DNA of 64,000 nt, taken from the NCBI RefSeq assembly GCF_015158295.1, contig NZ_JACDXV010000002.1, forward strand, positions 381,501 through 445,500, read 5' to 3'. The position numbers and the translations under genes are program-made. The stretch is from Devosia faecipullorum (lineage in GTDB: Bacteria > Pseudomonadota > Alphaproteobacteria > Rhizobiales > Devosiaceae). Positions within the stretch are counted from its first letter, which is position 1. Each line of letters starts with the position of its first letter. The notes beneath the pieces were generated by a model. That model saw only the letters and a list, made by a program, of their open reading frames with translations, ran no database searches and was not told the origin of the DNA. Shown here in pieces: positions 1-64,000 of this stretch.

Positions 1-615
1 GTGCGGCGCATCTATTGCGTGGGACGCAATTATGCCGAGCATGCCCGCGAAATGGGCCATGACACGCGCGAGAAGCCATTCTTTTTCGACAAGCCCGCCG
101 ATGCGGTGCTGACCGGGGGTGCGGCCATGGCCTATCCGCCCCAGACAGGCGATCTGCACCACGAGATCGAACTGGTCGTCGCCATCGGGAGGGACGGCAG
201 CGACATTGCCGAGGCGGCGGCGCTGGACCATGTGTGGGGCTATGGCGTCGGGCTCGACATGACGCGGCGCGACTTGCAGGCCGAGGCCAAGAAGGCCGGA
301 CGCCCCTGGACTTTCGCCAAGGGGTTCGATCAATCTGCGCCGCTGGGCGAGCTGGTCGGGGCGGAGGCGATCGGGCATCCGCAACGGGGCGCGATCAGGC
401 TTTTGGTCAATGGCGTCGAGCGGCAGCGCGGCGATCTGGGCGAGCAGATCTGGAGCGTGGCCGAAACCATCGCCTTTCTCAGCCGCTTCGTCGGGCTCAA
501 GGCCGGCGACCTGATCATGACCGGCACGCCCGCAGGGGTCGGGGCGGTGTCGCGCGGCGATGCGCTTGAAGGGGAAATCGAGGGCGTGGGCCGGGTCAGG
601 ACGGTGATCGTCTGA
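1..615 (+). CDS. Fumarylacetoacetate hydrolase (FAH) family protein, 5' end cut by window
   Basis: The 204 visible residues match small FAH-fold enzymes such as YcgM/FAHD1, which act on oxaloacetate or related acylpyruvates. The CVGRNY opening, the HHEIE metal-ligand cluster (about residues 53-57), the GLDMTRRD segment (about 84-91) and the closing MTGTPAGVG motif are all present. The frame is open from base 1 with a GTG there, but members of this family usually have some 15 extra residues before the CVGRNY motif, so the true start probably lies upstream of the window. The stop overlaps the next start (TGATG), which suggests translational coupling. The exact substrate cannot be told from sequence. 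Confidence 0.85.
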
Positions 616-1706
616 TGGCGCCGGTCTGGTCCAGCCAGCAGGATGCGGCCCTGCTCGCGGTGTCGGCCTGGCTCAAGGACCGCAATGGCAAGCAGGTGTT
701 CCGCCTGTTCGGCTGGGCGGGGACCGGCAAGTCGACGCTGGCCGTGCATCTGGCCCAGGACGTGCGCAATGTGAAATTCGCCGCCTTTACCGGCAAGGCG
801 GCGATGGTGATGCGCAAGCGCGGCTGCAAGGGCGCGCAGACCATCCACAGCCTCATCTATACGCTGGTCTCCGAAAAGGAAGGCGAGCCGCGCTTCGTGC
901 TCGATCCGGAAAGCCCGGCCGCCGATGCCGATCTCATCGTCATCGACGAAGTTTCGATGGTGGACGAGGTGCTGGGGGCGGACCTGCTCTCCTTCGGGGT
1001 GAAAGTGCTGGTGCTGGGCGATCCGTTCCAATTGCCGCCGGTGCAGGGGGCCGGGTTCTTCATCAATGAGGAGCCCGACATCATGCTGACCGAAATCCAC
1101 CGGCAGGCGGCGGACAATCCGATCATCCAGCTTTCCATGGCGGTGCGCGAGGGCGGCTTCCTCGATCATGGCCGCTATGGCGACAGCGTGGTGGTGGGCC
1201 GCGACCAGGTGGACCGGGACGCGGTGCTGAACGCCGACCAAGTGCTGGTGGGGCGCAACAAGACCCGGCTGACCTATAATGACCGCCTGCGCGAATTGAA
1301 GGGCTTGCCGTTTCACGAGCCGGTTCTGGGCGACCGGATGGTGTGCCTCAGAAACAATCCGCGCAAGCGCCTGCTCAACGGACAGATCTGGATCGTCACC
1401 GACGCCACGCGCCGCAGCAATGGCAAATGGAGCCTGCTGCTGGCCGATGATGAGGGCAAGGGCGAGACGAGGGTCTTGACCCACAAGGCGTTTTTCTCCG
1501 GCGAGGAAGACGCGATGAGCTGGCCGGAGCGGCGGCAATTCGACGAATTTACCTTCGGCTATTGCCTTACTGTCCATAAGGCGCAGGGCAGCCAATGGGA
1601 CAATGTCTATCTGTTTGACGAGAGCTTCGTGTTTCGCGAGGAACGGGCGCGCTGGCTCTATACCGGGATCACGCGGGCGGCGGAAAAGATCACCATCGTC
1701 AGTTGA
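615..1706 (+). CDS. RecD-like ATP-dependent DNA helicase (AAA_30/UvrD_C_2 type)
   Basis: A 363-residue superfamily 1 helicase core. Walker A GWAGTGKST lies at about residues 33-41 and Walker B VIDEVSMVDE at about 109-118. The late motifs TVHKAQGSQWD and RWLYTGITRA match the UvrD_C_2 region of RecD/TraA-like enzymes. It is much shorter than RecD of RecBCD and has no N-terminal extension, so it is a stand-alone RecD2-like helicase of the kind common in Alphaproteobacteria. It starts in a one-base overlap with the upstream FAH stop. A role in repair or processing of DNA ends is inferred from the family. Confidence 0.85.
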   Translation: MAPVWSSQQDAALLAVSAWLKDRNGKQVFRLFGWAGTGKSTLAVHLAQDVRNVKFAAFTGKAAMVMRKRGCKGAQTIHSLIYTLVSEKEGEPRFVLDPESPAADADLIVIDEVSMVDEVLGADLLSFGVKVLVLGDPFQLPPVQGAGFFINEEPDIMLTEIHRQAADNPIIQLSMAVREGGFLDHGRYGDSVVVGRDQVDRDAVLNADQVLVGRNKTRLTYNDRLRELKGLPFHEPVLGDRMVCLRNNPRKRLLNGQIWIVTDATRRSNGKWSLLLADDEGKGETRVLTHKAFFSGEEDAMSWPERRQFDEFTFGYCLTVHKAQGSQWDNVYLFDESFVFREERARWLYTGITRAAEKITIVS

Positions 1707-1913
1707 GAAACGCCTTGCGCCGGGCCTGTCCCGGCAATGGCGTTCATTGCGGAATGCCCACCGGCATGAACCCCGGAGACGGCGAAGCGGGAGATGGCCG
1801 GGGCCCCAGCCCAAGTTCGGCCAAACTTGACCGCGCCTATAGCGATTGGGCGGGGCGATGCTTGCGCCCGGTCCAGTCCTGGCCCATCCTTTAAGACTTC
1901 ACCGGAGACGCGC

Positions 1914-3641
1914 ATGCAGCACGATACCCTTTTGATCTCGACGATCGTCGCGGGTCTGGTGCTGGCCTATATCCTGGGCATGCTCGCCAATCGGCTGCGA
2001 TTGCCGCCTTTGGTGGGATATCTGCTCGCCGGGATTCTGGTCGGGCCGCTCATGCCCGGCCTTGGCGCCGATGCCGGTCTGGCGCGGCAATTGGCGGAAC
2101 TGGGCGTCGTGCTGCTGATGTTCGGGACGGGGCTGCATTTTTCGCTCCGCGACCTCGCAAGGGTGCGCGCCCTGGCCATTCCGGGCGCCGTGGCGCAGAT
2201 CGCGCTGGCGACTTTGCTGGGCACGGGCATGGGCCTGCTGCTGGGCTGGGACATAGGCGGCGCGCTGCTGTTCGGGCTGGCGCTGTCTGTTGCTTCCAGT
2301 CTGGTGGCTCTGAGGGCCTTGCAGGACAAGAAGCTGTTCGACACCGAACGCCTGCGCATCGCGCGGGGCTGGCTGGTGGTGGAAGACCTCGTCATGGTGC
2401 TGGCGCTGGTTCTGGTGCCGGCGCTTGCCGCTCTGGGCGGGATCGAGACCGGCATTCACGATCCCTTTGTGTCCTTTGTCGAGCGGCTGGTCGGCAATTC
2501 CCTCGGCATCTGGGGCGTGCTGGCGATCACTCTGGTCAAGGGCGCCGCTTTTGTCGGCTTCATGCTGGTGGCGGGGCGGCGGCTCATTCCCCTGGCCCTG
2601 CATTTGACCGCTAGCAGCGGGAGCCGCGAATTGTCCCGGCTGGCAGTTCTGGCCATCGCCTCGGGCATGGCGCTGGGCTCGGCGGCTTTGTTCGGGGTGC
2701 CGCTGGCGCTGGGCGCGTTCTTTGCCGGCATGATCCTTGCGGAAAGTGCGCGCGGCCGGCGCGCCGCCAGCGAGATGCTGCCGCTGCGCGAGGCCTTTGC
2801 GGTGCTGTTCTTCTTGGCTCTGGGCATGCTGTTCGACCCGGCGATCCTGATCGAGCAGCCGCTGCTGGTGCTGGGCACGCTATTGATCATCATGATCGGC
2901 AAGTCGCTGGCGGCGTTTTTCATCATGCTGGCGTTCCGCCGCCCCGTGGGCACGGCGCTGACCATTGCCGTCTCGCTGGCGCAGATCGGGGAATTTTCCT
3001 TTATCCTCGCCGGCATGGGAATGGCCTTCGCCATCCTGCCGCCGGGCGGGCACGATCTGATCCTTGCCGCTGCGCTGCTTTCCATCCTCTTCAATCCGCT
3101 CATGTTCTGGATCGCCGGAAGGGCCCGCCCGGCGCTGGAAGCCCGCTTCGGGGGACATGAAGAGGATCGCGCGCCGGTCGCACCGATCGAGCCTAGCCTC
3201 GGTGATGCCCTGGCTGAGCGTCCGGGTATGGGCGAGGAGGGCGGGAACGGCGAGAACCCGCCGATAATGGCAGCGGCGGGTGCGCCGGACCTGCCTGCCG
3301 AGCCGGTATTGTCTGACGCTGTGCCAGAACCAGAGCCGGAACCGGAGGCGGCGACCGAAACCGGGACCGGTATGGGGCTGATCGGGGAGGCTCCGGCGGC
3401 GATCGACGAGATCATTCCGCCCGCTGCCGAGTTGGAGGCGCCGAACGAGCCCGACGCTCCGGCGGCGGATATTCCCCGGGTCTTGCAGGCACCGCCGGAC
3501 GAAAAACAGGCTATTGCCGCCATCATCGAGCCTGTCGGGGCGGATGAGGGGACTGGCCTCGGGGCCACCGAACCTATAGAGGTCGTCGTGCCACCGGTTG
3601 AGCCCGAGCCGAGGAGGCGGGGCGGCAAGAGGAAGACATGA
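1914..3641 (+). CDS. Cation:proton antiporter of the CPA2 (KefB-like) family with acidic C-terminal tail
   Basis: About 575 residues. The first ~400 form a hydrophobic bundle of roughly 12-13 membrane segments with typical CPA2 patches (GYLLAGILVGP, LLMFGTGLHFS, AQIGEFSFIL). The last ~170 residues are rich in Glu, Pro and Ala and end in a basic RRRGGKRK cluster. There is no TrkA_N/RCK nucleotide-binding domain, unlike E. coli KefB/KefC, so gating must differ. ATG at 1914 was chosen because GGAG lies a few bases before it and the hydrophobic N-terminus starts there; the open frame upstream (from 1794) encodes no membrane segment. The stop overlaps the next start (ATGA). K+ or Na+ export against H+ is the family role. 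Confidence 0.85.
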   Translation: MQHDTLLISTIVAGLVLAYILGMLANRLRLPPLVGYLLAGILVGPLMPGLGADAGLARQLAELGVVLLMFGTGLHFSLRDLARVRALAIPGAVAQIALATLLGTGMGLLLGWDIGGALLFGLALSVASSLVALRALQDKKLFDTERLRIARGWLVVEDLVMVLALVLVPALAALGGIETGIHDPFVSFVERLVGNSLGIWGVLAITLVKGAAFVGFMLVAGRRLIPLALHLTASSGSRELSRLAVLAIASGMALGSAALFGVPLALGAFFAGMILAESARGRRAASEMLPLREAFAVLFFLALGMLFDPAILIEQPLLVLGTLLIIMIGKSLAAFFIMLAFRRPVGTALTIAVSLAQIGEFSFILAGMGMAFAILPPGGHDLILAAALLSILFNPLMFWIAGRARPALEARFGGHEEDRAPVAPIEPSLGDALAERPGMGEEGGNGENPPIMAAAGAPDLPAEPVLSDAVPEPEPEPEAATETGTGMGLIGEAPAAIDEIIPPAAELEAPNEPDAPAADIPRVLQAPPDEKQAIAAIIEPVGADEGTGLGATEPIEVVVPPVEPEPRRRGGKRKT

Positions 3642-4075
3642 TCTCGCAGAAGGCCAAATATGCCCTGCGCGCGCTGGTTTCATTGGCGCGGGCCGGGTGC
3701 GGCGAAAGCCGCATGATCGGGGAAATATCGCGCGAGCAGGCGATCCCCAAGAAGTTTCTCGAACAGATCCTGCTGGAATTGAAACGGGCCGGATTCGTCT
3801 CCAGCCGGCGCGGGCGTATGGGCGGCTATGAATTGGTCAAGGCCCCCGAGGAGATCATGTATGGCGAAGTGCTGCGGCTGATCGACGGGCCGATTGCGCC
3901 GCTGCCCTGCCTTTCCAAGATCGCCTACAAGAAATGCGAGGATTGCCAGGACGAGGCTTCCTGCGAAATCCGCCATGTCTTCGAGCGGGTGACGCTGGCG
4001 ACGCGCGCCGTGCTGGACCGCACGAGCCTGGCGGATTCGCTCAATCTGGAAGACCTGCCGGTCGAGGCGGCTTAA
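3638..4075 (+). CDS. Rrf2 family transcriptional regulator
   Basis: 145 residues with the N-terminal winged helix of Rrf2 proteins (SQKAKYALRAL; IPKKFLEQILLELKRAGFV; SRRGRMGGYEL). Four cysteines follow in a CLSKIAYKKCEDCQDEASC patch at about residues 91-109, the region where IscR, RirA and NsrR hold an iron-sulfur cluster. The spacing is not that of IscR, so cluster binding is possible but not shown. It overlaps the antiporter gene by 4 bp and is probably co-transcribed with it. It converges on purU across a short palindrome at 4109-4134. Confidence 0.85.
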   Translation: MISQKAKYALRALVSLARAGCGESRMIGEISREQAIPKKFLEQILLELKRAGFVSSRRGRMGGYELVKAPEEIMYGEVLRLIDGPIAPLPCLSKIAYKKCEDCQDEASCEIRHVFERVTLATRAVLDRTSLADSLNLEDLPVEAA

Positions 4076-4107
4076 AGGGATTTACCCTGGTGCTGTTCCA
4101 TCCACGA

Positions 4108-4135
4108 TGTCATTCCGGCGCAGGCCAGAATGACG
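4108..4135. repeat. Convergent intergenic palindrome (rhizobial-type repeat)
   Basis: GTCATTC (4109-4115) and GAATGAC (4128-4134) form 7-bp arms around a GC-rich centre. It sits between the convergent stops of the Rrf2 gene and purU, so it may fold in either transcript and act as a weak bidirectional terminator. There is no T-run. Similar short repeats containing GAATGACG are scattered in many Hyphomicrobiales genomes. Confidence 0.5.
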
Positions 4136-4153
4136 CCATGCGGTGATGGCAGT

Positions 4154-5008
4154 TCAGCCGAAGACCACGGTCTTTTTGCCATTGAGCATGACACGGCTTT
4201 CCAGATGCAGCTTGACGGCCCGGGCGAGGACGCGGCTTTCGATGTCGCGGCCGGCGGCGACCAGATCGTCGGGGCTCATGGCATGGGTGACGCGGGCGGT
4301 TTCCTGCTCGATGATCGGGCCTTCATCGAGATCGGGAGTGACATAATGGGCGGTGGCGCCGATGATCTTGACGCCGCGCTCATGGGCCTGGTGATAGGGC
4401 TTGGCGCCCTTGAAGCTGGGCAGGAAGGAATGGTGGATATTGATCACCTGCCCGAACAGGCGGGTCGAGAGCTGGTCGGAAAGCACCTGCATATAGCGGG
4501 CGAGCACGACCAGATCGGCACCGGACTGGCGGACGATGTCGAGCACGCGCGCCTCCTGTTCGGCCTTGCTGTCCTTGCTGACCGGCAGGCAATGATAGGG
4601 AATGCCGGCATCCTCGGCGATTTTGCGCGCATCCTCGTGATTGGAGATGATGGCGGCGACCTCGGCGTCGAGCCAGCCGACGCGGATCTGATAGAGCAGA
4701 TGCAGCAAGGTATGGTCGAATTTGCTGACCATGATGACGATGCGCTTCTTGCGGCCCTGATCGGCCAAGGTGGTCTTCATGTCGAAGCGCTCGATGGGTG
4801 AGGTCAGCGCCTGTTCGATGCTGTCGCGGCTGACGCCATGGGGCGCAGTGAAGGCGAGGCGCATGAAGAAGCGGCCGGTCTCGCGGTCCCAGAACTGATT
4901 GCTCTCGGCGATATTGGCGCCCAAGGCCGCCAATTCGGTGGTGATGGCGGCGACAATGCCGGGCCGGTCGGCACAGGAGAGAGTGAGAACGAAATTGGCC
5001 CCGGGCAT
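4154..5008 (-). CDS. purU: Formyltetrahydrofolate deformylase
   Basis: 284 residues; splits 10-formyl-THF into formate and THF in the cytosol, balancing one-carbon pools and supplying formate for purine synthesis. An N-terminal ACT domain (residues ~1-80, LSCADRPGIVAAITTELA) is followed by the formyltransferase fold with the catalytic block INIHHSFLPSFKGAKPYHQA and PDLDEGPIIEQE. The start at 5008 gives a protein of normal family length; an ATG 12 bp upstream is also possible. Transcribed alone, leftwards, towards the Rrf2 gene. Confidence 0.93.
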   Translation of the reverse strand: MPGANFVLTLSCADRPGIVAAITTELAALGANIAESNQFWDRETGRFFMRLAFTAPHGVSRDSIEQALTSPIERFDMKTTLADQGRKKRIVIMVSKFDHTLLHLLYQIRVGWLDAEVAAIISNHEDARKIAEDAGIPYHCLPVSKDSKAEQEARVLDIVRQSGADLVVLARYMQVLSDQLSTRLFGQVINIHHSFLPSFKGAKPYHQAHERGVKIIGATAHYVTPDLDEGPIIEQETARVTHAMSPDDLVAAGRDIESRVLARAVKLHLESRVMLNGKKTVVFG

Positions 5009-5100
5009 TGCCGCCTCCATTTTTTTGGTCGGCAGTGCTATCGGCGGGCGCAGCGCCGCCGTCAAGCCTTGCCGAGGCAAAGTGGGACGCCGAAACAGAA

Positions 5101-5126
5101 AAGGGCCGCTCCAAAGAGCGACCCTT
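5101..5126 (-). terminator. Rho-independent terminator reading leftwards
   Basis: On the minus strand AAGGGTCGCTC, loop TTTG, GAGCGGCCCTT form an 11-bp stem with one mismatch, followed by TTCTGTTTC. It would end the pot operon transcript, or a short transcript carrying the tiny ORF at 5226-5297, before purU. Confidence 0.7.
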
Positions 5127-5181
5127 CCCTGAGTTTGTCGGCCTTGAGGGCCTTGGAGGCGCGTGTGCGGTCTTTAGACAC

Positions 5182-5222
5182 GCTCTCGAACCGGAAAAGT
5201 GGGTGCCACTTTTCCTGAGAGC
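5182..5222. repeat. Rhizobial-type palindromic intergenic element
   Basis: Outer arms GCTCTC (5182-5187) and GAGAGC (5217-5222) enclose a perfect 10-bp inner stem, GGAAAAGTGG (5193-5202) and CCACTTTTCC (5206-5215), with a 3-nt loop. The GGAAAAGTGG/CCACTTTTCC core is typical of palindromic mosaic elements (RIME-like) of Hyphomicrobiales. Related copies in this window lie near 11826-11841, 24176-24280 and 45550-45590. Confidence 0.65.
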
Positions 5223-5225
5223 GCT

Positions 5226-5297
5226 CTAGCTGAGATCACTCCCAGTCAACACACGAAAACCCAGACCTTCCTCAAGAGCCAAAATCTCATAAGACAC
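5226..5297 (-). CDS. Candidate 23-residue small protein with near-perfect Shine-Dalgarno
   Basis: A GTG-initiated ORF of 23 codons ending in TAG, seven bases after AGGAGG. The sequence before and including the first base of the start codon is complementary to the last ~16 bases of bacterial 16S rRNA, far stronger than any other ribosome site seen here. The peptide begins MSYEILALEEG and ends in LTGSDLS; it is not hydrophobic and I do not recognise it. It lies between potI and a terminator in the same direction. It could be a small protein, a leader peptide, or a decoy for ribosomes; chance cannot be excluded. Confidence 0.4.
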   Translation of the reverse strand: MSYEILALEEGLGFRVLTGSDLS

Positions 5298-5391
5298 TGG
5301 ATCACCTCCTTTTCACTGGTTGAACATGAAGGGAGTGTGGCCGCGATTTCGTGTCCTGTCCAGTCACGAAGATTTGGGTCCGGGGCCGGGC

Positions 5392-6204
5392 TCAGGCTCG
5401 CGCCTTTTTCGGCCTCGAGCGCAATTGGATGATGGTCGCCGCCAGCACGCCCAGCGCCACGATGCCGATGATGATGGTGGCCAGGGCATTGACGTCGGGC
5501 GAGACGCCCAGACGCACCTTGGAAAAGATCACCATGGGCAGGGTCGAGGAACCGGGGCCGGAGACGAAGCTGGCAATGACCAGATCGTCGAGCGAAAGCG
5601 TGAAGCCCAGAAGCCAGCCCGAGACCAGGGCCGGAGCGATAATGGGCAGGGTGATGTCGAAAAAGGTGCGCACCGGGGAGGCGCCGAGATCCATGGCCGC
5701 TTCTTCGAGGCTGCGGTCGAAATCGGCGAGGCGCGACTGCACCACGACCGCCACATAGGCGGTGCAGAAGGTGGCGTGGGCGATGACGATGGTGAGCATG
5801 CCGCGTCCCTGCGGCCAGCCCAGCATGCCTTCCATGGCCACGAAGAGCAGCAGCAGCGACAGGCCGGTGATGACGTCAGGCATGACCAGCGGGGCCGAGA
5901 CCATGCCGGAAAACAGCGTGCGCCCCCTGAAACGGCGGAAGCGCACCAGGGCCACGGCGGCCAGGGTGCCCAGGACCAGCGCGATGGTGGCGGCGATGGC
6001 GGCGATCTGCAGGCTCAGAATGGCGGCCTTGATCATCTGTTCATCGCGGAACAATTCGCCATACCATTTGAGCGAGAAGCCAGACCAGACCGTCACCAGC
6101 CGGTTCTCGTTGAAGGAGAACAGCACCAGCGACACGATGGGCGCATAAAGGAAGGAAAAGCCGAGCACGGCGGCGATGGGCAGGAACCAGCCTCTTTTGA
6201 ACAT
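5392..6204 (-). CDS. potI: Polyamine ABC transporter permease (PotI-like)
   Basis: 270 residues with about six membrane segments and the EAA loop EEAAMDLGASPVRTFFDITLPI used to dock the ATPase. It is the second inner-membrane subunit of a putrescine/spermidine importer. The start at 6204 was chosen because it sits just after the potH stop at 6207 and matches family length; the frame is open further upstream but that part is Arg-rich and overlaps potH. Last gene of the potF-G-H-I order. Confidence 0.88.
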   Translation of the reverse strand: MFKRGWFLPIAAVLGFSFLYAPIVSLVLFSFNENRLVTVWSGFSLKWYGELFRDEQMIKAAILSLQIAAIAATIALVLGTLAAVALVRFRRFRGRTLFSGMVSAPLVMPDVITGLSLLLLFVAMEGMLGWPQGRGMLTIVIAHATFCTAYVAVVVQSRLADFDRSLEEAAMDLGASPVRTFFDITLPIIAPALVSGWLLGFTLSLDDLVIASFVSGPGSSTLPMVIFSKVRLGVSPDVNALATIIIGIVALGVLAATIIQLRSRPKKARA

Positions 6205-6206
6205 GG

Positions 6207-7160
6207 CTATTTCTCCACCACCGAGTTTTGCGCCCGCTGTAGCAGCATGATGGGCACGACGACGACGACCAGCATGGCGCAGGCCACGGCGGCGGCGCGG
6301 GGCCAATTGGTGGACGAGAAGAATTCGTCCCAGAGCACGCGGCCGATCATCAGGGTTTCGGGGCCCCCGAGCAGGGAGGGAATGACGAATTCGCCGATGG
6401 CGGGGATGAAGACCAGCATGGAGCCGGCGACGATGCCCGGCAGCGACAGCGGCAGGGTGATGGTGAGGAAAGTACGCAACGGGCGCGCGCCGAGATCGGC
6501 CGAGGCTTCGAGCAGGGAGGCGTCGAGCTTCACCAGATTGGTATAGAGCGGCAGGATCATGAAGGGCAGATAGGTGTAGACGAGGCCCACATAGACGGCG
6601 AAATCGGTCTGCATCATCACCAGCGGCTCGATGCCGAACAGGCCGAGGAATTGGTTGATGACGCCATTGCCGCGCATGAAGCCGGTCAGCGCATAAACGC
6701 GCAGCAGGAGCGATGTGAAGAAGGGCAGGATGACCAGCATCAGCAGCACATTGCGCCAGGGATGCTGGGCGCGGGCAATGGCATAGGCCATTGGATAGCC
6801 GATCAGCAGCGTGATGATGGTGGCGAAAAAGGCGATGCGGATCGAGGAAAGATAGGCCGCGACATAGAGATTGTCGGCGAAGAGGCGGATGTAATTGTTC
6901 AGATGCAGCGTCAGCTGCACCGTGCCTTCCTCGGAGGTGAGGAGGGGCGAATAGGGCGGGCGCCCGAACTGCTTGGTGGTCAGGGAAATGGAAAAGACCA
7001 CAAAGAGCGGAATGAGGAAAAAGACCAGCAGCCAGAGCACCGGCGCGGCCAGAACCAGCATGCGCCCGGTTATGCCGACCTTGGCGAGGCGTTTTTCAAC
7101 TGCATTCCAGGGACGCAGGCGCCGGGGCGGGGGATAGGTGGGATCGTGGGACGCGCTCAT
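6207..7160 (-). CDS. potH: Polyamine ABC transporter permease (PotH-like)
   Basis: 317 residues, BPD_transp_1 permease with six or more membrane helices and the EAA motif EASADLGARPLRTFLTITLPLSLPGI. A ~40-residue basic N-terminal cytoplasmic segment precedes the first helix. The start overlaps the end of the ATPase gene by 4 bp. It pairs with PotI to form the translocation pore. Confidence 0.9.
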   Translation of the reverse strand: MSASHDPTYPPPRRLRPWNAVEKRLAKVGITGRMLVLAAPVLWLLVFFLIPLFVVFSISLTTKQFGRPPYSPLLTSEEGTVQLTLHLNNYIRLFADNLYVAAYLSSIRIAFFATIITLLIGYPMAYAIARAQHPWRNVLLMLVILPFFTSLLLRVYALTGFMRGNGVINQFLGLFGIEPLVMMQTDFAVYVGLVYTYLPFMILPLYTNLVKLDASLLEASADLGARPLRTFLTITLPLSLPGIVAGSMLVFIPAIGEFVIPSLLGGPETLMIGRVLWDEFFSSTNWPRAAAVACAMLVVVVVPIMLLQRAQNSVVEK

Positions 7161-8308
7161 ACGGTCAGCACCGAGCCGGCATTGTCGTCCCAGGTAAGAT
7201 AGACCTTTTCGTCCCAGGTGATGGCGTCGGGATTGCCGCGCACATTATTGGTCTGGCTGACGCGGACGCGTTTGCCGCTGTCGAGCGCCACCTGATAGAC
7301 GGAAATGTCACCCAGATAGGCGATTTCCTCGACCATGCCGCTGGTGACATTGGCGTTGAAGGGATTTTCCGGCCGCTCGCGGGAGAGCGCGATCTTTTCG
7401 GGGCGGATGGCCCACCACAGGATCTGGTCGGGGGCGCAATCGACGCCGTGGCCGACATAGATGTCGCAGCCCAGTTCCGCCGAGCGGATGCGCACATGGT
7501 CCGGCTCGTCCTCGGTGACCGTGCCTTCCACCATGTTCACCGAGCCGATAAAGCCGGCGACGAAACGGGAATTGGGGAATTCATAAATGTCGGTGGGTTC
7601 GCCGATCATGGCGATCTCGCCCTGATTCATCACTCCGATGCGGGTGGCCAGGGTCATGGCCTCTTCCTGGTCATGGGTGACGACGATGAAGGTGACGCCC
7701 AAGCTTTCCTGGATTTTCACCAGTTCGAACTGGGTCTCCTCGCGCAGCTTCTTGTCGAGCGCGCCCAGCGGCTCGTCGAGCAGCAGCAATTTGGGGCGTT
7801 TGGCGAGGGCGCGGGCCAAAGCGACGCGCTGGCGCTGGCCACCGGACAATTGATGCGGCTTGCGCTTGCCGTAATCCTGCAATTTGACCAGCGCCAGCAG
7901 TTCGGCCACGCGGGCCTCGATCTCGGCCTTGGGCAGGTGGTCGCGCTTCAGCCCATAGGCGATGTTCTGCTCCACCGACATATGGGGGAACAGCGCATAG
8001 GATTGGAACATCATGTTGACCGGCCGATTATAGGGCGGCACTTCGGTCATGTCCTGGCCATCGATCTCGATCGTGCCGGAGGTCGGGGTCTCGAAGCCGG
8101 CCAGCATGCGCAACAGGGTCGACTTGCCAGAGCCCGAGCCGCCGAGCAGGCAGAACAATTCGGAGCGGTAGATGTCGAGCGAAACGTCATGCACGGCAGA
8201 GACGTCGCCGAATTTCTTGGTGACGTTCTTGATGCGCACGAAGGGCTTGTTGTTTGCCGTATCGCGCCAGGGACGCGTATCGACTGCCAGCTGCGGTTTC
8301 TTGGCCAT
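7157..8308 (-). CDS. potG: Polyamine ABC transporter ATP-binding protein (PotG/PotA-like)
   Basis: 383 residues. Walker A GGSGSGKST, signature LSGGQRQR, Walker B LLLLDEP and the H-loop VVTHDQEE are intact, followed by a C-terminal TOBE-type domain (about residues 280-380). It powers import together with PotH/PotI. The N-terminal ~25 residues before the ABC domain resemble PotG proteins. The upstream potF is separated by a stable hairpin, which would let the binding protein be made in excess. Confidence 0.92.
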   Translation of the reverse strand: MAKKPQLAVDTRPWRDTANNKPFVRIKNVTKKFGDVSAVHDVSLDIYRSELFCLLGGSGSGKSTLLRMLAGFETPTSGTIEIDGQDMTEVPPYNRPVNMMFQSYALFPHMSVEQNIAYGLKRDHLPKAEIEARVAELLALVKLQDYGKRKPHQLSGGQRQRVALARALAKRPKLLLLDEPLGALDKKLREETQFELVKIQESLGVTFIVVTHDQEEAMTLATRIGVMNQGEIAMIGEPTDIYEFPNSRFVAGFIGSVNMVEGTVTEDEPDHVRIRSAELGCDIYVGHGVDCAPDQILWWAIRPEKIALSRERPENPFNANVTSGMVEEIAYLGDISVYQVALDSGKRVRVSQTNNVRGNPDAITWDEKVYLTWDDNAGSVLTV

Positions 8309-8434
8309 TTGCGCTCTGCAAATTCTGTTCGGCGGCCACCTGCCGCTCTCTTCTGCGCTTCCGTCGCCGGCGATCCGAGGGGATTTGCCGCGCTCCGGTT
8401 CTCAAGACGTGCCGGGCACGGCACAAAGGATTAA

Positions 8435-8456
8435 GGGGGCGGTCGGAACCGCCCCC
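8435..8456 (-). terminator. Hairpin between potF and potG (attenuator or mRNA stabiliser)
   Basis: A perfect 9-bp GC stem, GGGGGCGGT (8435-8443) and ACCGCCCCC (8448-8456), with a 4-nt loop directly after the potF stop. On the minus strand it is followed by TTAATCC rather than a T-run. This arrangement usually lowers read-through and protects the binding-protein mRNA. Confidence 0.65.
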
Positions 8457-8466
8457 TGATCGTCAA

Positions 8467-9549
8467 TTACTGGCCCGTTTTGATGCGGGTCCAGGTGCGG
8501 GTCAAGGTCTCTTCGTAATCGGGCGAATGCGCCTGCATCACGAAAGCCTTTTCGATGGTCTCGGCGGGCGGGTAGATGCCCGGATTGGACTTGACGTCCT
8601 CATCCACGAATTCGAGCGCCGGCAGGTTCGGGTTGGCGTAGTAGACGTAATTGGAGATCGCCGCCACGACTTCGGGCTCGAGGATGTAATTGATGAAGGC
8701 ATGGGCGTTCTGCGGATGCGGCGCATCGGCGGGAATGGCGAGGAAATCGAACAGGGTCGCCGCGCCTTCCTTGGGGATCAGATATTGGATGTCGACGCCC
8801 GCCCCGGCATTGTCGGAGGCGATGAAGACGTCGCCCGAATAGCCGAGCGCCAGGCAAATCTCGCCATTGCCCAGATCGTCGATATATTGGGAAGAATGGA
8901 AATAGCGCACGAAGGGCTTGATGGAATTGAGCAATTCCTCGGCCTTGGCCAGATCTTCGGCGCTTTCCGAATTGGCGTCGAGGCCCAGATAATGCAGCGC
9001 AATGCCCATGACCTCGGAAGAGGAATCGAGGACGGTGACGCCGCAGGAGGCGAGCTTTTCGACGATTTCGGGCTTGAACAGCAGATCCCAACTGTCGATG
9101 GGGGCGTCGGCGCCCAGCGCCGCCTCGACCTTGTCCACATTATAGCCCAGCCCGATCGTATTGATCATATAGGGCACGGCATGGGCATTGTCGGGATCCT
9201 GCGCGGTGGCGGTGGCCATGACGGCGGGATCGAGATTGCCCAGATTGGTGAGCAGGGACTTGTCGTGCGGCAGGATCAGGCCGGCCTTGATCTGGCGTTC
9301 GAGGAAATTGCCCGAAGGCACGACGATGTCATAGCCGGAATTGCCGGCCAGAAGCTTGGCGTCGACGATCTCGTTATTGTCATAGACGTCGTAATTGACC
9401 TTGATGCCGGTCCGGGCCTCGAAATTGGCGATCGTGTCCTCGGCGATATAATCGGACCAATTATAGACGTTGAGCACCTTTTCTTCCTGGGCGAAGGCGG
9501 GGCTGGCGGCCAGCAAGGCGCCGAGGGCGATGGCGAGCGACTTGTTCAT
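8467..9549 (-). CDS. potF: Periplasmic polyamine-binding protein (PotF/PotD-like)
   Basis: About 360 residues. A signal peptide (MNKSLAIALGALLAASPAFA) is followed by KVLNVYNWSDYI, the hallmark start of PotD/PotF proteins, and the fold of family 1 solute-binding proteins. It captures putrescine or spermidine in the periplasm for PotGHI. Start at 9549 or at an ATG 6 bp upstream (9555); GGGAG lies 4 bases before 9555 and 10 before 9549, so 9555 is about as likely. Confidence 0.92.
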   Translation of the reverse strand: MNKSLAIALGALLAASPAFAQEEKVLNVYNWSDYIAEDTIANFEARTGIKVNYDVYDNNEIVDAKLLAGNSGYDIVVPSGNFLERQIKAGLILPHDKSLLTNLGNLDPAVMATATAQDPDNAHAVPYMINTIGLGYNVDKVEAALGADAPIDSWDLLFKPEIVEKLASCGVTVLDSSSEVMGIALHYLGLDANSESAEDLAKAEELLNSIKPFVRYFHSSQYIDDLGNGEICLALGYSGDVFIASDNAGAGVDIQYLIPKEGAATLFDFLAIPADAPHPQNAHAFINYILEPEVVAAISNYVYYANPNLPALEFVDEDVKSNPGIYPPAETIEKAFVMQAHSPDYEETLTRTWTRIKTGQ

Positions 9550-9555
9550 TTGCAT

Positions 9556-9986
9556 ATGTCTCCCGGACAATGGTTGGAGGCGGGGTGGCGTCTCGGCGAC
9601 GGCCGTGCGACGCGATTGCGTCTTTCGCGGAAAGAGCCGCGGCTCAGCCCCGGGGCCTCATCTTTGAGAACCCGGAATGACGGAATGAGGAATCTGGAAG
9701 AGGGCTACGGATGCGCGCCCGGAGGCGGCCGGCATAGTCGCTGCAATTTGCCGAAGGCAGGGCTCACATCGAGGCGCACATAGCGCGCCATCAACAATGG
9801 TCTTGTTCAGCGAAGTGCCCTTTCCCGCATCGATAAGGGGGCAAATTATCGCCAAATCCCTAGACCGACAAGGGATTGTTGCGCAATCCCCCGCTCCTCT
9901 TGACCCATCTGTTGCAGGGGCGCACAAGCAAGGCAAATTGCCGGCCGAACTGCCCCGGCCGGGTCTGGAATTGTGGAGTATTCCCC
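9556..9986. other. Divergent intergenic region potF / psuG
   Basis: Roughly 430 bp holding the promoters of the leftward pot operon and the rightward psuGK operon. The clear element is an inverted repeat at 9872-9890 (see separate entry). A GGAATGACGGAATGAG stretch at 9669-9684 resembles fragments of scattered repeats. No credible gene was seen. Confidence 0.5.
9872..9890. promoter_or_regulatory. Inverted repeat upstream of psuG, candidate operator
   Basis: GGGATTG (9872-9878) and CAATCCC (9884-9890) flank TTGCG, and TTGCGCAA inside is itself palindromic with a central CG. The shape suits a LacI- or GntR-type repressor site. It lies about 100 bp before psuG. No repressor gene is adjacent, so the link is inference. 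Confidence 0.35.
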
Positions 9987-10910
9987 ATGAATATCGACCC
10001 CTATCTGTCCATTGCCCCCGAGGTTGCCGCGGCGCTTGCCGGGGGGCAGCCCATCGTGGCGCTGGAATCGACCATCATCACCCATGGCATGCCCTATCCA
10101 CAGAACCTGAGCATGGCGCGGGAAGTGGAAGCGGTGGTGCGCGCCCATGGCGCGGTGCCCGCCACCATCGCCATCATGGATGGCACGCTCAAGGTGGGGG
10201 TCTCGGACGGCGATCTCGAAGTCCTCGCCCGGGACGGCCACAAGGCGGCCAAGGCCAGCCGGCGCGACATGGCGGCGCTGTTGGCAAGGGGCGCGATGGC
10301 CGGCACCACGGTGGCCACGACCATGCAGATCGCGGCGCTGGCAGGCATTCGCATCTTTGCCACCGGCGGCATTGGCGGGGTGCATCGCGGCGCCGAGGAG
10401 AGTTTCGACATTTCCGCCGATCTCGAGGAATTGGGACGCACGCCGGTGACGGTGATCTGCGCCGGCGCCAAGTCGATCCTCGACATCGCCAAGACGCTGG
10501 AAGTGCTGGAAACCAATGGCGTGCCGGTGCTCGGCTTCGGCACCGACGATTTTCCCGCTTTCTGGGCCCGGACCAGCGGGCACAAGGTCGATCAGCGCTT
10601 CGATGATGCGGCCTCTGTCGCCAGAATGCTGAAAATTCAGGCCGATCTGGGCATGGGCGGCGTGTTGATCGCCAATCCCATTCCCGAGGCGGATGCGTGG
10701 GAAGCCTCGGCCATTGAAGGCTTTATCCAACAGGCGCTGGCCGATGCCGAGGCGCAGGGCATAAAGGGCAAGGCGGCGACGCCCTTCCTGCTGCAGCGCA
10801 TGTTCGAGCTGACCGGCGGCAAGTCGCTCGCCTCCAATATCGCGCTGGTGATGAACAATGCGAAGGTCGCGGCCCAGATCGCCGTGGCGCTGGCCGACAA
10901 TCGCAAATGA
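9987..10910 (+). CDS. psuG: Pseudouridine-5'-phosphate glycosidase
   Basis: 307 residues. Cleaves pseudouridine 5'-phosphate to uracil and ribose 5-phosphate. Family signatures include VALESTIITHGMPYP, GTTVATTMQIAALAGI, FATGGIGGVHRGAE and GFGTDDFPAFW, covering the catalytic Glu and Lys and the Mn site region. ATG at 9987 has TGGAG nine bases upstream and gives normal length. It overlaps the following kinase by 4 bp, forming the two-step salvage pair. Confidence 0.94.
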   Translation: MNIDPYLSIAPEVAAALAGGQPIVALESTIITHGMPYPQNLSMAREVEAVVRAHGAVPATIAIMDGTLKVGVSDGDLEVLARDGHKAAKASRRDMAALLARGAMAGTTVATTMQIAALAGIRIFATGGIGGVHRGAEESFDISADLEELGRTPVTVICAGAKSILDIAKTLEVLETNGVPVLGFGTDDFPAFWARTSGHKVDQRFDDAASVARMLKIQADLGMGGVLIANPIPEADAWEASAIEGFIQQALADAEAQGIKGKAATPFLLQRMFELTGGKSLASNIALVMNNAKVAAQIAVALADNRK

Positions 10911-11797
10911 CGGCGCGAGTTCTGGTCATCGGCGATGTGATGACCGATGTGATCGTGCGGCCCGAGGGCCCTATCGTCATTGGCTCGGACCGGAGGGCGG
11001 AAATCCGCAACCGGCCCGGCGGATCAGGGGCCAATCAGGCGGTGTGGCTGGCCGCCGCCGGGGTGGAGGTGGTGTTCGCAGCGCGGGTCGGCGCCACGGA
11101 CAAGCCGACATATGAGAATTATTTCCGCGGGCGCGGCGTGACGCCGGTGCTGACCGGGGATGCGGACCTGCCCTCGGGCGTGCTGGTGACGCTGCTTGAC
11201 CCCAGCGGCGAGCGCAGTTTTCTCACCGACCGGGGCGCCAATCTCAATCTGGGTGCAGAAGGCTTTCCCGAAGATCTGTTCGAGGGCGTCGGGATGGTGG
11301 TCGTCTCCGGCTACAGCTTTTTCGCCGATGGGCCGCGCGCGGCGGTGCAGACGGTGTTGAAGGCGGCGCGGGACAAGTCCATCGCCATCGGCATCGATCC
11401 GGCCTCGACCGGCTTTCTCGACGAGGTGGGGCCGCAAAGGTTCCGCGACTGGGTGGGCGCGGCCGATTGGCTATTTGCCAATGAGAGCGAAGCAGAATTG
11501 CTGACCGGCAAGGCCGGGATCGAGGAGCAGGTGCGCGAACTGGGCCACCAGTTCACCCAGGTGGTGATCAAGCGCGGTCCTTTGGGCGCGGTGATCGGCG
11601 GGGAGGGCGGCATTGCCCATAGCCTGCCGGCGCCCCCGGTCAAGGTGCTGGATACGACGGGGGCGGGGGACGCCTTTGCCGGCGGCTTCATCGCGGCGCT
11701 GATGGGCGGGGCAGGGCTGGACACCTGCCTGGCGCGCGGCATCGAGGCGGGCGGCAGGGCAGTGCAATTCGTGGGCGGCCAGCCGCAGGTCGGATGA
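10907..11797 (+). CDS. psuK: PfkB-family kinase, probable pseudouridine kinase
   Basis: 296 residues of ribokinase fold: RPGGSGANQAVWLAAAG near the N-terminus and the anion-hole/catalytic motif DTTGAGDAFAGGF near residues 248-260. Direct coupling to psuG (ATGA overlap) points to phosphorylation of pseudouridine, feeding PsuG. By sequence alone another sugar or nucleoside kinase role is possible. Together the pair recycles pseudouridine from RNA turnover. Confidence 0.85.
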   Translation: MTARVLVIGDVMTDVIVRPEGPIVIGSDRRAEIRNRPGGSGANQAVWLAAAGVEVVFAARVGATDKPTYENYFRGRGVTPVLTGDADLPSGVLVTLLDPSGERSFLTDRGANLNLGAEGFPEDLFEGVGMVVVSGYSFFADGPRAAVQTVLKAARDKSIAIGIDPASTGFLDEVGPQRFRDWVGAADWLFANESEAELLTGKAGIEEQVRELGHQFTQVVIKRGPLGAVIGGEGGIAHSLPAPPVKVLDTTGAGDAFAGGFIAALMGGAGLDTCLARGIEAGGRAVQFVGGQPQVG

Positions 11798-11825
11798 CCC
11801 AAGAGTTTGTCTTGTTGTGTTTCCG

Positions 11826-11841
11826 CACCGGAAAACCGGTG
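11826..11841. repeat. Short palindrome in psuK 3' region
   Basis: CACCGG (11826-11831) and CCGGTG (11836-11841) around AAAA, within a stretch (GGAAAACCGGTGTCCACTTTCC) that resembles a degenerate copy of the palindromic element at 5182-5222. It may act as a 3' hairpin for psuK. Confidence 0.4.
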
Positions 11842-11878
11842 TCCACTTTCCTGAAACGCTACAGGTCTTGAGGTCAAC

Positions 11879-11910
11879 TGGATTGCCCGGACAAGCCGGG
11901 CAATGACGAT
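11879..11910. repeat. 32-bp hairpin repeat, copy 1
   Basis: A 9-bp perfect stem ATTGCCCGG / CCGGGCAAT with loop ACAAG, followed by GACGAT. The same 32 bases occur again at 41251-41282. It lies between the convergent ends of psuK and the flavin reductase gene. Confidence 0.7.
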
Positions 11911-11967
11911 CGGGTGGAGAGTCGCGTTGCAGGAGGCTTCCGGGCCAAGCTGAAACGCCGCCTCGGC

Positions 11968-12786
11968 TCAGTGGTCTTCCTGCGCGTCGGCGACGCCGAG
12001 GCGCCAATAGCCGGCGGCCTTGACATATTCGCTGGCAAAGCCGCGCGCTTCGGTGAGATGGGCGCGCACCGCCTTGGCCATGTTCACTTCGCCGGCAATG
12101 TAGCCATAGGCCACGCCGTCGGGAAAGGCGGTTGCCGCGATGGCTTCGAGCACGAGGCCGGTGGTGCCGACGGGCGCGCCATTGCGGTGCACATAAGTCA
12201 GAGTGAGGTCGGCAGCGGTCTCGAAACGCTGCTCCTCGGCGGCATTGTCCACTTCGATGACGGCGATCACCTTGGCGCCGGCGGGCAATTCCTCGATGCG
12301 CCGGCCAATGGCGGGCAGGGCGGTTTCATCGCCGGCCAGCAGATACCAGTCAAAGGCCATGGGAATGACCAGCGAGCCGCGCGGGCCGCCAATGACCAGC
12401 GTGTCGCCCGGCTGCGCCCCGGCCGCCCAGCCCGAGGCAGGGCCATCGCCATGCAGCACGAAATCCAGCTCGATCCAGCCTTCCGCGACGTTCCAGTAGC
12501 GCGGCGTGTAGTCGCGCATCTGCGGACGGGTGCCGGGCGGGAACTCGGCGCCATTGGGGCCGATGGGTGGCAGGAGCGGCGCGACGCCCTCGGGAAAGAA
12601 AAACGCCTTGATATGATCGGCATGGGCCGGGGAGGCGAAACCGGCGAGATCGCCGCTGAGGCGGAAGCGGCGCATCAAGGGGGTGATGTCGGTGACGGTC
12701 TCGACCGTCAGCAGGCGCATGCGGGTCTGGTGACGGACCCGTTGCGGGGCGCGGGGGTCGAGGGGTTCGGCGGCGGCGTCGATCAT
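11968..12786 (-). CDS. Siderophore-interacting protein, NAD(P)H-dependent ferric-siderophore reductase (ViuB/YqjH-like)
   Basis: 272 residues of the FAD_binding_9/SIP type: an FAD barrel with RDYTPRYWN (flavin-binding RxYTxR pattern) and an NAD(P)-binding half including GPRGSLVIP and LAGDETALPAIGRR. It reduces Fe3+-siderophores in the cytoplasm to release iron. The C-terminal VKAAGYWRLG motif is typical. The start codon follows a 14-bp palindrome at 12789-12821 that also contains the AGGA ribosome site, implying tight control. In E. coli the relative yqjH is controlled by the PadR-type YqjI. Confidence 0.88.
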   Translation of the reverse strand: MIDAAAEPLDPRAPQRVRHQTRMRLLTVETVTDITPLMRRFRLSGDLAGFASPAHADHIKAFFFPEGVAPLLPPIGPNGAEFPPGTRPQMRDYTPRYWNVAEGWIELDFVLHGDGPASGWAAGAQPGDTLVIGGPRGSLVIPMAFDWYLLAGDETALPAIGRRIEELPAGAKVIAVIEVDNAAEEQRFETAADLTLTYVHRNGAPVGTTGLVLEAIAATAFPDGVAYGYIAGEVNMAKAVRAHLTEARGFASEYVKAAGYWRLGVADAQEDH

Positions 12787-12788
12787 GC

Positions 12789-12821
12789 AATAAATCCTGA
12801 ATTTGATATTCAGGATTTATT
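12789..12821 (-). promoter_or_regulatory. Perfect 14-bp inverted repeat overlapping the SIP ribosome-binding site
   Basis: AATAAATCCTGAAT (12789-12802) and ATTCAGGATTTATT (12808-12821) are exact reverse complements with a 5-bp spacer, ending two bases before the ATG. On the minus strand TTGCCA lies 17 bp upstream of TAAATC, so the repeat would overlap a candidate -10. It can be read as a repressor operator, or, if transcribed, as a stem hiding the AGGA Shine-Dalgarno. Confidence 0.7.
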
Positions 12822-12858
12822 GGCTGGTGCGGACATTGGCAAGTCCGGCTTGCATGGT

Positions 12859-14172
12859 TCAATAGCCGAGCATGCGGTCCTGGGCCTGGCGCAACGCGTA
12901 GAGGCGGGTGGAGGTGTCGGGCTGGCTATTGGCGGCGGTGAGCAGTTCGCCCTTTTTCACCGCGGCAGTGACCTTGCCGCCTTCGAGCAGGCCCACCGGC
13001 CACGCCCCCGCCGCGCGGGCGTCGATGACCGTCATGGCATAGGAGCGATAGCAGGTCTCGCCGATGGCATCGAGGCTGTCGCCGGGTTGCAGATCGCGCT
13101 TGGCGACGGCGCAGACTTCGGCCACCGGCCGAGGCAGCGGCACCATGTCGGGCCGCCCGGTCAGCATGATGCGGGCACAGGTCAGTGGCACTTCGAGGCT
13201 GGTCAGGTGATAGGGGCGGAAGAACGCGTAATAGGGACCATGGCCGATATGGAGGTCGTCCAGGCGCTCGATAATGCGGGGATGCTCGGCCTTGACGATG
13301 ACGAAGACGCCGGGGGCGACGCCCTTGCCGATGGTGAAATCCACCACGCCGGACGAATTGAAGATGCCGCCATCGGCCTTGGGGATCAGCACCTTGGCCA
13401 TGTCGTCGCGATTGGTGGCCGGGCCGTGCATGCCGGGAATGTCGGGCACGAGGCCGGTGGCATTGGCGATGGCAGTCATTTCGACGGCGGTTTTGCTGCC
13501 ATCGACAAATTCGACCAGCATGCGCGGATTCATGTTCCGGCGGTTGGCTTCCTCGCGGTAATCGTCGGGAACCGCGTCATGGTTCAAGGGATTGTTCTTG
13601 CCCTTGCCGGCGGCGACGATGTCGAGCCCGAGGGCGGAGGCGAATTCGATCAGCTCCATGCAGGAGCTGGGCTCGTCCCCGGCGCCGACCGAATAGACGA
13701 CGCCGAGCCGGTCGGCCTGGGCCTTCAAATAGGGGCCGATAGTGACGTCTGCCTCGACATTCATCATCACCAGATGCTTGCCATGCTCCATGGCCATGAG
13801 GTCATAATCGGCAGCGACGCCCGGCTTGCCGGTGGCGTCGATGACCACGTCGATATTGGGAATGGTGACCAGGGTTTCGGCCGAGGTGATGGCGATCTTG
13901 CCGGCCTCGATGGCGGCGAGCGCCTGGGCGGGACTGTCGGCCTCGCGGCCCATGGCGTCGTCGCCATAGGCGATCTTCATCGCATCGAGCGCGGTATGGG
14001 GGCGGCGCGTGGCGATGGCGGCCATCTCGATGCCGGTCATCAGGCTCATCTGGGTGACCAGATCGGTGCCCATCTCGCCAGAGCCGATGACGCCGACCCG
14101 GATTTTCTTGCCTTGTTCGGCACGGGCGGCGAGGTCGCGGGCAAGGCCGGTCAGGGCAATTCTGGGGGGCAT
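12859..14172 (-). CDS. NAD(P)-dependent oxidoreductase, homoserine-dehydrogenase-like with C-terminal SAF domain
   Basis: 437 residues. A Rossmann core begins at about residue 23 (KIRVGVIGSGEMGTDLVTQM), continues through VIDATGKPGVAA and VMMNVEADVTIG, and is followed by a SAF-like C-terminal domain (AVAKRDLQPGDSLDAIG, LLEGGKVTAAVKKGELLT). The family is widespread in Hyphomicrobiales carbohydrate-catabolism loci, but I cannot name its substrate. A 72-bp gap separates it from the downstream reductase, which has its own palindrome and so may be independently controlled. Confidence 0.8.
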   Translation of the reverse strand: MPPRIALTGLARDLAARAEQGKKIRVGVIGSGEMGTDLVTQMSLMTGIEMAAIATRRPHTALDAMKIAYGDDAMGREADSPAQALAAIEAGKIAITSAETLVTIPNIDVVIDATGKPGVAADYDLMAMEHGKHLVMMNVEADVTIGPYLKAQADRLGVVYSVGAGDEPSSCMELIEFASALGLDIVAAGKGKNNPLNHDAVPDDYREEANRRNMNPRMLVEFVDGSKTAVEMTAIANATGLVPDIPGMHGPATNRDDMAKVLIPKADGGIFNSSGVVDFTIGKGVAPGVFVIVKAEHPRIIERLDDLHIGHGPYYAFFRPYHLTSLEVPLTCARIMLTGRPDMVPLPRPVAEVCAVAKRDLQPGDSLDAIGETCYRSYAMTVIDARAAGAWPVGLLEGGKVTAAVKKGELLTAANSQPDTSTRLYALRQAQDRMLGY

Positions 14173-14524
14173 GAGCGTGTCCGTCCGGTCGAATGAGGTG
14201 AAGATGCGATAGCGCCGCGCGGCTTCGGGGGCAAGGGTTTCGCAATCGCTCCCATTGCCGGAATGCGGAGCGGCATTGTGGATGGCGGCGGTGGCGTGTC
14301 CTGCGAGCGTAGCTCTTCGGGCCTATTCGGCTCTGATCGCGCCACTGGCGCGCTCAGCCCCTTGTTTGCGGCACCGCCCTGCGAGCGTAGCTCTTCGGGC
14401 CTATGCCCTTCCAGTCGCGCCACTGGCGCGCCAGGCCGCTTTTGCGGACAGGGCATAGTTAGCACTTCTTAAACCGTTCCGGCTGAATATGCCTCCCGGA
14501 GAAGGCTCCGGGGACACGCCAGCC
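14173..14524. other. 352-bp divergent region before the che locus
   Basis: Contains the two 54-bp tandem repeats at 14300-14431 and, to their right, an AT-richer stretch (14456-14490) likely to hold the promoter of the STAS-cheY1-cheA-cheW block. No gene was seen. Confidence 0.5.
14300..14431. repeat. Two 54-bp direct repeats, 78-bp period
   Basis: Copies at about 14300-14353 and 14378-14431 both begin CCTGCGAGCGTAGCTCTTCG, run through GGCCTAT and end with CGCGCC-ACT-GGCGCG, a 6-bp hairpin. The middle ~15 bases differ between copies. The CCTGCGAGCG/AGCTC segment and the hairpin could both fold in RNA. Confidence 0.75.
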
Positions 14525-14812
14525 ATGGCCAAGCAGACCAGTACAGCAGTCGCGCTGCCAGCAATCATTGATCTCGATTCCATAGACGCCATTCGCGACC
14601 AGCTCGCCGATGCGCTGGAAGAAGGCCCGGTGGTGGTGGATGCAGCCGGCGTCGAGCGGGTTTCGACCAATGCCCTCTTGCTCCTGATCAGCGCCGCCGA
14701 GACGGCGCGTAGAAACCATTTCGATTTTGCTATTGCCACGCCGAGCGCCGCCATGACCGGTGCAGTCGAGCGGCTGGGACTGGGCGCCCAGTTTTCGGGG
14801 ATGATGAGATAA
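14525..14812 (+). CDS. STAS-domain protein of the che locus (CheS-like)
   Basis: 95 residues with an anti-sigma-antagonist-type STAS fold (VVVDAAGVERVSTNALLLLISAAETARR). It is the first gene before cheY1-cheA, where rhizobial che operons carry a ~97-residue protein; in Sinorhizobium meliloti that protein, CheS, binds CheA and speeds dephosphorylation of the sink regulator CheY1. Equivalence is inferred from position and size. ATG at 14525 is preferred; an in-frame ATG at 14489 would add 12 residues. Its stop overlaps the next start (TAATG). Confidence 0.7.
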   Translation: MAKQTSTAVALPAIIDLDSIDAIRDQLADALEEGPVVVDAAGVERVSTNALLLLISAAETARRNHFDFAIATPSAAMTGAVERLGLGAQFSGMMR

Positions 14813-15177
14813 TGACATTGCGCGTATTAACGGTGGACGATTCGCGGACCATCCTGGCCATGCTTCACCATACGCTGTCCAATGCAGGGTTCGAGGTATT
14901 GCAGGCCGAGGATGGCAAGCAGGGCCTGGACATGCTCAAGGCCGAGGCCGTGGATGTGGTGATCACCGACATTAACATGCCGGTGATGGACGGTATCGAA
15001 TTCATCAAGAATGTACGCGCCACCGGCCAGCACAATTCCCTGCCCATCCTGATCCTCACCACCGAAACCAGCCAGGACAAGCGCGACCAGGGCAAGGCCG
15101 CCGGCGGTACCGGCTGGATCGTCAAGCCTTTCGACCCGGAAAAGCTGATTTCGGTAATCCACCGCGTCGTGCATTGA
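14812..15177 (+). CDS. cheY1: Chemotaxis response regulator CheY1
   Basis: 121 residues, a single receiver domain with acidic pocket D9/D10, phosphoacceptor D53 (ITDINMPVMDG), conserved Thr83/84 and Lys105 (VKPFD). By position, coupled to the STAS gene and upstream of cheA, it corresponds to rhizobial CheY1, which acts as a phosphate sink draining phosphate from CheA and CheY2. The motor-binding role is more likely for the second CheY at 23718. Confidence 0.9.
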   Translation: MTLRVLTVDDSRTILAMLHHTLSNAGFEVLQAEDGKQGLDMLKAEAVDVVITDINMPVMDGIEFIKNVRATGQHNSLPILILTTETSQDKRDQGKAAGGTGWIVKPFDPEKLISVIHRVVH

Positions 15178-15214
15178 TCAAGAACCGAACCCAGAAGGGT
15201 TGGATGAGCCGTAG

Positions 15215-17548
15215 ATGAGTGATCTCGACGATTTCAAGGCGACCTATTTCGATGAATGTTCCGAGCTCCTGACCGAGCTCGAAGAGCAGTTCGCAGCAAT
15301 CGAGGCCGGTGAGCGCGACAGCGACCGGCTCAATGCCGTGTTCCGCGCCATCCATTCGATCAAGGGCGGCGCCGGGGCCTTCGGCTTCTCGGCCCTGGTG
15401 GGCTTCGCCCATGCCTATGAAACATTGCTCGATTATGTGCGCGACGGGCGGGTGGAACTCACCGACGAGGTGGTAAACCTGTGCATCCGCGCCAATGACA
15501 TCGTCGCCGACCATGTCAATGCCGCCCAGTCCGGGGACGAGCTGCCAGCCGATTACGGCGCCGACGAAAAGGCGCGGTTCGACGCCCTGGCACGGGGCGA
15601 AAGCGCTGGAGACGAGGACGGCGAGACAATGGAGGAATTCGATATCGAATTCACTCCGGTCATGGTCAATCTGGGTGGCGAGGCTCCGGTTGAAGACGCC
15701 TTCGAGGCCGCGCCCATGCAAGCTGCCGACGGTGCCTGGGAAATCCGCTTCACCCCGCATCGCGCGCTTTATGCCCGCGCCAACGATCCCCTGCTGCTGT
15801 TCCGCGAACTGGCCGCCTTGGGCGAGATGCAGGTGCGGGTGCGCATGGGCGAAGTGCCTCCGCTGGCCGATTTCGACCCCTTTGCCGTCTATTGCTCCTG
15901 GGAGATCACGCTGGCCTCGCCCGAGCTGGGCGAAGCCGCGATAAGGGAAGTGTTCGAATTCGTCGATGGCGATTGCGACATTGTCATCACCCAGGCCGGT
16001 TCCACGCCCGCCATCGGACTGGCGCTGACGGACGATTTCGCCGCCGCGATGCAGGCCGATGCAGACGAGGAAACGCCGGACCGCTCGAGCCTGCTGGCGC
16101 TGACCGAAGACGAGATGAACCAGGCGAACCCGCTGCTGGCGGATGTCGATATGGCCGAGACCATGCTGGCGTCCGAGGATTTCGCGCCCGAGCCCCCGCC
16201 CGCGCCCACCGGCGCGCAGGATGCGTTCGAGGAAGCGCCGGGCCTGTCTTTTGCGGCGCTGGTCGATGAAATCAAGCCTGCACCAGTGGTGAGCGCGCGG
16301 CCGACGCCGCCGCCAGCGGCCAAGCCGCCCGCTGCTTCGGGCGATGGCGAGGACGCACATCGCTCGGTCGGCGTGCAGTCGATCCGCGTCGATCTCGACA
16401 AGGTGGACCGCGTGGTCAACATGGTGGGCGAACTGGTGATCACCCAGTCCATGCTCACCCAGCAGATGGATGAGACGTTGCGGGCGCGTTACACCGAATT
16501 GGTGCGGGGCCTCGAGGTCCTGGCGCAGACGACACGGGGATTGCAGGATTCGGTGATGGCGATCCGCGCCCAGCCGGTGAAATCGGTGTTTTCGCGCATT
16601 CCGCGCCTCGTGCGCGAACTGGCGAACAAGACCGCCAAGAAGATCAAGCTCGAGACCATTGGCGAGAACACCGAAATCGACAAGACGGTGATCGAGCAAT
16701 TGTCCGATCCGCTCACCCATATGGTGCGCAATTCGGCCGATCACGGCATTGAAGAGCCCGCGACCCGCCTCGCGGCCGGCAAGAGCGAAACCGGCACGAT
16801 CCGGCTTTCCGCCGAGCAGGCGGGCGGCAATATCCTCATCATCGTGGAAGATGACGGGGCCGGGATCAATCGCGAGCGGGTGCTGAGACTGGCGCGCGAC
16901 AAGGGGATCGTGGCCCCAGACATCACCCCGACCGACGAGCAGATCGACCAGTTGATCTTCGCGCCGGGTTTCTCCACCGCCGAGGCGGTGAGCGATATTT
17001 CCGGGCGCGGCGTCGGCATGGACGTGGTGCTCTCCAATATCAAGAAGATCGGCGGCTCGGTGCATGTGCGCAGCTGGACCGGCAAGGGCACGCGCATGAC
17101 GCTGCGCCTGCCACTGACCCTGGCCGTGCTCGACGTCATGCTGGTCAAGGTCGGGGACAGCCCCTATGTGGTGCCGCTCTCCTCGATCGTGGAAACCATG
17201 CAATGTTCGAGAGCCAATTTCGAGCGCGTGCCCTCGGGCGGACGCGTCTTGCAGGTGCGCGGGGAATATGTGCAGGTCATCGACCTGGGCCAGCGCTTCG
17301 GCATGAACGCGGCCAATGCGCCCGACGATCAATTCGTGGTCCTGTGCGAGACCGAGGGCAGCCAGAAGGTGGCGCTGGTGGTGGACGACATTATCGGCCA
17401 GCAGCAGGTGGTGATCAAATCGCTCGAAGAGAATTTCGAGCGCGTCGACGGCATTGCCGGCGGCACGATTCTGGGCGACGGCAATGTGGCGCTGATCGTG
17501 GACGTGCAGGGTTTGCGCAGCACCCATATTCATCAGAACGCGGCCTGA
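15215..17548 (+). CDS. cheA: Chemotaxis histidine kinase CheA
   Basis: 777 residues with the full P1-P5 layout. HPt phosphorylation site H47 (AIHSIKGGAGAFGF); a P2-like region with EIRFTPHRALYARANDPLL at about 180-200; Pro/Ala linker; P3 dimerisation helices from about 388; kinase N box HMVRNSADHG (~502), G1 DDGAG (~546) and G2 GRGVGMD (~598); CheW-like P5 from ~640. It autophosphorylates in response to receptors and passes phosphate to both CheYs and CheB. Confidence 0.96.
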   Translation: MSDLDDFKATYFDECSELLTELEEQFAAIEAGERDSDRLNAVFRAIHSIKGGAGAFGFSALVGFAHAYETLLDYVRDGRVELTDEVVNLCIRANDIVADHVNAAQSGDELPADYGADEKARFDALARGESAGDEDGETMEEFDIEFTPVMVNLGGEAPVEDAFEAAPMQAADGAWEIRFTPHRALYARANDPLLLFRELAALGEMQVRVRMGEVPPLADFDPFAVYCSWEITLASPELGEAAIREVFEFVDGDCDIVITQAGSTPAIGLALTDDFAAAMQADADEETPDRSSLLALTEDEMNQANPLLADVDMAETMLASEDFAPEPPPAPTGAQDAFEEAPGLSFAALVDEIKPAPVVSARPTPPPAAKPPAASGDGEDAHRSVGVQSIRVDLDKVDRVVNMVGELVITQSMLTQQMDETLRARYTELVRGLEVLAQTTRGLQDSVMAIRAQPVKSVFSRIPRLVRELANKTAKKIKLETIGENTEIDKTVIEQLSDPLTHMVRNSADHGIEEPATRLAAGKSETGTIRLSAEQAGGNILIIVEDDGAGINRERVLRLARDKGIVAPDITPTDEQIDQLIFAPGFSTAEAVSDISGRGVGMDVVLSNIKKIGGSVHVRSWTGKGTRMTLRLPLTLAVLDVMLVKVGDSPYVVPLSSIVETMQCSRANFERVPSGGRVLQVRGEYVQVIDLGQRFGMNAANAPDDQFVVLCETEGSQKVALVVDDIIGQQQVVIKSLEENFERVDGIAGGTILGDGNVALIVDVQGLRSTHIHQNAA

Positions 17549-17651
17549 CCTATTGCCGGGAAAATGCCCGGATGGCCGTTAAGACATTGGCGTCATCTGG
17601 CGCGCTAGAATGAGGCAAGTGCCCAGAACGGGCAGAGGAAGGGCAAACGAA

Positions 17652-18140
17652 ATGGAAGCGCTGAGCCTTCGCGACGACATGGGTGACAAGACGGCGATCG
17701 CCGGAGCGAATACCCTGCAATTGATCGCCTTCTCCATCGGCGAGCAGACTTATGGCGTGGAAATCACCACAGTGCGCGAAATCCGCGCCTGGAACGGGGC
17801 GACGCCCCTGCCCAATACGCGCGAATTCGTGCGTGGGGTGATCAATCTGCGCGGCACGATCGTGCCGATCTTCGACCTGCGCGCCCGCTTCGGGGACGGC
17901 CAGACCTCGCCCACCAAGAACCATGTCGTGGTGGTGATGAGCGTCGGCGACAAATGGGTCGGCATCCTGGTGGATGCGGTGAGCGACATTCTGACGGTCA
18001 ATCGCGACGACATCCACAATGTGCCCGAAGGCAATGCCATCGACACTGAATTGCTCAACGGCATCGTCACCCATGACAGCCGCATGGTCGGGCTGATCGA
18101 CCTGCATGCCGTGGTGACCGGCGCCAAGATGGACGGCTAG
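17652..18140 (+). CDS. cheW: Chemotaxis coupling protein CheW
   Basis: 162 residues; joins receptors to CheA. CheW signatures LIAFSIGEQTYGVEITTVREI, FVRGVINLRGTIVPIFDLR and VGILVDAVSDIL are clear. ATG at 17652 has GGAAGGG upstream and gives family length. It ends the first che block: a strong terminator follows within 30 bp. Confidence 0.95.
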   Translation: MEALSLRDDMGDKTAIAGANTLQLIAFSIGEQTYGVEITTVREIRAWNGATPLPNTREFVRGVINLRGTIVPIFDLRARFGDGQTSPTKNHVVVVMSVGDKWVGILVDAVSDILTVNRDDIHNVPEGNAIDTELLNGIVTHDSRMVGLIDLHAVVTGAKMDG

Positions 18141-18170
18141 GGCGATATCGTCCCCGGCCACAATGTCATG

Positions 18171-18195
18171 AGGGCGCCCGCGAGGCGCCCTTTTT
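18171..18195 (+). terminator. Rho-independent terminator after cheW
   Basis: AGGGCGCC (18171-18178), loop CGCGA, GGCGCCCT (18184-18191), then a run of five T. It splits the che locus into a STAS-cheY1-cheA-cheW unit and a separate downstream unit. Confidence 0.88.
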
Positions 18196-18313
18196 CATGG
18201 AGGCGAGAGGGGAATGGTCCGGCTGCTCCGGGGCGGAGGGCAGGGCGTGGTTGCATGCCAATCGCGGTGCGACTAGACCGGGCCTGACCCGAAAAAGGAT
18301 GTAGCAAGAGACC

Positions 18314-18859
18314 ATGACCAAGACCCGCATTGCCGTCGACATGGACGAAGTCATCGCCGATGCCCTGACCGCAATGCGATCATGGGCGAGATCGGCGTAT
18401 CAGCGCGAGTGGACCGACGATGAAATGGCCGGGCGCAGCATGGGCGAGCTGCTGGGCAAGGACGGGCTGGCGGCCCTGCACGCCCATATGCATGAAGGGG
18501 AGTTCTTCAGGCATTTGCCGGTGATCGACGGCGCCCAGGCGGCGCTGCGCGCGCTCGCGGCAGACCACGAAATCTTCATCACCACCGCTGCGATGGAATT
18601 TCCGCTATCGCTGAAGTTCAAGCGGGAATGGCTGGACGAGCATTTCGACTTTCTCAATCCCCTGAACTTCGTGTTCTGCGGCGACAAGAGCATCATCAAT
18701 GCGGATTTCCTCATCGACGACCATGCGCGCCATTTCCGCCGCTTTGTCGGCCAAGGAATCTTGTTTGATGGGCATCACAATGTGCAGGTCAACGATTTTC
18801 CGCGCCTAAAGCACTGGCGGGATGCCGAAAGCCTGATTGAAAATCTCAAGCGCCGATAA
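18314..18859 (+). CDS. HAD-family 5'(3')-deoxyribonucleotidase-like protein (NT5C type)
   Basis: 181 residues. HAD motif I DMDEVIAD at about 9-16, motif II Thr pair (IFITTAAM), and a late acidic motif FLIDDHARH match the NT5C family, which removes phosphate from deoxynucleoside monophosphates. It is inserted between cheW and the cheT-like/cheD genes with its own upstream spacing, and has no evident chemotaxis role. Substrate not determinable here. Confidence 0.8.
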   Translation: MTKTRIAVDMDEVIADALTAMRSWARSAYQREWTDDEMAGRSMGELLGKDGLAALHAHMHEGEFFRHLPVIDGAQAALRALAADHEIFITTAAMEFPLSLKFKREWLDEHFDFLNPLNFVFCGDKSIINADFLIDDHARHFRRFVGQGILFDGHHNVQVNDFPRLKHWRDAESLIENLKRR

Positions 18860-18884
18860 GTCCGGCAGCCGGGGTCAATGCGGG

Positions 18885-19238
18885 TCAGAACAGTTCCGGG
18901 TCGCCATGGGACTGATGGGCGGCGATGCCGGACAGGGCGGGCACGCGCAGCTCGTCAAGGGTCAGGCTGGCCCAGATCTCGTCATAGACGCTGTCGGGCG
19001 CGGTGGGCGGGAGCAGCGCGAACTGGCGGACGGCGAGTGCCATATTGTGACAGCGCTGCTCGATTCGGTCCTGGCCCTGCATGGCGGTGACGATCAGCTG
19101 GATGGCCTGGCGCACGGACGGATCCTTGCCGACCTGGCGGTCCGCCAGCAGCTCGAGCGCCTCCGTGATGCCTTCCAGCATGGCCGCCGTCTGACGAGCC
19201 GTTTCATCCAGCTCTCTAGCGAGTTTTTGCAGCGACAT
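18885..19238 (-). CDS. CheT-like putative CheY phosphatase with DxxxQ motif
   Basis: 117 residues, mostly helical, rich in Leu, Ala and Gln, with no membrane segment. Helix AMQGQDRIEQRCHNM at about 53-66 carries Asp57 and Gln61 spaced as D-x3-Q, the catalytic pattern of CheZ and of S. meliloti CheT. It lies beside cheD, as cheT does in Sinorhizobium, but on the opposite strand. Identification rests on motif, size and position only. ATG at 19238 was taken because the open frame further upstream crosses the divergent cheD promoter. Ribosome site is weak. Confidence 0.55.
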   Translation of the reverse strand: MSLQKLARELDETARQTAAMLEGITEALELLADRQVGKDPSVRQAIQLIVTAMQGQDRIEQRCHNMALAVRQFALLPPTAPDSVYDEIWASLTLDELRVPALSGIAAHQSHGDPELF

Positions 19239-19406
19239 TGAAAACCGAACCCCAGCCTGATGCGGCCAGTCTATCGCGGCATTTCTAAATCTCTTCTTGC
19301 CTTGTCCGGTGACGGGGGAGCGCCTTGGCGTTGTGGTTAGCAATTGGCTAACGAGTTTGCCGCTACCATCGGCGCTAATTCGCCCGCAAAGGTTAAGCAG
19401 CGACAG

Positions 19407-19997
19407 ATGGCCCTCAATACTTCCTTGCCGCCCGAATTCGATCGCGGGGTGGTGACCACCGTCCATCAGGGCGATTGCCATGTGTCTGCCGCCCCCGATG
19501 TCACCTTTTCCACGGTGCTGGGATCATGCGTATCGGCCTGCGTTCGCGACCGGGTCGCCAATGTGGGGGGGATGAACCATTTCCTTCTCGCCGAACAGTC
19601 GGGATCGGCCAAGGACCGCTACGGCGCCTCGGCGCGCTATGGCGCCTTCGCCATGGAGCAATTGATCAACAAGGTGCTGAGCCAGGGCACCGGCAACAAG
19701 GCCAATCTGGAGATCAAGATCTTCGGCGGCGGCAAGATCAATTCGGTGCTGGACGATGTGGGCGCCAAGAATATCGAATTCGTGCGCCAGTTCCTGATCG
19801 ATGAAGGCTATGTCTCGACCAGCGAGGACCTGGGCGGCACCTATGCGCGGCGCGTCCTGTTCAAGCCCCATTCGGGCCGCGCCTTCGTCAAGCGTCTCGA
19901 CAGCGAAGTGGGCGCCAGTGTGGCTCGGGAAGAACTGGCCGTGGCCCGCCGCCGCGTCGTGGTGCCGACGGTCGTGGACGATATCGAATTGTTCTAG
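19407..19997 (+). CDS. cheD: Chemoreceptor glutamine deamidase CheD
   Basis: 196 residues. Catalytic Cys41 in STVLGSCVSACV and His58 in GGMNHFLL keep the CheD spacing, with Ser35/Thr36 at the third position. It deamidates receptor glutamines to glutamates for adaptation. It opens the second che block; starts at 19407 or possibly 19344 in frame. Divergent from the CheT-like gene. Confidence 0.92.
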   Translation: MALNTSLPPEFDRGVVTTVHQGDCHVSAAPDVTFSTVLGSCVSACVRDRVANVGGMNHFLLAEQSGSAKDRYGASARYGAFAMEQLINKVLSQGTGNKANLEIKIFGGGKINSVLDDVGAKNIEFVRQFLIDEGYVSTSEDLGGTYARRVLFKPHSGRAFVKRLDSEVGASVAREELAVARRRVVVPTVVDDIELF

Positions 19998-20119
19998 GCC
20001 GGCCATGCCCCGCGGCGGCGCGGGCGGAGCTGTGCACTCGGGGCCATAGATTACGAAAATCTTACCGGCGCAGGCCCGGTTATAGATTTGATTAACCATT
20101 GTACGGCTAGGACTTTTCC

Positions 20120-21673
20120 ATGCCGGAGCGTCCTGCGACATCAGTTGATTCGATCCCTTACGGCCGCGCTTTCAAGCTGATGCTGGGCGCGGCGGGGCTC
20201 TGGCTGTTCGCCGGGCTGATTGCCCTGGGCCTGCTGCTGGGCCTTGGGCCGGGACCGCGCTGGTTCGCTGCGCTGGGCAGCCTTGCCGCACTGGCGCTCG
20301 CCTGGAGCCTGGCGGCGGGACATTTCATCGACCGGCGCGACGAAAGGCATATGGCGGCATTGGCGCAGGCGGCCGGACTTGCCGAGCGTCAGGGGGAGGC
20401 GCTCACTATCGCCGATATTGTGCGGCTTCTGGGCAAGAGGCTGGAGCGGGCGCATCATTTCCGCAGCGCCATCGGGCATCTCGATGGCCTGGTGATCGTG
20501 GCCGATGCCGAGGGCACCATCGTCGCCATCAGCGCCGGCGCCGAAAAGCTGGCGCCGGGCATCGGCGAGGGCAAGAATCTCGATGCCCTGTTCGGACCAG
20601 GTTATCTCGCCGCTGGCGGCGCGCCCCGGGCCGGGCTGGTCCTCGTGGGCGGCCGGCGGCTTGAACTGGTCCGGCACGACCTGCCCGCGGGCCGGCAAGT
20701 GCTGGAATTGCGGCCGGCTGGATATTTTCTGGGCGATGACGAATTCGACGCGCTGGCCGGGGCCATCGGCACCGGGCAATTCTCCTTCCGCTTCGAACAG
20801 GCGGCGGCGCAGGCCAATCCGGCGCTGGACCTGCTCAATGGCAGCCTTGAACGCATGGATGCGGGACTGGCCCAGTTCCGCACGATCCTGACCGGCCATG
20901 TGGATCGCGCCGCCGACCCCGACCTGCCCCTGGGCGAGGAAAGCCGGGACGTTCTCGACATGCTGACGGCCCTGCTGGATCAGCAGGACGAGGAGGCCGC
21001 GGCGCGGCGCGCCCTCGAAGCCAAGCTCGAAGCGGTCAAGAGCCTGCTCAGCCAGTTCGAAGCGCGGGCGATCGAACTGGAGGCGGCGGATGAGCGCGGC
21101 CGGCTGGCACGGGCCGCGGGGGCGGAACGGCTCTCCATGCTGGAACGGCGCCAGGCCGAACTGGGCCAGCGCGGACAGCAGGCTGCAACGCTTGCCGCCA
21201 GCCTCATGGCGACAGCGCAGCGGACGCAGGTTCTGGTCGAGCAGATCGATCGCATGACCCAAGAGATCGACAAGATGAGCGCGGGGATCGAGGACGTGTC
21301 TTTCCGCACCAATCTCTTGGCGCTGAACGCGGCGGTGGAAGCGGCGCGGGCCGGCGAAAAGGGCGCCGGCTTTGCCGTGGTCGCCGACGAGGTGCGCCAA
21401 TTGGCGCAGGCCACCAATCGCTCGGCCAAGGATATCCGCATCATTGCCGACAAGGGGCGCAATCAGGCGCAGGCCGGGATCGGCGAAGCCGGAGAACTGC
21501 AAAAAATAACCCGCAGCCTCGAAGAGCATTTACGCAATCTAAGCAATGATGAGACCAGTATCGCGGCCGAAGGGGAAGCAGAGGCGGCGTTGACCAAGCC
21601 TTTTCCGTTTCCTGCAAGGGCGACCAATCGCGATGGTCAGAAGACCGTCCTGGACCGCCAAGCCGCCAGCTAG
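20120..21673 (+). CDS. Atypical methyl-accepting chemotaxis-type receptor, two N-terminal TM segments and PAS-like domain
   Basis: 517 residues. Two close hydrophobic helices (about 20-42 and 48-68) with almost no periplasmic loop, a PAS-like segment (about 113-200, [20 protein letters not shown]), a long coiled coil, and a hairpin tip [20 protein letters not shown] near residue 395-415. The protein stops about 65 residues after the tip, so the second methylation helix is missing, and it lacks the W-x-E-F tail of the other receptors here. It sits between cheD and cheR. It may sense a cytoplasmic or membrane signal, or serve as scaffold. Confidence 0.8.
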
Positions 21674-21706
21674 CCGGAAGAAACCGGCGCACAGGGGAAC
21701 AGGCCT

Positions 21707-22549
21707 ATGGAACAGGGGGAATTCACCCTCAGCGAGCGGGAATTCACGCGGATCAAGTCGAGAGTCTATTCGGTCGCCGGAATTTCGCTTTCGGACGCCA
21801 AGCGCACCCTGGTCGTATCGCGGCTCTCCAAGATCGTGCGTGCATTGGGCCTGCCGAGCTTCGACGCCTATGTGGATTATCTCGAGCGCAATGGCTCGGA
21901 AGATGACGGGCAGGAATTCGTCAATGCGCTCACCACCAATCTCACGCGGTTTTACCGCGAGGACCATCATTTCGAGCATCTGCGCGCCCATGTCGGTGGC
22001 CTGATGGCCGAAAGGCCGCGCGGCAGCCGCCTGCGCATCTGGTCGGCGGGATGCTCGACCGGACAGGAACCCTACACGATCGGGCTCGACCTGCTGGCGG
22101 CGTTTCCCGATCTCAAACGCTGGGATTTCAAAATCCTCGCCACCGATATCGACACCTCGGTGATCGCCAAGGCGGCGCGGGGCGTCTATCCCGAAAACGA
22201 ACTGGCCGGGATCAGCCCCGAGCGGGCGCGGCTGTTCGAAAAGGCCGGTGACGGCTCGATCCGCATTCCCGCCGCAGCGCGGGATCTGGTCTCGTTCAAG
22301 CCGCTCAACCTCATCGGCGCCTGGCCGATGAAGGGGCCGTTCGACGCCATTTTCTGCCGCAACGTCGCTATCTATTTCGATAAGCCCACCCAGGGCGAAA
22401 TGTTCGGGCGCTTCGCCAAGCTTCTGGCGCCAGAAGCCTTCCTTTATATCGGCCATTCGGAAAATCTGGGCTCGGGCGGGGAAGGTTTCCGGCTCGTGGG
22501 CAAGACTATCTATCAAAGCCGTGAAAAACTGAACAAGCGAGCTGCATGA
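21707..22549 (+). CDS. cheR: Chemotaxis methyltransferase CheR
   Basis: 280 residues: a helical N-terminal domain (IKSRVYSVAGISLSDAKRTLV) and a SAM-binding domain with WSAGCSTGQEPYTIG at about 112-126, FKILATDID and FDAIFCRNVAIYF. It methylates receptor glutamates. Stop overlaps cheB start (ATGA). The W-x-E-F tails of the nearby receptors are its likely docking sites. Confidence 0.95.
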   Translation: MEQGEFTLSEREFTRIKSRVYSVAGISLSDAKRTLVVSRLSKIVRALGLPSFDAYVDYLERNGSEDDGQEFVNALTTNLTRFYREDHHFEHLRAHVGGLMAERPRGSRLRIWSAGCSTGQEPYTIGLDLLAAFPDLKRWDFKILATDIDTSVIAKAARGVYPENELAGISPERARLFEKAGDGSIRIPAAARDLVSFKPLNLIGAWPMKGPFDAIFCRNVAIYFDKPTQGEMFGRFAKLLAPEAFLYIGHSENLGSGGEGFRLVGKTIYQSREKLNKRAA

Positions 22550-23598
22550 TGAGCATCAAGGTACTTGTCGTCGATGATTCGGCGCTGATCCGCGAGGTGC
22601 TGGGCCGCATGCTGGAGCGCGATGGCGATATCCAGGTGATCGGCACGGCGGTCGACCCCATCGATGCGCGCGAAAAGATCAAGCAGCTCAATCCCGACGT
22701 GGTGACGCTCGACATCGAAATGCCCAATATGAACGGGCTGGCCTTTCTCGAAAAACTGATGCGGCTGCGCCCCACCCCGGTGGTCATGGTCTCGACCCTG
22801 ACCAAGAAGGGGGCCAGCGAAACGCTTCTGGCGCTCGAACTGGGCGCGGTGGATTTCGTAGCCAAGCCGAGCGCGGAATTCGCCGGCGGGCTGGATGCAT
22901 TCGGCATCGGTCTGCGCGACAAGATCAGGGCCGCCGCCAAGTCCGACGTGCGGGGCCGTTCGGCGAGCCGGGTGGATAGTCCCAAGGTGGCCGTGCGCAC
23001 AGCAGCGGCGCCGGAAGGCGCGCTGATCGCCATCGGCGCCTCGACGGGCGGGGTCGAGGCGATCCGGGCGGTGCTGTCGCAATTGCCCCAGGATTGTCCT
23101 CCCGTCGTCATCGCCCAGCATATGCCGGCCGGTTTCACCGGGCGGTTCGCGGCGCGGCTGGATGAATTGTGCGCACTCAAGGTCACCGAGGCCGAGGATC
23201 GCGCGCCGCTGCTTGCCGGTCACGCCTATGTGGCGCGGGGCGATCATCACTTGCGGGTGGAACGCAGTTCGGGCCAGCTCAAATGCCGGCTGGGCCAGGA
23301 GGGGCTGGAAAGCGGCCACCGGCCCAGCGTCGATGTGCTGTTCGAATCGGTGGCCAAGGTGGTGGGGCCAATGGCGGTGGGGGCGATCCTGACCGGCATG
23401 GGGCGCGACGGCGCGCGCGGGCTCAAGCTGATGCGCGAGGCCGGCGCCTACACATTGGGGCAGAACCAGGCATCGGCGCTGGTCTATGGCATGCCGCGCG
23501 TGGCATTCGAGGAAGGCGCGGTGGTCGAGCAGGCGCCTCTGGAGCAGATCGCGGCCAAGCTGGCCAATGCACTGGTGAAGCTGAAATCGGCCGCCTGA
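22546..23598 (+). CDS. cheB: Chemotaxis methylesterase CheB
   Basis: 350 residues. Receiver domain with DD at the start and phosphoacceptor in TLDIEMPNMNG (about 56), joined by a linker to the methylesterase with catalytic Ser in IGASTGG (~166), His in AQHMPAGF (~191) and Asp in GMGRDGARG (~288). ATG at 22546 overlaps cheR; a second ATG follows immediately. Confidence 0.95.
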   Translation: MMSIKVLVVDDSALIREVLGRMLERDGDIQVIGTAVDPIDAREKIKQLNPDVVTLDIEMPNMNGLAFLEKLMRLRPTPVVMVSTLTKKGASETLLALELGAVDFVAKPSAEFAGGLDAFGIGLRDKIRAAAKSDVRGRSASRVDSPKVAVRTAAAPEGALIAIGASTGGVEAIRAVLSQLPQDCPPVVIAQHMPAGFTGRFAARLDELCALKVTEAEDRAPLLAGHAYVARGDHHLRVERSSGQLKCRLGQEGLESGHRPSVDVLFESVAKVVGPMAVGAILTGMGRDGARGLKLMREAGAYTLGQNQASALVYGMPRVAFEEGAVVEQAPLEQIAAKLANALVKLKSAA

Positions 23599-23717
23599 AG
23601 CCGCTCCGCCGGAACAATGCCACGGACCGGATTGAGAGATTTGTAACGCTTGGCCCATAGAATTTGAACCAAAGTAAGGGGCAGAACGGCCCCTGGCGCG
23701 TAGAGGTAAGAACAACC

Positions 23718-24107
23718 ATGCCAAAAGCAAGCGCTGTCAGCGTCCTGATCGTTGACGACCAGCAGTCGATGCGCGGTATCGCCAAATACATTCTGACCCA
23801 ATTGGGATTCAAGGATATCATCGAAGCCAAATCCGGGCGCGACGCGCTGGGCAAGCTTGAGAAATCCAATGTCGATCTGATCATTTCCGACTGGAACATG
23901 GACGATATTGACGGGCTGACCCTGCTCAAGGTCATCCGCAAGCATCCCCGCACCCAGGCCATGCCCTTCATCATGGCGACCGGGCGCTCCGACAAGGAAC
24001 AGGTCAAGGAAGCCATTTCCTTCGGGGTCAATAATTACATCATCAAGCCGTTCGACGCGATGACGATGAAAAAGCGTATCGAGGCAGTGATCGGCGCGCT
24101 GACCTGA
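23718..24107 (+). CDS. cheY2: Chemotaxis response regulator CheY2
   Basis: 129 residues; single receiver with D13/D14, phosphoacceptor D58 (ISDWNMDDIDG), Thr88 and Lys110 (IIKPFD). The DWNM pattern is that of flagellar-switch-binding CheYs, so this is the likely motor regulator. AGAGGTAAG just upstream fixes the start at 23718. Last gene of the second che block, with a terminator 25 bp downstream. Confidence 0.93.
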   Translation: MPKASAVSVLIVDDQQSMRGIAKYILTQLGFKDIIEAKSGRDALGKLEKSNVDLIISDWNMDDIDGLTLLKVIRKHPRTQAMPFIMATGRSDKEQVKEAISFGVNNYIIKPFDAMTMKKRIEAVIGALT

Positions 24108-24131
24108 GCGCCATCCATCCACCGGTTTGCC

Positions 24132-24166
24132 AACGCCCCGTCCTCCAAGGTCGGGGCGTTCTGTTT
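24132..24166 (+). terminator. Terminator after cheY2
   Basis: AACGCCCCG (24132-24140) and CGGGGCGTT (24152-24160) form a perfect 9-bp stem with an 11-nt loop, followed by CTGTTTT. It separates the cheD-cheY2 block from the receptor array. Confidence 0.8.
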
Positions 24167-24175
24167 TGGGGTGCT

Positions 24176-24280
24176 AGAGCATCGTGCAGGAAAGTGGAAT
24201 CCGGTTTTCTGCAAAAACGATGCGATAACAAAAATGATAGAGCGGCACTATGCGTTCGATAGAACGCACGCCGCTCTAGG
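24176..24280. repeat. Composite palindromic intergenic element (RIME-like)
   Basis: Two modules side by side. The first has arms GCATCGT and ACGATGC around GGAAAGTGG and GGTTTTCTGC segments; the second has AGAGCGG and CCGCTCT enclosing a 7-bp inner stem TGCGTTC / GAACGCA with loop GATA. Both ends read CTAGAG or CTCTAG. The mosaic make-up resembles palindromic repeats spread through Hyphomicrobiales genomes. Confidence 0.65.
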
Positions 24281-24455
24281 CTGCGCCGAGACGTTGCCCC
24301 CAATCTGCGGATTTGTCCGGAGCCGGACCTGCGGATTTACCCGTAATAAGTGATTAATCTCGCTACTGTATCGTTTGCATCCAGCCGATCAGAGGATGTG
24401 CCGGGCGCTTTTGCGCGTACAGGCAGGATGGTCGCTTGGGGGGGAAGGCTTGTCC

Positions 24456-26957
24456 ATGAAACTGTTTCCGCATCTAAAAATCGCCCAGAAACTACCCCTG
24501 GCGCTGGTGGGTTCGGCGCTGCTGGTAAGCGCCGGCGTCGGCATTGCCAGCTATATGATCGGGCTGGGCACGGTGCAGGAACAGCGCGACCAGTCGATGC
24601 AGGCCTCGCTCAATACGGCAGTGGCGCTGGTCAGCGAGTATTACGGCAGCGCCGAGGTCGATCTCAGGCTCTTCGTGCAGCGCGCCGACACGGCGACGGC
24701 GATGAAGAACCTCACCCGGGCGCTGGACGAATTGCGCATGGGCCTGGGCGAAGGCGCGACGACGCAATTGCAGACCGCCTATGTCACCGAAAGTCCCAAG
24801 CCCGAGGACCGCGCCTCGGTGGACAGCAATATCAAGGGGGCCACCTATGACGCGCCGCATAAGCGGTTTCATCCCGGCTTCCGCACCCTGATGCAGGAGC
24901 GCCATTACGCGGACGTGCTGCTGATCAGCGCCGCGGGCGACGTGGTCTATTCGGTGGCCAAGAATATCGATTTTGCCAGCAATGTGGGCAGCGACGGGTC
25001 GGGACTGGGACAGGCTTTCGCTGCGGCGAAGGATCTCGCGGATGGCGAGGCGGCTTTTGTCGATTTTTCCCTTTATGGTCCCACGGGCTCGGCGCAGAGC
25101 TTCATGGCCATGCCGGTCTATGACAAGGCGGAAAATACCGGCGTCATGGTGCTCTCGATCGCGCCCGATGCGGTGAGCGCCCGTGTCTCGGGTCTCTCCG
25201 GCATGGGGCGGAGCGGGGAAGTGGTGGTGGTGGGCAGCGATGGATTGCTGCGCACTGAATCCCCCCGCACCGAGGAAGCCGACGTCCTGGCCAGCGTCCT
25301 GACCAGCGACGCCATTGCCAATGCCTTTGCCGGCATTTCCGGGGAAGGCGGCAGCAGCGATTATCGCGGCGCGCCCATGGTGGTGCGGGCCGCGCCGGTC
25401 AGCATCGGCGCCGTCACCTGGGCGGTGGCGGCGGTGCAGCCGGAGGAGGAAGCCTTCGCCGCCGTGGTGCAGATGCGGAACATGACGCTGGCCATTGGCG
25501 GGGGCCTGCTGACCATTGCCGCGCTGCTGGGCGCCTGGTTTGCCCGCTCGATCAGCCGCCCGATCACCCGGCTTACCGACAGCATGGAAGCGCTGGCCAA
25601 TGGCGATCTGTCGGTGGCGGTGGATGGCGGGGCGCGGCATGACGAAATCGGCGCCATGGCGCGCAATGTGGAAGTGTTTCGCGAGAATGCGCTCAAGGTC
25701 AATGCCATGACCGAGGCGGAAGCGGCGCGGATCATCGCCAGCCAGGCCGAGCGCGCGGCGATGATGCAGGATCTGCAGCGCGCCTTTGGCGATGTGGTGG
25801 ATGCGGCGGTGGCAGGAGATTTCTCGCGCCGCGTCACCGCCGAATTCCCCGATGACGAACTCAATGCGCTGGCGCGTTCGGTCAATGGTCTGGTGGAGAC
25901 GGTGGACCGGGGGCTGGGAGAGACCGGGGCGGTGCTGTCGGCGCTGGCCAATACCGATCTCACCCAGCGCATGGACGGCGATTATCAGGGCGCTTTCGCC
26001 CGGCTCAAGGCCGATACCAATGCGGTGGCCGAAAAGCTCACCGATATCGTGGGGCAATTGCGCGATACGTCGCGCACCCTCAAGACCGCGACGGGCGAAA
26101 TCCTTTCCGGCGCCAACGATCTGTCCGAGCGCACCACGAGACAAGCGGCGACGATCGAGGAAACCTCGGCGACGATGGAGCAATTGGCCTCGACGGTCAT
26201 GGCCAATGCCGAACGGGCCAAGGAAGCCAGCACTGTGGCGAGCGGGGTGACCCATACGGCCGAAGAAGGCGGGCAGGTCATGGCCAATGCCAATGAGGCA
26301 ATGGAGCGGATCACCCAATCCTCGGCGAAAATCTCCAACATTATCGGGCTGATCGACGACATCGCTTTCCAGACCAATCTTCTGGCGCTCAACGCCTCCG
26401 TGGAAGCGGCGCGGGCGGGAGAAGCGGGCAAGGGCTTTGCCGTGGTGGCGGTGGAAGTGCGGCGCCTGGCGCAGAGCGCGGCGCAGGCCTCGAGCGACGT
26501 CAAGGCGCTGATCGAGCAGAGCGCCACCGAGGTCAAGGGCGGTTCGCGCCTCGTGGCCGATGCGGCGGGCCGGCTCGAGCAGATCCTGTCCTCGGCCCGG
26601 GCGTCGAGCGAATTGATGAACGGGATCGCGCGCGAAAGCCAGGAACAGGCCGCTTCGATCGATGAGGTCAACAGCGCGGTGCGGACCATGGACGAGATGA
26701 CCCAGCACAATGCCGCCCTGGTCGAGCAGATGAATGCCTCGATCGAGCAGACCGAGGCGCAGGCCAGCCAGCTCGACCGCATCGTCGATATTTTCGCCCT
26801 CGAGGAAAAAGCGGCGCCGGTGGCCCCGCCAATCCGTGCCACCGCTGTACCGGGCACGGCGGGGGCGCGCGGGCTTCAGACCCGGCTGGACAAAGTGGCC
26901 AAATCCTATCTCACCAAGGGCAATGCCGCGCTGGATGCGGATTGGAGCGAGTTCTGA
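24456..26957 (+). CDS. Methyl-accepting chemotaxis protein 1 of the tandem array
   Basis: 833 residues. TM1 at about 15-37, a ~305-residue periplasmic sensor of Cache-like character (exact family unclear), TM2 at about 343-365, HAMP, a long second HAMP-like segment, and the signalling hairpin with tip [20 protein letters not shown]. It ends in ALDADWSEF, a CheR/CheB-binding tail. GGGGAAGG precedes the ATG at 24456. The largest sensor of the five; ligand unknown. Confidence 0.9.
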
Positions 26958-27142
26958 ACCGACAGGGAAGATGCCAAAAGACGCGGAAAGCGTGTAATCG
27001 CCGGAGCTAAAAAGCTCATGAAATCGATTGCATTATTTTCTGTATAACTTTCGGTAATGGTAATCTCCTAGCGTGTTTCCCAAAGGGTCAGCACGGCCGT
27101 CCGGCCTGAGACACGCTGCGGTCCGTACGGGGGAAAACAGAT

Positions 27143-29194
27143 ATGAAGTCCATCGCGCGCCTATTGGGCAATGTGCGTATGACCACGACCATCCTGGTTC
27201 TGGTCCTGGCATCGATCATCGGCTCCATCGCCGCTGTTTCGGCATCGATCTATGTGAACCTGCACGCACAGGCCATGCAGGACAGCCGTTTGCAGCAGGA
27301 AACCAATAAGGGCGTCGCCGCGACCATTCTGGAGCGGCGCATTTCCGGTTCGGTGCTGACCTGGGCCGAAGATGGCAGTATCGCAGCCTTCCAGAGCTGG
27401 GCCATTCCGCCCTTCTATGACAGCGAAGTGATCGACTCGGTGACCCGCGTCACCAAGCAGGATGCCGCCATCTATGTGCTGGCCACTGACAGCGGCAATC
27501 TGGTGGCCAAGACCACCAGCCTCAAGCGCGAAGACGACACCAGGGCGGTCGATGCCATCCTGCCGGCCGATAGCGCGGCGGTGATGCAGGTGCTGGCGGG
27601 CGAGCCCTATCTTGGACCGATCGACGTTGACGGGGCCAATTATTTCTCGGCCCTGCAGCCGATCAAGAAAACCAATGGCGACGTCATGGGCGCCATCTTC
27701 GTCGGTACGCCCATGGCCAATGTCGAAGCCGCCGCCAATGGCGTGCTCGGTCTGATCGCCATGGTGGGGGGCGGGGTGACCGTGGTGCTGGGCCTTCTGG
27801 GCTTTGTCGCATCCCGGTTCATCACCCGGCCCATCCCGCGCCTGGCGGGAGCGATGGACGCCATTGCCGAGGGCAATTACGAAGCCGATGTGCCCTATAC
27901 CGAAATGGGCAACGAGGTCGGCGGCATGGCCCGCGCGGTGGAAGTGTTCCGCCAGAACGGGCTGCGGGTCAGCCAGATGACCGAGGCGGAAGCGGCCCGG
28001 ATCGTTGCCGACGAGGAAAGCCGTCGGCAGATGATGCGCGAATTGCAGAATGCCTTTGGCGAGGTGGTGGACGCGGCCCTGGCCGGCGACTTCACCCGCC
28101 AGGTCCAGGCCGAATTCCCCGATCCTGAACTCAACAGCCTTGCGGGCAGCGTCAACAATCTGGTCGCCAATTTTAATCGCGGCGTCAGCGAGATCGGCGG
28201 GGTGCTGGGCGCCATGGCCGATACCGATTTCACCCGCCGCATGGAGGGCGAATATGAGGGCGCCTTTGCCCGGCTGCAATCGGACACCAATGCGGTAGCC
28301 GACAAGCTGGGCGAAGTGGTCGGCCAATTGCGCCACACATCGGGTTCGCTCAAGACGGCGACAGGAGAAATCCTGTCCGGCGCCAATGATCTGTCAGAGC
28401 GCACGACCAAGCAGGCGGCGACAATCGAGGAAACCTCGGCAGCCATGGAGCAACTGGCGGCCACCGTGCTCAAGAACGCCGAGCGGGCGCGCGACGCCAG
28501 CGCCAATGCCACCAAGGTCACCCGCACCGCCGAAGAGGGCGGCAAGGTGATGGACGCGGCCAATGAAGCCATGGACCGCATTACCCAGTCCTCGGCCAAG
28601 ATTTCCAACATTATCGGACTGATCGACGATATCGCCTTCCAGACCAATCTGCTGGCGCTCAATGCCTCGGTGGAAGCAGCACGCGCAGGCGAGGCGGGCA
28701 AGGGCTTTGCCGTGGTGGCGGTGGAAGTGCGGCGGCTGGCGCAGAGCGCGGCGCAGGCTTCGAGCGAGGTCAAGGCGCTGATCGAGCAATCGAGCGGAGA
28801 AGTCACGACCGGCACCAAGCTGGTCGGCGATGCCGCCGGCAAGCTGGCGACGATGCTGGACGCGATCCGCGAGAACACCACGGCGCTCGAAGCCATTGCC
28901 CGTGACAGCGCCGAACAGGCCACCGCCATCGACGAGGTGACCTCGGCGGTGCGCACCATGGACGAGATGACCCAGCACAATGCCGCCCTGGTGGAAGAGA
29001 CCAATGCGGCCATCGAGCAGACCGAGGCGCAGGCCTCCGAGCTTGACCGGATCGTCGATATCTTTACCGTCGATGGCATGGGACGGGCTTTGCCCGAGAG
29101 CGTGCAGGCCCAGCAGCAGGCCCTGCGGGCTGCCGCTCCCAGGCTGCGCAGCCAGGGCAATGCGGCGCTGGCGCAGGATTGGGACGAATTCTAA
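27143..29194 (+). CDS. Methyl-accepting chemotaxis protein 2 of the tandem array
   Basis: 683 residues. TM1 about 14-36; a ~160-residue single-Cache periplasmic domain ([19 protein letters not shown] ... [31 protein letters not shown]), TM2 about 200-222, HAMP, then a signalling domain almost identical to its neighbours, ending in ALAQDWDEF. Its sensor is of the same sCache type as receptor 3 but diverged. Followed by a terminator, so it is probably a separate transcript. Confidence 0.9.
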
Positions 29195-29219
29195 AATCCT
29201 GGTGCAGCTCAATTGCAGG

Positions 29220-29250
29220 ACGGCCCGCTTCGGCGGGCCGTTTGTTTTTC
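29220..29250 (+). terminator. Terminator after receptor 2
   Basis: ACGGCCCGC (29220-29228), loop TTCG, GCGGGCCGT (29233-29241), then TTGTTTTTC. A perfect 9-bp GC stem with a stable TTCG tetraloop. Confidence 0.88.
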
Positions 29251-29349
29251 AGGGCTAATACTCGGTTAATGCCCTTTCGTTAGGATTTCTGCCGAGTTTG
29301 AGTGCCCGAACCAAGGGGGGAGCGGGCGCCATCCGGGGATCCTGCACAC

Positions 29350-31413
29350 ATGTTCCGAGCCATCAAGCGTGTCCTGGGCAATATCAGGATGACGTCCGCG
29401 ATCGCGGCGCTGGTGATCTATTCGATCCTGTTCTCGGTGGCGGTGGTTTCCGCAGCGATCTACTTCAATCTGAACGCGGCTTTGCGCGCCCAGATGGAAA
29501 CGCAGCAGAGTTCCAATCTGAGGACTGCCGCGACGCTTCTCGCCAATAATTTGCCGGGCGCGGAGGTCGTCTGGGCCGAGGACGGGCAGATCGCCACGCT
29601 CACCACCTGGGCCATGCCGCGGCAATTCCTCAATCACGAACTCGTCGATTCCATTGCCCGGCTGACCGGGGAAAGCGCCGCCATTTTCGGCTGGGACGCT
29701 GAAAAGAGTGATTTCATCTATATGAGCGCCACGATGGCGGGAGATGATGGCGAGCGTCTGGTGGGCGCTACGTTGGGTCAGGGCAGCCTCGCCTATGCGG
29801 CGATGATGGCGGGTATCCCCTATTCCGGCGAAGCGGTGATCGCGGGCGCCCCTTATTACACGGCCTATCAGCCTATTCTCGACCAGAAAGGGACGGCGGT
29901 GGGTGTGCTCTATGTCGGCGTGGACAAGGTGGGCGTCGAAACGCTGATCAATGGCGTTCTGCTGCTGCTGGCCGGTGTGGGCGGGGGCGCGCTGCTGGTG
30001 CTGGGGGTGATCGGCCTGATGGTCTCGCGCGCGCTGACGGCGCCGGTGCCCCGGCTGGCGCAGACGATGAAGACCGTCGCCGAGGGCAATTACCAAACCG
30101 AAGTGCCCTATCTCGACCGCCGCAATGAAATGGGCGAGATGGCGCGGGCCGTGGAAGTGTTTCGTGAAAACGGGCTCAAGGTCAGTGCCATGAGCGAGGA
30201 GGAACGCGCCGCTTCCGAGCGCCGGCGCATCGAGCGCACCGATATGATGGTGGCCTTGCAGGCCGCTTTCGGCGAAGTGGTGGATGCCGCCATTGCCGGG
30301 GATTTCTCCAAGCGCGTGCATGCGCAGTTTCCCGACCGGGAGCTCAACAGCCTGGCCGGCAGCGTCAATGCGCTGGTCGAGACCGTGGATCGCGGGCTGA
30401 GCGAAACCGGCGAGGTTCTCGCAGCCATGGCCCAGGCGGACATGACCCGCCGCATGCGAGGGGATTATCGGGGCGCATTCGCCAAGCTGATGAGCGACAC
30501 CAATGCGGTGGCCGAAAAGCTGAGCGAAGTGATCGGCCAGTTGCGCCATACTTCGGGCGCGCTGAAGACGGCGACCGGAGAAATCCTTTCCGGCGCCAAC
30601 GATCTGTCCGAGCGCACCACCAAACAGGCGGCGACCATCGAGCAAACCTCGGCGGCCATGGAGCAATTGGCCGGCACCGTCGCCGACAATGCGCGCATGG
30701 CGGACGACGCCAATGCCAGCGCCAATGCGGTTTCGGCGGATGCGGCGCGCAGCGGCGCGGTCATGGACCAGGCCAATGAGGCGATGGAGCGGATTACCCA
30801 ATCCTCGGCCAAAATCTCCAATATTATCGGGATGATCGACGACATCGCCTTCCAGACCAATTTGCTGGCGCTCAATGCCTCGGTGGAAGCGGCGCGGGCC
30901 GGTGACGCCGGCAAGGGGTTTGCCGTGGTGGCGGTGGAAGTGCGGCGCCTGGCGCAAAGCGCGGCCAGCGCCTCAGCGGAGGTCAAGGCGCTGATCGAAA
31001 CCAGCGCCAGTGAGGTCAAGGCCGGGTCGAGCCTCGTCTCGAGCGCGGCGGGGCAATTGCGCACCATGTTGGGCGCGGTGAGCGAGAATGCCGGCTTGAT
31101 GCAGGCCATCGCCAAGGCATCCAAGACGCAGGCGGCGGCGATCGGGGAGGTCAGCGTGGCGGTGCGCACGCTGGACGAGATGACCCAGCACAATGCGGCC
31201 CTGGTGGAAGAGACCAATGCCGCCATCGAACAGACCGAGGCGCAGGCCGCCGAGCTCGACCGTATCGTCGATGTGTTCACCATCGAGACGGGGGGCAAGG
31301 TGGTGGCACCAACCGCCCTGCCGCGACTGGAAACAGAAAAAATGCGTGGCGCCGCCCGATCTTATCTCGGTCAGGGCAATGCCGCGATCGCGATGGACTG
31401 GTCGGAATTCTAG
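29350..31413 (+). CDS. Methyl-accepting chemotaxis protein 3 of the tandem array
   Basis: 687 residues. TM1 about 14-36, a single-Cache periplasmic domain ([20 protein letters not shown] ... [25 protein letters not shown]), TM2 about 200-222, HAMP and the common signalling domain, ending in AIAMDWSEF. It shares the WAEDGxIA motif with receptor 2, so the two sensors are paralogous. ATG at 29350 was chosen; the upstream 16 codons (from 29302) lack a membrane-start pattern. Confidence 0.9.
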
Positions 31414-31710
31414 CCGGTGCCTGCCGACAACCGGACTCTGGCAGTGGGGCAATTTTTGCCCCTTTCCCGCTGAATAAGAGCGTTTTTTTCCACTGTTTAC
31501 TGCGCCTTAACCCTGTCGTGATGTGATCGCGACGGACGCAGAACGACATAGCAGTGGGCCGGTCTCTTGCCGGCGCCTATGAGGATGCGTCAATCCAGCT
31601 CGACTACCATCCGGCTCCCGCCGTCCTGATGGACGGACGGGGTCGCACGTAATCGGCACAGAAGAAGCGGAGCAGCCAGAATGGCGCGCTCCTGGGGGGC
31701 ATGTGAGCAA

Positions 31711-34101
31711 ATGAAGTTTAGCGATCTGTCAGTTCGGACGAAACTGGTGGCTGGGGCAGGGGTGCTGTTCCTGACCGCCATGGGAGGCATCATTGCCGGT
31801 GGCTTGAGCCTGATGTACGAGACAGCCGGCGTAGAGGCGGAAGCCCGCGCCCGAGCGTTGTTGGGTCAATATAGCCAGCTGGCCTCGGGGCAGATGGGCG
31901 GCATCATTTCGGCGACGCTCAGCGTGGCGGGCGCGGTGGAAGATGTGATCGCGCAGGAGCCGATCGACCGCGATCAGCTCGGACGAATGGTGACCGGCGC
32001 AATACGGGCCCAACCGGCCGTTATCGGCATGACGCTGGCCTTCAACACCAATGCGCTCGATGGCCGGGATGCCGGCTTTGTCGGACATCCCTATTCGGAC
32101 GATAAAGGGCGGTTCGTGCCCTATTTTACCCGGGCCGATGGTGGGATCGCGGTCGAACCGCTGATCATGACGCCGGAAAACGGCACCGAGAGTTGGTATG
32201 ACATGCCGATGCGCGAAGACCGCACGGTGCTGGTCCCCCCCTATAGCTATCCGCTCAACGGCACGACCACGCTGATGTCCAATGTGAGCGTGGTGGTTCA
32301 CAAAGGCGGCAAGCCCGCCGGCATTCTCACCTCCGATCTCACCCTGGATGCGATCTCGGCGGTGATTTCGGCGCTCAAGCCGTTCGACGTCGGCTCGGTG
32401 ATGCTGGTCAGCAATACCAATACCTGGATCGCCAATCCCGATGCCAGCCTGATCGGGCAGGAATTGCCGCAGGAAAGCGTCGCGGCGCTGCTTGATCCTT
32501 CACTGACCCATCAAGGCATGATCTATGCCGACCCGGCAGGCATCAATCAGTTCGTTCTTACCCTGCCGGTGAGCTTCAGCGGGGTCGCGGACGAGTGGCT
32601 CATGATCATGCAGGTGCCCGCTGACACCATCTATGCTGGTGTCGACGCCATGCGCGGCATGGTTCTGGTGGCCACCTTGGTGCTCCTGCCCATCCTGCTG
32701 GCGCTGGTCTGGTTCGGCGCAGGCTTCATCGCCAAGCCGATCCGGCGCATGACCGGCATCATGGGCGAACTGGCCGATGGCCGCTACGACCTCGAAGTGC
32801 CCTATCAGGCCGGAAAGGACGAAATCGGCTCCATGGCCCGCGCCGTGGAAGTCTTCCGAGACAATGGGCTCAAGATCAGCCAGATGACCGAAGCCGAGGC
32901 GGCGCGTATCATCGCCGACCAGCATGCCCGCCAGCAGATGATGCAGCAATTGCAGCGCGCGTTCGGCGATGTGGTCAATGCGGCAATGGCGGGGGACTTC
33001 TCCCACCGGGTGAACGCGGATTTCCCCGACGCGGAACTCAACAGCCTCGCCGCTTCGGTCAACGGACTGGTCGAGACCGTGGACCAGGGCGTGACCGAGA
33101 CCGGGTCGGTTCTGGCGGCCCTGGCCGATATGGACCTGACGCAGCGCATGGAAGGTTCCTATGAAGGCGCCTTCGCCCAGCTCAAGCACCATACCAATAC
33201 GGTGGCCGAGACGCTCGGCAATGTGGTTTCCGGCCTCAAGACCACCTCGCGCGCCCTCAAGACGGCAACGGGAGAAATCCTCTCGGGCGCCAACGACCTG
33301 TCCGAACGCACCACCAAGCAGGCGGCGACCATCGAGCAAACCTCGGCGGCCATGGAGCAATTGGCGTCAACCGTGATGGCCAATGCCGAGCGGGCCAAGG
33401 AAGCCAGCAATGTGGCCGGCGAGGCGACCCGAACTGCCGAGCAGGGAGGGCAGGTGATGATCGACGCTACCCATGCCATGGAGCGGATCACCCAATCCTC
33501 GGCGAAAATCTCCAATATTATCGGGCTGATCGACGACATCGCCTTCCAGACCAATCTGTTGGCGCTCAATGCCTCAGTGGAGGCGGCGCGGGCCGGGGAA
33601 GCGGGCAAGGGCTTTGCCGTGGTGGCGGTGGAAGTGCGGCGGCTGGCGCAGAGCGCCGCCAATGCATCGCTGGACGTCAAGGCGCTGATCGAGCAGAGCA
33701 CGCATGAAGTGGCCGGCGGTACTCGCCTGGTCGGTGATGCAGCGGCCATGCTTACGGCCATGCTAGACGCTGCCAAGACCAATTCACGCCTGATGGACGG
33801 CATTGCCCATGACAGCCAGGAACAAGCCGGCGCCATCGAAGAAGTGACGGTCGCCGTGCGGCAGATGGACGAGATGACCCAGCACAACGCGGCGCTGGTG
33901 GAAGAAACCAATGCCGCCATCGAGCAGACCGAAGCACAGGCCTCCGAGCTTGACCGGATCGTGGACGTCTTCAGGACCGGCACGGATGTTCCGCCGTCGG
34001 TGGCAACGCCTCCGCGAGCGGCGCCAAAGGTCCAGCAGGCTGCCAAGGCCTATCTCACCGCCGGAAATGCGGCCCTGGTGGCCGATTGGAGTGAGTTCTA
34101 G
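31711..34101 (+). CDS. Methyl-accepting chemotaxis protein 4 of the tandem array (dCache_1 sensor)
   Basis: 796 residues. TM1 about 13-36, a ~290-residue double-Cache domain, TM2 about 310-335, HAMP and the common signalling domain, ending in ALVADWSEF. The distal Cache module contains YFTRADGG, ESWYDMPM and PPYSY, with an Asp in TSDLTLD, reminiscent of amino-acid or amine-binding dCache pockets (Y-R-WY-Y-D), but spacing was not verified. Terminator follows. Confidence 0.9.
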   Translation: MKFSDLSVRTKLVAGAGVLFLTAMGGIIAGGLSLMYETAGVEAEARARALLGQYSQLASGQMGGIISATLSVAGAVEDVIAQEPIDRDQLGRMVTGAIRAQPAVIGMTLAFNTNALDGRDAGFVGHPYSDDKGRFVPYFTRADGGIAVEPLIMTPENGTESWYDMPMREDRTVLVPPYSYPLNGTTTLMSNVSVVVHKGGKPAGILTSDLTLDAISAVISALKPFDVGSVMLVSNTNTWIANPDASLIGQELPQESVAALLDPSLTHQGMIYADPAGINQFVLTLPVSFSGVADEWLMIMQVPADTIYAGVDAMRGMVLVATLVLLPILLALVWFGAGFIAKPIRRMTGIMGELADGRYDLEVPYQAGKDEIGSMARAVEVFRDNGLKISQMTEAEAARIIADQHARQQMMQQLQRAFGDVVNAAMAGDFSHRVNADFPDAELNSLAASVNGLVETVDQGVTETGSVLAALADMDLTQRMEGSYEGAFAQLKHHTNTVAETLGNVVSGLKTTSRALKTATGEILSGANDLSERTTKQAATIEQTSAAMEQLASTVMANAERAKEASNVAGEATRTAEQGGQVMIDATHAMERITQSSAKISNIIGLIDDIAFQTNLLALNASVEAARAGEAGKGFAVVAVEVRRLAQSAANASLDVKALIEQSTHEVAGGTRLVGDAAAMLTAMLDAAKTNSRLMDGIAHDSQEQAGAIEEVTVAVRQMDEMTQHNAALVEETNAAIEQTEAQASELDRIVDVFRTGTDVPPSVATPPRAAPKVQQAAKAYLTAGNAALVADWSEF

Positions 34102-34140
34102 TTCCGTAGACGATCCCATTGGGAGAAATAACTATACAGG

Positions 34141-34169
34141 CCGCCCGAATTTATTCGGGCGGTCTTTTT
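34141..34169 (+). terminator. Terminator after receptor 4
   Basis: CCGCCCGAAT and ATTCGGGCGG (34141-34150 and 34153-34162) make a 10-bp stem followed by TCTTTTTG. Canonical form. Confidence 0.9.
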
Positions 34170-34323
34170 GTATTGGTATTTTTCACAATACAAAATTACT
34201 TATCGCTTGCATTTTCATGTTCGGATGTTTTGCTAGGTGAATTCCAACAAGTTGTTAAGCAAACAGGCGCAGTCTTCGTTAGATGTCGTCGATTTCCTTT
34301 TAATCTTGGTTGGAGATGTGCAG

Positions 34324-36117
34324 GTGGTTGACTTTCTTTTCGGGCGAAAAGCGGCTGGCAATCGTGATGCGGCCAAGTTAGCAGCGATCCTGCGCAGCCA
34401 GGCAGTGGCCGAATTCCAGCTGGATGGCACGATTATCGGGGCCAACGAGAATTTCCTTTCCACCATGGGCTATCAGCTCGAGGAAATCGTCGGCCGGCAT
34501 CATTCGATGTTCTGCGAACCAGAGTTCGCTGCCAGCGCCGAATACAGGCAGTTCTGGGCCGACCTTGCCCATGGCGAGTTCCGTTCCGCGGCATATCGGC
34601 GTCTGGCCAAGGGAGGCAGGGAAGTCTGGATCCAGGCCAGCTACAATCCGGTCCTGGACATGAACGGCAAGCCGGTGCGGGTCATCAAGTTTGCCACCGA
34701 TATCACCGCGCAGACTCAGCTGGCCGCTGACCATGCGGCCCAGATCGAGGCCATTTCCCGGGTTCAGGCGGTGATTTCCTTCAATCTCGACGGCACGATC
34801 ATCGACGCCAATGAGAATTTTCTCACGACGCTGGGCTATCGGCTCGAGGACATTGCGGGCAAGCATCATTCGATGTTCTGCGATGGCAATTATGTCGGCT
34901 CCGCCGAATATCGCCAGTTCTGGGACCGCCTGCGGGCGGGAGAATATATCGCCGCCGAGTTCCACCGCGTCGGCAAGGGCGGGCGGGACGTGTGGATCCA
35001 GGCGTCCTATAATCCGATCTTCAGCGCTTCAGGCGCGGTGGTCAAAGTGGTCAAGTTCGCCACCGACATTACCGAGCGCAAGCGTGCCGAGGGCATTATC
35101 GATGAATTGACCGGCTCACTGGCGCGCATGGCGGAGGGCGATCTCGGCGGACGGATCGATGCAGTGTTCACCGGTCAATATGAGGCCCTGCGCGGCGCCT
35201 TCAATTCCTCGCTCGGGCAATTGCAGACAATCGTGGCGCAGCTGCGCAAGGCCTCGAGCGGCGTGCGCGTGGCGACCGCGGAAATCCTGTCCGGCGCCAA
35301 TGATCTTTCCAGCCGCACCACACGGCAGGCCGCGACGATAGAGGAGACGTCCGCTTCGGTGGAGCAATTGTCCAGCACGGTGAGCGACAATGCCCGAAGG
35401 GCCGCGAGCGCCACTGAAAAGGCGCGGCAGGTGGCCCGGAGCGCCGCCGATGGCGGCGAGGTGATGGGAGCGGCCACCAGCGCCATGTCGGCGATCGAGG
35501 CGTCCTCGGCGAAAATCTCCAACATTATCGGGCTGATCGACGATATCGCCTTCCAGACCAATCTGCTGGCCCTCAACGCCTCGGTGGAAGCGGCGCGGGC
35601 CGGCGATGCGGGCAAGGGTTTTGCCGTTGTGGCGGTGGAAGTGCGGCGGCTGGCCCAGAGCGCCGCCAGCGCCTCGGCCGACGTCAAGGTGCTGATCGAG
35701 GCCAGCGCCGGAGAGGTCCGCTCTGGGGCACAATTGGTGGGCAAGGCGGCCGAAAAGCTCTCCGACATACTCGCCGGGGCAGAGGAAAGTGCGGGGCTGA
35801 TCGACGCCATTGCCCGCGCCAATCAGGAGCAGTCCGGCGCCCTTGCCGAAGTGTCGGTCGCCGTGCGGCAGATGGACGAAATGACCCAGCACAATGCCGC
35901 GCTGGTGGAAGAGACCAATGCTGCCATCGAGCAGACCGAAGCGCAGGCGGGCGAACTGGACCGGATCGTGGCCGTATTCAGGACCGATATTGAGACTCCG
36001 GCGCCGGCAGCGGAACGTCGGGCGGCCAAAGCGAGCGCACCGCGTGCCGCGCCGATGGGAGGCGGCTATGCCAGCCATGGCAATGCCGCGATTGCGGCCG
36101 ATTGGAACGAGTTTTAG
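34324..36117 (+). CDS. Soluble methyl-accepting protein 5 with two PAS domains
   Basis: 597 residues and no membrane segment. Two tandem PAS domains (about 20-135 and 140-255) are near-duplicates: both contain NENFL-T-GY, Gx[14 protein letters not shown] and [14 protein letters not shown]-like linker and the common signalling hairpin follow, ending in [12 protein letters not shown] at 34324 is preferred because GGAG sits 8 bases before it and the protein then starts VDFLFGRK, as in Aer/BdlA-like receptors; an in-frame GTG at 34237 would add 29 residues. It probably senses redox, oxygen or an internal metabolite. Confidence 0.88.
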
Positions 36118-36136
36118 GGCCGGATATTTCCGGCCC
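36117..36136. terminator. Hairpin between convergent receptor 5 and dsbB
   Basis: GGGCCGGA (36117-36124), loop TATT, TCCGGCCC (36129-36136). The stem starts on the last base of the stop codon. No T-run on either side, so it is a weak terminator or 3' stabiliser for both genes. Confidence 0.55.
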
Positions 36137-36191
36137 ATCCGGCAATGACATGGCGCCCAGGCAAGGACCCGTCGGGGCAGCCGCGCATGCG

Positions 36192-36698
36192 CTAGCGGCG
36201 GGTGCGGCGGGCCTGGAACAGCACGGCGCTGGCCAACAGCACGACGACGCCCAGACAAACCAAGGCGTTGTAGCCGGCCAGCGACAGGCCGAGGAAGCGG
36301 AATTGCACCACGTCGCAGCCGATGACCGGCTGGAGGTCATTGAGCGAATCGAGCGACAGGTTCAACCCCGCTCCAGTGCCCGAACAGGCGGTGGGGCCCG
36401 GCCAGAAACCCCATTCGACGCCGGAATGGAAAATGCCGAGCCAGGCGCCCCAGGCGAACAAGGCCGCGACAATGGCCATGGCGACATACCATACCGGCAG
36501 CGGCAGGCGGTTCCACAAGAGCAGGACCAGAGCCAGAAGCGGCAGGCCCCAATAATAGGGCAGGCGCTGTTCGAGGCAGAGCTCGCAAGGCTGCAATCCG
36601 CCCAGATATTGGCTGCCCAGCGCGCCCAGAATAGCGGCAAGGCCGAGCAGGAAGGCGGCGCATGCGGCGATTTTATCGAGCGGACTTGCTTTGGACAT
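36192..36698 (-). CDS. dsbB: Disulfide bond formation protein B
   Basis: 168 residues, four membrane helices. First periplasmic loop has Cys38 and Cys41 (QPCELC), the second has Cys105 and Cys128 (TACSG, IGCDV), the four redox cysteines that pass electrons from DsbA to quinone. Start at 36698 places the first helix correctly; the longer frame upstream is not membrane-like and lies over the neighbouring gap. Confidence 0.92.
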   Translation of the reverse strand: MSKASPLDKIAACAAFLLGLAAILGALGSQYLGGLQPCELCLEQRLPYYWGLPLLALVLLLWNRLPLPVWYVAMAIVAALFAWGAWLGIFHSGVEWGFWPGPTACSGTGAGLNLSLDSLNDLQPVIGCDVVQFRFLGLSLAGYNALVCLGVVVLLASAVLFQARRTRR

Positions 36699-36780
36699 CT
36701 TGAGGACTCTGGGTGACGCTACGCTGAAAGCCCCAATAGACCGGGGATTGGACAAAATCCAGTTGGGAACGGGCTCGTGA

Positions 36781-37611
36781 TCAACTCGAAGACGGGCGGA
36801 TCCCCAGCGCCTCGCCAAGGGCGATGGCATTGGCAGGCGCGTGCAATTTGTCTTCATGAACGAAATAGGCAAAGACATCGCGCCCGCTCTCGCGCCAGGC
36901 GTCAATCGTTCTGGCCCAGTCGGCGATGTCCGCTTCCTCATAGGTTCCCGCATCGGGCCGCGCCGGACCTTGCAGGCGGCAATAGGCGAAATCGGCGGTC
37001 AGCGTCCGGGCAGGATTTGCAGCCGTATCGGAGATGACAAGGGCGACATTGTGCCGGCGCAGCAGCGCTTCGACTTCGGGATTGTCGAAACTGGCATGGC
37101 GCAGCTCGATGGCATGGCGGATCGCCGTGACGCCCCTGGCCTCAAGATAGGGCTCGGTCTTCAAAGTGTCGGCCTTGGCCGCGAGGTCACGATAGGAAGC
37201 GAGATCATGGGGCAAGACCGAGAGGAAATCGGCAAGAATTTCGGCGTCGTAGGCGAGGTTGGGCGGCAATTGCCAGATGAACGGGCCGAGCCTGTCGCCC
37301 AGCGCCAAGGGCCCGGAGGCAAAGAAATTGGCCAGTTCGCGCTCGCAATGACGCAGGCGCCTGATATGGGTGACCAATTGCGGGCCCTTGACCGAGAATT
37401 TGAAACCGTCGGGGGTTTCCGCGGCCCAGCGGGCAAAGCTCTCCGGTTTCTGATTGGCGCGGAAAGTGGCGTTGATCTCGATGCTGGTGAGGTGGCTCGC
37501 CGCATAGGCCAGTTCCTTTTTCTGCACCAGGCCGGGCGGGAAGAAGGTGCCGCGCCAGGGCGCATAGACCCATCCGGCCGTTCCGGTCCTCACCGTGCCG
37601 CTCTGTCCCAT
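36781..37611 (-). CDS. DUF72 family protein
   Basis: 276 residues of the DUF72/YecE TIM-barrel family: TGTAGWVYAPWRGTFFP near the N-terminus, SSIEINATFRANQKPESFARWA-like block, FKFSVKGPQLVTH, and FAYFVHEDKLHAPANA at the end. Function is not established. GGGAG precedes the ATG at 37611 by eight bases. Divergent from the nuclease-like gene. Confidence 0.88.
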   Translation of the reverse strand: MGQSGTVRTGTAGWVYAPWRGTFFPPGLVQKKELAYAASHLTSIEINATFRANQKPESFARWAAETPDGFKFSVKGPQLVTHIRRLRHCERELANFFASGPLALGDRLGPFIWQLPPNLAYDAEILADFLSVLPHDLASYRDLAAKADTLKTEPYLEARGVTAIRHAIELRHASFDNPEVEALLRRHNVALVISDTAANPARTLTADFAYCRLQGPARPDAGTYEEADIADWARTIDAWRESGRDVFAYFVHEDKLHAPANAIALGEALGIRPSSS

Positions 37612-37708
37612 CCGTCGCACTCCCTGCGGTACGTCCACATGGCGCATGGTAATCTTTTTTTGCCGTATTTTCATGCATGGTGAATGAAATCTTGTCCGGG
37701 GTGCTCGT

Positions 37709-38512
37709 TTGCGTCGCATTGCCATCGTTTCCCTTGCTGCCGCCATGTTGACCGGCGCCAGTCCGGTCGCCGGCTGCGATGGGCTGCGCATGGCGCCGGG
37801 CGGCCTTGTAAGCGAAGTGGTGGATGGCGATACGGTGCTGCTCGAATCGGGGCTCGCCGTAAGGCTGATCGGCACGCAGGCGCCCAAGCTGGCGCTTGGC
37901 CGCGAGGGGCTGGCCGATTGGCCGCTGGCCGAAGCGGCGCGCGATGCGCTGCGGACGCTGGCTTTGGGCAAGAATGTGCAGCTCGGCTATGGCGGGGAAG
38001 AGCGGGACCGCTATGGCCGGGCGCTGGCGCATGTCTTCATCGAGGCCGACGAGGGTTCGATCTGGGCGCAGGGACAGATGATCGAGGCGGGGCTGGCGCG
38101 GGTCTATTCGTTTCCCGACAATCGTCGCTGCCTCGATCAACTTTTCGCAGGTGAGGCCCGGGCCCGCGCGGAGCGGCTTGGAATCTGGAGCGATCCCTAT
38201 TACAGCGTGCGGGCGGCGGATCGCCCGGCAGACTTGCTCGACCGGGTTGGAGATTACGAATTGGTCGAGGGACGGGTGTTGCTCGCTGACAGAAGCGGCT
38301 CGCGCATCTATCTCAATTTCGGCCGGTTCTGGAAAGAAGACTTCACCGCCGTGATCGAAGCACCAGCGCTCCGCCTGTTCGAGCGCGACAGGCGCGATCC
38401 GTTGGAACTGGAAGGCGCGCTGGTGCGCATACGCGGCTGGGTCGATGAGCGGGATGGTCCGCGCATCGAGATTACCCATCCCGAGCAGATCGAGGTTGTG
38501 GCGAGGCCATGA
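37709..38512 (+). CDS. Secreted staphylococcal nuclease-like (SNase) protein
   Basis: 267 residues with a signal peptide or lipoprotein-like leader (MRRIAIVSLAAAMLTGASPVAGC) and an SNase/TNase fold: VVDGDTVLLESGLAVRLIGTQAPK, ERDRYGRALAHVF, MIEAGLARVYSF. The Arg, Asp and Arg residues of the active site are broadly kept (GDT, VRLIG, DRYGR), but one catalytic Glu position is uncertain. No ATG is available; TTG at 37709 follows GGGG. Translationally coupled to the M48 protease (ATGA). Confidence 0.8.
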   Translation: MRRIAIVSLAAAMLTGASPVAGCDGLRMAPGGLVSEVVDGDTVLLESGLAVRLIGTQAPKLALGREGLADWPLAEAARDALRTLALGKNVQLGYGGEERDRYGRALAHVFIEADEGSIWAQGQMIEAGLARVYSFPDNRRCLDQLFAGEARARAERLGIWSDPYYSVRAADRPADLLDRVGDYELVEGRVLLADRSGSRIYLNFGRFWKEDFTAVIEAPALRLFERDRRDPLELEGALVRIRGWVDERDGPRIEITHPEQIEVVARP

Positions 38513-39987
38513 AAGCGCTTCCGGGCAAAACTATGCTGCGCGTGACCCTGCTGGCGGTCAGCCTTGTGGCGCTGACGGCCTGCTCGTCGCTGACCGGCTC
38601 CAATATCAGCGTCGGGCGCACCGGCGACAATCCGGCGCCCAATGTGATGCCGGCGGGCGCCGATCCCGACGACGCGGTGGTGGGACGGCGCGAACATCCC
38701 CGGATCATCGCCGCCTATGGTGGGGTCTATGAGGACCGGCAGGCCGAAATCATGGTGGCCCGCATCGTCGGCAGGTTGCTGGCGGCGGCCAACCAGCCCA
38801 ATGCGCAGTTCCAGGTGACCATTCTCGATACGTCGGAAGTCAATGCCTTCGCCCTGCCGGGGGGCTATATCTATGTGACGCGCGGCATTCTGGCGCTCGC
38901 CTCCGATACGAGCGAATTGGCGGCAGTGCTGTCTCATGAAATCGCCCATGTGACGCTGCGCCATGCGCGGGCCCGCACCGACAAGACGCGCAATACCCAG
39001 ATCGTGGACCGGGTGATCACCGGCATTTTCGGCGGCGATACCTCCACCGACGCCACCGCCAACCGCACGCGGCAATCGCTCGCCGCCTTCAGCCAGAACC
39101 AGGAATTGGAGGCCGATCGCGAGGGCATCAAGTTTGCCGGCAAGGCGGGCTATGATTCCCAGGCGGCGGCGCGGTTCCTGGGCGTGATGAGCCGGTTCGC
39201 CGCCTTCTCCGCCGGCAAGAGCCAGGGCGATGACGGGTTTCTGTCCAGCCATCCCTCGACGCCCTCGCGCATCGAAACCGCGATGAATACGGCGCGCACC
39301 ATGTTCGGCGCCGGTGAAGCCGGAGAAACCGACCGGGGAGGCTATCTCTCGGCCATTTCCGGCCTCACCTTCGGCGACAGCCCGGCCCAGGGCAGTATCG
39401 TGGGCCAGCAATTCATCCATTCGGCCTCCAAATTCACCTTCACGGTGCCGCGGGGCTACAGTCTGCAAAATTCGCAAAGCGCCGTGGTGGGCGTGGCCGG
39501 GGACGGGGAGGCCGTGCGCTTCGACAGCGCCGTGGTGCAGCCCAATATGGCGCTGACCGATTATCTGCGCTCGGGCTGGATCGCCGGGCTCAAGGCCGAC
39601 AGCGTCGTCGCCCACACCTATAACGGCATCGAGATGGCGTCGGGCCTGGCCCAGACCGATCAATGGTTCTTCCGCGTCGCGGTGATGCGCCTCGATGGCG
39701 ATGTCTACCGGTTCATTTTCGCCGCCAAGGCGGACAATCCCCAATTCAAGCAGGGCGCCGAGGCCACGATCCAGAGTTTCCGGCGCACCCAGGCAGCCGA
39801 TCTCAACCAGATCCGCCCGCTTTCGATCCGGCTGGTCACGGCGCGGGCCGGCGACAGCGCCGATGGTCTGGCGCGGCAGATGGCCAATATTCCGGGTGGG
39901 CGCGACCTGTTCTACATTCTCAATAATCTGCTGCCGGGCGACAGGGTGACGGCGGGGCAGCGCTATAAGGTCGTCGCCCAGCGCTGA
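38509..39987 (+). CDS. M48-family metalloprotease lipoprotein (BepA-like)
   Basis: 492 residues. Lipobox ALTACSS puts the acylated Cys at 25, so it is a periplasm-facing lipoprotein. The zinc motif HEIAHVTLRH at about 143-152, with a second Glu in NQELEADREG, marks M48 peptidases. The last ~60 residues (VTARAGDSADGLARQM ... GQRYKVVAQR) look LysM-like rather than the TPR region of BepA. Likely acts in outer-membrane protein quality control. Confidence 0.88.
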   Translation: MKALPGKTMLRVTLLAVSLVALTACSSLTGSNISVGRTGDNPAPNVMPAGADPDDAVVGRREHPRIIAAYGGVYEDRQAEIMVARIVGRLLAAANQPNAQFQVTILDTSEVNAFALPGGYIYVTRGILALASDTSELAAVLSHEIAHVTLRHARARTDKTRNTQIVDRVITGIFGGDTSTDATANRTRQSLAAFSQNQELEADREGIKFAGKAGYDSQAAARFLGVMSRFAAFSAGKSQGDDGFLSSHPSTPSRIETAMNTARTMFGAGEAGETDRGGYLSAISGLTFGDSPAQGSIVGQQFIHSASKFTFTVPRGYSLQNSQSAVVGVAGDGEAVRFDSAVVQPNMALTDYLRSGWIAGLKADSVVAHTYNGIEMASGLAQTDQWFFRVAVMRLDGDVYRFIFAAKADNPQFKQGAEATIQSFRRTQAADLNQIRPLSIRLVTARAGDSADGLARQMANIPGGRDLFYILNNLLPGDRVTAGQRYKVVAQR

Positions 39988-40014
39988 GCCAGGCCAAACA
40001 GCGACGAGCGGGCC

Positions 40015-40422
40015 TCAGAGCAGGTCGCAGAGCGCGGCGATCAGCGGTTCATCGGCGGGCGGCATCGGATAGTCGCGCAAGGCCTGTGGCCGCACCCATT
40101 TGAGGGCCTGATGTTCCCCGGCCAGCGGCGTGCCCTGCCATTTGCGGCAGACATAGAGCGGCATCAGAAGATGCATGTGCTCGTAGGAATGGCTGGCAAA
40201 GGATAAGGGCGCCAGACACGCTTCCCTGGTCTCGATGGACAATTCCTCGCGCAATTCGCGGATCAGGGCGGCTTCGGGTGTTTCGCCCGGCTCCAGCTTG
40301 CCACCGGGAAATTCCCAGAGCCCGCCCATATGCTTGTCCTGAGGACGCTGGGCGATGAGCACCCGCCGGTCCGCGTCCACCAGGGCGCAGGCCACGACGA
40401 GCAGGATCGGTTTTTCGGTCAT
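40015..40422 (-). CDS. mutT: Nudix hydrolase, probable 8-oxo-dGTP diphosphatase
   Basis: 135 residues with a complete Nudix box from Gly41 (GKLEPGE, then RELREEL ending at E60). It resembles MutT, which removes oxidised dGTP. Follows the GNAT gene in the same direction with a 4-bp overlap (40419-40422). Confidence 0.85.
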   Translation of the reverse strand: MTEKPILLVVACALVDADRRVLIAQRPQDKHMGGLWEFPGGKLEPGETPEAALIRELREELSIETREACLAPLSFASHSYEHMHLLMPLYVCRKWQGTPLAGEHQALKWVRPQALRDYPMPPADEPLIAALCDLL

Positions 40423-41168
40423 CGTGCGTCCTTGGGGATGCGATAGGAATAATCGTATTGATGAACATAGCCGAGGCGAGCATAGAGCGACTTGGCGGCG
40501 GCGTTGTCGGCCTGCACGTTGAGCGCCGCGATCCGGGCTCCCTGCGCATGAGCCCAGGCAAGGCCGGAGCGCATCATCGCCGCGCCCAGGCCCTGGCGGC
40601 GGCGTCTTGTGTCAGTGACGACATTGCCGGCGATGACGATGCCGTCGGCGATGGCCATGAGCCCGGAGGCCACGACCGCGCCGTCGCGAAAGATCAGCAC
40701 TCCGGCCGCAGGAACCGCTATGACCCTGAGCAGGCGCGAGAAGCGGTCGGCAATATCGTCGCTATAATGCTGCAAACGCTGCTGGGCGGCGAGAAAGACG
40801 GGATCGAGCGGGTCGGTGATCCGGCCCTCGGCTTCGCCTTCGTGGGCGTGGAGCGGCATGGCGTAGAGATGGCTCGCATCGATGCCGATCCAGCCCTGGG
40901 CGTCGAGGCAGGAGGACAAGGCCGAACTTTGCAGTGGGGTGGTGCGGATGACGGGGGCAATGCCGCGTTCGACATACCAGGCCTTGCCGGCGGCCAGACG
41001 TTCGGCGGCATTGTCATTGTCCGCAGGGTCGAAGCATTGCAGCGAATTGGCTCTTTTGGTGTAGCCATTGGCGGCGCGGCGCAGCCAGGCGCCGTCCCAA
41101 TCGAGCTCGATGGCGGGCCAGGCTTTCAAGCCGGCCCGTTCGAAGGCTGCGCAATCGGGGAGGGCCAT
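40419..41168 (-). CDS. GNAT family N-acetyltransferase
   Basis: 249 residues; the C-terminal half has the acetyl-CoA loop (VVTDTRRRRQGLGAAMM) and the later LNVQADNAAAKSLYARLGY motif. The N-terminal half is a diverged GNAT-like domain (WDGAWLRRAANGYTKRANSL). Substrate unknown. Start at 41168; upstream of argJ's 3' side but in a separate unit. Confidence 0.85.
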   Translation of the reverse strand: MALPDCAAFERAGLKAWPAIELDWDGAWLRRAANGYTKRANSLQCFDPADNDNAAERLAAGKAWYVERGIAPVIRTTPLQSSALSSCLDAQGWIGIDASHLYAMPLHAHEGEAEGRITDPLDPVFLAAQQRLQHYSDDIADRFSRLLRVIAVPAAGVLIFRDGAVVASGLMAIADGIVIAGNVVTDTRRRRQGLGAAMMRSGLAWAHAQGARIAALNVQADNAAAKSLYARLGYVHQYDYSYRIPKDAR

Positions 41169-41250
41169 CCTCAAATCCTTCCGGCCTTTAGGCGCTGTAC
41201 CCATCCTCGTCACCCAAGGGCGGGCTGGCCCATGCGAGGGATCTTTGCAT

Positions 41251-41282
41251 TGGATTGCCCGGACAAGCCGGGCAATGACGAT
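41251..41282. repeat. 32-bp hairpin repeat, copy 2
   Basis: Identical to 11879-11910 over all 32 bases: stem ATTGCCCGG / CCGGGCAAT, loop ACAAG. It lies in the gap between the argJ stop and the GNAT start, where it could affect argJ 3' processing. Confidence 0.7.
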
Positions 41283-41330
41283 GGAACGAAGACGTCCAGC
41301 CAGCGAGGCTCCCGTGACAGGCGGAACGAT

Positions 41331-42566
41331 CTAGCTCCGGTAGTCGCCATTGATAGTGATGTAGCCATGGGTGAGGTCGCAGGTATAGACCGTCGCCTTG
41401 CCGTCCCCCAGGCCGAGGCTGACGGTCAGATCGAGGTCTTCGCCCTTCATATAGGCGCTGGTGGCGGCCTCGTCATAGAAGGCGGCGCGCTCGCCGTCGC
41501 GGGCCACGGTGAGATCGCCGAAGCGAATGGCAAGACGGTCGCGGTCGGCGGGTTCGCCGGCCTTGCCGACGGCCATGACCACGCGGCCCCAATTGGCGTC
41601 CTCACCGGCAATGGCGGTCTTGACCAGCGGGGAATCGGCAATGGCCTTGGCGATGCGGAAGGCGCTCTCGTCCGAGACGGCGCCCTCGACATGGACGGAA
41701 ACCTGCTTGGTAGCCCCCTCGCCGTCGCGCACCACATGGATGGCCAGTTCGAACAGGACATCCGACAGCGCCTGGCCGAAAATTTCGGCGCGGGGATCAT
41801 CGAGGCTCAGAATGGGTTCGACCGGCGCCTTGCCCGTGGCGAAGGCCAGAAGGGTGTCGGAGGTGGAGGTGTCGCTATCGACGGTGATGGAATTGAAGCT
41901 GGTCTGGTTGTGACGGGCCAGCAGAGTCTGTAGCGCCGAAGCTGCGATGGGCATGTCGGTGACGACGAAGGACAGCATGGTGGCCATGTCCGGCGCAATC
42001 ATGCCCGAGCCTTTGGCGATGCCATTGATGCTGATTTCGACCCCGTCGATCTCCAGCACGGCGCCGGAGAGCTTGGGATAGGTGTCGGTGGTCATGATCG
42101 CTTTGGCCGGCTCGATCCAGGGCGTGTCGGCCATGCGGGTGGCAGTCTCGTCGAGCACGCCGGAGAATTTTGAGGCATCGAGCGGTTCGCCGATGACGCC
42201 GGTCGAGGCGAGGAAAATCTCCTCGATCCGGCAGCCCAAGGCACCGGCGGCGATTTCGGCGGTCTGGCGGACGCTGTCGCGGCCCTTGAGGCCGGTAAAG
42301 GCATTGGCATTGCCCGAATTGACGACGAGGCCGCGCGCCTTGCCGCCGGCCAGGTTGGCGCGGCACCAATCGACGGCGGCCGAGGAGCATTTCGAGCGGG
42401 TGAGGACGCCGGCGACGACCGTGCCTTCATCGAAGGCCATCAGCAGGACGTCGGTGCGGTTCTTGTACTTGATCCCGGCTTCGGCGGTGGCAAAGCGCAC
42501 CCCTGCAATGGCCGGCAGGTCAGGATAGGTCTTGGGAGCGAGGGGCGAAACCGGATGGGCGGCCAT
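41331..42566 (-). CDS. argJ: Bifunctional glutamate N-acetyltransferase/amino-acid acetyltransferase
   Basis: 411 residues. The self-cleavage site is conserved in [10 protein letters not shown] with Thr196 as the new N-terminal nucleophile. TTDTYPK at 159-165 and NSGNANAF at 83-90 also fit. It cycles the acetyl group from N-acetylornithine to glutamate in arginine synthesis, and can use acetyl-CoA. Transcribed leftwards, downstream of secA's terminator. Confidence 0.95.
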
Positions 42567-42625
42567 TGGGGAAACCTTTTAGGGCAAATCTCGCCTTGAT
42601 GTGCCTCAAAGGTGCGCCAGGTGCA

Positions 42626-42656
42626 AGAAGGGCGGCCCCGGGGCCGCCCTTTTTCA
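42626..42656. terminator. Terminator between secA and argJ
   Basis: AAGGGCGGCCCC and GGGGCCGCCCTT (42628-42651) form a 12-bp palindrome followed rightwards by TTTTC and, read leftwards as needed for secA, by CTTCTTG. It lies directly after the secA stop. Confidence 0.75.
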
Positions 42657-42665
42657 TCATCGCAT

Positions 42666-45374
42666 TCAGGCGAAGGCGCCGTGGCAATGCTTGAACTTCT
42701 TGCCCGAGCCGCAGGGGCAGGGGGCATTGCGCGAGACGCCCTGGAGGAGTTTCGGATCGATGGGCGGCAGGCCGTCGCGGCTGGCGACATCGTCGCCCAG
42801 CGCATCGTTCTCGCCGGTGGTCGGATCGATATGGGTGGAGGTCAGCCGGCTCAGGTCCGGAGCCGGCGGCGGCTCGGGTTGGCGGATCTGAATCTCGATA
42901 TGGCTGAGCTGGGTGGTCACCAATTCGCGCAGATTGCCCAGCATGGCCTGGAACAGCTCATAGGCTTCCTGCTTGTATTCGTTGAGCGGGTCGCGCTGGG
43001 CGATGCCGCGCCAGCCGACGACCTTGGAGAGGTGGTCGAGCATGACCAGATGCTCGCGCCACAGCCCGTCCACCGATTGCAGCAGGATGGACTTTTCCAC
43101 CTGACGCATGATGTTGGCCGAGTATTTTTCTTCCTTGGACGCGATCAGAGTATCGGAGGCCGCGCGCAGGCGCTCCTCGATGGTCTCGACGTCGATGCCT
43201 TCCTCGGCGGCCCATTGAGCGGCGGGGATGTCGATATTGAGATAGGTCTTGGCGGCGGTTTCGAGCTGCTCGACATTCCACTGCTCGGGATAGGAGCGCG
43301 GCGGGATGGCGCGGGAGATCACGTTCTCGACCACGCCATGGCGCATCTCGGTAATGGTCTCGCTGACATCGTCTTCATCCATGAATTCGAGACGCTGTTC
43401 GAAGATCACCTTGCGCTGATCGTTCATCACGTCGTCATATTTGAGGATGTTCTTGCGGATGTCGAAATTGCGCGCCTCGACCTTGCCCTGGGCACGTTCA
43501 ATGGCCTTGGTCACCCAGGGATGGGTGATGCTCTCGCCCTGTTCCAGCCCCAGCTTGCCGAGCATGGAATCCATGCTCTCGATGGGGAAGATGCGCATCA
43601 GGTCGTCCTGAAGCGAGAGGAAGAACTTGGAATGGCCGGGGTCGCCCTGGCGACCGGAGCGACCGCGCAACTGGTTGTCGATGCGGCGGGATTCGTGACG
43701 CTCGGTACCGATGACCATGAGGCCGCCTGCTGCCAGGGCCTTCTGCTTGTCGTCGGCGATCGTGGCCTTGATCTCGGCGATCTTCTGCTCGCGCGCCTCG
43801 CCCTCGAGGCCCTCGGCCTCCTTCTGGATGCGCATTTCGAGATTGCCGCCGAGCTGGATGTCGGTGCCGCGACCGGCCATGTTGGTGGCGATGGTGATGG
43901 CGCCGGGCAGGCCGGCATCGGCGACGATGAAGGCTTCCTGCTCGTGGTGGCGGGCATTGAGCACGTTCATCTGCCCGACATTCTTCTTACGGAGGATGTC
44001 GGCGAGCATTTCGCTCTTTTCAATCGAGGTCGTGCCCACCAGAACCGGCTGGCCGCGTTCCTGGCATTGCTTGATCAGGTCGGCGATGGCGTCGAACTTC
44101 TCCTCCGCCGTGCGGTAGATGGCGTCGTCTTCGTCGATCCGCTGCACCGGCAGGTTGGTCGGCACGGTGGTGACGCCCAGCCCATAGATGTCGGCAAATT
44201 CTTCGGCCTCGGTCTCGGCGGTGCCGGTCATGCCGGCGAGCTTCTTGTAGAGGCGGAAATAATTCTGGAAGGTGATCGAGGCCAGCGTCTGGTTCTCGGC
44301 CTGGATCTTGACGTGTTCCTTGGCTTCGAGCGCCTGGTGCAGGCCTTCCGAATAGCGGCGGCCCGGCATCATGCGGCCGGAGAATTCGTCGATGATGACC
44401 ACTTCGCCGCCTTCCGCATTCTGGCGGACGATATAATCCTTGTCCTTGCGGAACAGCTTGTGGGCGCGCAGCGCCGAATTGGCATGGTGCACGAGGATGA
44501 CGTTTTCCACGTCATACATGGAGCCGGACTTGAGCAGCCCGGCTTCCGCCAGCGCGGCTTCGAGCTTTTCCACGCCCTGGTCGGTAAAGGTGGCCGAGCG
44601 GTGCTTTTCCTCGATCTCGAAATCGCCCTCGCCGATCAGCGGCATCAGCCCGTCGATCTTGATATAGAGGTCGGAGCGGTCCTCGGCGGGGCCGGAAATG
44701 ATCAGCGGCGTGCGCGCTTCGTCGATGAGAATGGAGTCCACTTCGTCGACGATGGCGAATTCATGACCCCGCTGCACCATCTGGGCGCGGGTATATTTCA
44801 TATTGTCGCGCAGATAGTCGAAGCCGAGCTCGTTATTGGTGCCATAGGTGATGTCGCAAGCATAGGCGGCCTTGCGGTCGGCATCGTTGATGCCGGGCAC
44901 GATGACGCCCGTGGTCAGGCCGAGAAAACCGTAAATCTGGCCCATCCAGGCGGCGTCGCGCCTGACGAGGTAGTCGTTGACGGTCACCAGATGCGCGCCC
45001 TTGCCGGTCAGCGCATTGAGATACATGGGCAGGGTCGCGACCAGCGTCTTGCCTTCGCCGGTGCGCATTTCGGCGATGGAACGGTCGTTCATGACCATGC
45101 CGCCGATCAATTGGGTATCGAAATGGCGCATGCCCAGCACGCGCTTGCTGGCTTCGCGCACGGTGGCGAAGGCAGGAACGATGAGATCGTCGAGCTTCTT
45201 GCCGTTTTCCAGCATCGTCTTGAATTCGGCGGTGCGCGCCTTGAGCGCGTCGTCGCCGAGCTTGGCCAGTTCGGGCTCGAGCGCGTTGATCGCCGCCACC
45301 TTGCCCTGATACTGCTTGACCTGCCTGTCGGACGGTGACCCGAAAATTTTTCGGGCAAGCGCAGCTAGTGGCAT
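42666..45374 (-). CDS. secA: Preprotein translocase ATPase SecA
   Basis: About 902 residues. [14 protein letters not shown] (Walker A), [13 protein letters not shown] (Walker B), the helical and scaffold regions, and the C-terminal zinc tail [16 protein letters not shown] are all present. It drives Sec-dependent export through SecYEG. ATG at 45374 ([17 protein letters not shown]) has AAGGA eight bases upstream; the frame extends further but is Arg-rich there. Confidence 0.96.
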
Positions 45375-45777
45375 GTTTGCGGTCCTTCTTGTGTCGGCGG
45401 CGGGGCGGTGGATCGGGCGGCGCGTCGTCACATGGGCGCGTCTGCCAGCCCATTCCGCCTCGTCACAACTGGGGAATCCCTAACGGTCCCGAATGTGTTC
45501 GTGTTGCATTCCCGCTGCGCGTCGCTCGGGCGCGGCAACAGGCCATGCTCTGGAAAAGCGGGTGAGATGTAAGAGTGGGGTCCACTCTTGTCAACGTATG
45601 CGAATTCCGCCACATCACTGCCTGTCTCATGGTTTCCGGGCTTAACAGGCAGGCGTGAAGACGAGGTAAGCGTTCCGGTCCTCGGCACAATTTGGCCTTT
45701 CTGGCATGCGGGCGGGACGGGACAGACCGATTGACCGTGCCGGCGCGTCTCGCCCGGCCAAGGAGAAATGTGACGCC
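45375..45777. other. Divergent region secA / parvulin gene
   Basis: 403 bp carrying both promoters. The notable element is AAGAGTGG (45571-45578), GGT, CCACTCTT (45582-45589), preceded by CTCTGGAAAAGCGGG, which resembles a degenerate copy of the repeat at 5182-5222. No coding frame was supported. Confidence 0.5.
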
Positions 45778-46671
45778 ATGCGGAAATCCAGCCTGCGCCT
45801 GATGCGCGCCGTCAGCCTTGTTGCGCTTCTGGCCTCGGTGCCGGCCGCCAGCGCCCTGGCCCAGGGCGAGGCTATTGCCAATGCCAATGCAGTGGTGGCC
45901 AGCGTGGGTGACGAGACCATTACCGAGGCAGACCTTGCCTTTGCCGCCGAAGACATGGCGCAGGACCTGGCGCAGATGCCGCCGGAGGAGCGCCGGGCGT
46001 TCCTCGTGCGCATCCTCATCGACATGAAGGTCATGTCCAAGGCGGCGCGCGAAGCGGGCATGGACCAGACCGAGATTTTTGCCCAGAGGCAGAAATATCT
46101 CGAGGAGCGGGCGCTGCGCCGGGCCTATTTCAACGAAGCCATTGCCGGGGCCGTGACCGAAGAGGCCGCCCGCGCCGAATATGACGCTTTCGTCCAGCAA
46201 TTCGCGCCGCAAGACGAAATTCGCGCCAGCCATATCCTGGTGGAGGACGAAGCCAAGGCCAATGAACTCAAGGCCCAGCTCGATAGCGGTGCCGATTTTG
46301 CCGAGTTGGCGCGGGAAAACTCCATCGATCCGGGCGCGGCCAATGGCGGCGATCTCGGCTTTTTTGGCCGCGGCATGATGGTGCAGCCCTTCGAGACGGC
46401 GGCCTTCGGGCTGGCCAATGCGGGTGACGTGTCGGCACCGGTGCAGTCCCAGTTCGGCTGGCACATCATCAAGCTGGCCGAAAAGCGGCAATCCGCCCCG
46501 CCCAGCTTCGAGCAGGTGGCACCCCAGATCCAGAACCAGTTGCTGATGCGCTCCTTCAGCGAAAAGGTCGAGGAATTGATGGATGGCGTCGAGATCGTGA
46601 TCGAAGATCCCGAGCTCAAGGCCCGGTTCGACGCGCAGGAGGCCGAGGAGGCCGGCGCGCTGGCTGAGTAG
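45778..46671 (+). CDS. Periplasmic parvulin-type peptidyl-prolyl isomerase (SurA/PpiD-like chaperone)
   Basis: 297 residues. Signal peptide ending in SALAQG; an N-terminal helical chaperone part; a PpiC rotamase domain at about 145-240 (IRASHILVEDEAKANELK ... GGDLGFFGRGMMVQPFETAAF ... VQSQFGWHIIKL); an acidic C-terminus. It helps outer-membrane and periplasmic proteins fold. AAGGAGA precedes the ATG. Lies opposite secA, suggesting a shared secretion theme. Confidence 0.9.
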   Translation: MRKSSLRLMRAVSLVALLASVPAASALAQGEAIANANAVVASVGDETITEADLAFAAEDMAQDLAQMPPEERRAFLVRILIDMKVMSKAAREAGMDQTEIFAQRQKYLEERALRRAYFNEAIAGAVTEEAARAEYDAFVQQFAPQDEIRASHILVEDEAKANELKAQLDSGADFAELARENSIDPGAANGGDLGFFGRGMMVQPFETAAFGLANAGDVSAPVQSQFGWHIIKLAEKRQSAPPSFEQVAPQIQNQLLMRSFSEKVEELMDGVEIVIEDPELKARFDAQEAEEAGALAE

Positions 46672-46673
46672 AA

Positions 46674-47348
46674 TCAGCAGGTGACGCGGATTTCGGCATA
46701 ACCGGTCAGACCCTCGTCACCACCGGAGGTTACGCCTATGGTGCAGGAGGGGCTGCCCGGCAGCACGATGGACCCGCCCGAGGCGATCGTCGTGCCGTCT
46801 GCCAGCACGATATAGCCATTGGTGACCTGTGCCACATTAATTATCGATGATTGCCCGCAGATCGGGTAGCTGTCGCCTTCGGCGACGAGGATGCGCATGC
46901 CCGAGGGCAGGCAGTCTTCGTTGCCGGCGGTGGCCGGCGCTGCCGGATCGGGGGCAAGGGCAGCCGCAGCGGGCGGCACAATGCTCTGTCCCCGCTCGAG
47001 AATGGCGAGGCGATTGGCCAATTCCGCCAAAGCCTCGCCCTCGGCCCGGGCGGGGACATTATTGCCTGCGCCGCGGGCATAAAGATCGAGACTGACGCGG
47101 AGCTGGGCGATTTCGGAGGCGAGGCGGCGGGCTTCCACCTGCCCCGCTTCATGCAGCCAGGCCGCAGTCGCCAGGCCGGAAAGGCCCGCAATGAGGCCCA
47201 TTGCGCCAAGGATCAGCGCGAAGACGGACAGGCGGGACGCTTTTGCCGGCGTCGCAAGATTGCGGGCATTGTCCGACAGGGGGCGCATTTCGGGTATCAG
47301 CGTGATCCCGGCGCCGTCCGATAGGCGCTGCTGTTCTGGCTGGTCCAC
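46674..47348 (-). CDS. Hypothetical single-pass membrane protein
   Basis: About 224 residues from a GTG at 47348 (GGAG five bases before); an in-frame ATG at 47288 gives 204. One membrane helix (LSVFALILGAMGLIAGLSGLATAAWL), then a short coiled coil (RRLASEIAQLRVSLDLY) and a Cys-containing C-terminal domain ending in EIRVTC. No family recognised. Stops two bases from the convergent parvulin gene stop. Confidence 0.65.
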   Translation of the reverse strand: MDQPEQQRLSDGAGITLIPEMRPLSDNARNLATPAKASRLSVFALILGAMGLIAGLSGLATAAWLHEAGQVEARRLASEIAQLRVSLDLYARGAGNNVPARAEGEALAELANRLAILERGQSIVPPAAAALAPDPAAPATAGNEDCLPSGMRILVAEGDSYPICGQSSIINVAQVTNGYIVLADGTTIASGGSIVLPGSPSCTIGVTSGGDEGLTGYAEIRVTC

Positions 47349-47519
47349 ACGCTCTCTCCGATTGCCGCCTGGTGCGGCCTTCCCACCAAAGTGGGGCCGA
47401 ACTTTGGCTCCAAGCCTATGCCATAAGACAGGCCACGCCCCGAAGCGCGAGCCGCTCAAGTGTCTTGCTTGCGCGGCGGATTTTCCGAAAACCGTGAATG
47501 CGCGTTTCGGCCCGAGGTC

Positions 47520-48602
47520 TTAGGGGCGCGCATTGGCCGGGGTGGGCAGGCTCGCCGGTTTTCCGGAAATGACCGGCTTGATATTGGGATCCTGGCCGGG
47601 ATTGCCGCCGAACATGCCGCCGATACCACCGAAGAAACCGCTGACCGCCTCGCTGCGCTGCTTGAGCGCCGCGTCCTCGGCCGCCTTGCGGTCGGTTGCT
47701 TTCTGCGCCGCCTCCGATTGGCTGGCCAGCGTCGCATTGTCGGCCTGCTGCTTGGCGGTGAGGGCGGCATTGGCGATGACCGGGGGGCAGGGGCCAAGTG
47801 CATTGAGCGGGCCCGAGGAGGCCGGATTGAAGATATAGCGGCCCTCGCAGACGTCCCAGGCCGGCGGGGTCTTGGTCAGCTCGAACAGATCGTAGCCCGT
47901 TTTGATGTTCTTCCAGAAATCCATGTGGGGGCTGGAGGAATGACGGGCCAGGTTGGCCGTGGTCATGCGGAAGGGGAAGATTTGCAGCTGGAAGCTGGTA
48001 TTGCCGCCCTTGAAGCTGTCGCGGGCCAGGGCATAAATCTCGGCCACGCCCTGATCGGTCATGGCATAGCAGCCGCTGGAAGAACAATCGCCATGCACCA
48101 TCAGATTGGAGCCGGTGCGGCCATGGGCGCGGTCGAACTTGTTGGGAAAGCCGGTATTGAAGGCTAGGTAATAATTGGATTTGGGGTGCAACAGGCCGGG
48201 CGTGATCGTCGAGAAGCCCTCGGGGCTCTGGCGGTCGCCTTCCTTGAATTTGGGGCCCAGCTCGCCGGAAAAGGCGCAGATCTCGTATGCCTTGAAAAGC
48301 TTGTACGTGCCCGAAGCAGTGCGCTTCCACACTTCCAGAACTGCTTCTTCCTTGAAGATGCGCACCAGCATGGCTTCATTGGCTGATGAGCCCATATTGC
48401 GCAGGCCCTGCACCACCGCGCCAGAAAGCGGCTGATTGTGGCGATTATCGCCGGCCTTGACGAAGCTGGAGCAGGCGGCAAGACCCACGGTCAGCCAGCA
48501 GAGGATCACGAAAGCGCCGAGGCGGTGGAAGAGGGAAGCGGACACGAGGATGAGACCCGGATAGCTAGCATTGCCCCGTTCGGGGTTTGGTTTACGCAAC
48601 AT
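47520..48602 (-). CDS. L,D-transpeptidase-family lipoprotein (YafK-like)
   Basis: 360 residues. Lipobox LAACSS near residue 43-46; YkuD-like catalytic block HGDCSSSGCYAMTD, with His and Cys as in L,D-transpeptidases; C-terminal ~90 residues are low-complexity Ala/Gln/Gly. YafK relatives cut or form peptidoglycan-protein links. The start at the ATG at 48602 gives a ~40-residue leader, rather long; a downstream start is possible. Confidence 0.82.
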   Translation of the reverse strand: MLRKPNPERGNASYPGLILVSASLFHRLGAFVILCWLTVGLAACSSFVKAGDNRHNQPLSGAVVQGLRNMGSSANEAMLVRIFKEEAVLEVWKRTASGTYKLFKAYEICAFSGELGPKFKEGDRQSPEGFSTITPGLLHPKSNYYLAFNTGFPNKFDRAHGRTGSNLMVHGDCSSSGCYAMTDQGVAEIYALARDSFKGGNTSFQLQIFPFRMTTANLARHSSSPHMDFWKNIKTGYDLFELTKTPPAWDVCEGRYIFNPASSGPLNALGPCPPVIANAALTAKQQADNATLASQSEAAQKATDRKAAEDAALKQRSEAVSGFFGGIGGMFGGNPGQDPNIKPVISGKPASLPTPANARP

Positions 48603-48690
48603 GACCCAAGGCGGTGAATGAAGCCTTTACCGAAGGCAAATGCCAGAAGGATAGGCGGGCTGCTCACGCCGATGTGTGTGCATAGGGGCC

Positions 48691-48732
48691 AGAAAAAACG
48701 CCGCCTCCGGAGGGAAGCGGCGTTTTTCCTGG
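48691..48732. terminator. Terminator after accA
   Basis: AAAAACGCCGC (48694-48704) and GCGGCGTTTTT (48717-48727) pair, making a stem with A/T tracts on both sides, usable in both directions; it follows the accA stop. Confidence 0.85.
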
Positions 48733-48747
48733 CCAATGGTCCGAAAA

Positions 48748-49701
48748 TCAGAGGCTGGTGCCGATGGCGAGGAATTTTTCCCGGCGGTGCTCGCGCGTTT
48801 CCAGGCGCGACCGGCCATCGAAATCCTTGAGGAAGGTGTCGATGGCGGCGCGAGTGGCATCCATGATCACGCCGTGATGGCGATGGGCGCCGCCGGCAGG
48901 CTCGGGAATGATGGCGTCGATGACGCCGAAGCCGAGCAAGTCCTGGGCGGTGATCTTCTGGGCCGTGGCCATGTCCTGGGCGCGGCCGGCATCGCGGAAC
49001 AGGATCGAGGCGCCGGCTTCGGGCGAGATCACCGAATAGATGGAATTTTCCAGCATCAGCACGCGATTGGCGGTGGCAATGGCGATGGCGCCACCGGACC
49101 CGCCTTCGCCAATGACGATGGCGAGATTGGGCACACCCAGTTCCAGTCCCTTTTCGGTGGACCGGGCAATGGCCTCGGCCTGTCCGCGTTCCTCGGCGCC
49201 GATGCCGGGATAGGCGCCGGCTGTATCGACGAAGGAGAGGACCGGCAGGGAGAAGCGGTCGGCCATGTCCATGACCCGGACTGCCTTGCGATAGCCCTCG
49301 GGATTGGCCATGCCGAAATTATGCTTGAGCCTGGTCTCGGTGGAATTGCCCTTTTCCTGGCCCAGAATGGCAACGGGAATGCCGTTAAAGCGGCCGAAGC
49401 CGGCCTGCAGGGCAGCGTCCTCGCCATATTTGCGGTCACCAGCCAGCGGCTGCCATTCGGTGATGAGCGAGCGCACGTAGTCGGAGAAATGCGGGCGCTG
49501 CGGATGGCGCGCCACCTGGGTCTTCTGCCAGGGGGTGAGCTTGCGGTAGATTTCCACCAAAGCTTCGTCGGCGCGCGCGGAAAGCCGGTTCACTTCCTCG
49601 TCGATGGACACGGCCTGGTCAGCGGCCGCCAGCGACTTGAGTTCGACAATCTTGGCCTCAAGATCGGCAACCGGCTTTTCAAAATCGAGATAAGACTGCA
49701 T
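48748..49701 (-). CDS. accA: Acetyl-CoA carboxylase carboxyltransferase subunit alpha
   Basis: 317 residues. LDFEKPVADLEAKIVELK start, PQRPHFSDYVRSL, FVDTAGAYPGIGAEERGQ, IVIGEGGSGGAIAI and SPEAGASILFRD are AccA hallmarks. It makes malonyl-CoA with AccD for fatty-acid synthesis. ATG at 49701 is preceded by GGTGGG. Downstream of xerD in the same direction but 175 bp away, so likely its own promoter. Confidence 0.95.
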   Translation of the reverse strand: MQSYLDFEKPVADLEAKIVELKSLAAADQAVSIDEEVNRLSARADEALVEIYRKLTPWQKTQVARHPQRPHFSDYVRSLITEWQPLAGDRKYGEDAALQAGFGRFNGIPVAILGQEKGNSTETRLKHNFGMANPEGYRKAVRVMDMADRFSLPVLSFVDTAGAYPGIGAEERGQAEAIARSTEKGLELGVPNLAIVIGEGGSGGAIAIATANRVLMLENSIYSVISPEAGASILFRDAGRAQDMATAQKITAQDLLGFGVIDAIIPEPAGGAHRHHGVIMDATRAAIDTFLKDFDGRSRLETREHRREKFLAIGTSL

Positions 49702-49876
49702 CCCACCGCCCGTAAGGGTCTGAATTATGACGCGCAAGCGCGTGCGCTGCTGTTGCGCTCTAAAGTGGCCGGAAAGTGGCGAGGCTGCAATCGCAAGTCA
49801 AGGTTATGCGGCGAAATGGTTGGCGATTGATGGGGACGACGCTGATGCGACAGGTATCCCGCGCTTGGCCGAACCG

Positions 49877-50785
49877 TCAGCCGCCGGCCAGCGGATGGTG
49901 GCTTTCCACCAGATTGCGCAATTTCTCGTCCAGCACGTGGGTATAAATCTGCGTGGTGGAAATATCGGCATGACCGAGCAGCATCTGCACGACGCGCAGG
50001 TCGGCGCCGCCGGCGAGAAGGTGGCTTGCAAAGGCGTGGCGCAAAACGTGCGGAGCCACGCGGGACGCGGAAATGCCGACTTGCCCAGCCAGGGTTTTGA
50101 GGTCGCGGGCAAAGACCTGCCGGGACAAATAGCCCTCCTCGCCCTTGGCCGGGAACAGGAAGGGGCCGGGCGGCAGGGTCTTGATCCATAGTCGTACCGC
50201 GTCGCGGGCGCGGTCGTTCATCGGCACTATGCGTTCCTTGCCGCCCTTGCCCTTGACGGTAAGGAGGGCGGCGTCGCGCATCACCGCAGCACGGCGCAGG
50301 CTGACCATCTCGGAGACGCGCAGGCCCGTGGCATAGAGCATTTCGAGCAGCACATAGAGCCGCTGTGCCGAAAGCTGCTTCTGCGGGCTGGCGGGGGCAT
50401 TGGCTTGTTCCTCTGCCAGGGCCAGCAGGCGATCAACTTCGGCGACGGAGAGGATTTTGGGCAGTGCCCGGCGCGATCTGGGGCTGGCAACGATCCGAGT
50501 CGGGTCATCGCCGCGCATGCCATCGGCGCAGAGGAATTTGTGGAACTGGCGGATAGCCGAAAGGCGGCGGGCCGAGGAGGAGGCGGAGAGACCCTGTTCC
50601 TTGAGATCGTCGAGCCAGGCGGTGACGGTTTCACGGGGGCATGTGAGCAGCGTCTGCTTCTGCGCGGCGACGAAGGCGGTGTAATCGGCAAGGTCGCGCC
50701 GATAGGCCTCGATCGTATTGGCCGCCGCGCCGCGTTCGGCGCTCATCATTTCGAGAAAGGCCGAGACCTGATGGGCGCCGCTCAT
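49877..50785 (-). CDS. xerD: Site-specific tyrosine recombinase XerD
   Basis: 302 residues. Catalytic Arg156 (ATGLRVSE), Lys near 180 (KGKGGKER), His246-x-x-Arg249 (HVLRHAFASH), His272 and nucleophile Tyr281 (HADISTTQIYTH). It resolves chromosome dimers at dif with XerC. Overlaps the small upstream membrane-protein gene by 4 bp. Confidence 0.92.
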   Translation of the reverse strand: MSGAHQVSAFLEMMSAERGAAANTIEAYRRDLADYTAFVAAQKQTLLTCPRETVTAWLDDLKEQGLSASSSARRLSAIRQFHKFLCADGMRGDDPTRIVASPRSRRALPKILSVAEVDRLLALAEEQANAPASPQKQLSAQRLYVLLEMLYATGLRVSEMVSLRRAAVMRDAALLTVKGKGGKERIVPMNDRARDAVRLWIKTLPPGPFLFPAKGEEGYLSRQVFARDLKTLAGQVGISASRVAPHVLRHAFASHLLAGGADLRVVQMLLGHADISTTQIYTHVLDEKLRNLVESHHPLAGG

Positions 50786-51000
50786 TCCTCTGTCGCCGGA
50801 GCCGAGGTGACATTGGGCTGCGGCAATATCGTGCCGCCGCCACCCGGCGCGCCGGTTTCGCCCAACAGATCCCTTGTGGGGATGCGCTGGGTGACCTCCT
50901 TGGGCCTGACCTCGACAAAGGTCACGAGCGCGAACATGCCGGCATAGGCAAGACCGGCAAGAAACAGCAGGGTGATGAGCAAGCGAAAGAGGGTGGGCAT
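50782..51000 (-). CDS. Small single-pass membrane protein of unknown function
   Basis: 72 residues: a hydrophobic helix (TLFRLLITLLFLAGLAYAGMFALVTFV, about 3-29) then a 40-residue Pro/Gly-rich tail ending in PATEE. AGGA lies five bases before the ATG. It sits between aroK and xerD, a place where short membrane ORFs occur in related genomes. No function is known. Confidence 0.65.
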   Translation of the reverse strand: MPTLFRLLITLLFLAGLAYAGMFALVTFVEVRPKEVTQRIPTRDLLGETGAPGGGGTILPQPNVTSAPATEE

Positions 51001-51170
51001 GATCGTCCTGAGCGCCGCGTTGGGGTAAAGTCTCGAGGCAAAAGGTTGCCATCGGGTTCCCGCCGGTGAATTTGGTGGAAATGGGGGAGGCGATCAAGCC
51101 TTGGGGGCTGCGCGCTTGACAGGGCCGGTCCGGCCCGCTTGATAGCGGCGATGATCAGGGGGCGCGGCAA

Positions 51171-51764
51171 GTGAGCAGGACGGACGGCGGATCACGGCAG
51201 GGCCGGGCCCGGGCATTGGCCAGCAAACTGGCGGAAAAACCGCTGGTTCTGGTCGGCATGATGGGCGCGGGCAAGACCACGGTCGGCCGGCGGATTGCCA
51301 GCCGGCTGGGGCGGCAATTCGTCGACAGCGACGAGGAAATCGAGCGCGCGGCGCAGATGAGCATTCCCGAAATCTTCGAGCAGCGCGGCGAGGCCGAGTT
51401 TCGCGCCGGTGAAATGCGGGTGATTGCCCGATTGCTCAAGGAAAAGGATCTGGTGCTGGCGACCGGCGGCGGCGCCTTTGTCAGCCCCGAGACACGGAGC
51501 CTGGTCAAGGCCGAGGCGGTGTCGGTTTGGCTCAAGGCGGATCTCGACGTCCTGTTCGAGCGGGTGTCGCGGCGCTCCAACCGGCCGCTGCTCAAGACTG
51601 CCGATCCGAAGGCCACGCTCGAAAAATTGATCGCTGACCGCTATCACATCTATGCCGAGGCGGATGTGACCGTGGTGAGCCGCGACGTGCCGCAGGACAA
51701 TGTGGCCAGCGACGTGGTCAATGCCGTGCTCCACTATCTCAAAAACAACCAGGACAAATCATGA
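51171..51764 (+). CDS. aroK: Shikimate kinase
   Basis: 197 residues from GTG at 51171. P-loop LVGMMGAGKTTVGRR, DSDEEIER, FRAGEMRVI and LATGGGAFVSPETR with VWLKADLDVLFERVSRR are the shikimate kinase motifs. Adds phosphate to shikimate in aromatic amino-acid synthesis. Overlaps aroB by 4 bp. Confidence 0.95.
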   Translation: MSRTDGGSRQGRARALASKLAEKPLVLVGMMGAGKTTVGRRIASRLGRQFVDSDEEIERAAQMSIPEIFEQRGEAEFRAGEMRVIARLLKEKDLVLATGGGAFVSPETRSLVKAEAVSVWLKADLDVLFERVSRRSNRPLLKTADPKATLEKLIADRYHIYAEADVTVVSRDVPQDNVASDVVNAVLHYLKNNQDKS

Positions 51765-52876
51765 TCCAGATCGATCACAAGGTTCATGTCGCCCTGGACA
51801 GCCGAGCCTATGACATTCTGATCGGGCCAAGCCTGCTCGATGCGGCCGGTGCGATCCTCAAGGAGCGTTTTCCGGGCCGGAGCTACGGCATCGTCACCGA
51901 TGAGAATGTCGCCAAGGCGCAATTGCCGCGGCTGGCGGCGTCGCTCGCTTCAGCGGGCCTGCAATTTGAAGTCATCATGGTGCCGGCCGGCGAAGCCAGC
52001 AAGAATTACGCCGTGCTGGAACAGGTCGTGGAAGGGCTCCTTGCCGCGCGGCTGGAGCGCGGCGACATGGTCATCGCGCTGGGCGGCGGGGTGATCGGCG
52101 ATCTGGCCGGCTTTGCCGCCTCGATCACACGACGGGGCATGGATTTCGTGCAGATGCCCACCTCGCTGCTGGCGCAGGTGGATTCCTCGGTGGGCGGCAA
52201 GACCGGGATCAATTCCCCGCATGGCAAAAATCTCGTCGGCGCCTTTCACCAGCCCCGGCTGGTACTGGCCGACCTCTCGGCGCTCGACAGCCTGGACCGC
52301 CGGCAATTCGCCGCTGGCTATGCCGAAGTGGCCAAATATGGCCTGATCGACGACCCGGACTTCTTCGACTGGCTCGATGCCAATCTCGATGACATCCTTG
52401 CCGGGGGACCGGCGCGGGGAGAGGCGGTGGCCCGGTGCTGCGCGCACAAGGCCCGCGTGGTGATCGAGGACGAAAAAGAAACAGGCGTGCGTGCCCTGCT
52501 CAATCTGGGGCACACATTCGGCCATGCGCTGGAGAAGGATACCGGATATTCCGACCGGCTGCTGCATGGCGAGGGCGTCGCCATCGGCATGGTGCTGGCG
52601 CATGGCTTTTCGGCGCGGCTCGGGCTGGCGCCGGGGCAGGATCTGGGCCGGGTGTCAGCGCATCTGAAGCGCGCGGGGCTGCCCATCACTTTGGCCGATA
52701 TTCCCGGCACGCTCGGCTCGACCGAACAATTGATGGCCGCCATCGCGCAGGACAAAAAAGTGCAGCGCGGGGCGCTGACCTTTATCCTGACGCGCGGGAT
52801 TGGCCGGGCTTTCATCGAGAAGAATGTCGACCCGGAAAAGGTGCGCAACTATCTCGAGGAGATGCGCAACGTCTAA
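51761..52876 (+). CDS. aroB: 3-dehydroquinate synthase
   Basis: 371 residues. IVTDENVAKAQLPRL, ALGGGVIGDLAGFAAS, SLLAQVDSSVGGKTGIN and LNLGHTFGHALE cover the NAD, zinc and substrate sites. Second step of the shikimate pathway, directly coupled to aroK. Its stop shares bases with the convergent BolA stop. Confidence 0.96.
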   Translation: MIQIDHKVHVALDSRAYDILIGPSLLDAAGAILKERFPGRSYGIVTDENVAKAQLPRLAASLASAGLQFEVIMVPAGEASKNYAVLEQVVEGLLAARLERGDMVIALGGGVIGDLAGFAASITRRGMDFVQMPTSLLAQVDSSVGGKTGINSPHGKNLVGAFHQPRLVLADLSALDSLDRRQFAAGYAEVAKYGLIDDPDFFDWLDANLDDILAGGPARGEAVARCCAHKARVVIEDEKETGVRALLNLGHTFGHALEKDTGYSDRLLHGEGVAIGMVLAHGFSARLGLAPGQDLGRVSAHLKRAGLPITLADIPGTLGSTEQLMAAIAQDKKVQRGALTFILTRGIGRAFIEKNVDPEKVRNYLEEMRNV

Positions 52877-53142
52877 AGTGAGGAGGAGGGCAGCACCTCG
52901 ATGGCGAGGGCGTGCACGCTGCTCTTCAATTCATCGTCAAGCGTTTCCATGACGGCACGGTGTTGCGCTACGCGGCTGAGCCCGTCAAAATCGCTGGTCG
53001 CGATTCTGATGCGGAAATGGGTTTGCACCCCCTCGAGCCAGCCGGCATGGCCGCGATGGCTTTCGGACTCGTCGATCACCTCCAGATGGAGGGGTGAGAA
53101 TTTTTCGGTGAGCTTGGCTCTGATGGTGTCCGTCATGGACAT
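52873..53142 (-). CDS. BolA family protein
   Basis: 89 residues of the BolA KH-like fold (LEVIDESESHRGHAGWLEGVQTHFRIRIATSDFDGLSRVAQHRAV). BolA proteins work with monothiol glutaredoxins on iron-sulfur handling. GGAG seven bases upstream supports the ATG at 53142. Overlaps the aroB end by 4 bp (opposite strands) and is divergent from the J-domain gene, 41 bp away. Confidence 0.9.
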   Translation of the reverse strand: MSMTDTIRAKLTEKFSPLHLEVIDESESHRGHAGWLEGVQTHFRIRIATSDFDGLSRVAQHRAVMETLDDELKSSVHALAIEVLPSSSL

Positions 53143-53183
53143 GGGGCGGCTCCAATATCTGTTTGTAGGCACAATTAGGCGCA

Positions 53184-53807
53184 ATGAAACCGCAATCCAA
53201 GCTCTTCGATTCCATCCGTGTTCGCCCGCGCCGGGAGGAAAAGCCGGAAGAGGTCACGATCAAATGCGACTGGGAAGGCTGTCAGGAGCCCGGTGAGTTC
53301 CGCGCGCCCAAGGGTGTTCGCTCGGAGGGGCAGTATCATAATTTCTGCCTCGAACATGTCCGGCACTACAATAAGGCGTTCAATTACTTTGCCGGGATGA
53401 GCCCGGAGGAACTGGACGAGGCGCTGCATGCCCCGCCCAAGGCGGAAACCCGCTCCACCTTCGCCACCGGCAATGCCAGCGCGGCGCGGGCGGCGGGGCG
53501 GCAGGCGGCGCAGCCGGGCGACAAATATGGTGACCCGTTCGGCGTCTTCGCGCGCTATCGCTATCAGCAATCCAAGCGCCCTGCGGCGGAGCGGGTGAAG
53601 CCGCTCAACGAGCCGGACCGCCGTGCGCTGGAAACCTTGGGCTTTGCCAAACATGCCAAATCCGATGAGATCAAGACCGCCTACAAGAACCTGGTCAAGT
53701 TGCACCACCCCGACGTCAATGGTGGCGATGCGTCCTCCGAGGAACGCCTGCGCTCGGTGATCGCGGCCTATAGCCACCTCAAGAAAAACGGTTTCGTGGT
53801 CCGCTGA
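53184..53807 (+). CDS. J-domain protein with N-terminal Cys/His motif
   Basis: 207 residues. A C-terminal J domain ends at the HPD motif HHPDVNGGD (about 173-181), so it stimulates an Hsp70 partner such as DnaK. The N-terminal half has CDWEGC and NFCLEH, a C-x4-C ... C-x2-H set that may bind zinc. The J domain lies at the end, unlike DnaJ. In the same neighbourhood as cobS in related genomes. Confidence 0.88.
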   Translation: MKPQSKLFDSIRVRPRREEKPEEVTIKCDWEGCQEPGEFRAPKGVRSEGQYHNFCLEHVRHYNKAFNYFAGMSPEELDEALHAPPKAETRSTFATGNASAARAAGRQAAQPGDKYGDPFGVFARYRYQQSKRPAAERVKPLNEPDRRALETLGFAKHAKSDEIKTAYKNLVKLHHPDVNGGDASSEERLRSVIAAYSHLKKNGFVVR

Positions 53808-53922
53808 ACCATGCCGGGCCGGCAGCGGCCGGCGATGATGGCGAGGCTACCCGCCTTGTTACAATGCTGCTATAGAGCCTCCCGCCGTCCCTTAAGCCTT
53901 CTTCCTTTTCAAGAGCCTTGCC

Positions 53923-54906
53923 ATGACTGAATTCGCCAATCTGCCCGACACCGAATACAAGGCGCGGGATCTGTTCGGCATCGACACCGATATGGTGGTG
54001 ATGGGCTATAAGGAACGCACCAGCCATGTGCCGCCGGTCGACCCCGACTACCTCTTCGACCGCAATACCACGCTCGCGATCCTGGCCGGCTTCCAGCATA
54101 ATCGCCGCGTCATGGTGCAGGGCTATCACGGCACCGGCAAGTCCACCCATATCGAGCAGGTGGCGGCGCGGCTGAACTGGCCGCTGGTCCGCGTCAATCT
54201 CGACAGCCATGTCAGCCGTATCGACCTCGTCGGCAAGGACGCGATCGTGCTCAAGGACGGCAAGCAGATCACCGAATTCCGCGACGGCATCCTGCCCTGG
54301 GCAGTGCAGAACAATGTGGCGCTGGTGTTCGACGAATATGACGCGGGACGCCCGGACGTGATGTTCGTGATCCAGCGCGTCCTCGAGCAATCGGGCCGGC
54401 TGACCCTGCTCGACCAGAACCGCGTCATCATTCCGCATCCGGCCTTCCGGCTGTTCTCGACCACCAATACGATCGGGTTGGGCGACACGTCGGGCCTCTA
54501 TCACGGCACCCAGCAGATCAATCAGGGCCAGATGGACCGCTGGTCCATCGTCACCACGCTCAATTATCTGCCCCATGACAAGGAAGTCGGCATCGTCCTC
54601 GCCAAGAACAAAAGCTATGGCGAAAGCGAGAAGGGCAGAAAGCAGATTTCCAATATGGTGCGGCTCGCCGATCTCACCCGCTCTGCCTTCATCAATGGCG
54701 ATATTTCCACGGTGATGAGCCCGCGCGGCGTCATCACCTGGGCCGAGAATGCGGTCATTTTCGGCGGCGATATCGGTTTTGCCTTCCGCCTCACCTTCCT
54801 CAACAAATGCGACGAACTCGAACGCCCGGTGGTGGCCGAATTCTATCAGCGCGTGTTCGGCGAAGACCTGCCGGAAAGCTCCGCCAATCTGGCGGTGATG
54901 GCGTAA
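53923..54906 (+). CDS. cobS: Aerobic cobaltochelatase subunit CobS
   Basis: 327 residues of the AAA+ MoxR/CobS type. [20 protein letters not shown] (Walker A), [13 protein letters not shown] (Walker B) and the ending [32 protein letters not shown] are typical. With CobT it energises CobN to insert cobalt into hydrogenobyrinate diamide in B12 synthesis. cobN is not in the window. Confidence 0.95.
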
Positions 54907-54913
54907 GTAACTC

Positions 54914-55050
54914 CTCCCGGCTTTGCCGGGAGCCCCCTCATCCGGCCCTGCGGGCCACCTTCTCCCAGAGGGGCGAAGGGACCGCTTTGGCCGTCCAGAC
55001 GCCGAACTAGGCCCGCGCCCCTACGGGGAGAGGGTTGGGGTGAGGGGTCT
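54914..55050. repeat. Palindrome-rich repeat between cobS and cobT
   Basis: A cluster of hairpins: CTCCCGG/CCGGGAG (54914-54932), GGCCC/GGGCC, and outer complementary ends CCCCTCATC near 54934 and GGTGAGGGG near 55040. This CCCTCATCCGGCC...GGTGAGGGG type is a widespread alphaproteobacterial intergenic repeat. It separates the two cobaltochelatase genes by 157 bp. Confidence 0.6.
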
Positions 55051-55063
55051 TCCGGATCAGACC

Positions 55064-56953
55064 ATGGCAAACCCTCCGCGCAGCAAAGCCAACAAGCCCG
55101 ATCAGACCCAGGCCTTCAAATCGGCCATGGGTGCGACGGTGCGCGCCATTGGCGGCAAGGCGGAGCTGGAGGTCAGTTTCACCGCCGACCGGCCGCTGCT
55201 CACCTCGGACCGGGCGCGGCTGGCCAATCTGCCGCGCCTGCCGACCCGGCGCGACATTGCCATTGCCCGCGGACAGGGCGACGCCATGGCCATGCGGCTG
55301 GCCAGCCATGATCCAGACAGCCATCGCAAGCGTGCGCCCATGGATCCGCAGGCGCGCGCCGCCTTCGACGCATTGGAGCAGGCGCGGGTGGAATCGCTCG
55401 GCGTTCTGCGCATGCCCGGCATGGGCGGCAATATCCACGAAATGCTGGAAGACCGGCTGTTTCGCGCGAATTTCGCCGAAGTCGATGCCAAGGACGATGC
55501 GCCCCTGGCTGAAGCCCTGGGGCTGATGCTGCGCGAGAAACTGGCCGGTGTCGCCGTGCCGCCATCGGGCCACGCGCTGGTCGACCTCTGGCGCGGCGAG
55601 ATCGAGAGCCGGGCGGGCACCTCGCTCGACGCGCTGCTGGGCGCCTATGAGAACCAGGACGACTTTGCCCGCGCCGCCAAGGCCGTGCTGCGTGACCTCA
55701 ATCTGATCGCCGAAAGCGATATGGATGATGCCTCCGAGGGCGAAGAGGACAGCACCGAGGACAGCCAGCCCGAGCAGGCGCAGGGCTCCGACCAGGCGCC
55801 CGAACAGGGCGACGGCGAGAGCGAGCAATCCCAGTCCGACGAGGACCAGCAGGCCGGAGAGAGCGAAGAGGCCGGCGATGTCGAAGGCATGGAAGCCGAT
55901 ATGGCCGATGCCGACGAGAATGCCGAAGCCGAGGCGGGCGAAGATGCGCCGATGCCGCCACCGGCCCGCGACGGCGGCACCCAGCTTTCCAACCAGTTCA
56001 ACTACAAGGTGTTCACCACCAAGTTCGACGAGATCGTCAAGGCGGCCGAATTGTGCCCGCCCGATGAACTGGACCAATTGCGCGCCCTGTTGGACAAGCA
56101 GCTGGAAAATCTCGCCGGGGCGGTGGCGCGGCTCGCCAACAAGCTGCAGCGGCGCCTGATGGCCAAGCAGAACCGGAGCTGGCAGTTCGACCTCGAGGAA
56201 GGGCTGCTCGACACGGCGCGCCTGACGCGCGTGGTGACCGATCCCTTGCAGGCGCTGAGCTTCAAGGTCGAGAACGATACCGATTTTCGCGATACCGTGG
56301 TGACGCTGCTGATCGACAATTCCGGCTCGATGCGCGGCAGGCCGATTACCATCGCGGCCATTTGCGGCGACATTCTCGCCCGCACCCTGGAGCGGTGCGG
56401 AGTGAAGGTGGAAATTTTGGGCTTCACCACCCGCGCCTGGAAGGGCGGCAAGAGCCGCGAAGCCTGGCTGGAGGCCAATCGGCCGGCCAATCCGGGCCGG
56501 GTCAACGATATTCGCCACATCATCTATAAGGCGGCAGACGAACCCTGGCGTCACGCGCGGCGCAATCTCGGGCTGATGATGCGCGAGGGACTGCTCAAGG
56601 AAAATATCGATGGGGAGGCGCTCGAATGGGCACGCAAGCGGCTGATGGCCCGGCCCGAGCAGCGCCGCATCCTGATGGTCATCTCCGATGGCGCGCCGGT
56701 CGATGATTCCACCCAGAGCGTCAATGCCGGCAATTATCTCGAAGCCCATCTCCGCCAGGTGATCGAAGACATCGAAACGCGCTCGCCCATTCAATTGGTG
56801 GCGGTCGGCATCGGCCATGACGTGACCCGCTATTACCGGCGCGCGGTGACGCTGCTCGATGCCGAAGAGCTGGCCGGGGCATTGACCGACGAATTGGCGG
56901 CCTTGTTCGACGAGGAAATGCCGGCGCAGGCGCGGCGAAGAGGCAGGGGATGA
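55064..56953 (+). CDS. cobT: Aerobic cobaltochelatase subunit CobT
   Basis: 629 residues. A helical N-terminal part, a very acidic Glu/Asp/Gln/Ser-rich middle (about 220-300), and a C-terminal von Willebrand A domain with the MIDAS motif DNSGSMRG near 421-428. It partners CobS in the chelatase motor. ATG at 55064 was chosen; the longer frame upstream crosses the repeat. Followed by a 4-bp overlap with the esterase gene. Confidence 0.94.
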
Positions 56954-57939
56954 AGAGGCCCACCGCGCTCGCTCTGCTGCTATTGACCCTTTCCGGTCAG
57001 GCCGGTGCGGTGGAAGCGACGGTGAGCGCGGCGCAGATCCAGAGTTTTCGGGGCGCATCGGTCGGCGAGCGCGTCGACCAGCTGATCTTTCGCGGCGGCA
57101 TGACGCTGCAAAGTCCAGACGATACCTTTGGCGGACTGTCCAGCATCAGCCAGACCGGCGCCGAACAGCGCATTGCCTTCGTGAGCGATCGCGGCCATTT
57201 CGTTTCCGGCCAATTGGCCTATGACGAGGCTGACCGGCTGTTCGGCTTTATCGGCGTCACCATCGAGCCGCTGCAAAATTCATCCGGCCAGATATTGCCG
57301 CGCCAATATGCGCGCGATGCCGAAGGCATGGATACGATCTGGCGGGATGGCGCGGCGGTGGGCGTGCGGGTGAGTTTCGAGCACCTGACGCGGGTGGCTG
57401 ATTTTACCATTCATGAAGGGCGTCCGGGCGGTCCGGCGCGCGAAGTGGCGATCCCGCAATGGCTCACCGATCTGCGCACCAATGAATCGCTGGAATCGAT
57501 CTGTATCGCGCCGTCGGCCTCGCCCGTTGCCGGCTCGACCATCCTCATCACCGAGGAGGCGCTGGATGAGAACGGCAATCATCGCGGCGAAATGCTGGGC
57601 GTGAGGGACAAAGGGCCGTTCACCTATCGCAATTCGCCCATCGTCAATCCCACCGATTGCGCCTTCCTGCCCAATGGCGACCTGCTGGTGCTGGAGCGCG
57701 GCGTCTCGCTCTTCAGCTTCGTGATGAACCTGCGGCGGGTTCCGGCCGCTGAAGTACGGCCCGGCAATTTGCTGGCGGGTGAATTGCTGCTGTCGGCCCA
57801 GGGTGGCGAAATCGACAATATGGAAAGCCTGATGGTGCATGTAACGCCGGGTGGCGAAACGCGCATCCTCATGGGGTCGGACAACAATTTCAACGGCTGG
57901 CAGCGCACCATGCTCCTCGAATTCGCGCTGCCGGACTGA
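56950..57939 (+). CDS. Secreted esterase-like/phytase-like beta-propeller protein
   Basis: 329 residues. Signal peptide ([15 protein letters not shown]) and repeating propeller blades with [34 protein letters not shown] and [25 protein letters not shown], as in the 'esterase-like activity of phytase' family. Its natural substrate is unknown. Coupled to cobT by ATGA overlap, although no functional tie is obvious. Confidence 0.82.
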
Positions 57940-57976
57940 GCCTTCCCCTTTCCTGGAGGATGGGAAGGCTTGTGTC

Positions 57977-58612
57977 CTATGCCGCTGCCGGCAGCCGGCG
58001 CAGCACCAGGTCGCGAATGGTTTTATAGGGCGCGAGCATCAGCACCGCCATGATCAGCTTGACCAGGAAATCCCCCAGCGCCAGCGATTGCCAGAGCTCG
58101 ACCTCCTGTCCGATCCCCAGTAGCGGCGCCGGGAAGGCGAGCGAAGAATCCTCCATGCCAAAATAGGCGTCGATGCCGGCAAAGGCGGGCGCCATGGCGA
58201 GGGAGAAAAAGATCGCCGTGTCCAGCGCCGAGGAGAAAAGCGAGGAGAACATCGGTGCGTGCCACCATGGCCCATGGCGCAGGCGGTGGAAGATGGACAC
58301 GTCGAGCAATTGCGCGACGAGAAAGGCCGAGCCCGAGGCAATGGCGATGCGGGGCGTGGCCAGCCAGATGGACAATATGACCGCCACGACGAAGCCGGAC
58401 AGCACGACAAGGCGGGTCTTTTGCGGTCCGAAGGCGCGGTTGGAAAGATCGGTAACGAGGAAGGCGACCGGATAGGTGAAGGCGCCCCAGGTCAGAATGT
58501 CACCGATATGGACGCCGGCAAGGGTCAGATCGACCGGATATTGCACGAGAATATTGGAGGCGGCGACTACGGCCGCCATGGCGGCCAGCGCTACCAGCAA
58601 GCGAGACAGCAT
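57977..58612 (-). CDS. Queuosine precursor transporter (VUT/YhhQ family)
   Basis: 211 residues with about six membrane helices and the YhhQ signatures VTDLSNRAFGPQKTR and SALDTAIFFSLA. Members bring preQ0/preQ1 into the cell for tRNA queuosine synthesis. AAAGG precedes the ATG at 58612. Its leader (58613-58767) is rich in hairpins, suggesting RNA-level control. Confidence 0.85.
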   Translation of the reverse strand: MLSRLLVALAAMAAVVAASNILVQYPVDLTLAGVHIGDILTWGAFTYPVAFLVTDLSNRAFGPQKTRLVVLSGFVVAVILSIWLATPRIAIASGSAFLVAQLLDVSIFHRLRHGPWWHAPMFSSLFSSALDTAIFFSLAMAPAFAGIDAYFGMEDSSLAFPAPLLGIGQEVELWQSLALGDFLVKLIMAVLMLAPYKTIRDLVLRRLPAAA

Positions 58613-58767
58613 CAGACTGTACCTTTGTTGGGTGCGACCGGCAGGAGACCGGAGCACCGTTGAGAGGGAGAGGCGAGGCCTCGTCCTTTGGGCGTCACCC
58701 CCGGGGTTCGATCCGGGGGAGATTTAAGTCGACCGCTCTGCCGGATGCTTCTTGATAAGGGACCGGC
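58613..58767 (-). promoter_or_regulatory. Structured 5' leader of the queuosine-precursor transporter gene
   Basis: Between the rpmB terminator and the transporter ATG. Read on the minus strand: segment ATCCGG (complement of 58741-58746) can pair with CCGGAT (58711-58716), or the overlapping CCCCCGG (58713-58719) can pair with CCGGGGG (58698-58704); the two are mutually exclusive. A further hairpin (58631-58658) with GGTGC/GCACC and CCGG/CCGG arms lies just before the ribosome site. A riboswitch or attenuator is possible; it does not match a preQ1 motif I can recognise. Confidence 0.45.
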
Positions 58768-58801
58768 AAAACAAAACCGCGCGGAGCAGGCTCCACGCGG
58801 T
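58768..58801 (-). terminator. Terminator after rpmB
   Basis: On the minus strand ACCGCGTGGAG, loop CCTG, CTCCGCGCGGT, then TTTGTTTTGCC. Strong GC stem with one mismatch and a T-rich tail. Confidence 0.88.
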
Positions 58802-58823
58802 CGAAAATCTAGCAGGAAATCGA

Positions 58824-59108
58824 TCAGGCGGCGAGAGCGGCGCGGATTTCCTTCTTGATGCCCTGAGCCAGCGGGCTCAGATCGGCATCATCCTGCTTGA
58901 GCAGGAAAGCATCGAGGCCGCCGCGGTGCTCGACCGAACGCAGGGCCGCAGCCGAGATGCGCAGCTTGACCGAGCGGTTCAGCGCGTCCGAGAGCAGCGT
59001 CACGTTGACGAGATTGGGGAGAAAGCGGCGGCGGGTCCGGTTGAGAGCGTGGGAAACATTGTTGCCCACCATCACACCCTTGCCGGTGAGTTCGCAGCGA
59101 CGTGCCAT
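58824..59108 (-). CDS. rpmB: 50S ribosomal protein L28
   Basis: 94 residues: [33 protein letters not shown] is the L28 signature start. AGGA nine bases upstream supports the ATG at 59108. It lies beside the divergent DUF3108 gene, as in related genomes, and is closed by its own terminator. Confidence 0.96.
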
Positions 59109-59329
59109 TTTTCGAAATCCTGTTTGTGTAAAGGTCCTCACGTGGCGGGCGATCCCGCAACGGGCCTCGATTGTGGTGAAATCTGGCGGTTCTTTAGAGA
59201 ATAGGGCCCGCTCCGTCAAGCCGAAGGGCGCTTCAAAGGCCCGCGAGTGCCTTGCGCGGCGCATGAGGGGACGGCAATTTGACTGGATAAAGTGATTCGT
59301 CTCGCCCCGACATGTCCGCCGGCGGGAAC

Positions 59330-60136
59330 ATGCAGCCGAGAAATACTGTCTTGATCCGTTCCGCCCTGAGCCTGCTGGCCGCCAGCTTTGTCCTTTTCGC
59401 CCCGTCCGTCTTCGCCGCGCCGGTCGATGCCCGGGTCAGTTATGTGGTGACCGTCGGCGGGATCAATGTGGCGCTGGTCGATATTGATTTCGATGACGAT
59501 GGGCGGCGCTATGGCTTCGATCTGTCGGCGCGGGTGACGGGGCTTGCCAATGTGGTGGCGAGCGGCACCGCCAAAGTCAGCGCCAGCGGCGCCTCGGCGG
59601 GAGGGAGCCTGCAATCGGAGCGGTTCGCGCTTGAAACGCGCGCCAATGGCGAAAATTTCAAGGTCGATGTCGGATTTTCCGGCCGCAATGTCTCCTCCTT
59701 CCAGGTTACTCCGCCGATTGTCGACACCTATGACCGGGTGCCGCTCGAGCGTGTCCATCTTACTGGGGTGGGCGACTTCCTCTCCGCCTTCGTTCTCAAG
59801 GGCCGGGAACTGGACAAAGGGCTTTGCGAACGCGAATTCAAGATTTTCACCGGCGTCGAGCGCTTCAATATCCGCATGGGCTTTCTTGATCGGGACGAAG
59901 CGACATCGCCGCGCACCGGCTATCAGGGGCCGCTTGTGGCTTGCTCGGTAAAGTATCAGCCGATTTCCGGACATTTCGACAGCTCGGAAATGACGCAATA
60001 TCTGGCCGATAACAGCCGGATCATCCTGTGGTACGCGCCGCTCGGCGCTTCGGGGTATTTTGTCCCCTATCGCGTCAATATCGGCACCAGCATGGGCGAT
60101 CTGTCCATCGTGCTGACCAATAGCCGGGTCGAATAG
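59330..60136 (+). CDS. DUF3108 domain-containing secreted protein
   Basis: 268 residues with a signal peptide ending in SVFAAP and the DUF3108 pattern ([63 protein letters not shown]). The family is a predicted periplasmic or outer-membrane-associated beta protein of unknown function, often beside rpmB in this order. Confidence 0.85.
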
Positions 60137-60993
60137 AACTGTCTCGCTTGGGGACGGTCAACGGCTTTTTTGACAATTTTTCTCGCTTTTCGCAGCGCAA
60201 ATGCGCCCTTTCGCGGTTAACGCCAGCGACAGGTTTGGTAACGCCCTTGCGCAGGATTTCGTGAACAAATTGTCGATTTCGGCAGAATTTACCCAAAATT
60301 TACCGAGTTGAACGCGCGCATGCCGCGCCATGCGGGGCTTGTCATCCGGCTGGTGTTGCGCGGGCCCCGCGCCTACCAGCATTGGTGGAGAACAAAGCGG
60401 CATTGCCCCATTCGCCCCGATTCTGTCCCTGTTCGTTCCGGGTCTGGTCGCAGTGTTAATCGCGCGGGCAGTTTTATTATCCGGTTGTCTCCCGATGGGA
60501 CAGCAGTCGGTTTCTGGCAGCGGCAAGCGCCTCTAGGACCCTGAGGACGCTGACTTGAGGGATACGGAAGGGCCGGTCTCTGTCCCATAGCGGCACGTCA
60601 ATGCTGTTTTTTATGAACGTCTTGCGCCGGAAGGCCGGCACGGTGGGCTTATGAGGATAAACGGACAAAAAAATCTACGTTCTGTCGGCATTTACCGGGC
60701 CTTCACCTTTGGCGGATTTGGCACCATTTTTACCGGATCGAAACCAAGTTGAACGAGATTTCTTCCATTGGGCGGCTTCGCGCGGTCGGCTTGTATGGCC
60801 GAAATTGTGCGCCACCACATCTGGTAGGGAACGAAGCCGGATTTGCTGATTCTCGCCGATTCGATGCTGTTTCGTTTCCTCTTGGTTCCGTAAATTAAGT
60901 CTCGTGGCAAAAAGGCGGCAGCTTTGTCCTTTGTCGGGACAATTGCGCGCCGGCCCTCGCAAGCGCGGCGCCAATTGCCTAGATAGAGGCACG
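60137..60993. other. 857-bp region without a convincing gene
   Basis: AT-richer islands (TTTTTTGACAATTTTT at 60165-60180; TTTACCCAAAATTTACCG at 60288-60305) alternate with GC-rich parts. Short open frames on both strands (for example 60692-60820 on the minus strand, about 42 codons from an ATG at 60820) lack ribosome sites or family similarity. It likely holds the helicase promoter and perhaps an unannotated RNA. This is the largest gap in the window. Confidence 0.5.
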
Positions 60994-63975
60994 ATGACTT
61001 TCGCACCCTCCCATTCGGTCAAGGCGATTCTCGGCCCGACCAATACCGGCAAGACCTATTTCGCCATCGAGCGCATGTTGGCCCATCCCACCGGGATGAT
61101 CGGCCTGCCGCTGCGCCTGTTGGCACGGGAGGTCTATCACCGCGTGGTAGAGCGGGTCGGCGAGCAGGCGGTGGCCCTGGTGACGGGCGAAGAGCGCATC
61201 GTGCCGGCCAAGCCGCGCTATTGGGTGGCGACGGTGGAAGCCATGCCGATGGATATTCGCGTCGATTGCGTGGCGGTGGACGAAATCCAGACCGCCATCG
61301 ATTTCGACCGTGGCCATGTGTTTACAGAGCGGATCCTCAAGGCGCGCGGCTTTCACGAAACCCTGCTGCTCGGCTCGGCAACCATGGCGGGCGTGGTCAA
61401 GAAACTGATCCCCCATGCCGAAATCATCGAGCGGCCACGCTTTTCACAATTGACCTATTCGGGGTCCAAGAAAATCTCGCGGCAGCCGCCGCGCTCGGCC
61501 ATCGTCGCCTTTTCGGCGCGCCAGGTCTATGCGATCGCCGAACTGATCCGGCGCGAGCGGGGCGGCGCGGCGGTGGTGATGGGGGCATTGAGCCCGCGCA
61601 CCAGAAACGCGCAGGTTGATCTTTATCAGAATGGCGACGTCGATTTCCTGGTGGCAACCGACGCTATCGGCATGGGTCTCAATCTGGACATCCACCATGT
61701 CGCCTTTGCCGACGATACCAAATTCGACGGACATCAGAGCCGGCCGCTGACCCCGGCCGAACTGGGCCAGATCGCCGGGCGGGCCGGGCGGCACCGGCAC
61801 AATGGCACGTTCGGCGTGACCGGGGGCACCGAGGGCTTCGATGAAGAATTGGTGGTGCAGCTCGAAACCCATGATTTCGAGCCGGTGCGGCAGGTGCAAT
61901 GGCGCAATAGTGTGCTGGATTTTTCGTCCATCGAGCGGTTGCGCGCGGCGCTGGAGGTGACGCCCGAGGACCGCACACTGACCCGGGTGCCCATTGCCAC
62001 CGACCAGATGGCGCTGGAATTTCTGGCGCGCAACGAGGCCGGCGCCTTGGCGCGCGGCCACGAAGCGGTCAAACTGCTCTGGGAATGTTGCCAGATTCCC
62101 GATTATCAAGGGATTTCTCCGGCTGCGCATGGCGAAATCGTTACCCGTATCTTTTCGGATTTGAGACGAATTGGACGGGTCAGCGAAGACTGGATTGCCG
62201 AGCAGGTGCGGTTTTGCGACAATGGGGAGGGCGACATTGACACACTCAGCAATCGGATCAAGCAGATCCGGACCTGGACCTTTGTCGCCAACCGCAAAAA
62301 CTGGCTTGAAGACCCTGCATATTGGCGCGACAAGACACGGGATATTGAAGACCGCCTGAGTGACGCTCTGCATGAGCGCCTCACCCAGCGCTTCGTTGAT
62401 CGGCGCACGAGCGTCTTGCTCCGCCACCTGAAAGACAAACGTATGGTATCTCCCGAAATCAATGAACGTGGCGAAGTCCGGCTGGAAGGCCATTTGATCG
62501 GCACGCTCGAAGGCTTCCGCTTTTCCCTGGCGCGCGCTGATGGCGAACTGGATGCCAAGGGGCTGCGCACCGCCGCCGATTCGGTAGTGGCGCCGGAGAT
62601 ACACAATCGCGCCGACCGCCTGAGCGGTTCGCCGAATGAAGAATTCGTGCTGGCCACCGATGGAAGGCTGCGCTGGCGCGGGGAAGTCATTGCCGAACTG
62701 GCGGAGGGCGACAGCCTCTACCGTCCGCGCATCATCATTCTGGCCGACGAGACGCTGACAGGGCCGGATCTCGAACGGGTGCAGGACCGGCTGATGCTGT
62801 GGCTGCGCCACCATATCAATACCGTGCTCGAACCCGTCATGTCGCTGGAAGCGCCGGCTGATATCGAAGGGACGGCACGGGGACTGACCTATCAGCTCCA
62901 TGAGCATCTGGGCCTGTTGCCACGCCACGAAGTGGCTGAGGCGGTCAAAGGGCTGGATCAGGATCTGCGCGGCAAGCTGCGCAAGCTGGGCATCAAGTTC
63001 GGCGCCTACCACATTTATCTGCCGCTTTCGCTCAAGCCGGCCCCCCGCGAGCTGGCGCTGATTCTGTTCGCGTTGAAGCATGGTGGTGTGCGCCAGCCCG
63101 GCGTGACCGACATTCCCCATATTGTTCTTTCGGGACGCACCTCGTTCCTGGTCGATCCCGAGGTCGATACGCGCCTTTACGAAACCGCCGGCTTCAAGGT
63201 GGCGGGCAAGCGGGCGGTGCGCGTCGATATTCTCGAACGCCTGGCCGATATTATCCGTCCGCTGATCGCGCTCGATGCCAGCCGCCCTTATGCGGGCGAA
63301 TTGCCGGCGGGCGCAGCGGAGGGCAACGGTTTCCGCGTCACGGTGGAAATGACCAGCCTGCTGGGCTGTTCGGGCGAGGATTTCGCCTCGATCCTGACCT
63401 CGCTGGGCTATCGGGTTCGCCGGACGCCCAAGGCCGCTGCGCCTCTGGCCTCGACCGAAGCGCTGCCGGAAATGGCTGCGGAAGCGCCTGCATCCGAACA
63501 GGTGCCAACGGGTGATGAGGCAGGCACGGAAGTGGCTGTCGAGGTCGTCGCGGCCGTTGAGGCAACGCAGATGGAGCCCGTCGCGGAAGGCGATGCGCCC
63601 GAGGCTTTGCCCGTCGAAATCGCTGCCGACCCGGCGGTCCCGGCCGAGCCCGAATTCGACGAGGTCTGGTTCCCCGGTCGCCGCAACAATGATCAGCGTC
63701 GCCATGAGCCGCGCGGACGCAAGGAAGCCGAGGGCGAAGGGCGGCAGAGCCGGCGCAACGAGCGCCCGCGGCACGATCGCGGCCCGCGCCGGCCCGAAGG
63801 CGAGGGACGCCCCGCTGGTGGCCGGCCCAATGGCAAGGGGCGCGAGGAAGCCCGCACCCGTCCCGACAAGGGAGAGCAGAAGGAGCGCCGTCCGCAGCGC
63901 GAAGAGCGCAAGCCGGTCTTTGATCCCGACAGCCCCTTTGCGGCGCTTGCCGCGTTGCGCGGCAAGTCGGAGTAG
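60994..63975 (+). CDS. Suv3-like helicase with disordered basic C-terminal tail
   Basis: 993 residues. Walker A LGPTNTGKTYFAIER (about 12-26), DEIQ box (VAVDEIQTAID), GSATM, and IAGRAGRHRHNGTFG as motif VI, the pattern of Suv3-type superfamily 2 RNA helicases. The last ~170 residues are low-complexity: first Ala/Glu/Pro-rich, then Arg/Gly/Glu-rich, ending in FAALAALRGKSE. The start at 60994 follows the usual family length. RNA unwinding and decay is the likely role. Only 25 bases follow the stop. Confidence 0.88.
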   Translation: MTFAPSHSVKAILGPTNTGKTYFAIERMLAHPTGMIGLPLRLLAREVYHRVVERVGEQAVALVTGEERIVPAKPRYWVATVEAMPMDIRVDCVAVDEIQTAIDFDRGHVFTERILKARGFHETLLLGSATMAGVVKKLIPHAEIIERPRFSQLTYSGSKKISRQPPRSAIVAFSARQVYAIAELIRRERGGAAVVMGALSPRTRNAQVDLYQNGDVDFLVATDAIGMGLNLDIHHVAFADDTKFDGHQSRPLTPAELGQIAGRAGRHRHNGTFGVTGGTEGFDEELVVQLETHDFEPVRQVQWRNSVLDFSSIERLRAALEVTPEDRTLTRVPIATDQMALEFLARNEAGALARGHEAVKLLWECCQIPDYQGISPAAHGEIVTRIFSDLRRIGRVSEDWIAEQVRFCDNGEGDIDTLSNRIKQIRTWTFVANRKNWLEDPAYWRDKTRDIEDRLSDALHERLTQRFVDRRTSVLLRHLKDKRMVSPEINERGEVRLEGHLIGTLEGFRFSLARADGELDAKGLRTAADSVVAPEIHNRADRLSGSPNEEFVLATDGRLRWRGEVIAELAEGDSLYRPRIIILADETLTGPDLERVQDRLMLWLRHHINTVLEPVMSLEAPADIEGTARGLTYQLHEHLGLLPRHEVAEAVKGLDQDLRGKLRKLGIKFGAYHIYLPLSLKPAPRELALILFALKHGGVRQPGVTDIPHIVLSGRTSFLVDPEVDTRLYETAGFKVAGKRAVRVDILERLADIIRPLIALDASRPYAGELPAGAAEGNGFRVTVEMTSLLGCSGEDFASILTSLGYRVRRTPKAAAPLASTEALPEMAAEAPASEQVPTGDEAGTEVAVEVVAAVEATQMEPVAEGDAPEALPVEIAADPAVPAEPEFDEVWFPGRRNNDQRRHEPRGRKEAEGEGRQSRRNERPRHDRGPRRPEGEGRPAGGRPNGKGREEARTRPDKGEQKERRPQREERKPVFDPDSPFAALAALRGKSE

Positions 63976-64000
63976 GGTTTGACAGGGCCGGGGGAAACGC

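Follow-up and report, generated by a model that had tools for sequence, protein, structure and literature searches.

Among the described chemotaxis proteins, the closest counterpart of the gene analysed here is CheT, which was first described in 2024 in Sinorhizobium meliloti and for which the accessible part of a review names relatives in related alphaproteobacteria only (PMC12654446). According to the same part of that review, CheT has a DXXXQ motif, speeds the dephosphorylation of just one of the two CheYs, is found in S. meliloti in a complex with CheR, and has a 70% identical counterpart in Agrobacterium, Atu0522 (PMC12654446). A chemotaxis defect is reported for S. meliloti cheT mutants in the accessible text of another study (PMC8429497). 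The McpA-like receptors provide a second point of comparison. As described in the accessible part of the source, these receptors associate with the F6 array and have a highly conserved C-terminus of unclear role; the C-terminus of Pseudomonas aeruginosa McpA, with V at position 2, binds none of four CheRs, and F6 is the only system that includes cheZ in stages 1 and 2 (PMC7184735). The available excerpts of two further papers tie a McpA-like form of P. aeruginosa to trichloroethylene chemotaxis (PMC7534058) and report that swimming of Shewanella oneidensis is unchanged by McpA deletion and increased by McpA overproduction (PMC9855816).

The gene lies in a window of 64 000 nucleotides (the whole stretch of DNA that was analysed; C2:381501-445500) from the 3.4-Mb assembly of Devosia faecipullorum, in which it is matched once. 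An earlier note, made from the sequence of this window, had pointed to an ORF with D57 and Q61 in the DxxxQ spacing. The ORF, of 117 amino acids, is a real, conserved gene located between cheW and an NT5C gene on one side and cheD on the other, on the strand opposite to cheD. The features of the locus, in window coordinates, are as follows.

14489..14812, plus strand: cheS-like STAS protein (PF13466, 54 bits; 30% identity, z 9, to the STAS protein at the S. meliloti cheS position)
14812..15177, plus strand: cheY1, the predicted substrate (57% identity to S. meliloti CheY1, 32% to CheY2)
15215..17548, plus strand: cheA (41.7% identity to the protein annotated as CheA in S. meliloti)
17610..18140, plus strand: cheW, start codon unsettled (42.6% identity to the protein annotated as CheW in S. 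meliloti)
18314-18859, plus strand: NT5C-type nucleotidase, between cheW and the CheT-like gene
18885..19238, minus strand: gene for the CheT-like protein, 117 amino acids (ATG start, conserved ORF, profile homology to CheT)
18888..18896, minus strand: C-terminal E-L-F tail of the CheT-like protein ([ED][LF]F end in 63 of the 64 relatives)
19053..19079, minus strand: conserved DxxxQ block, codons Q54-G-Q-D57-R-I-E-Q61-R62 (D57 at 19068-19070, Q61 at 19056-19058)
19239..19406, no strand: intergenic region from which the cheT-like gene and cheD diverge, possibly a shared regulatory region
19407..19997, plus strand: cheD (PF03975, 85.4 bits; C-terminal DIELF)
20120..21673, plus strand: protein with an MCP signalling domain in the cheD-cheR interval (PF00015, 87.3 bits)
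21707..22549, plus strand: cheR (PF01739, 201 bits)
22546..23598, plus strand: cheB (PF01339, 216 bits)
23718..24107, plus strand: cheY2 (42% identity to S. meliloti CheY2, 36% to CheY1)

The cluster runs in the order STAS, cheY1, cheA, cheW, NT5C, CheT-like gene (minus strand), cheD, MCP-domain protein, cheR, cheB and cheY2, followed by more MCPs. The proposal that this locus encodes a full phosphate-sink set, with CheA, two CheYs, and CheS-like and CheT-like proteins, is supported in its parts by the similarity of CheY1 (57%), CheY2 (42%) and the STAS protein (30%, z 9) to those of S. meliloti, and no CheZ scores above the cut-off in the genome. CheY1 has N two residues after the phospho-Asp and E two residues after the switch Thr, as in E. 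coli CheY, compared with N and R in CheY2. For the NT5C-type nucleotidase, no blastp match (E 1e-8) is listed in the loci of the 64 relatives described below. The same genome carries a second che cluster with CheA, MCP, CheR and CheB (G000:C2, about 676600-685600; L197:7611-16570). This cluster encodes a 569-aa protein without a Pfam match that has LQVGDATRQR, an instance of the QxxDxxxQ pattern, and is a second candidate phosphatase.

The CheT-like gene has 64 relatives in the GTDB collection, of which 54 are titled Devosia and the rest Maritalea, Pelagibacterium and eight broader or odd names, with the identity to the window's protein reaching 92%. The reading frame is free of stops, and the QxxDxxxQ pattern with D57 and Q61 is kept, in all 64. 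In the 8 comparisons computed out of 64, dN (0.06-0.23) is far lower than dS (0.77-1.36), the latter being near saturation. One copy, 75% identical, is on a contig binned as Thermomicrobiaceae (L045) that is probably misbinned. The gene adjoins cheD head-to-head in each of the 64 relatives (gap of 26-483 bases in 60, unmeasurable in 4 where the chosen ORFs overlap). This divergent orientation is thus a constant of the group rather than a peculiarity of the window; a relative from another family of the same order, L103, has it as well. The earlier observation that the gene is opposed to cheD, with an operon order unlike that of CheT, is borne out by this comparison, the rhizobial genes being on the same strand. 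In 12 of the 64 loci, the order is cheT-cheD-cheR-cheB-cheY2, with cheA and cheW unrecognised nearby, which may reflect split clusters or contig ends.

The Pfam scan of the CheT-like protein gave nothing over the cut-off, its sole row being DUF982 (E 0.022), and NCBIfam gave zero matches at E up to 10. The best hit of the PDB sequence search was a Mediator subunit (E 0.13), and a profile made from the alignment A1 reached E 5.3. This alignment has 36 rows, the window's protein and those of 35 of the 64 relative loci, with 29 relatives omitted. Across the 36 members, Pfam yields scattered weak rows from unrelated families, each in 1 to 11 members, the best being T4SS in one member (E 0.0005). 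PF00015 has no match in the CheT-like protein and one among the A1 members (E 0.072), that is, the protein is without an MCP signalling domain.

A lone DxxxQ is not significant, given that a random protein of the same length and composition would contain 0.66 copies on average; it is the conservation across the relatives that takes the motif beyond chance. In A1, the mean identity of residues 54-62 is 98%. The helix-1 block, residues 6-16 (LARELDETARQ), which contains an ExxxQ (E12/Q16), is equally conserved, at 98-99%. The AlphaFold2 model built with A1 (mean pLDDT 79; below 50 for residues 103-117) consists of helices 2-32, 40-53, 56-74 and 82-91, with D57 and Q61 at the start of the third of these. 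The prediction that a helix bears both residues on one face agrees with this model and with the position of the hydrophobic core: relative to the centre of the D/Q face, the hydrophobic moment points to -151 degrees in the 36 Devosia-type sequences, -151 in 46 CheTs, -154 in 29 receptor-fused modules (see below) and -153 in 31 CheZs, and it is over 90 degrees from the face in 36/36, 45/46, 28/29 and 31/31 of these, respectively. Among the matches listed by Foldseek and VIA-align 2, there are many kinds of helical hairpins and bundles (Mediator Med11/22, designed bundles and others) and CheZ is absent, which proves nothing.

For the comparison with CheT, the S. meliloti protein was taken to be the product of the gene without a name between cheD and fliF (record L162), an assignment that fits the Agrobacterium CheT gene number, Atu0522, given in the accessible part of the review (PMC12654446). 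As the earlier note stated, this gene is next to cheD and has the same motif, which here reads D57-LAV-Q61. Together with 45 loci from the order, identified by position and profile, it makes up a CheT set of 46; of the 52 loci found with the profile, 7 were excluded as weak (L138, L156-L161). All 46 have D and Q at the aligned motif positions. When the 36 Devosia-type rows are compared with the 46 CheTs by hhalign, the result is 92.5% with a score of 41.0, and none of 100 column shuffles reaches this score (best 25.4); with the outside relative L103 added, it is 95.9% and 51.3, again with 0 of 100 shuffles reaching it (best 22.7). Masking DxxxQ reduces the Devosia-type comparison to 51.0%, or 83.6% with L103 (86.4% with L103 under a narrower mask), and removing the tail gives 78.0% and 88.1%, respectively. 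With motif and tail both masked, the values drop to 2.2% and 5.0%, so that much of the link to CheT rests on short segments. In the pairwise comparison, the CheT-like protein and S. meliloti CheT are 26% identical with z 2.7, which is not significant, and none of the 20 genomes listed for the family of the window is matched by a five-row CheT profile. Thus, the homology to CheT that had been suggested is detected by profiles only, and these support the CheT-like protein as a remote but real member of the CheT family. A minimal form is seen in a Sphingomonas parapaucimobilis plasmid (L230:8464-8730), where an 88-aa hypothetical protein encoded behind a CheB-like gene has QAVDRITQ, matches the CheT profile and is tail-less.

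The relationship to CheZ is another matter. PF04344 gives no row for the CheT-like protein at E up to 10 and is absent from the 25 families listed across the 36 members of A1 (one more is not shown). CheZ was represented by the E. coli protein alone, and then by 30 sequences from the order plus E. coli; against these, the Devosia and CheT profiles score 0.2-2.5%, and the value for Devosia with L103, 2.5%, is reached by 1 of 100 shuffles. The receptor-fused module rose from 8.2% with 5 rows to 70.8% with 29 rows and fell to 0.3% once the motif was masked, so its apparent kinship to CheZ was rejected as due to the motif only. Of the 'CheT/CheZ-type' label attached to the gene, the CheT part is upheld by the profile homology, and the CheZ part by the motif and the helix face, whereas kinship to CheZ beyond the motif did not emerge; 'CheZ-type' is to be read as a description of the motif and the helix face. 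As for distribution, the best match to CheZ in this genome is an ATPase-like protein with 15.9 bits, below the Pfam cut-off, and 61 of the 101 genomes of the order have a CheZ above it. The scan included four genomes from the window's family. Three are without CheZ; the fourth, G093, encodes a CheZ in another part of the genome from its CheT-like gene, which argues that the protein is not simply a CheZ substitute. CheC, CheX and FliY also remove phosphate from CheY; they have another fold and an ExxN motif, and the CheT-like protein has no Pfam match to these families.

In other genomes of the order, the Devosia profile weakly matches the C-terminus of soluble MCP-domain proteins encoded directly after cheB. 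These receptor-fused modules have Q-F-Q-D-R-x-x-Q, an FxLxE-type segment and a C-terminal DDIELF or similar sequence. A set of 29 (with L219, L221, L222 and L223 excluded and G082 represented twice, L096 and L198) compares with the Devosia profile at 96.8%, or 97.6% with L103, and with CheT at 93.6%, with 0 of 100 shuffles reaching the score in either comparison; when the motif is masked, 93.9% is retained against Devosia (with L103) and 85.1% against CheT. A mixed profile matches 27 of 385 alphaproteobacterial genomes, with QxxDxxxQ in all 28 foreign loci read and an [IV][ED][LM]F end in 25 of the 28. A second mixed profile matches 156 of 398 genomes of the phylum; among the best 29 foreign loci from these 156 genomes, two of which (G588 and G082) were already in that profile, QxxDxxxQ is present in 29 and the end is [IV][ED]LF in 26 and ITFF in 3. 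Both profiles contain the motif and the tail, so that these counts depend on the search. The LxxLNA receptor tip occurs in 11/28 and 13/29 of the module proteins; of 9 others that were chosen, 8 pass the cut-off for PF00015, and the ninth (L256) is without any Pfam match.

A scan of 17 che loci with three profiles detected one module in each, fused in 5 and stand-alone in 12, with a weak extra match (L108, a 472-aa ORF, E 0.002) set aside. This distribution suggests that the receptor-fused module and stand-alone CheT substitute for one another. At E up to 1, the stretches around cheD from Cupriavidus (L231, 4.5 kb) and Azospirillum (L228, 14 kb) yielded no CheT-like module, so some cheD loci have none nearby. 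In the F7-like cluster of an environmental Vibrio, the MCP-domain protein behind cheB has QFTDIIVQ, ends with EVELF and matches the profile; this protein holds the place of the McpA-like receptors. By extension, the McpA-like receptors could be array-bound CheY phosphatases, with the [IV][ED]LF-type tail as a signal for docking that differs from NWETF, the peptide that binds CheR. We advance this possibility tentatively and would not bet on it: it is rated lower because McpA-like receptors are on the F6 array and F6 has cheZ, because CheZ is also present in two (G058 and G082) of three genomes in which the fused form was matched, and because deletion of McpA in S. oneidensis is without a change in swimming. 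In the literature within reach of the search, which most subscription papers were beyond, nothing connects McpA-like receptors with CheT or with a phosphatase of the DxxxQ type.

CheD, a deamidase, has a C-terminal peptide similar to those of the CheT-like protein and of the receptor-fused module. Among the relatives of the CheT-like protein, L010 ends with AELF and one has the tail VRS, probably a locus in which the match runs into TGG with no stop. CheD ends with DIELF in 63 of the 64 relatives' loci, and the window's CheD tail is at 19980-19994. A CheD tail of the [VILM]E[LF]F type, within 10 residues from the end, is present in records from S. meliloti, Acetobacter, two Azospirillum, Sphingomonas, Comamonadaceae, Cupriavidus and Vibrio; the CheD tail of Phaeobacter is VTLF, and in one Bacillus record CheD is without such a tail. 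A likeness of the ELF-type tail to the CheY-binding peptides of FliM and CheZ was weighed and set aside, as the spacing appears to differ. In the window, the MCPs ending at 26957 and 29194 have the tails DWSEF and DWDEF, which are NWETF-type peptides, so CheR/CheB tether-like and ELF-type tails coexist in the cluster. A role of the ELF-type tail as an NWETF-like CheR tether was considered and lowered, given the reported lack of CheR binding by the P. aeruginosa McpA, which has V at position 2 (PMC7184735). CheR is accordingly the less likely partner of the tail, although CheT is described as binding CheR in the part of the review available (PMC12654446).

Taken together, these comparisons make it probable that the protein is a stand-alone CheT-type phosphatase that empties CheY1-P. 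We infer the catalytic step from the activity attributed to CheT in the accessible part of the review (PMC12654446) and from the CheZ-like helix face. The small helical hairpin would display D57 and Q61 on the helix face away from the core and accelerate the dephosphorylation of a CheY; the likeliest one is CheY1 (14812-15177), the predicted phosphate-sink regulator. Once emptied, the CheY1 sink would help CheA and the CheS-like protein to pull phosphate back from CheY2 and thereby terminate signalling, no CheZ being recognisable in this genome. The ELF tail, which is CheD-like, may dock the protein on a common partner of the chemosensory array.

Three other explanations were weighed. The first, an unlikely one, is a sub-case in which the CheT-type phosphatase acts on CheY2 or on both CheYs and replaces CheZ for the motor regulator. 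The lack of a CheZ over the cut-off in this genome, when 61/101 genomes of the order have one, would fit, but S. meliloti CheT acts on one CheY only (accessible part of PMC12654446), the CheY1/CheY2 pair is conserved here, and G093, from the same family, has CheZ besides the CheT-like gene. The second is an adaptor of the adaptation module whose main task would be to bind CheR, CheD or the array and to regulate adaptation, with DxxxQ serving as a binding surface instead of a catalytic pair. We regard this role as improbable too: the CheT-CheR complex reported for S. meliloti (PMC12654446, accessible part), the likeness of the tail to that of CheD, and the strong conservation of helix 1 (98-99% in residues 6-16) all speak for it, but QxxDxxxQ is kept in stand-alone and receptor-fused forms that are otherwise divergent (albeit found by motif-containing profiles), CheT itself is reported in the same part of the review as a phosphatase (PMC12654446), and the P. 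aeruginosa McpA C-terminus, which is reported to bind none of four CheRs (PMC7184735), argues against this kind of tail as a general CheR tether.

The third explanation, that of a chance motif in an unrelated small helical protein within the che cluster, is disfavoured by the results and highly improbable. The 64/64 conservation and 64/64 synteny, the failure of all 100 shuffles to reach the profile score, and the persistence of homology with the motif masked outweigh the expectation of 0.66 DxxxQ per such protein and the database searches without a Pfam row over the cut-off, an NCBIfam match or a PDB sequence hit better than E 0.13.

With the CheT-type phosphatase as the preferred reading, the analysis places a divergent CheT-family member in Devosia and its relatives and links it, by way of profiles, to the module with which soluble MCP proteins encoded at the McpA position end. 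Should this module dephosphorylate CheY, the finding would bear on how the signal ends in F7-type clusters without cheZ, and on the purpose of the McpA-like receptors.

Compared with S. meliloti CheT, which has 124 amino acids against 117, the Devosia protein has DxxxQ at identical residue numbers (D57-LAV-Q61 in S. meliloti), and both proteins share an LxLxxL segment and an acidic tail ending in F; both genes adjoin cheD in a cluster of the STAS-cheY1-cheA-cheW type. In rhizobia, however, cheT is downstream of cheD on the same strand, whereas the two genes diverge in Devosia and its relatives, and the gene order near cheR/cheB/cheY2 differs between S. meliloti and Devosia. With CheZ (PF04344), the likeness consists of QDxxxQ and an equal angle between the D/Q face and the hydrophobic core. 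The McpA-like receptors (VCA1088, PA0180) are likened to the module proteins by gene position and not by sequence. The features that the module proteins share with the Devosia protein, whose tail is PELF, are the QxxDxxxQ helix, the LxLxE/xLR segment and the [IV][ED]LF-type tail; the receptor-fused module sits behind an MCP signalling domain, whereas the Devosia protein is without a receptor part.
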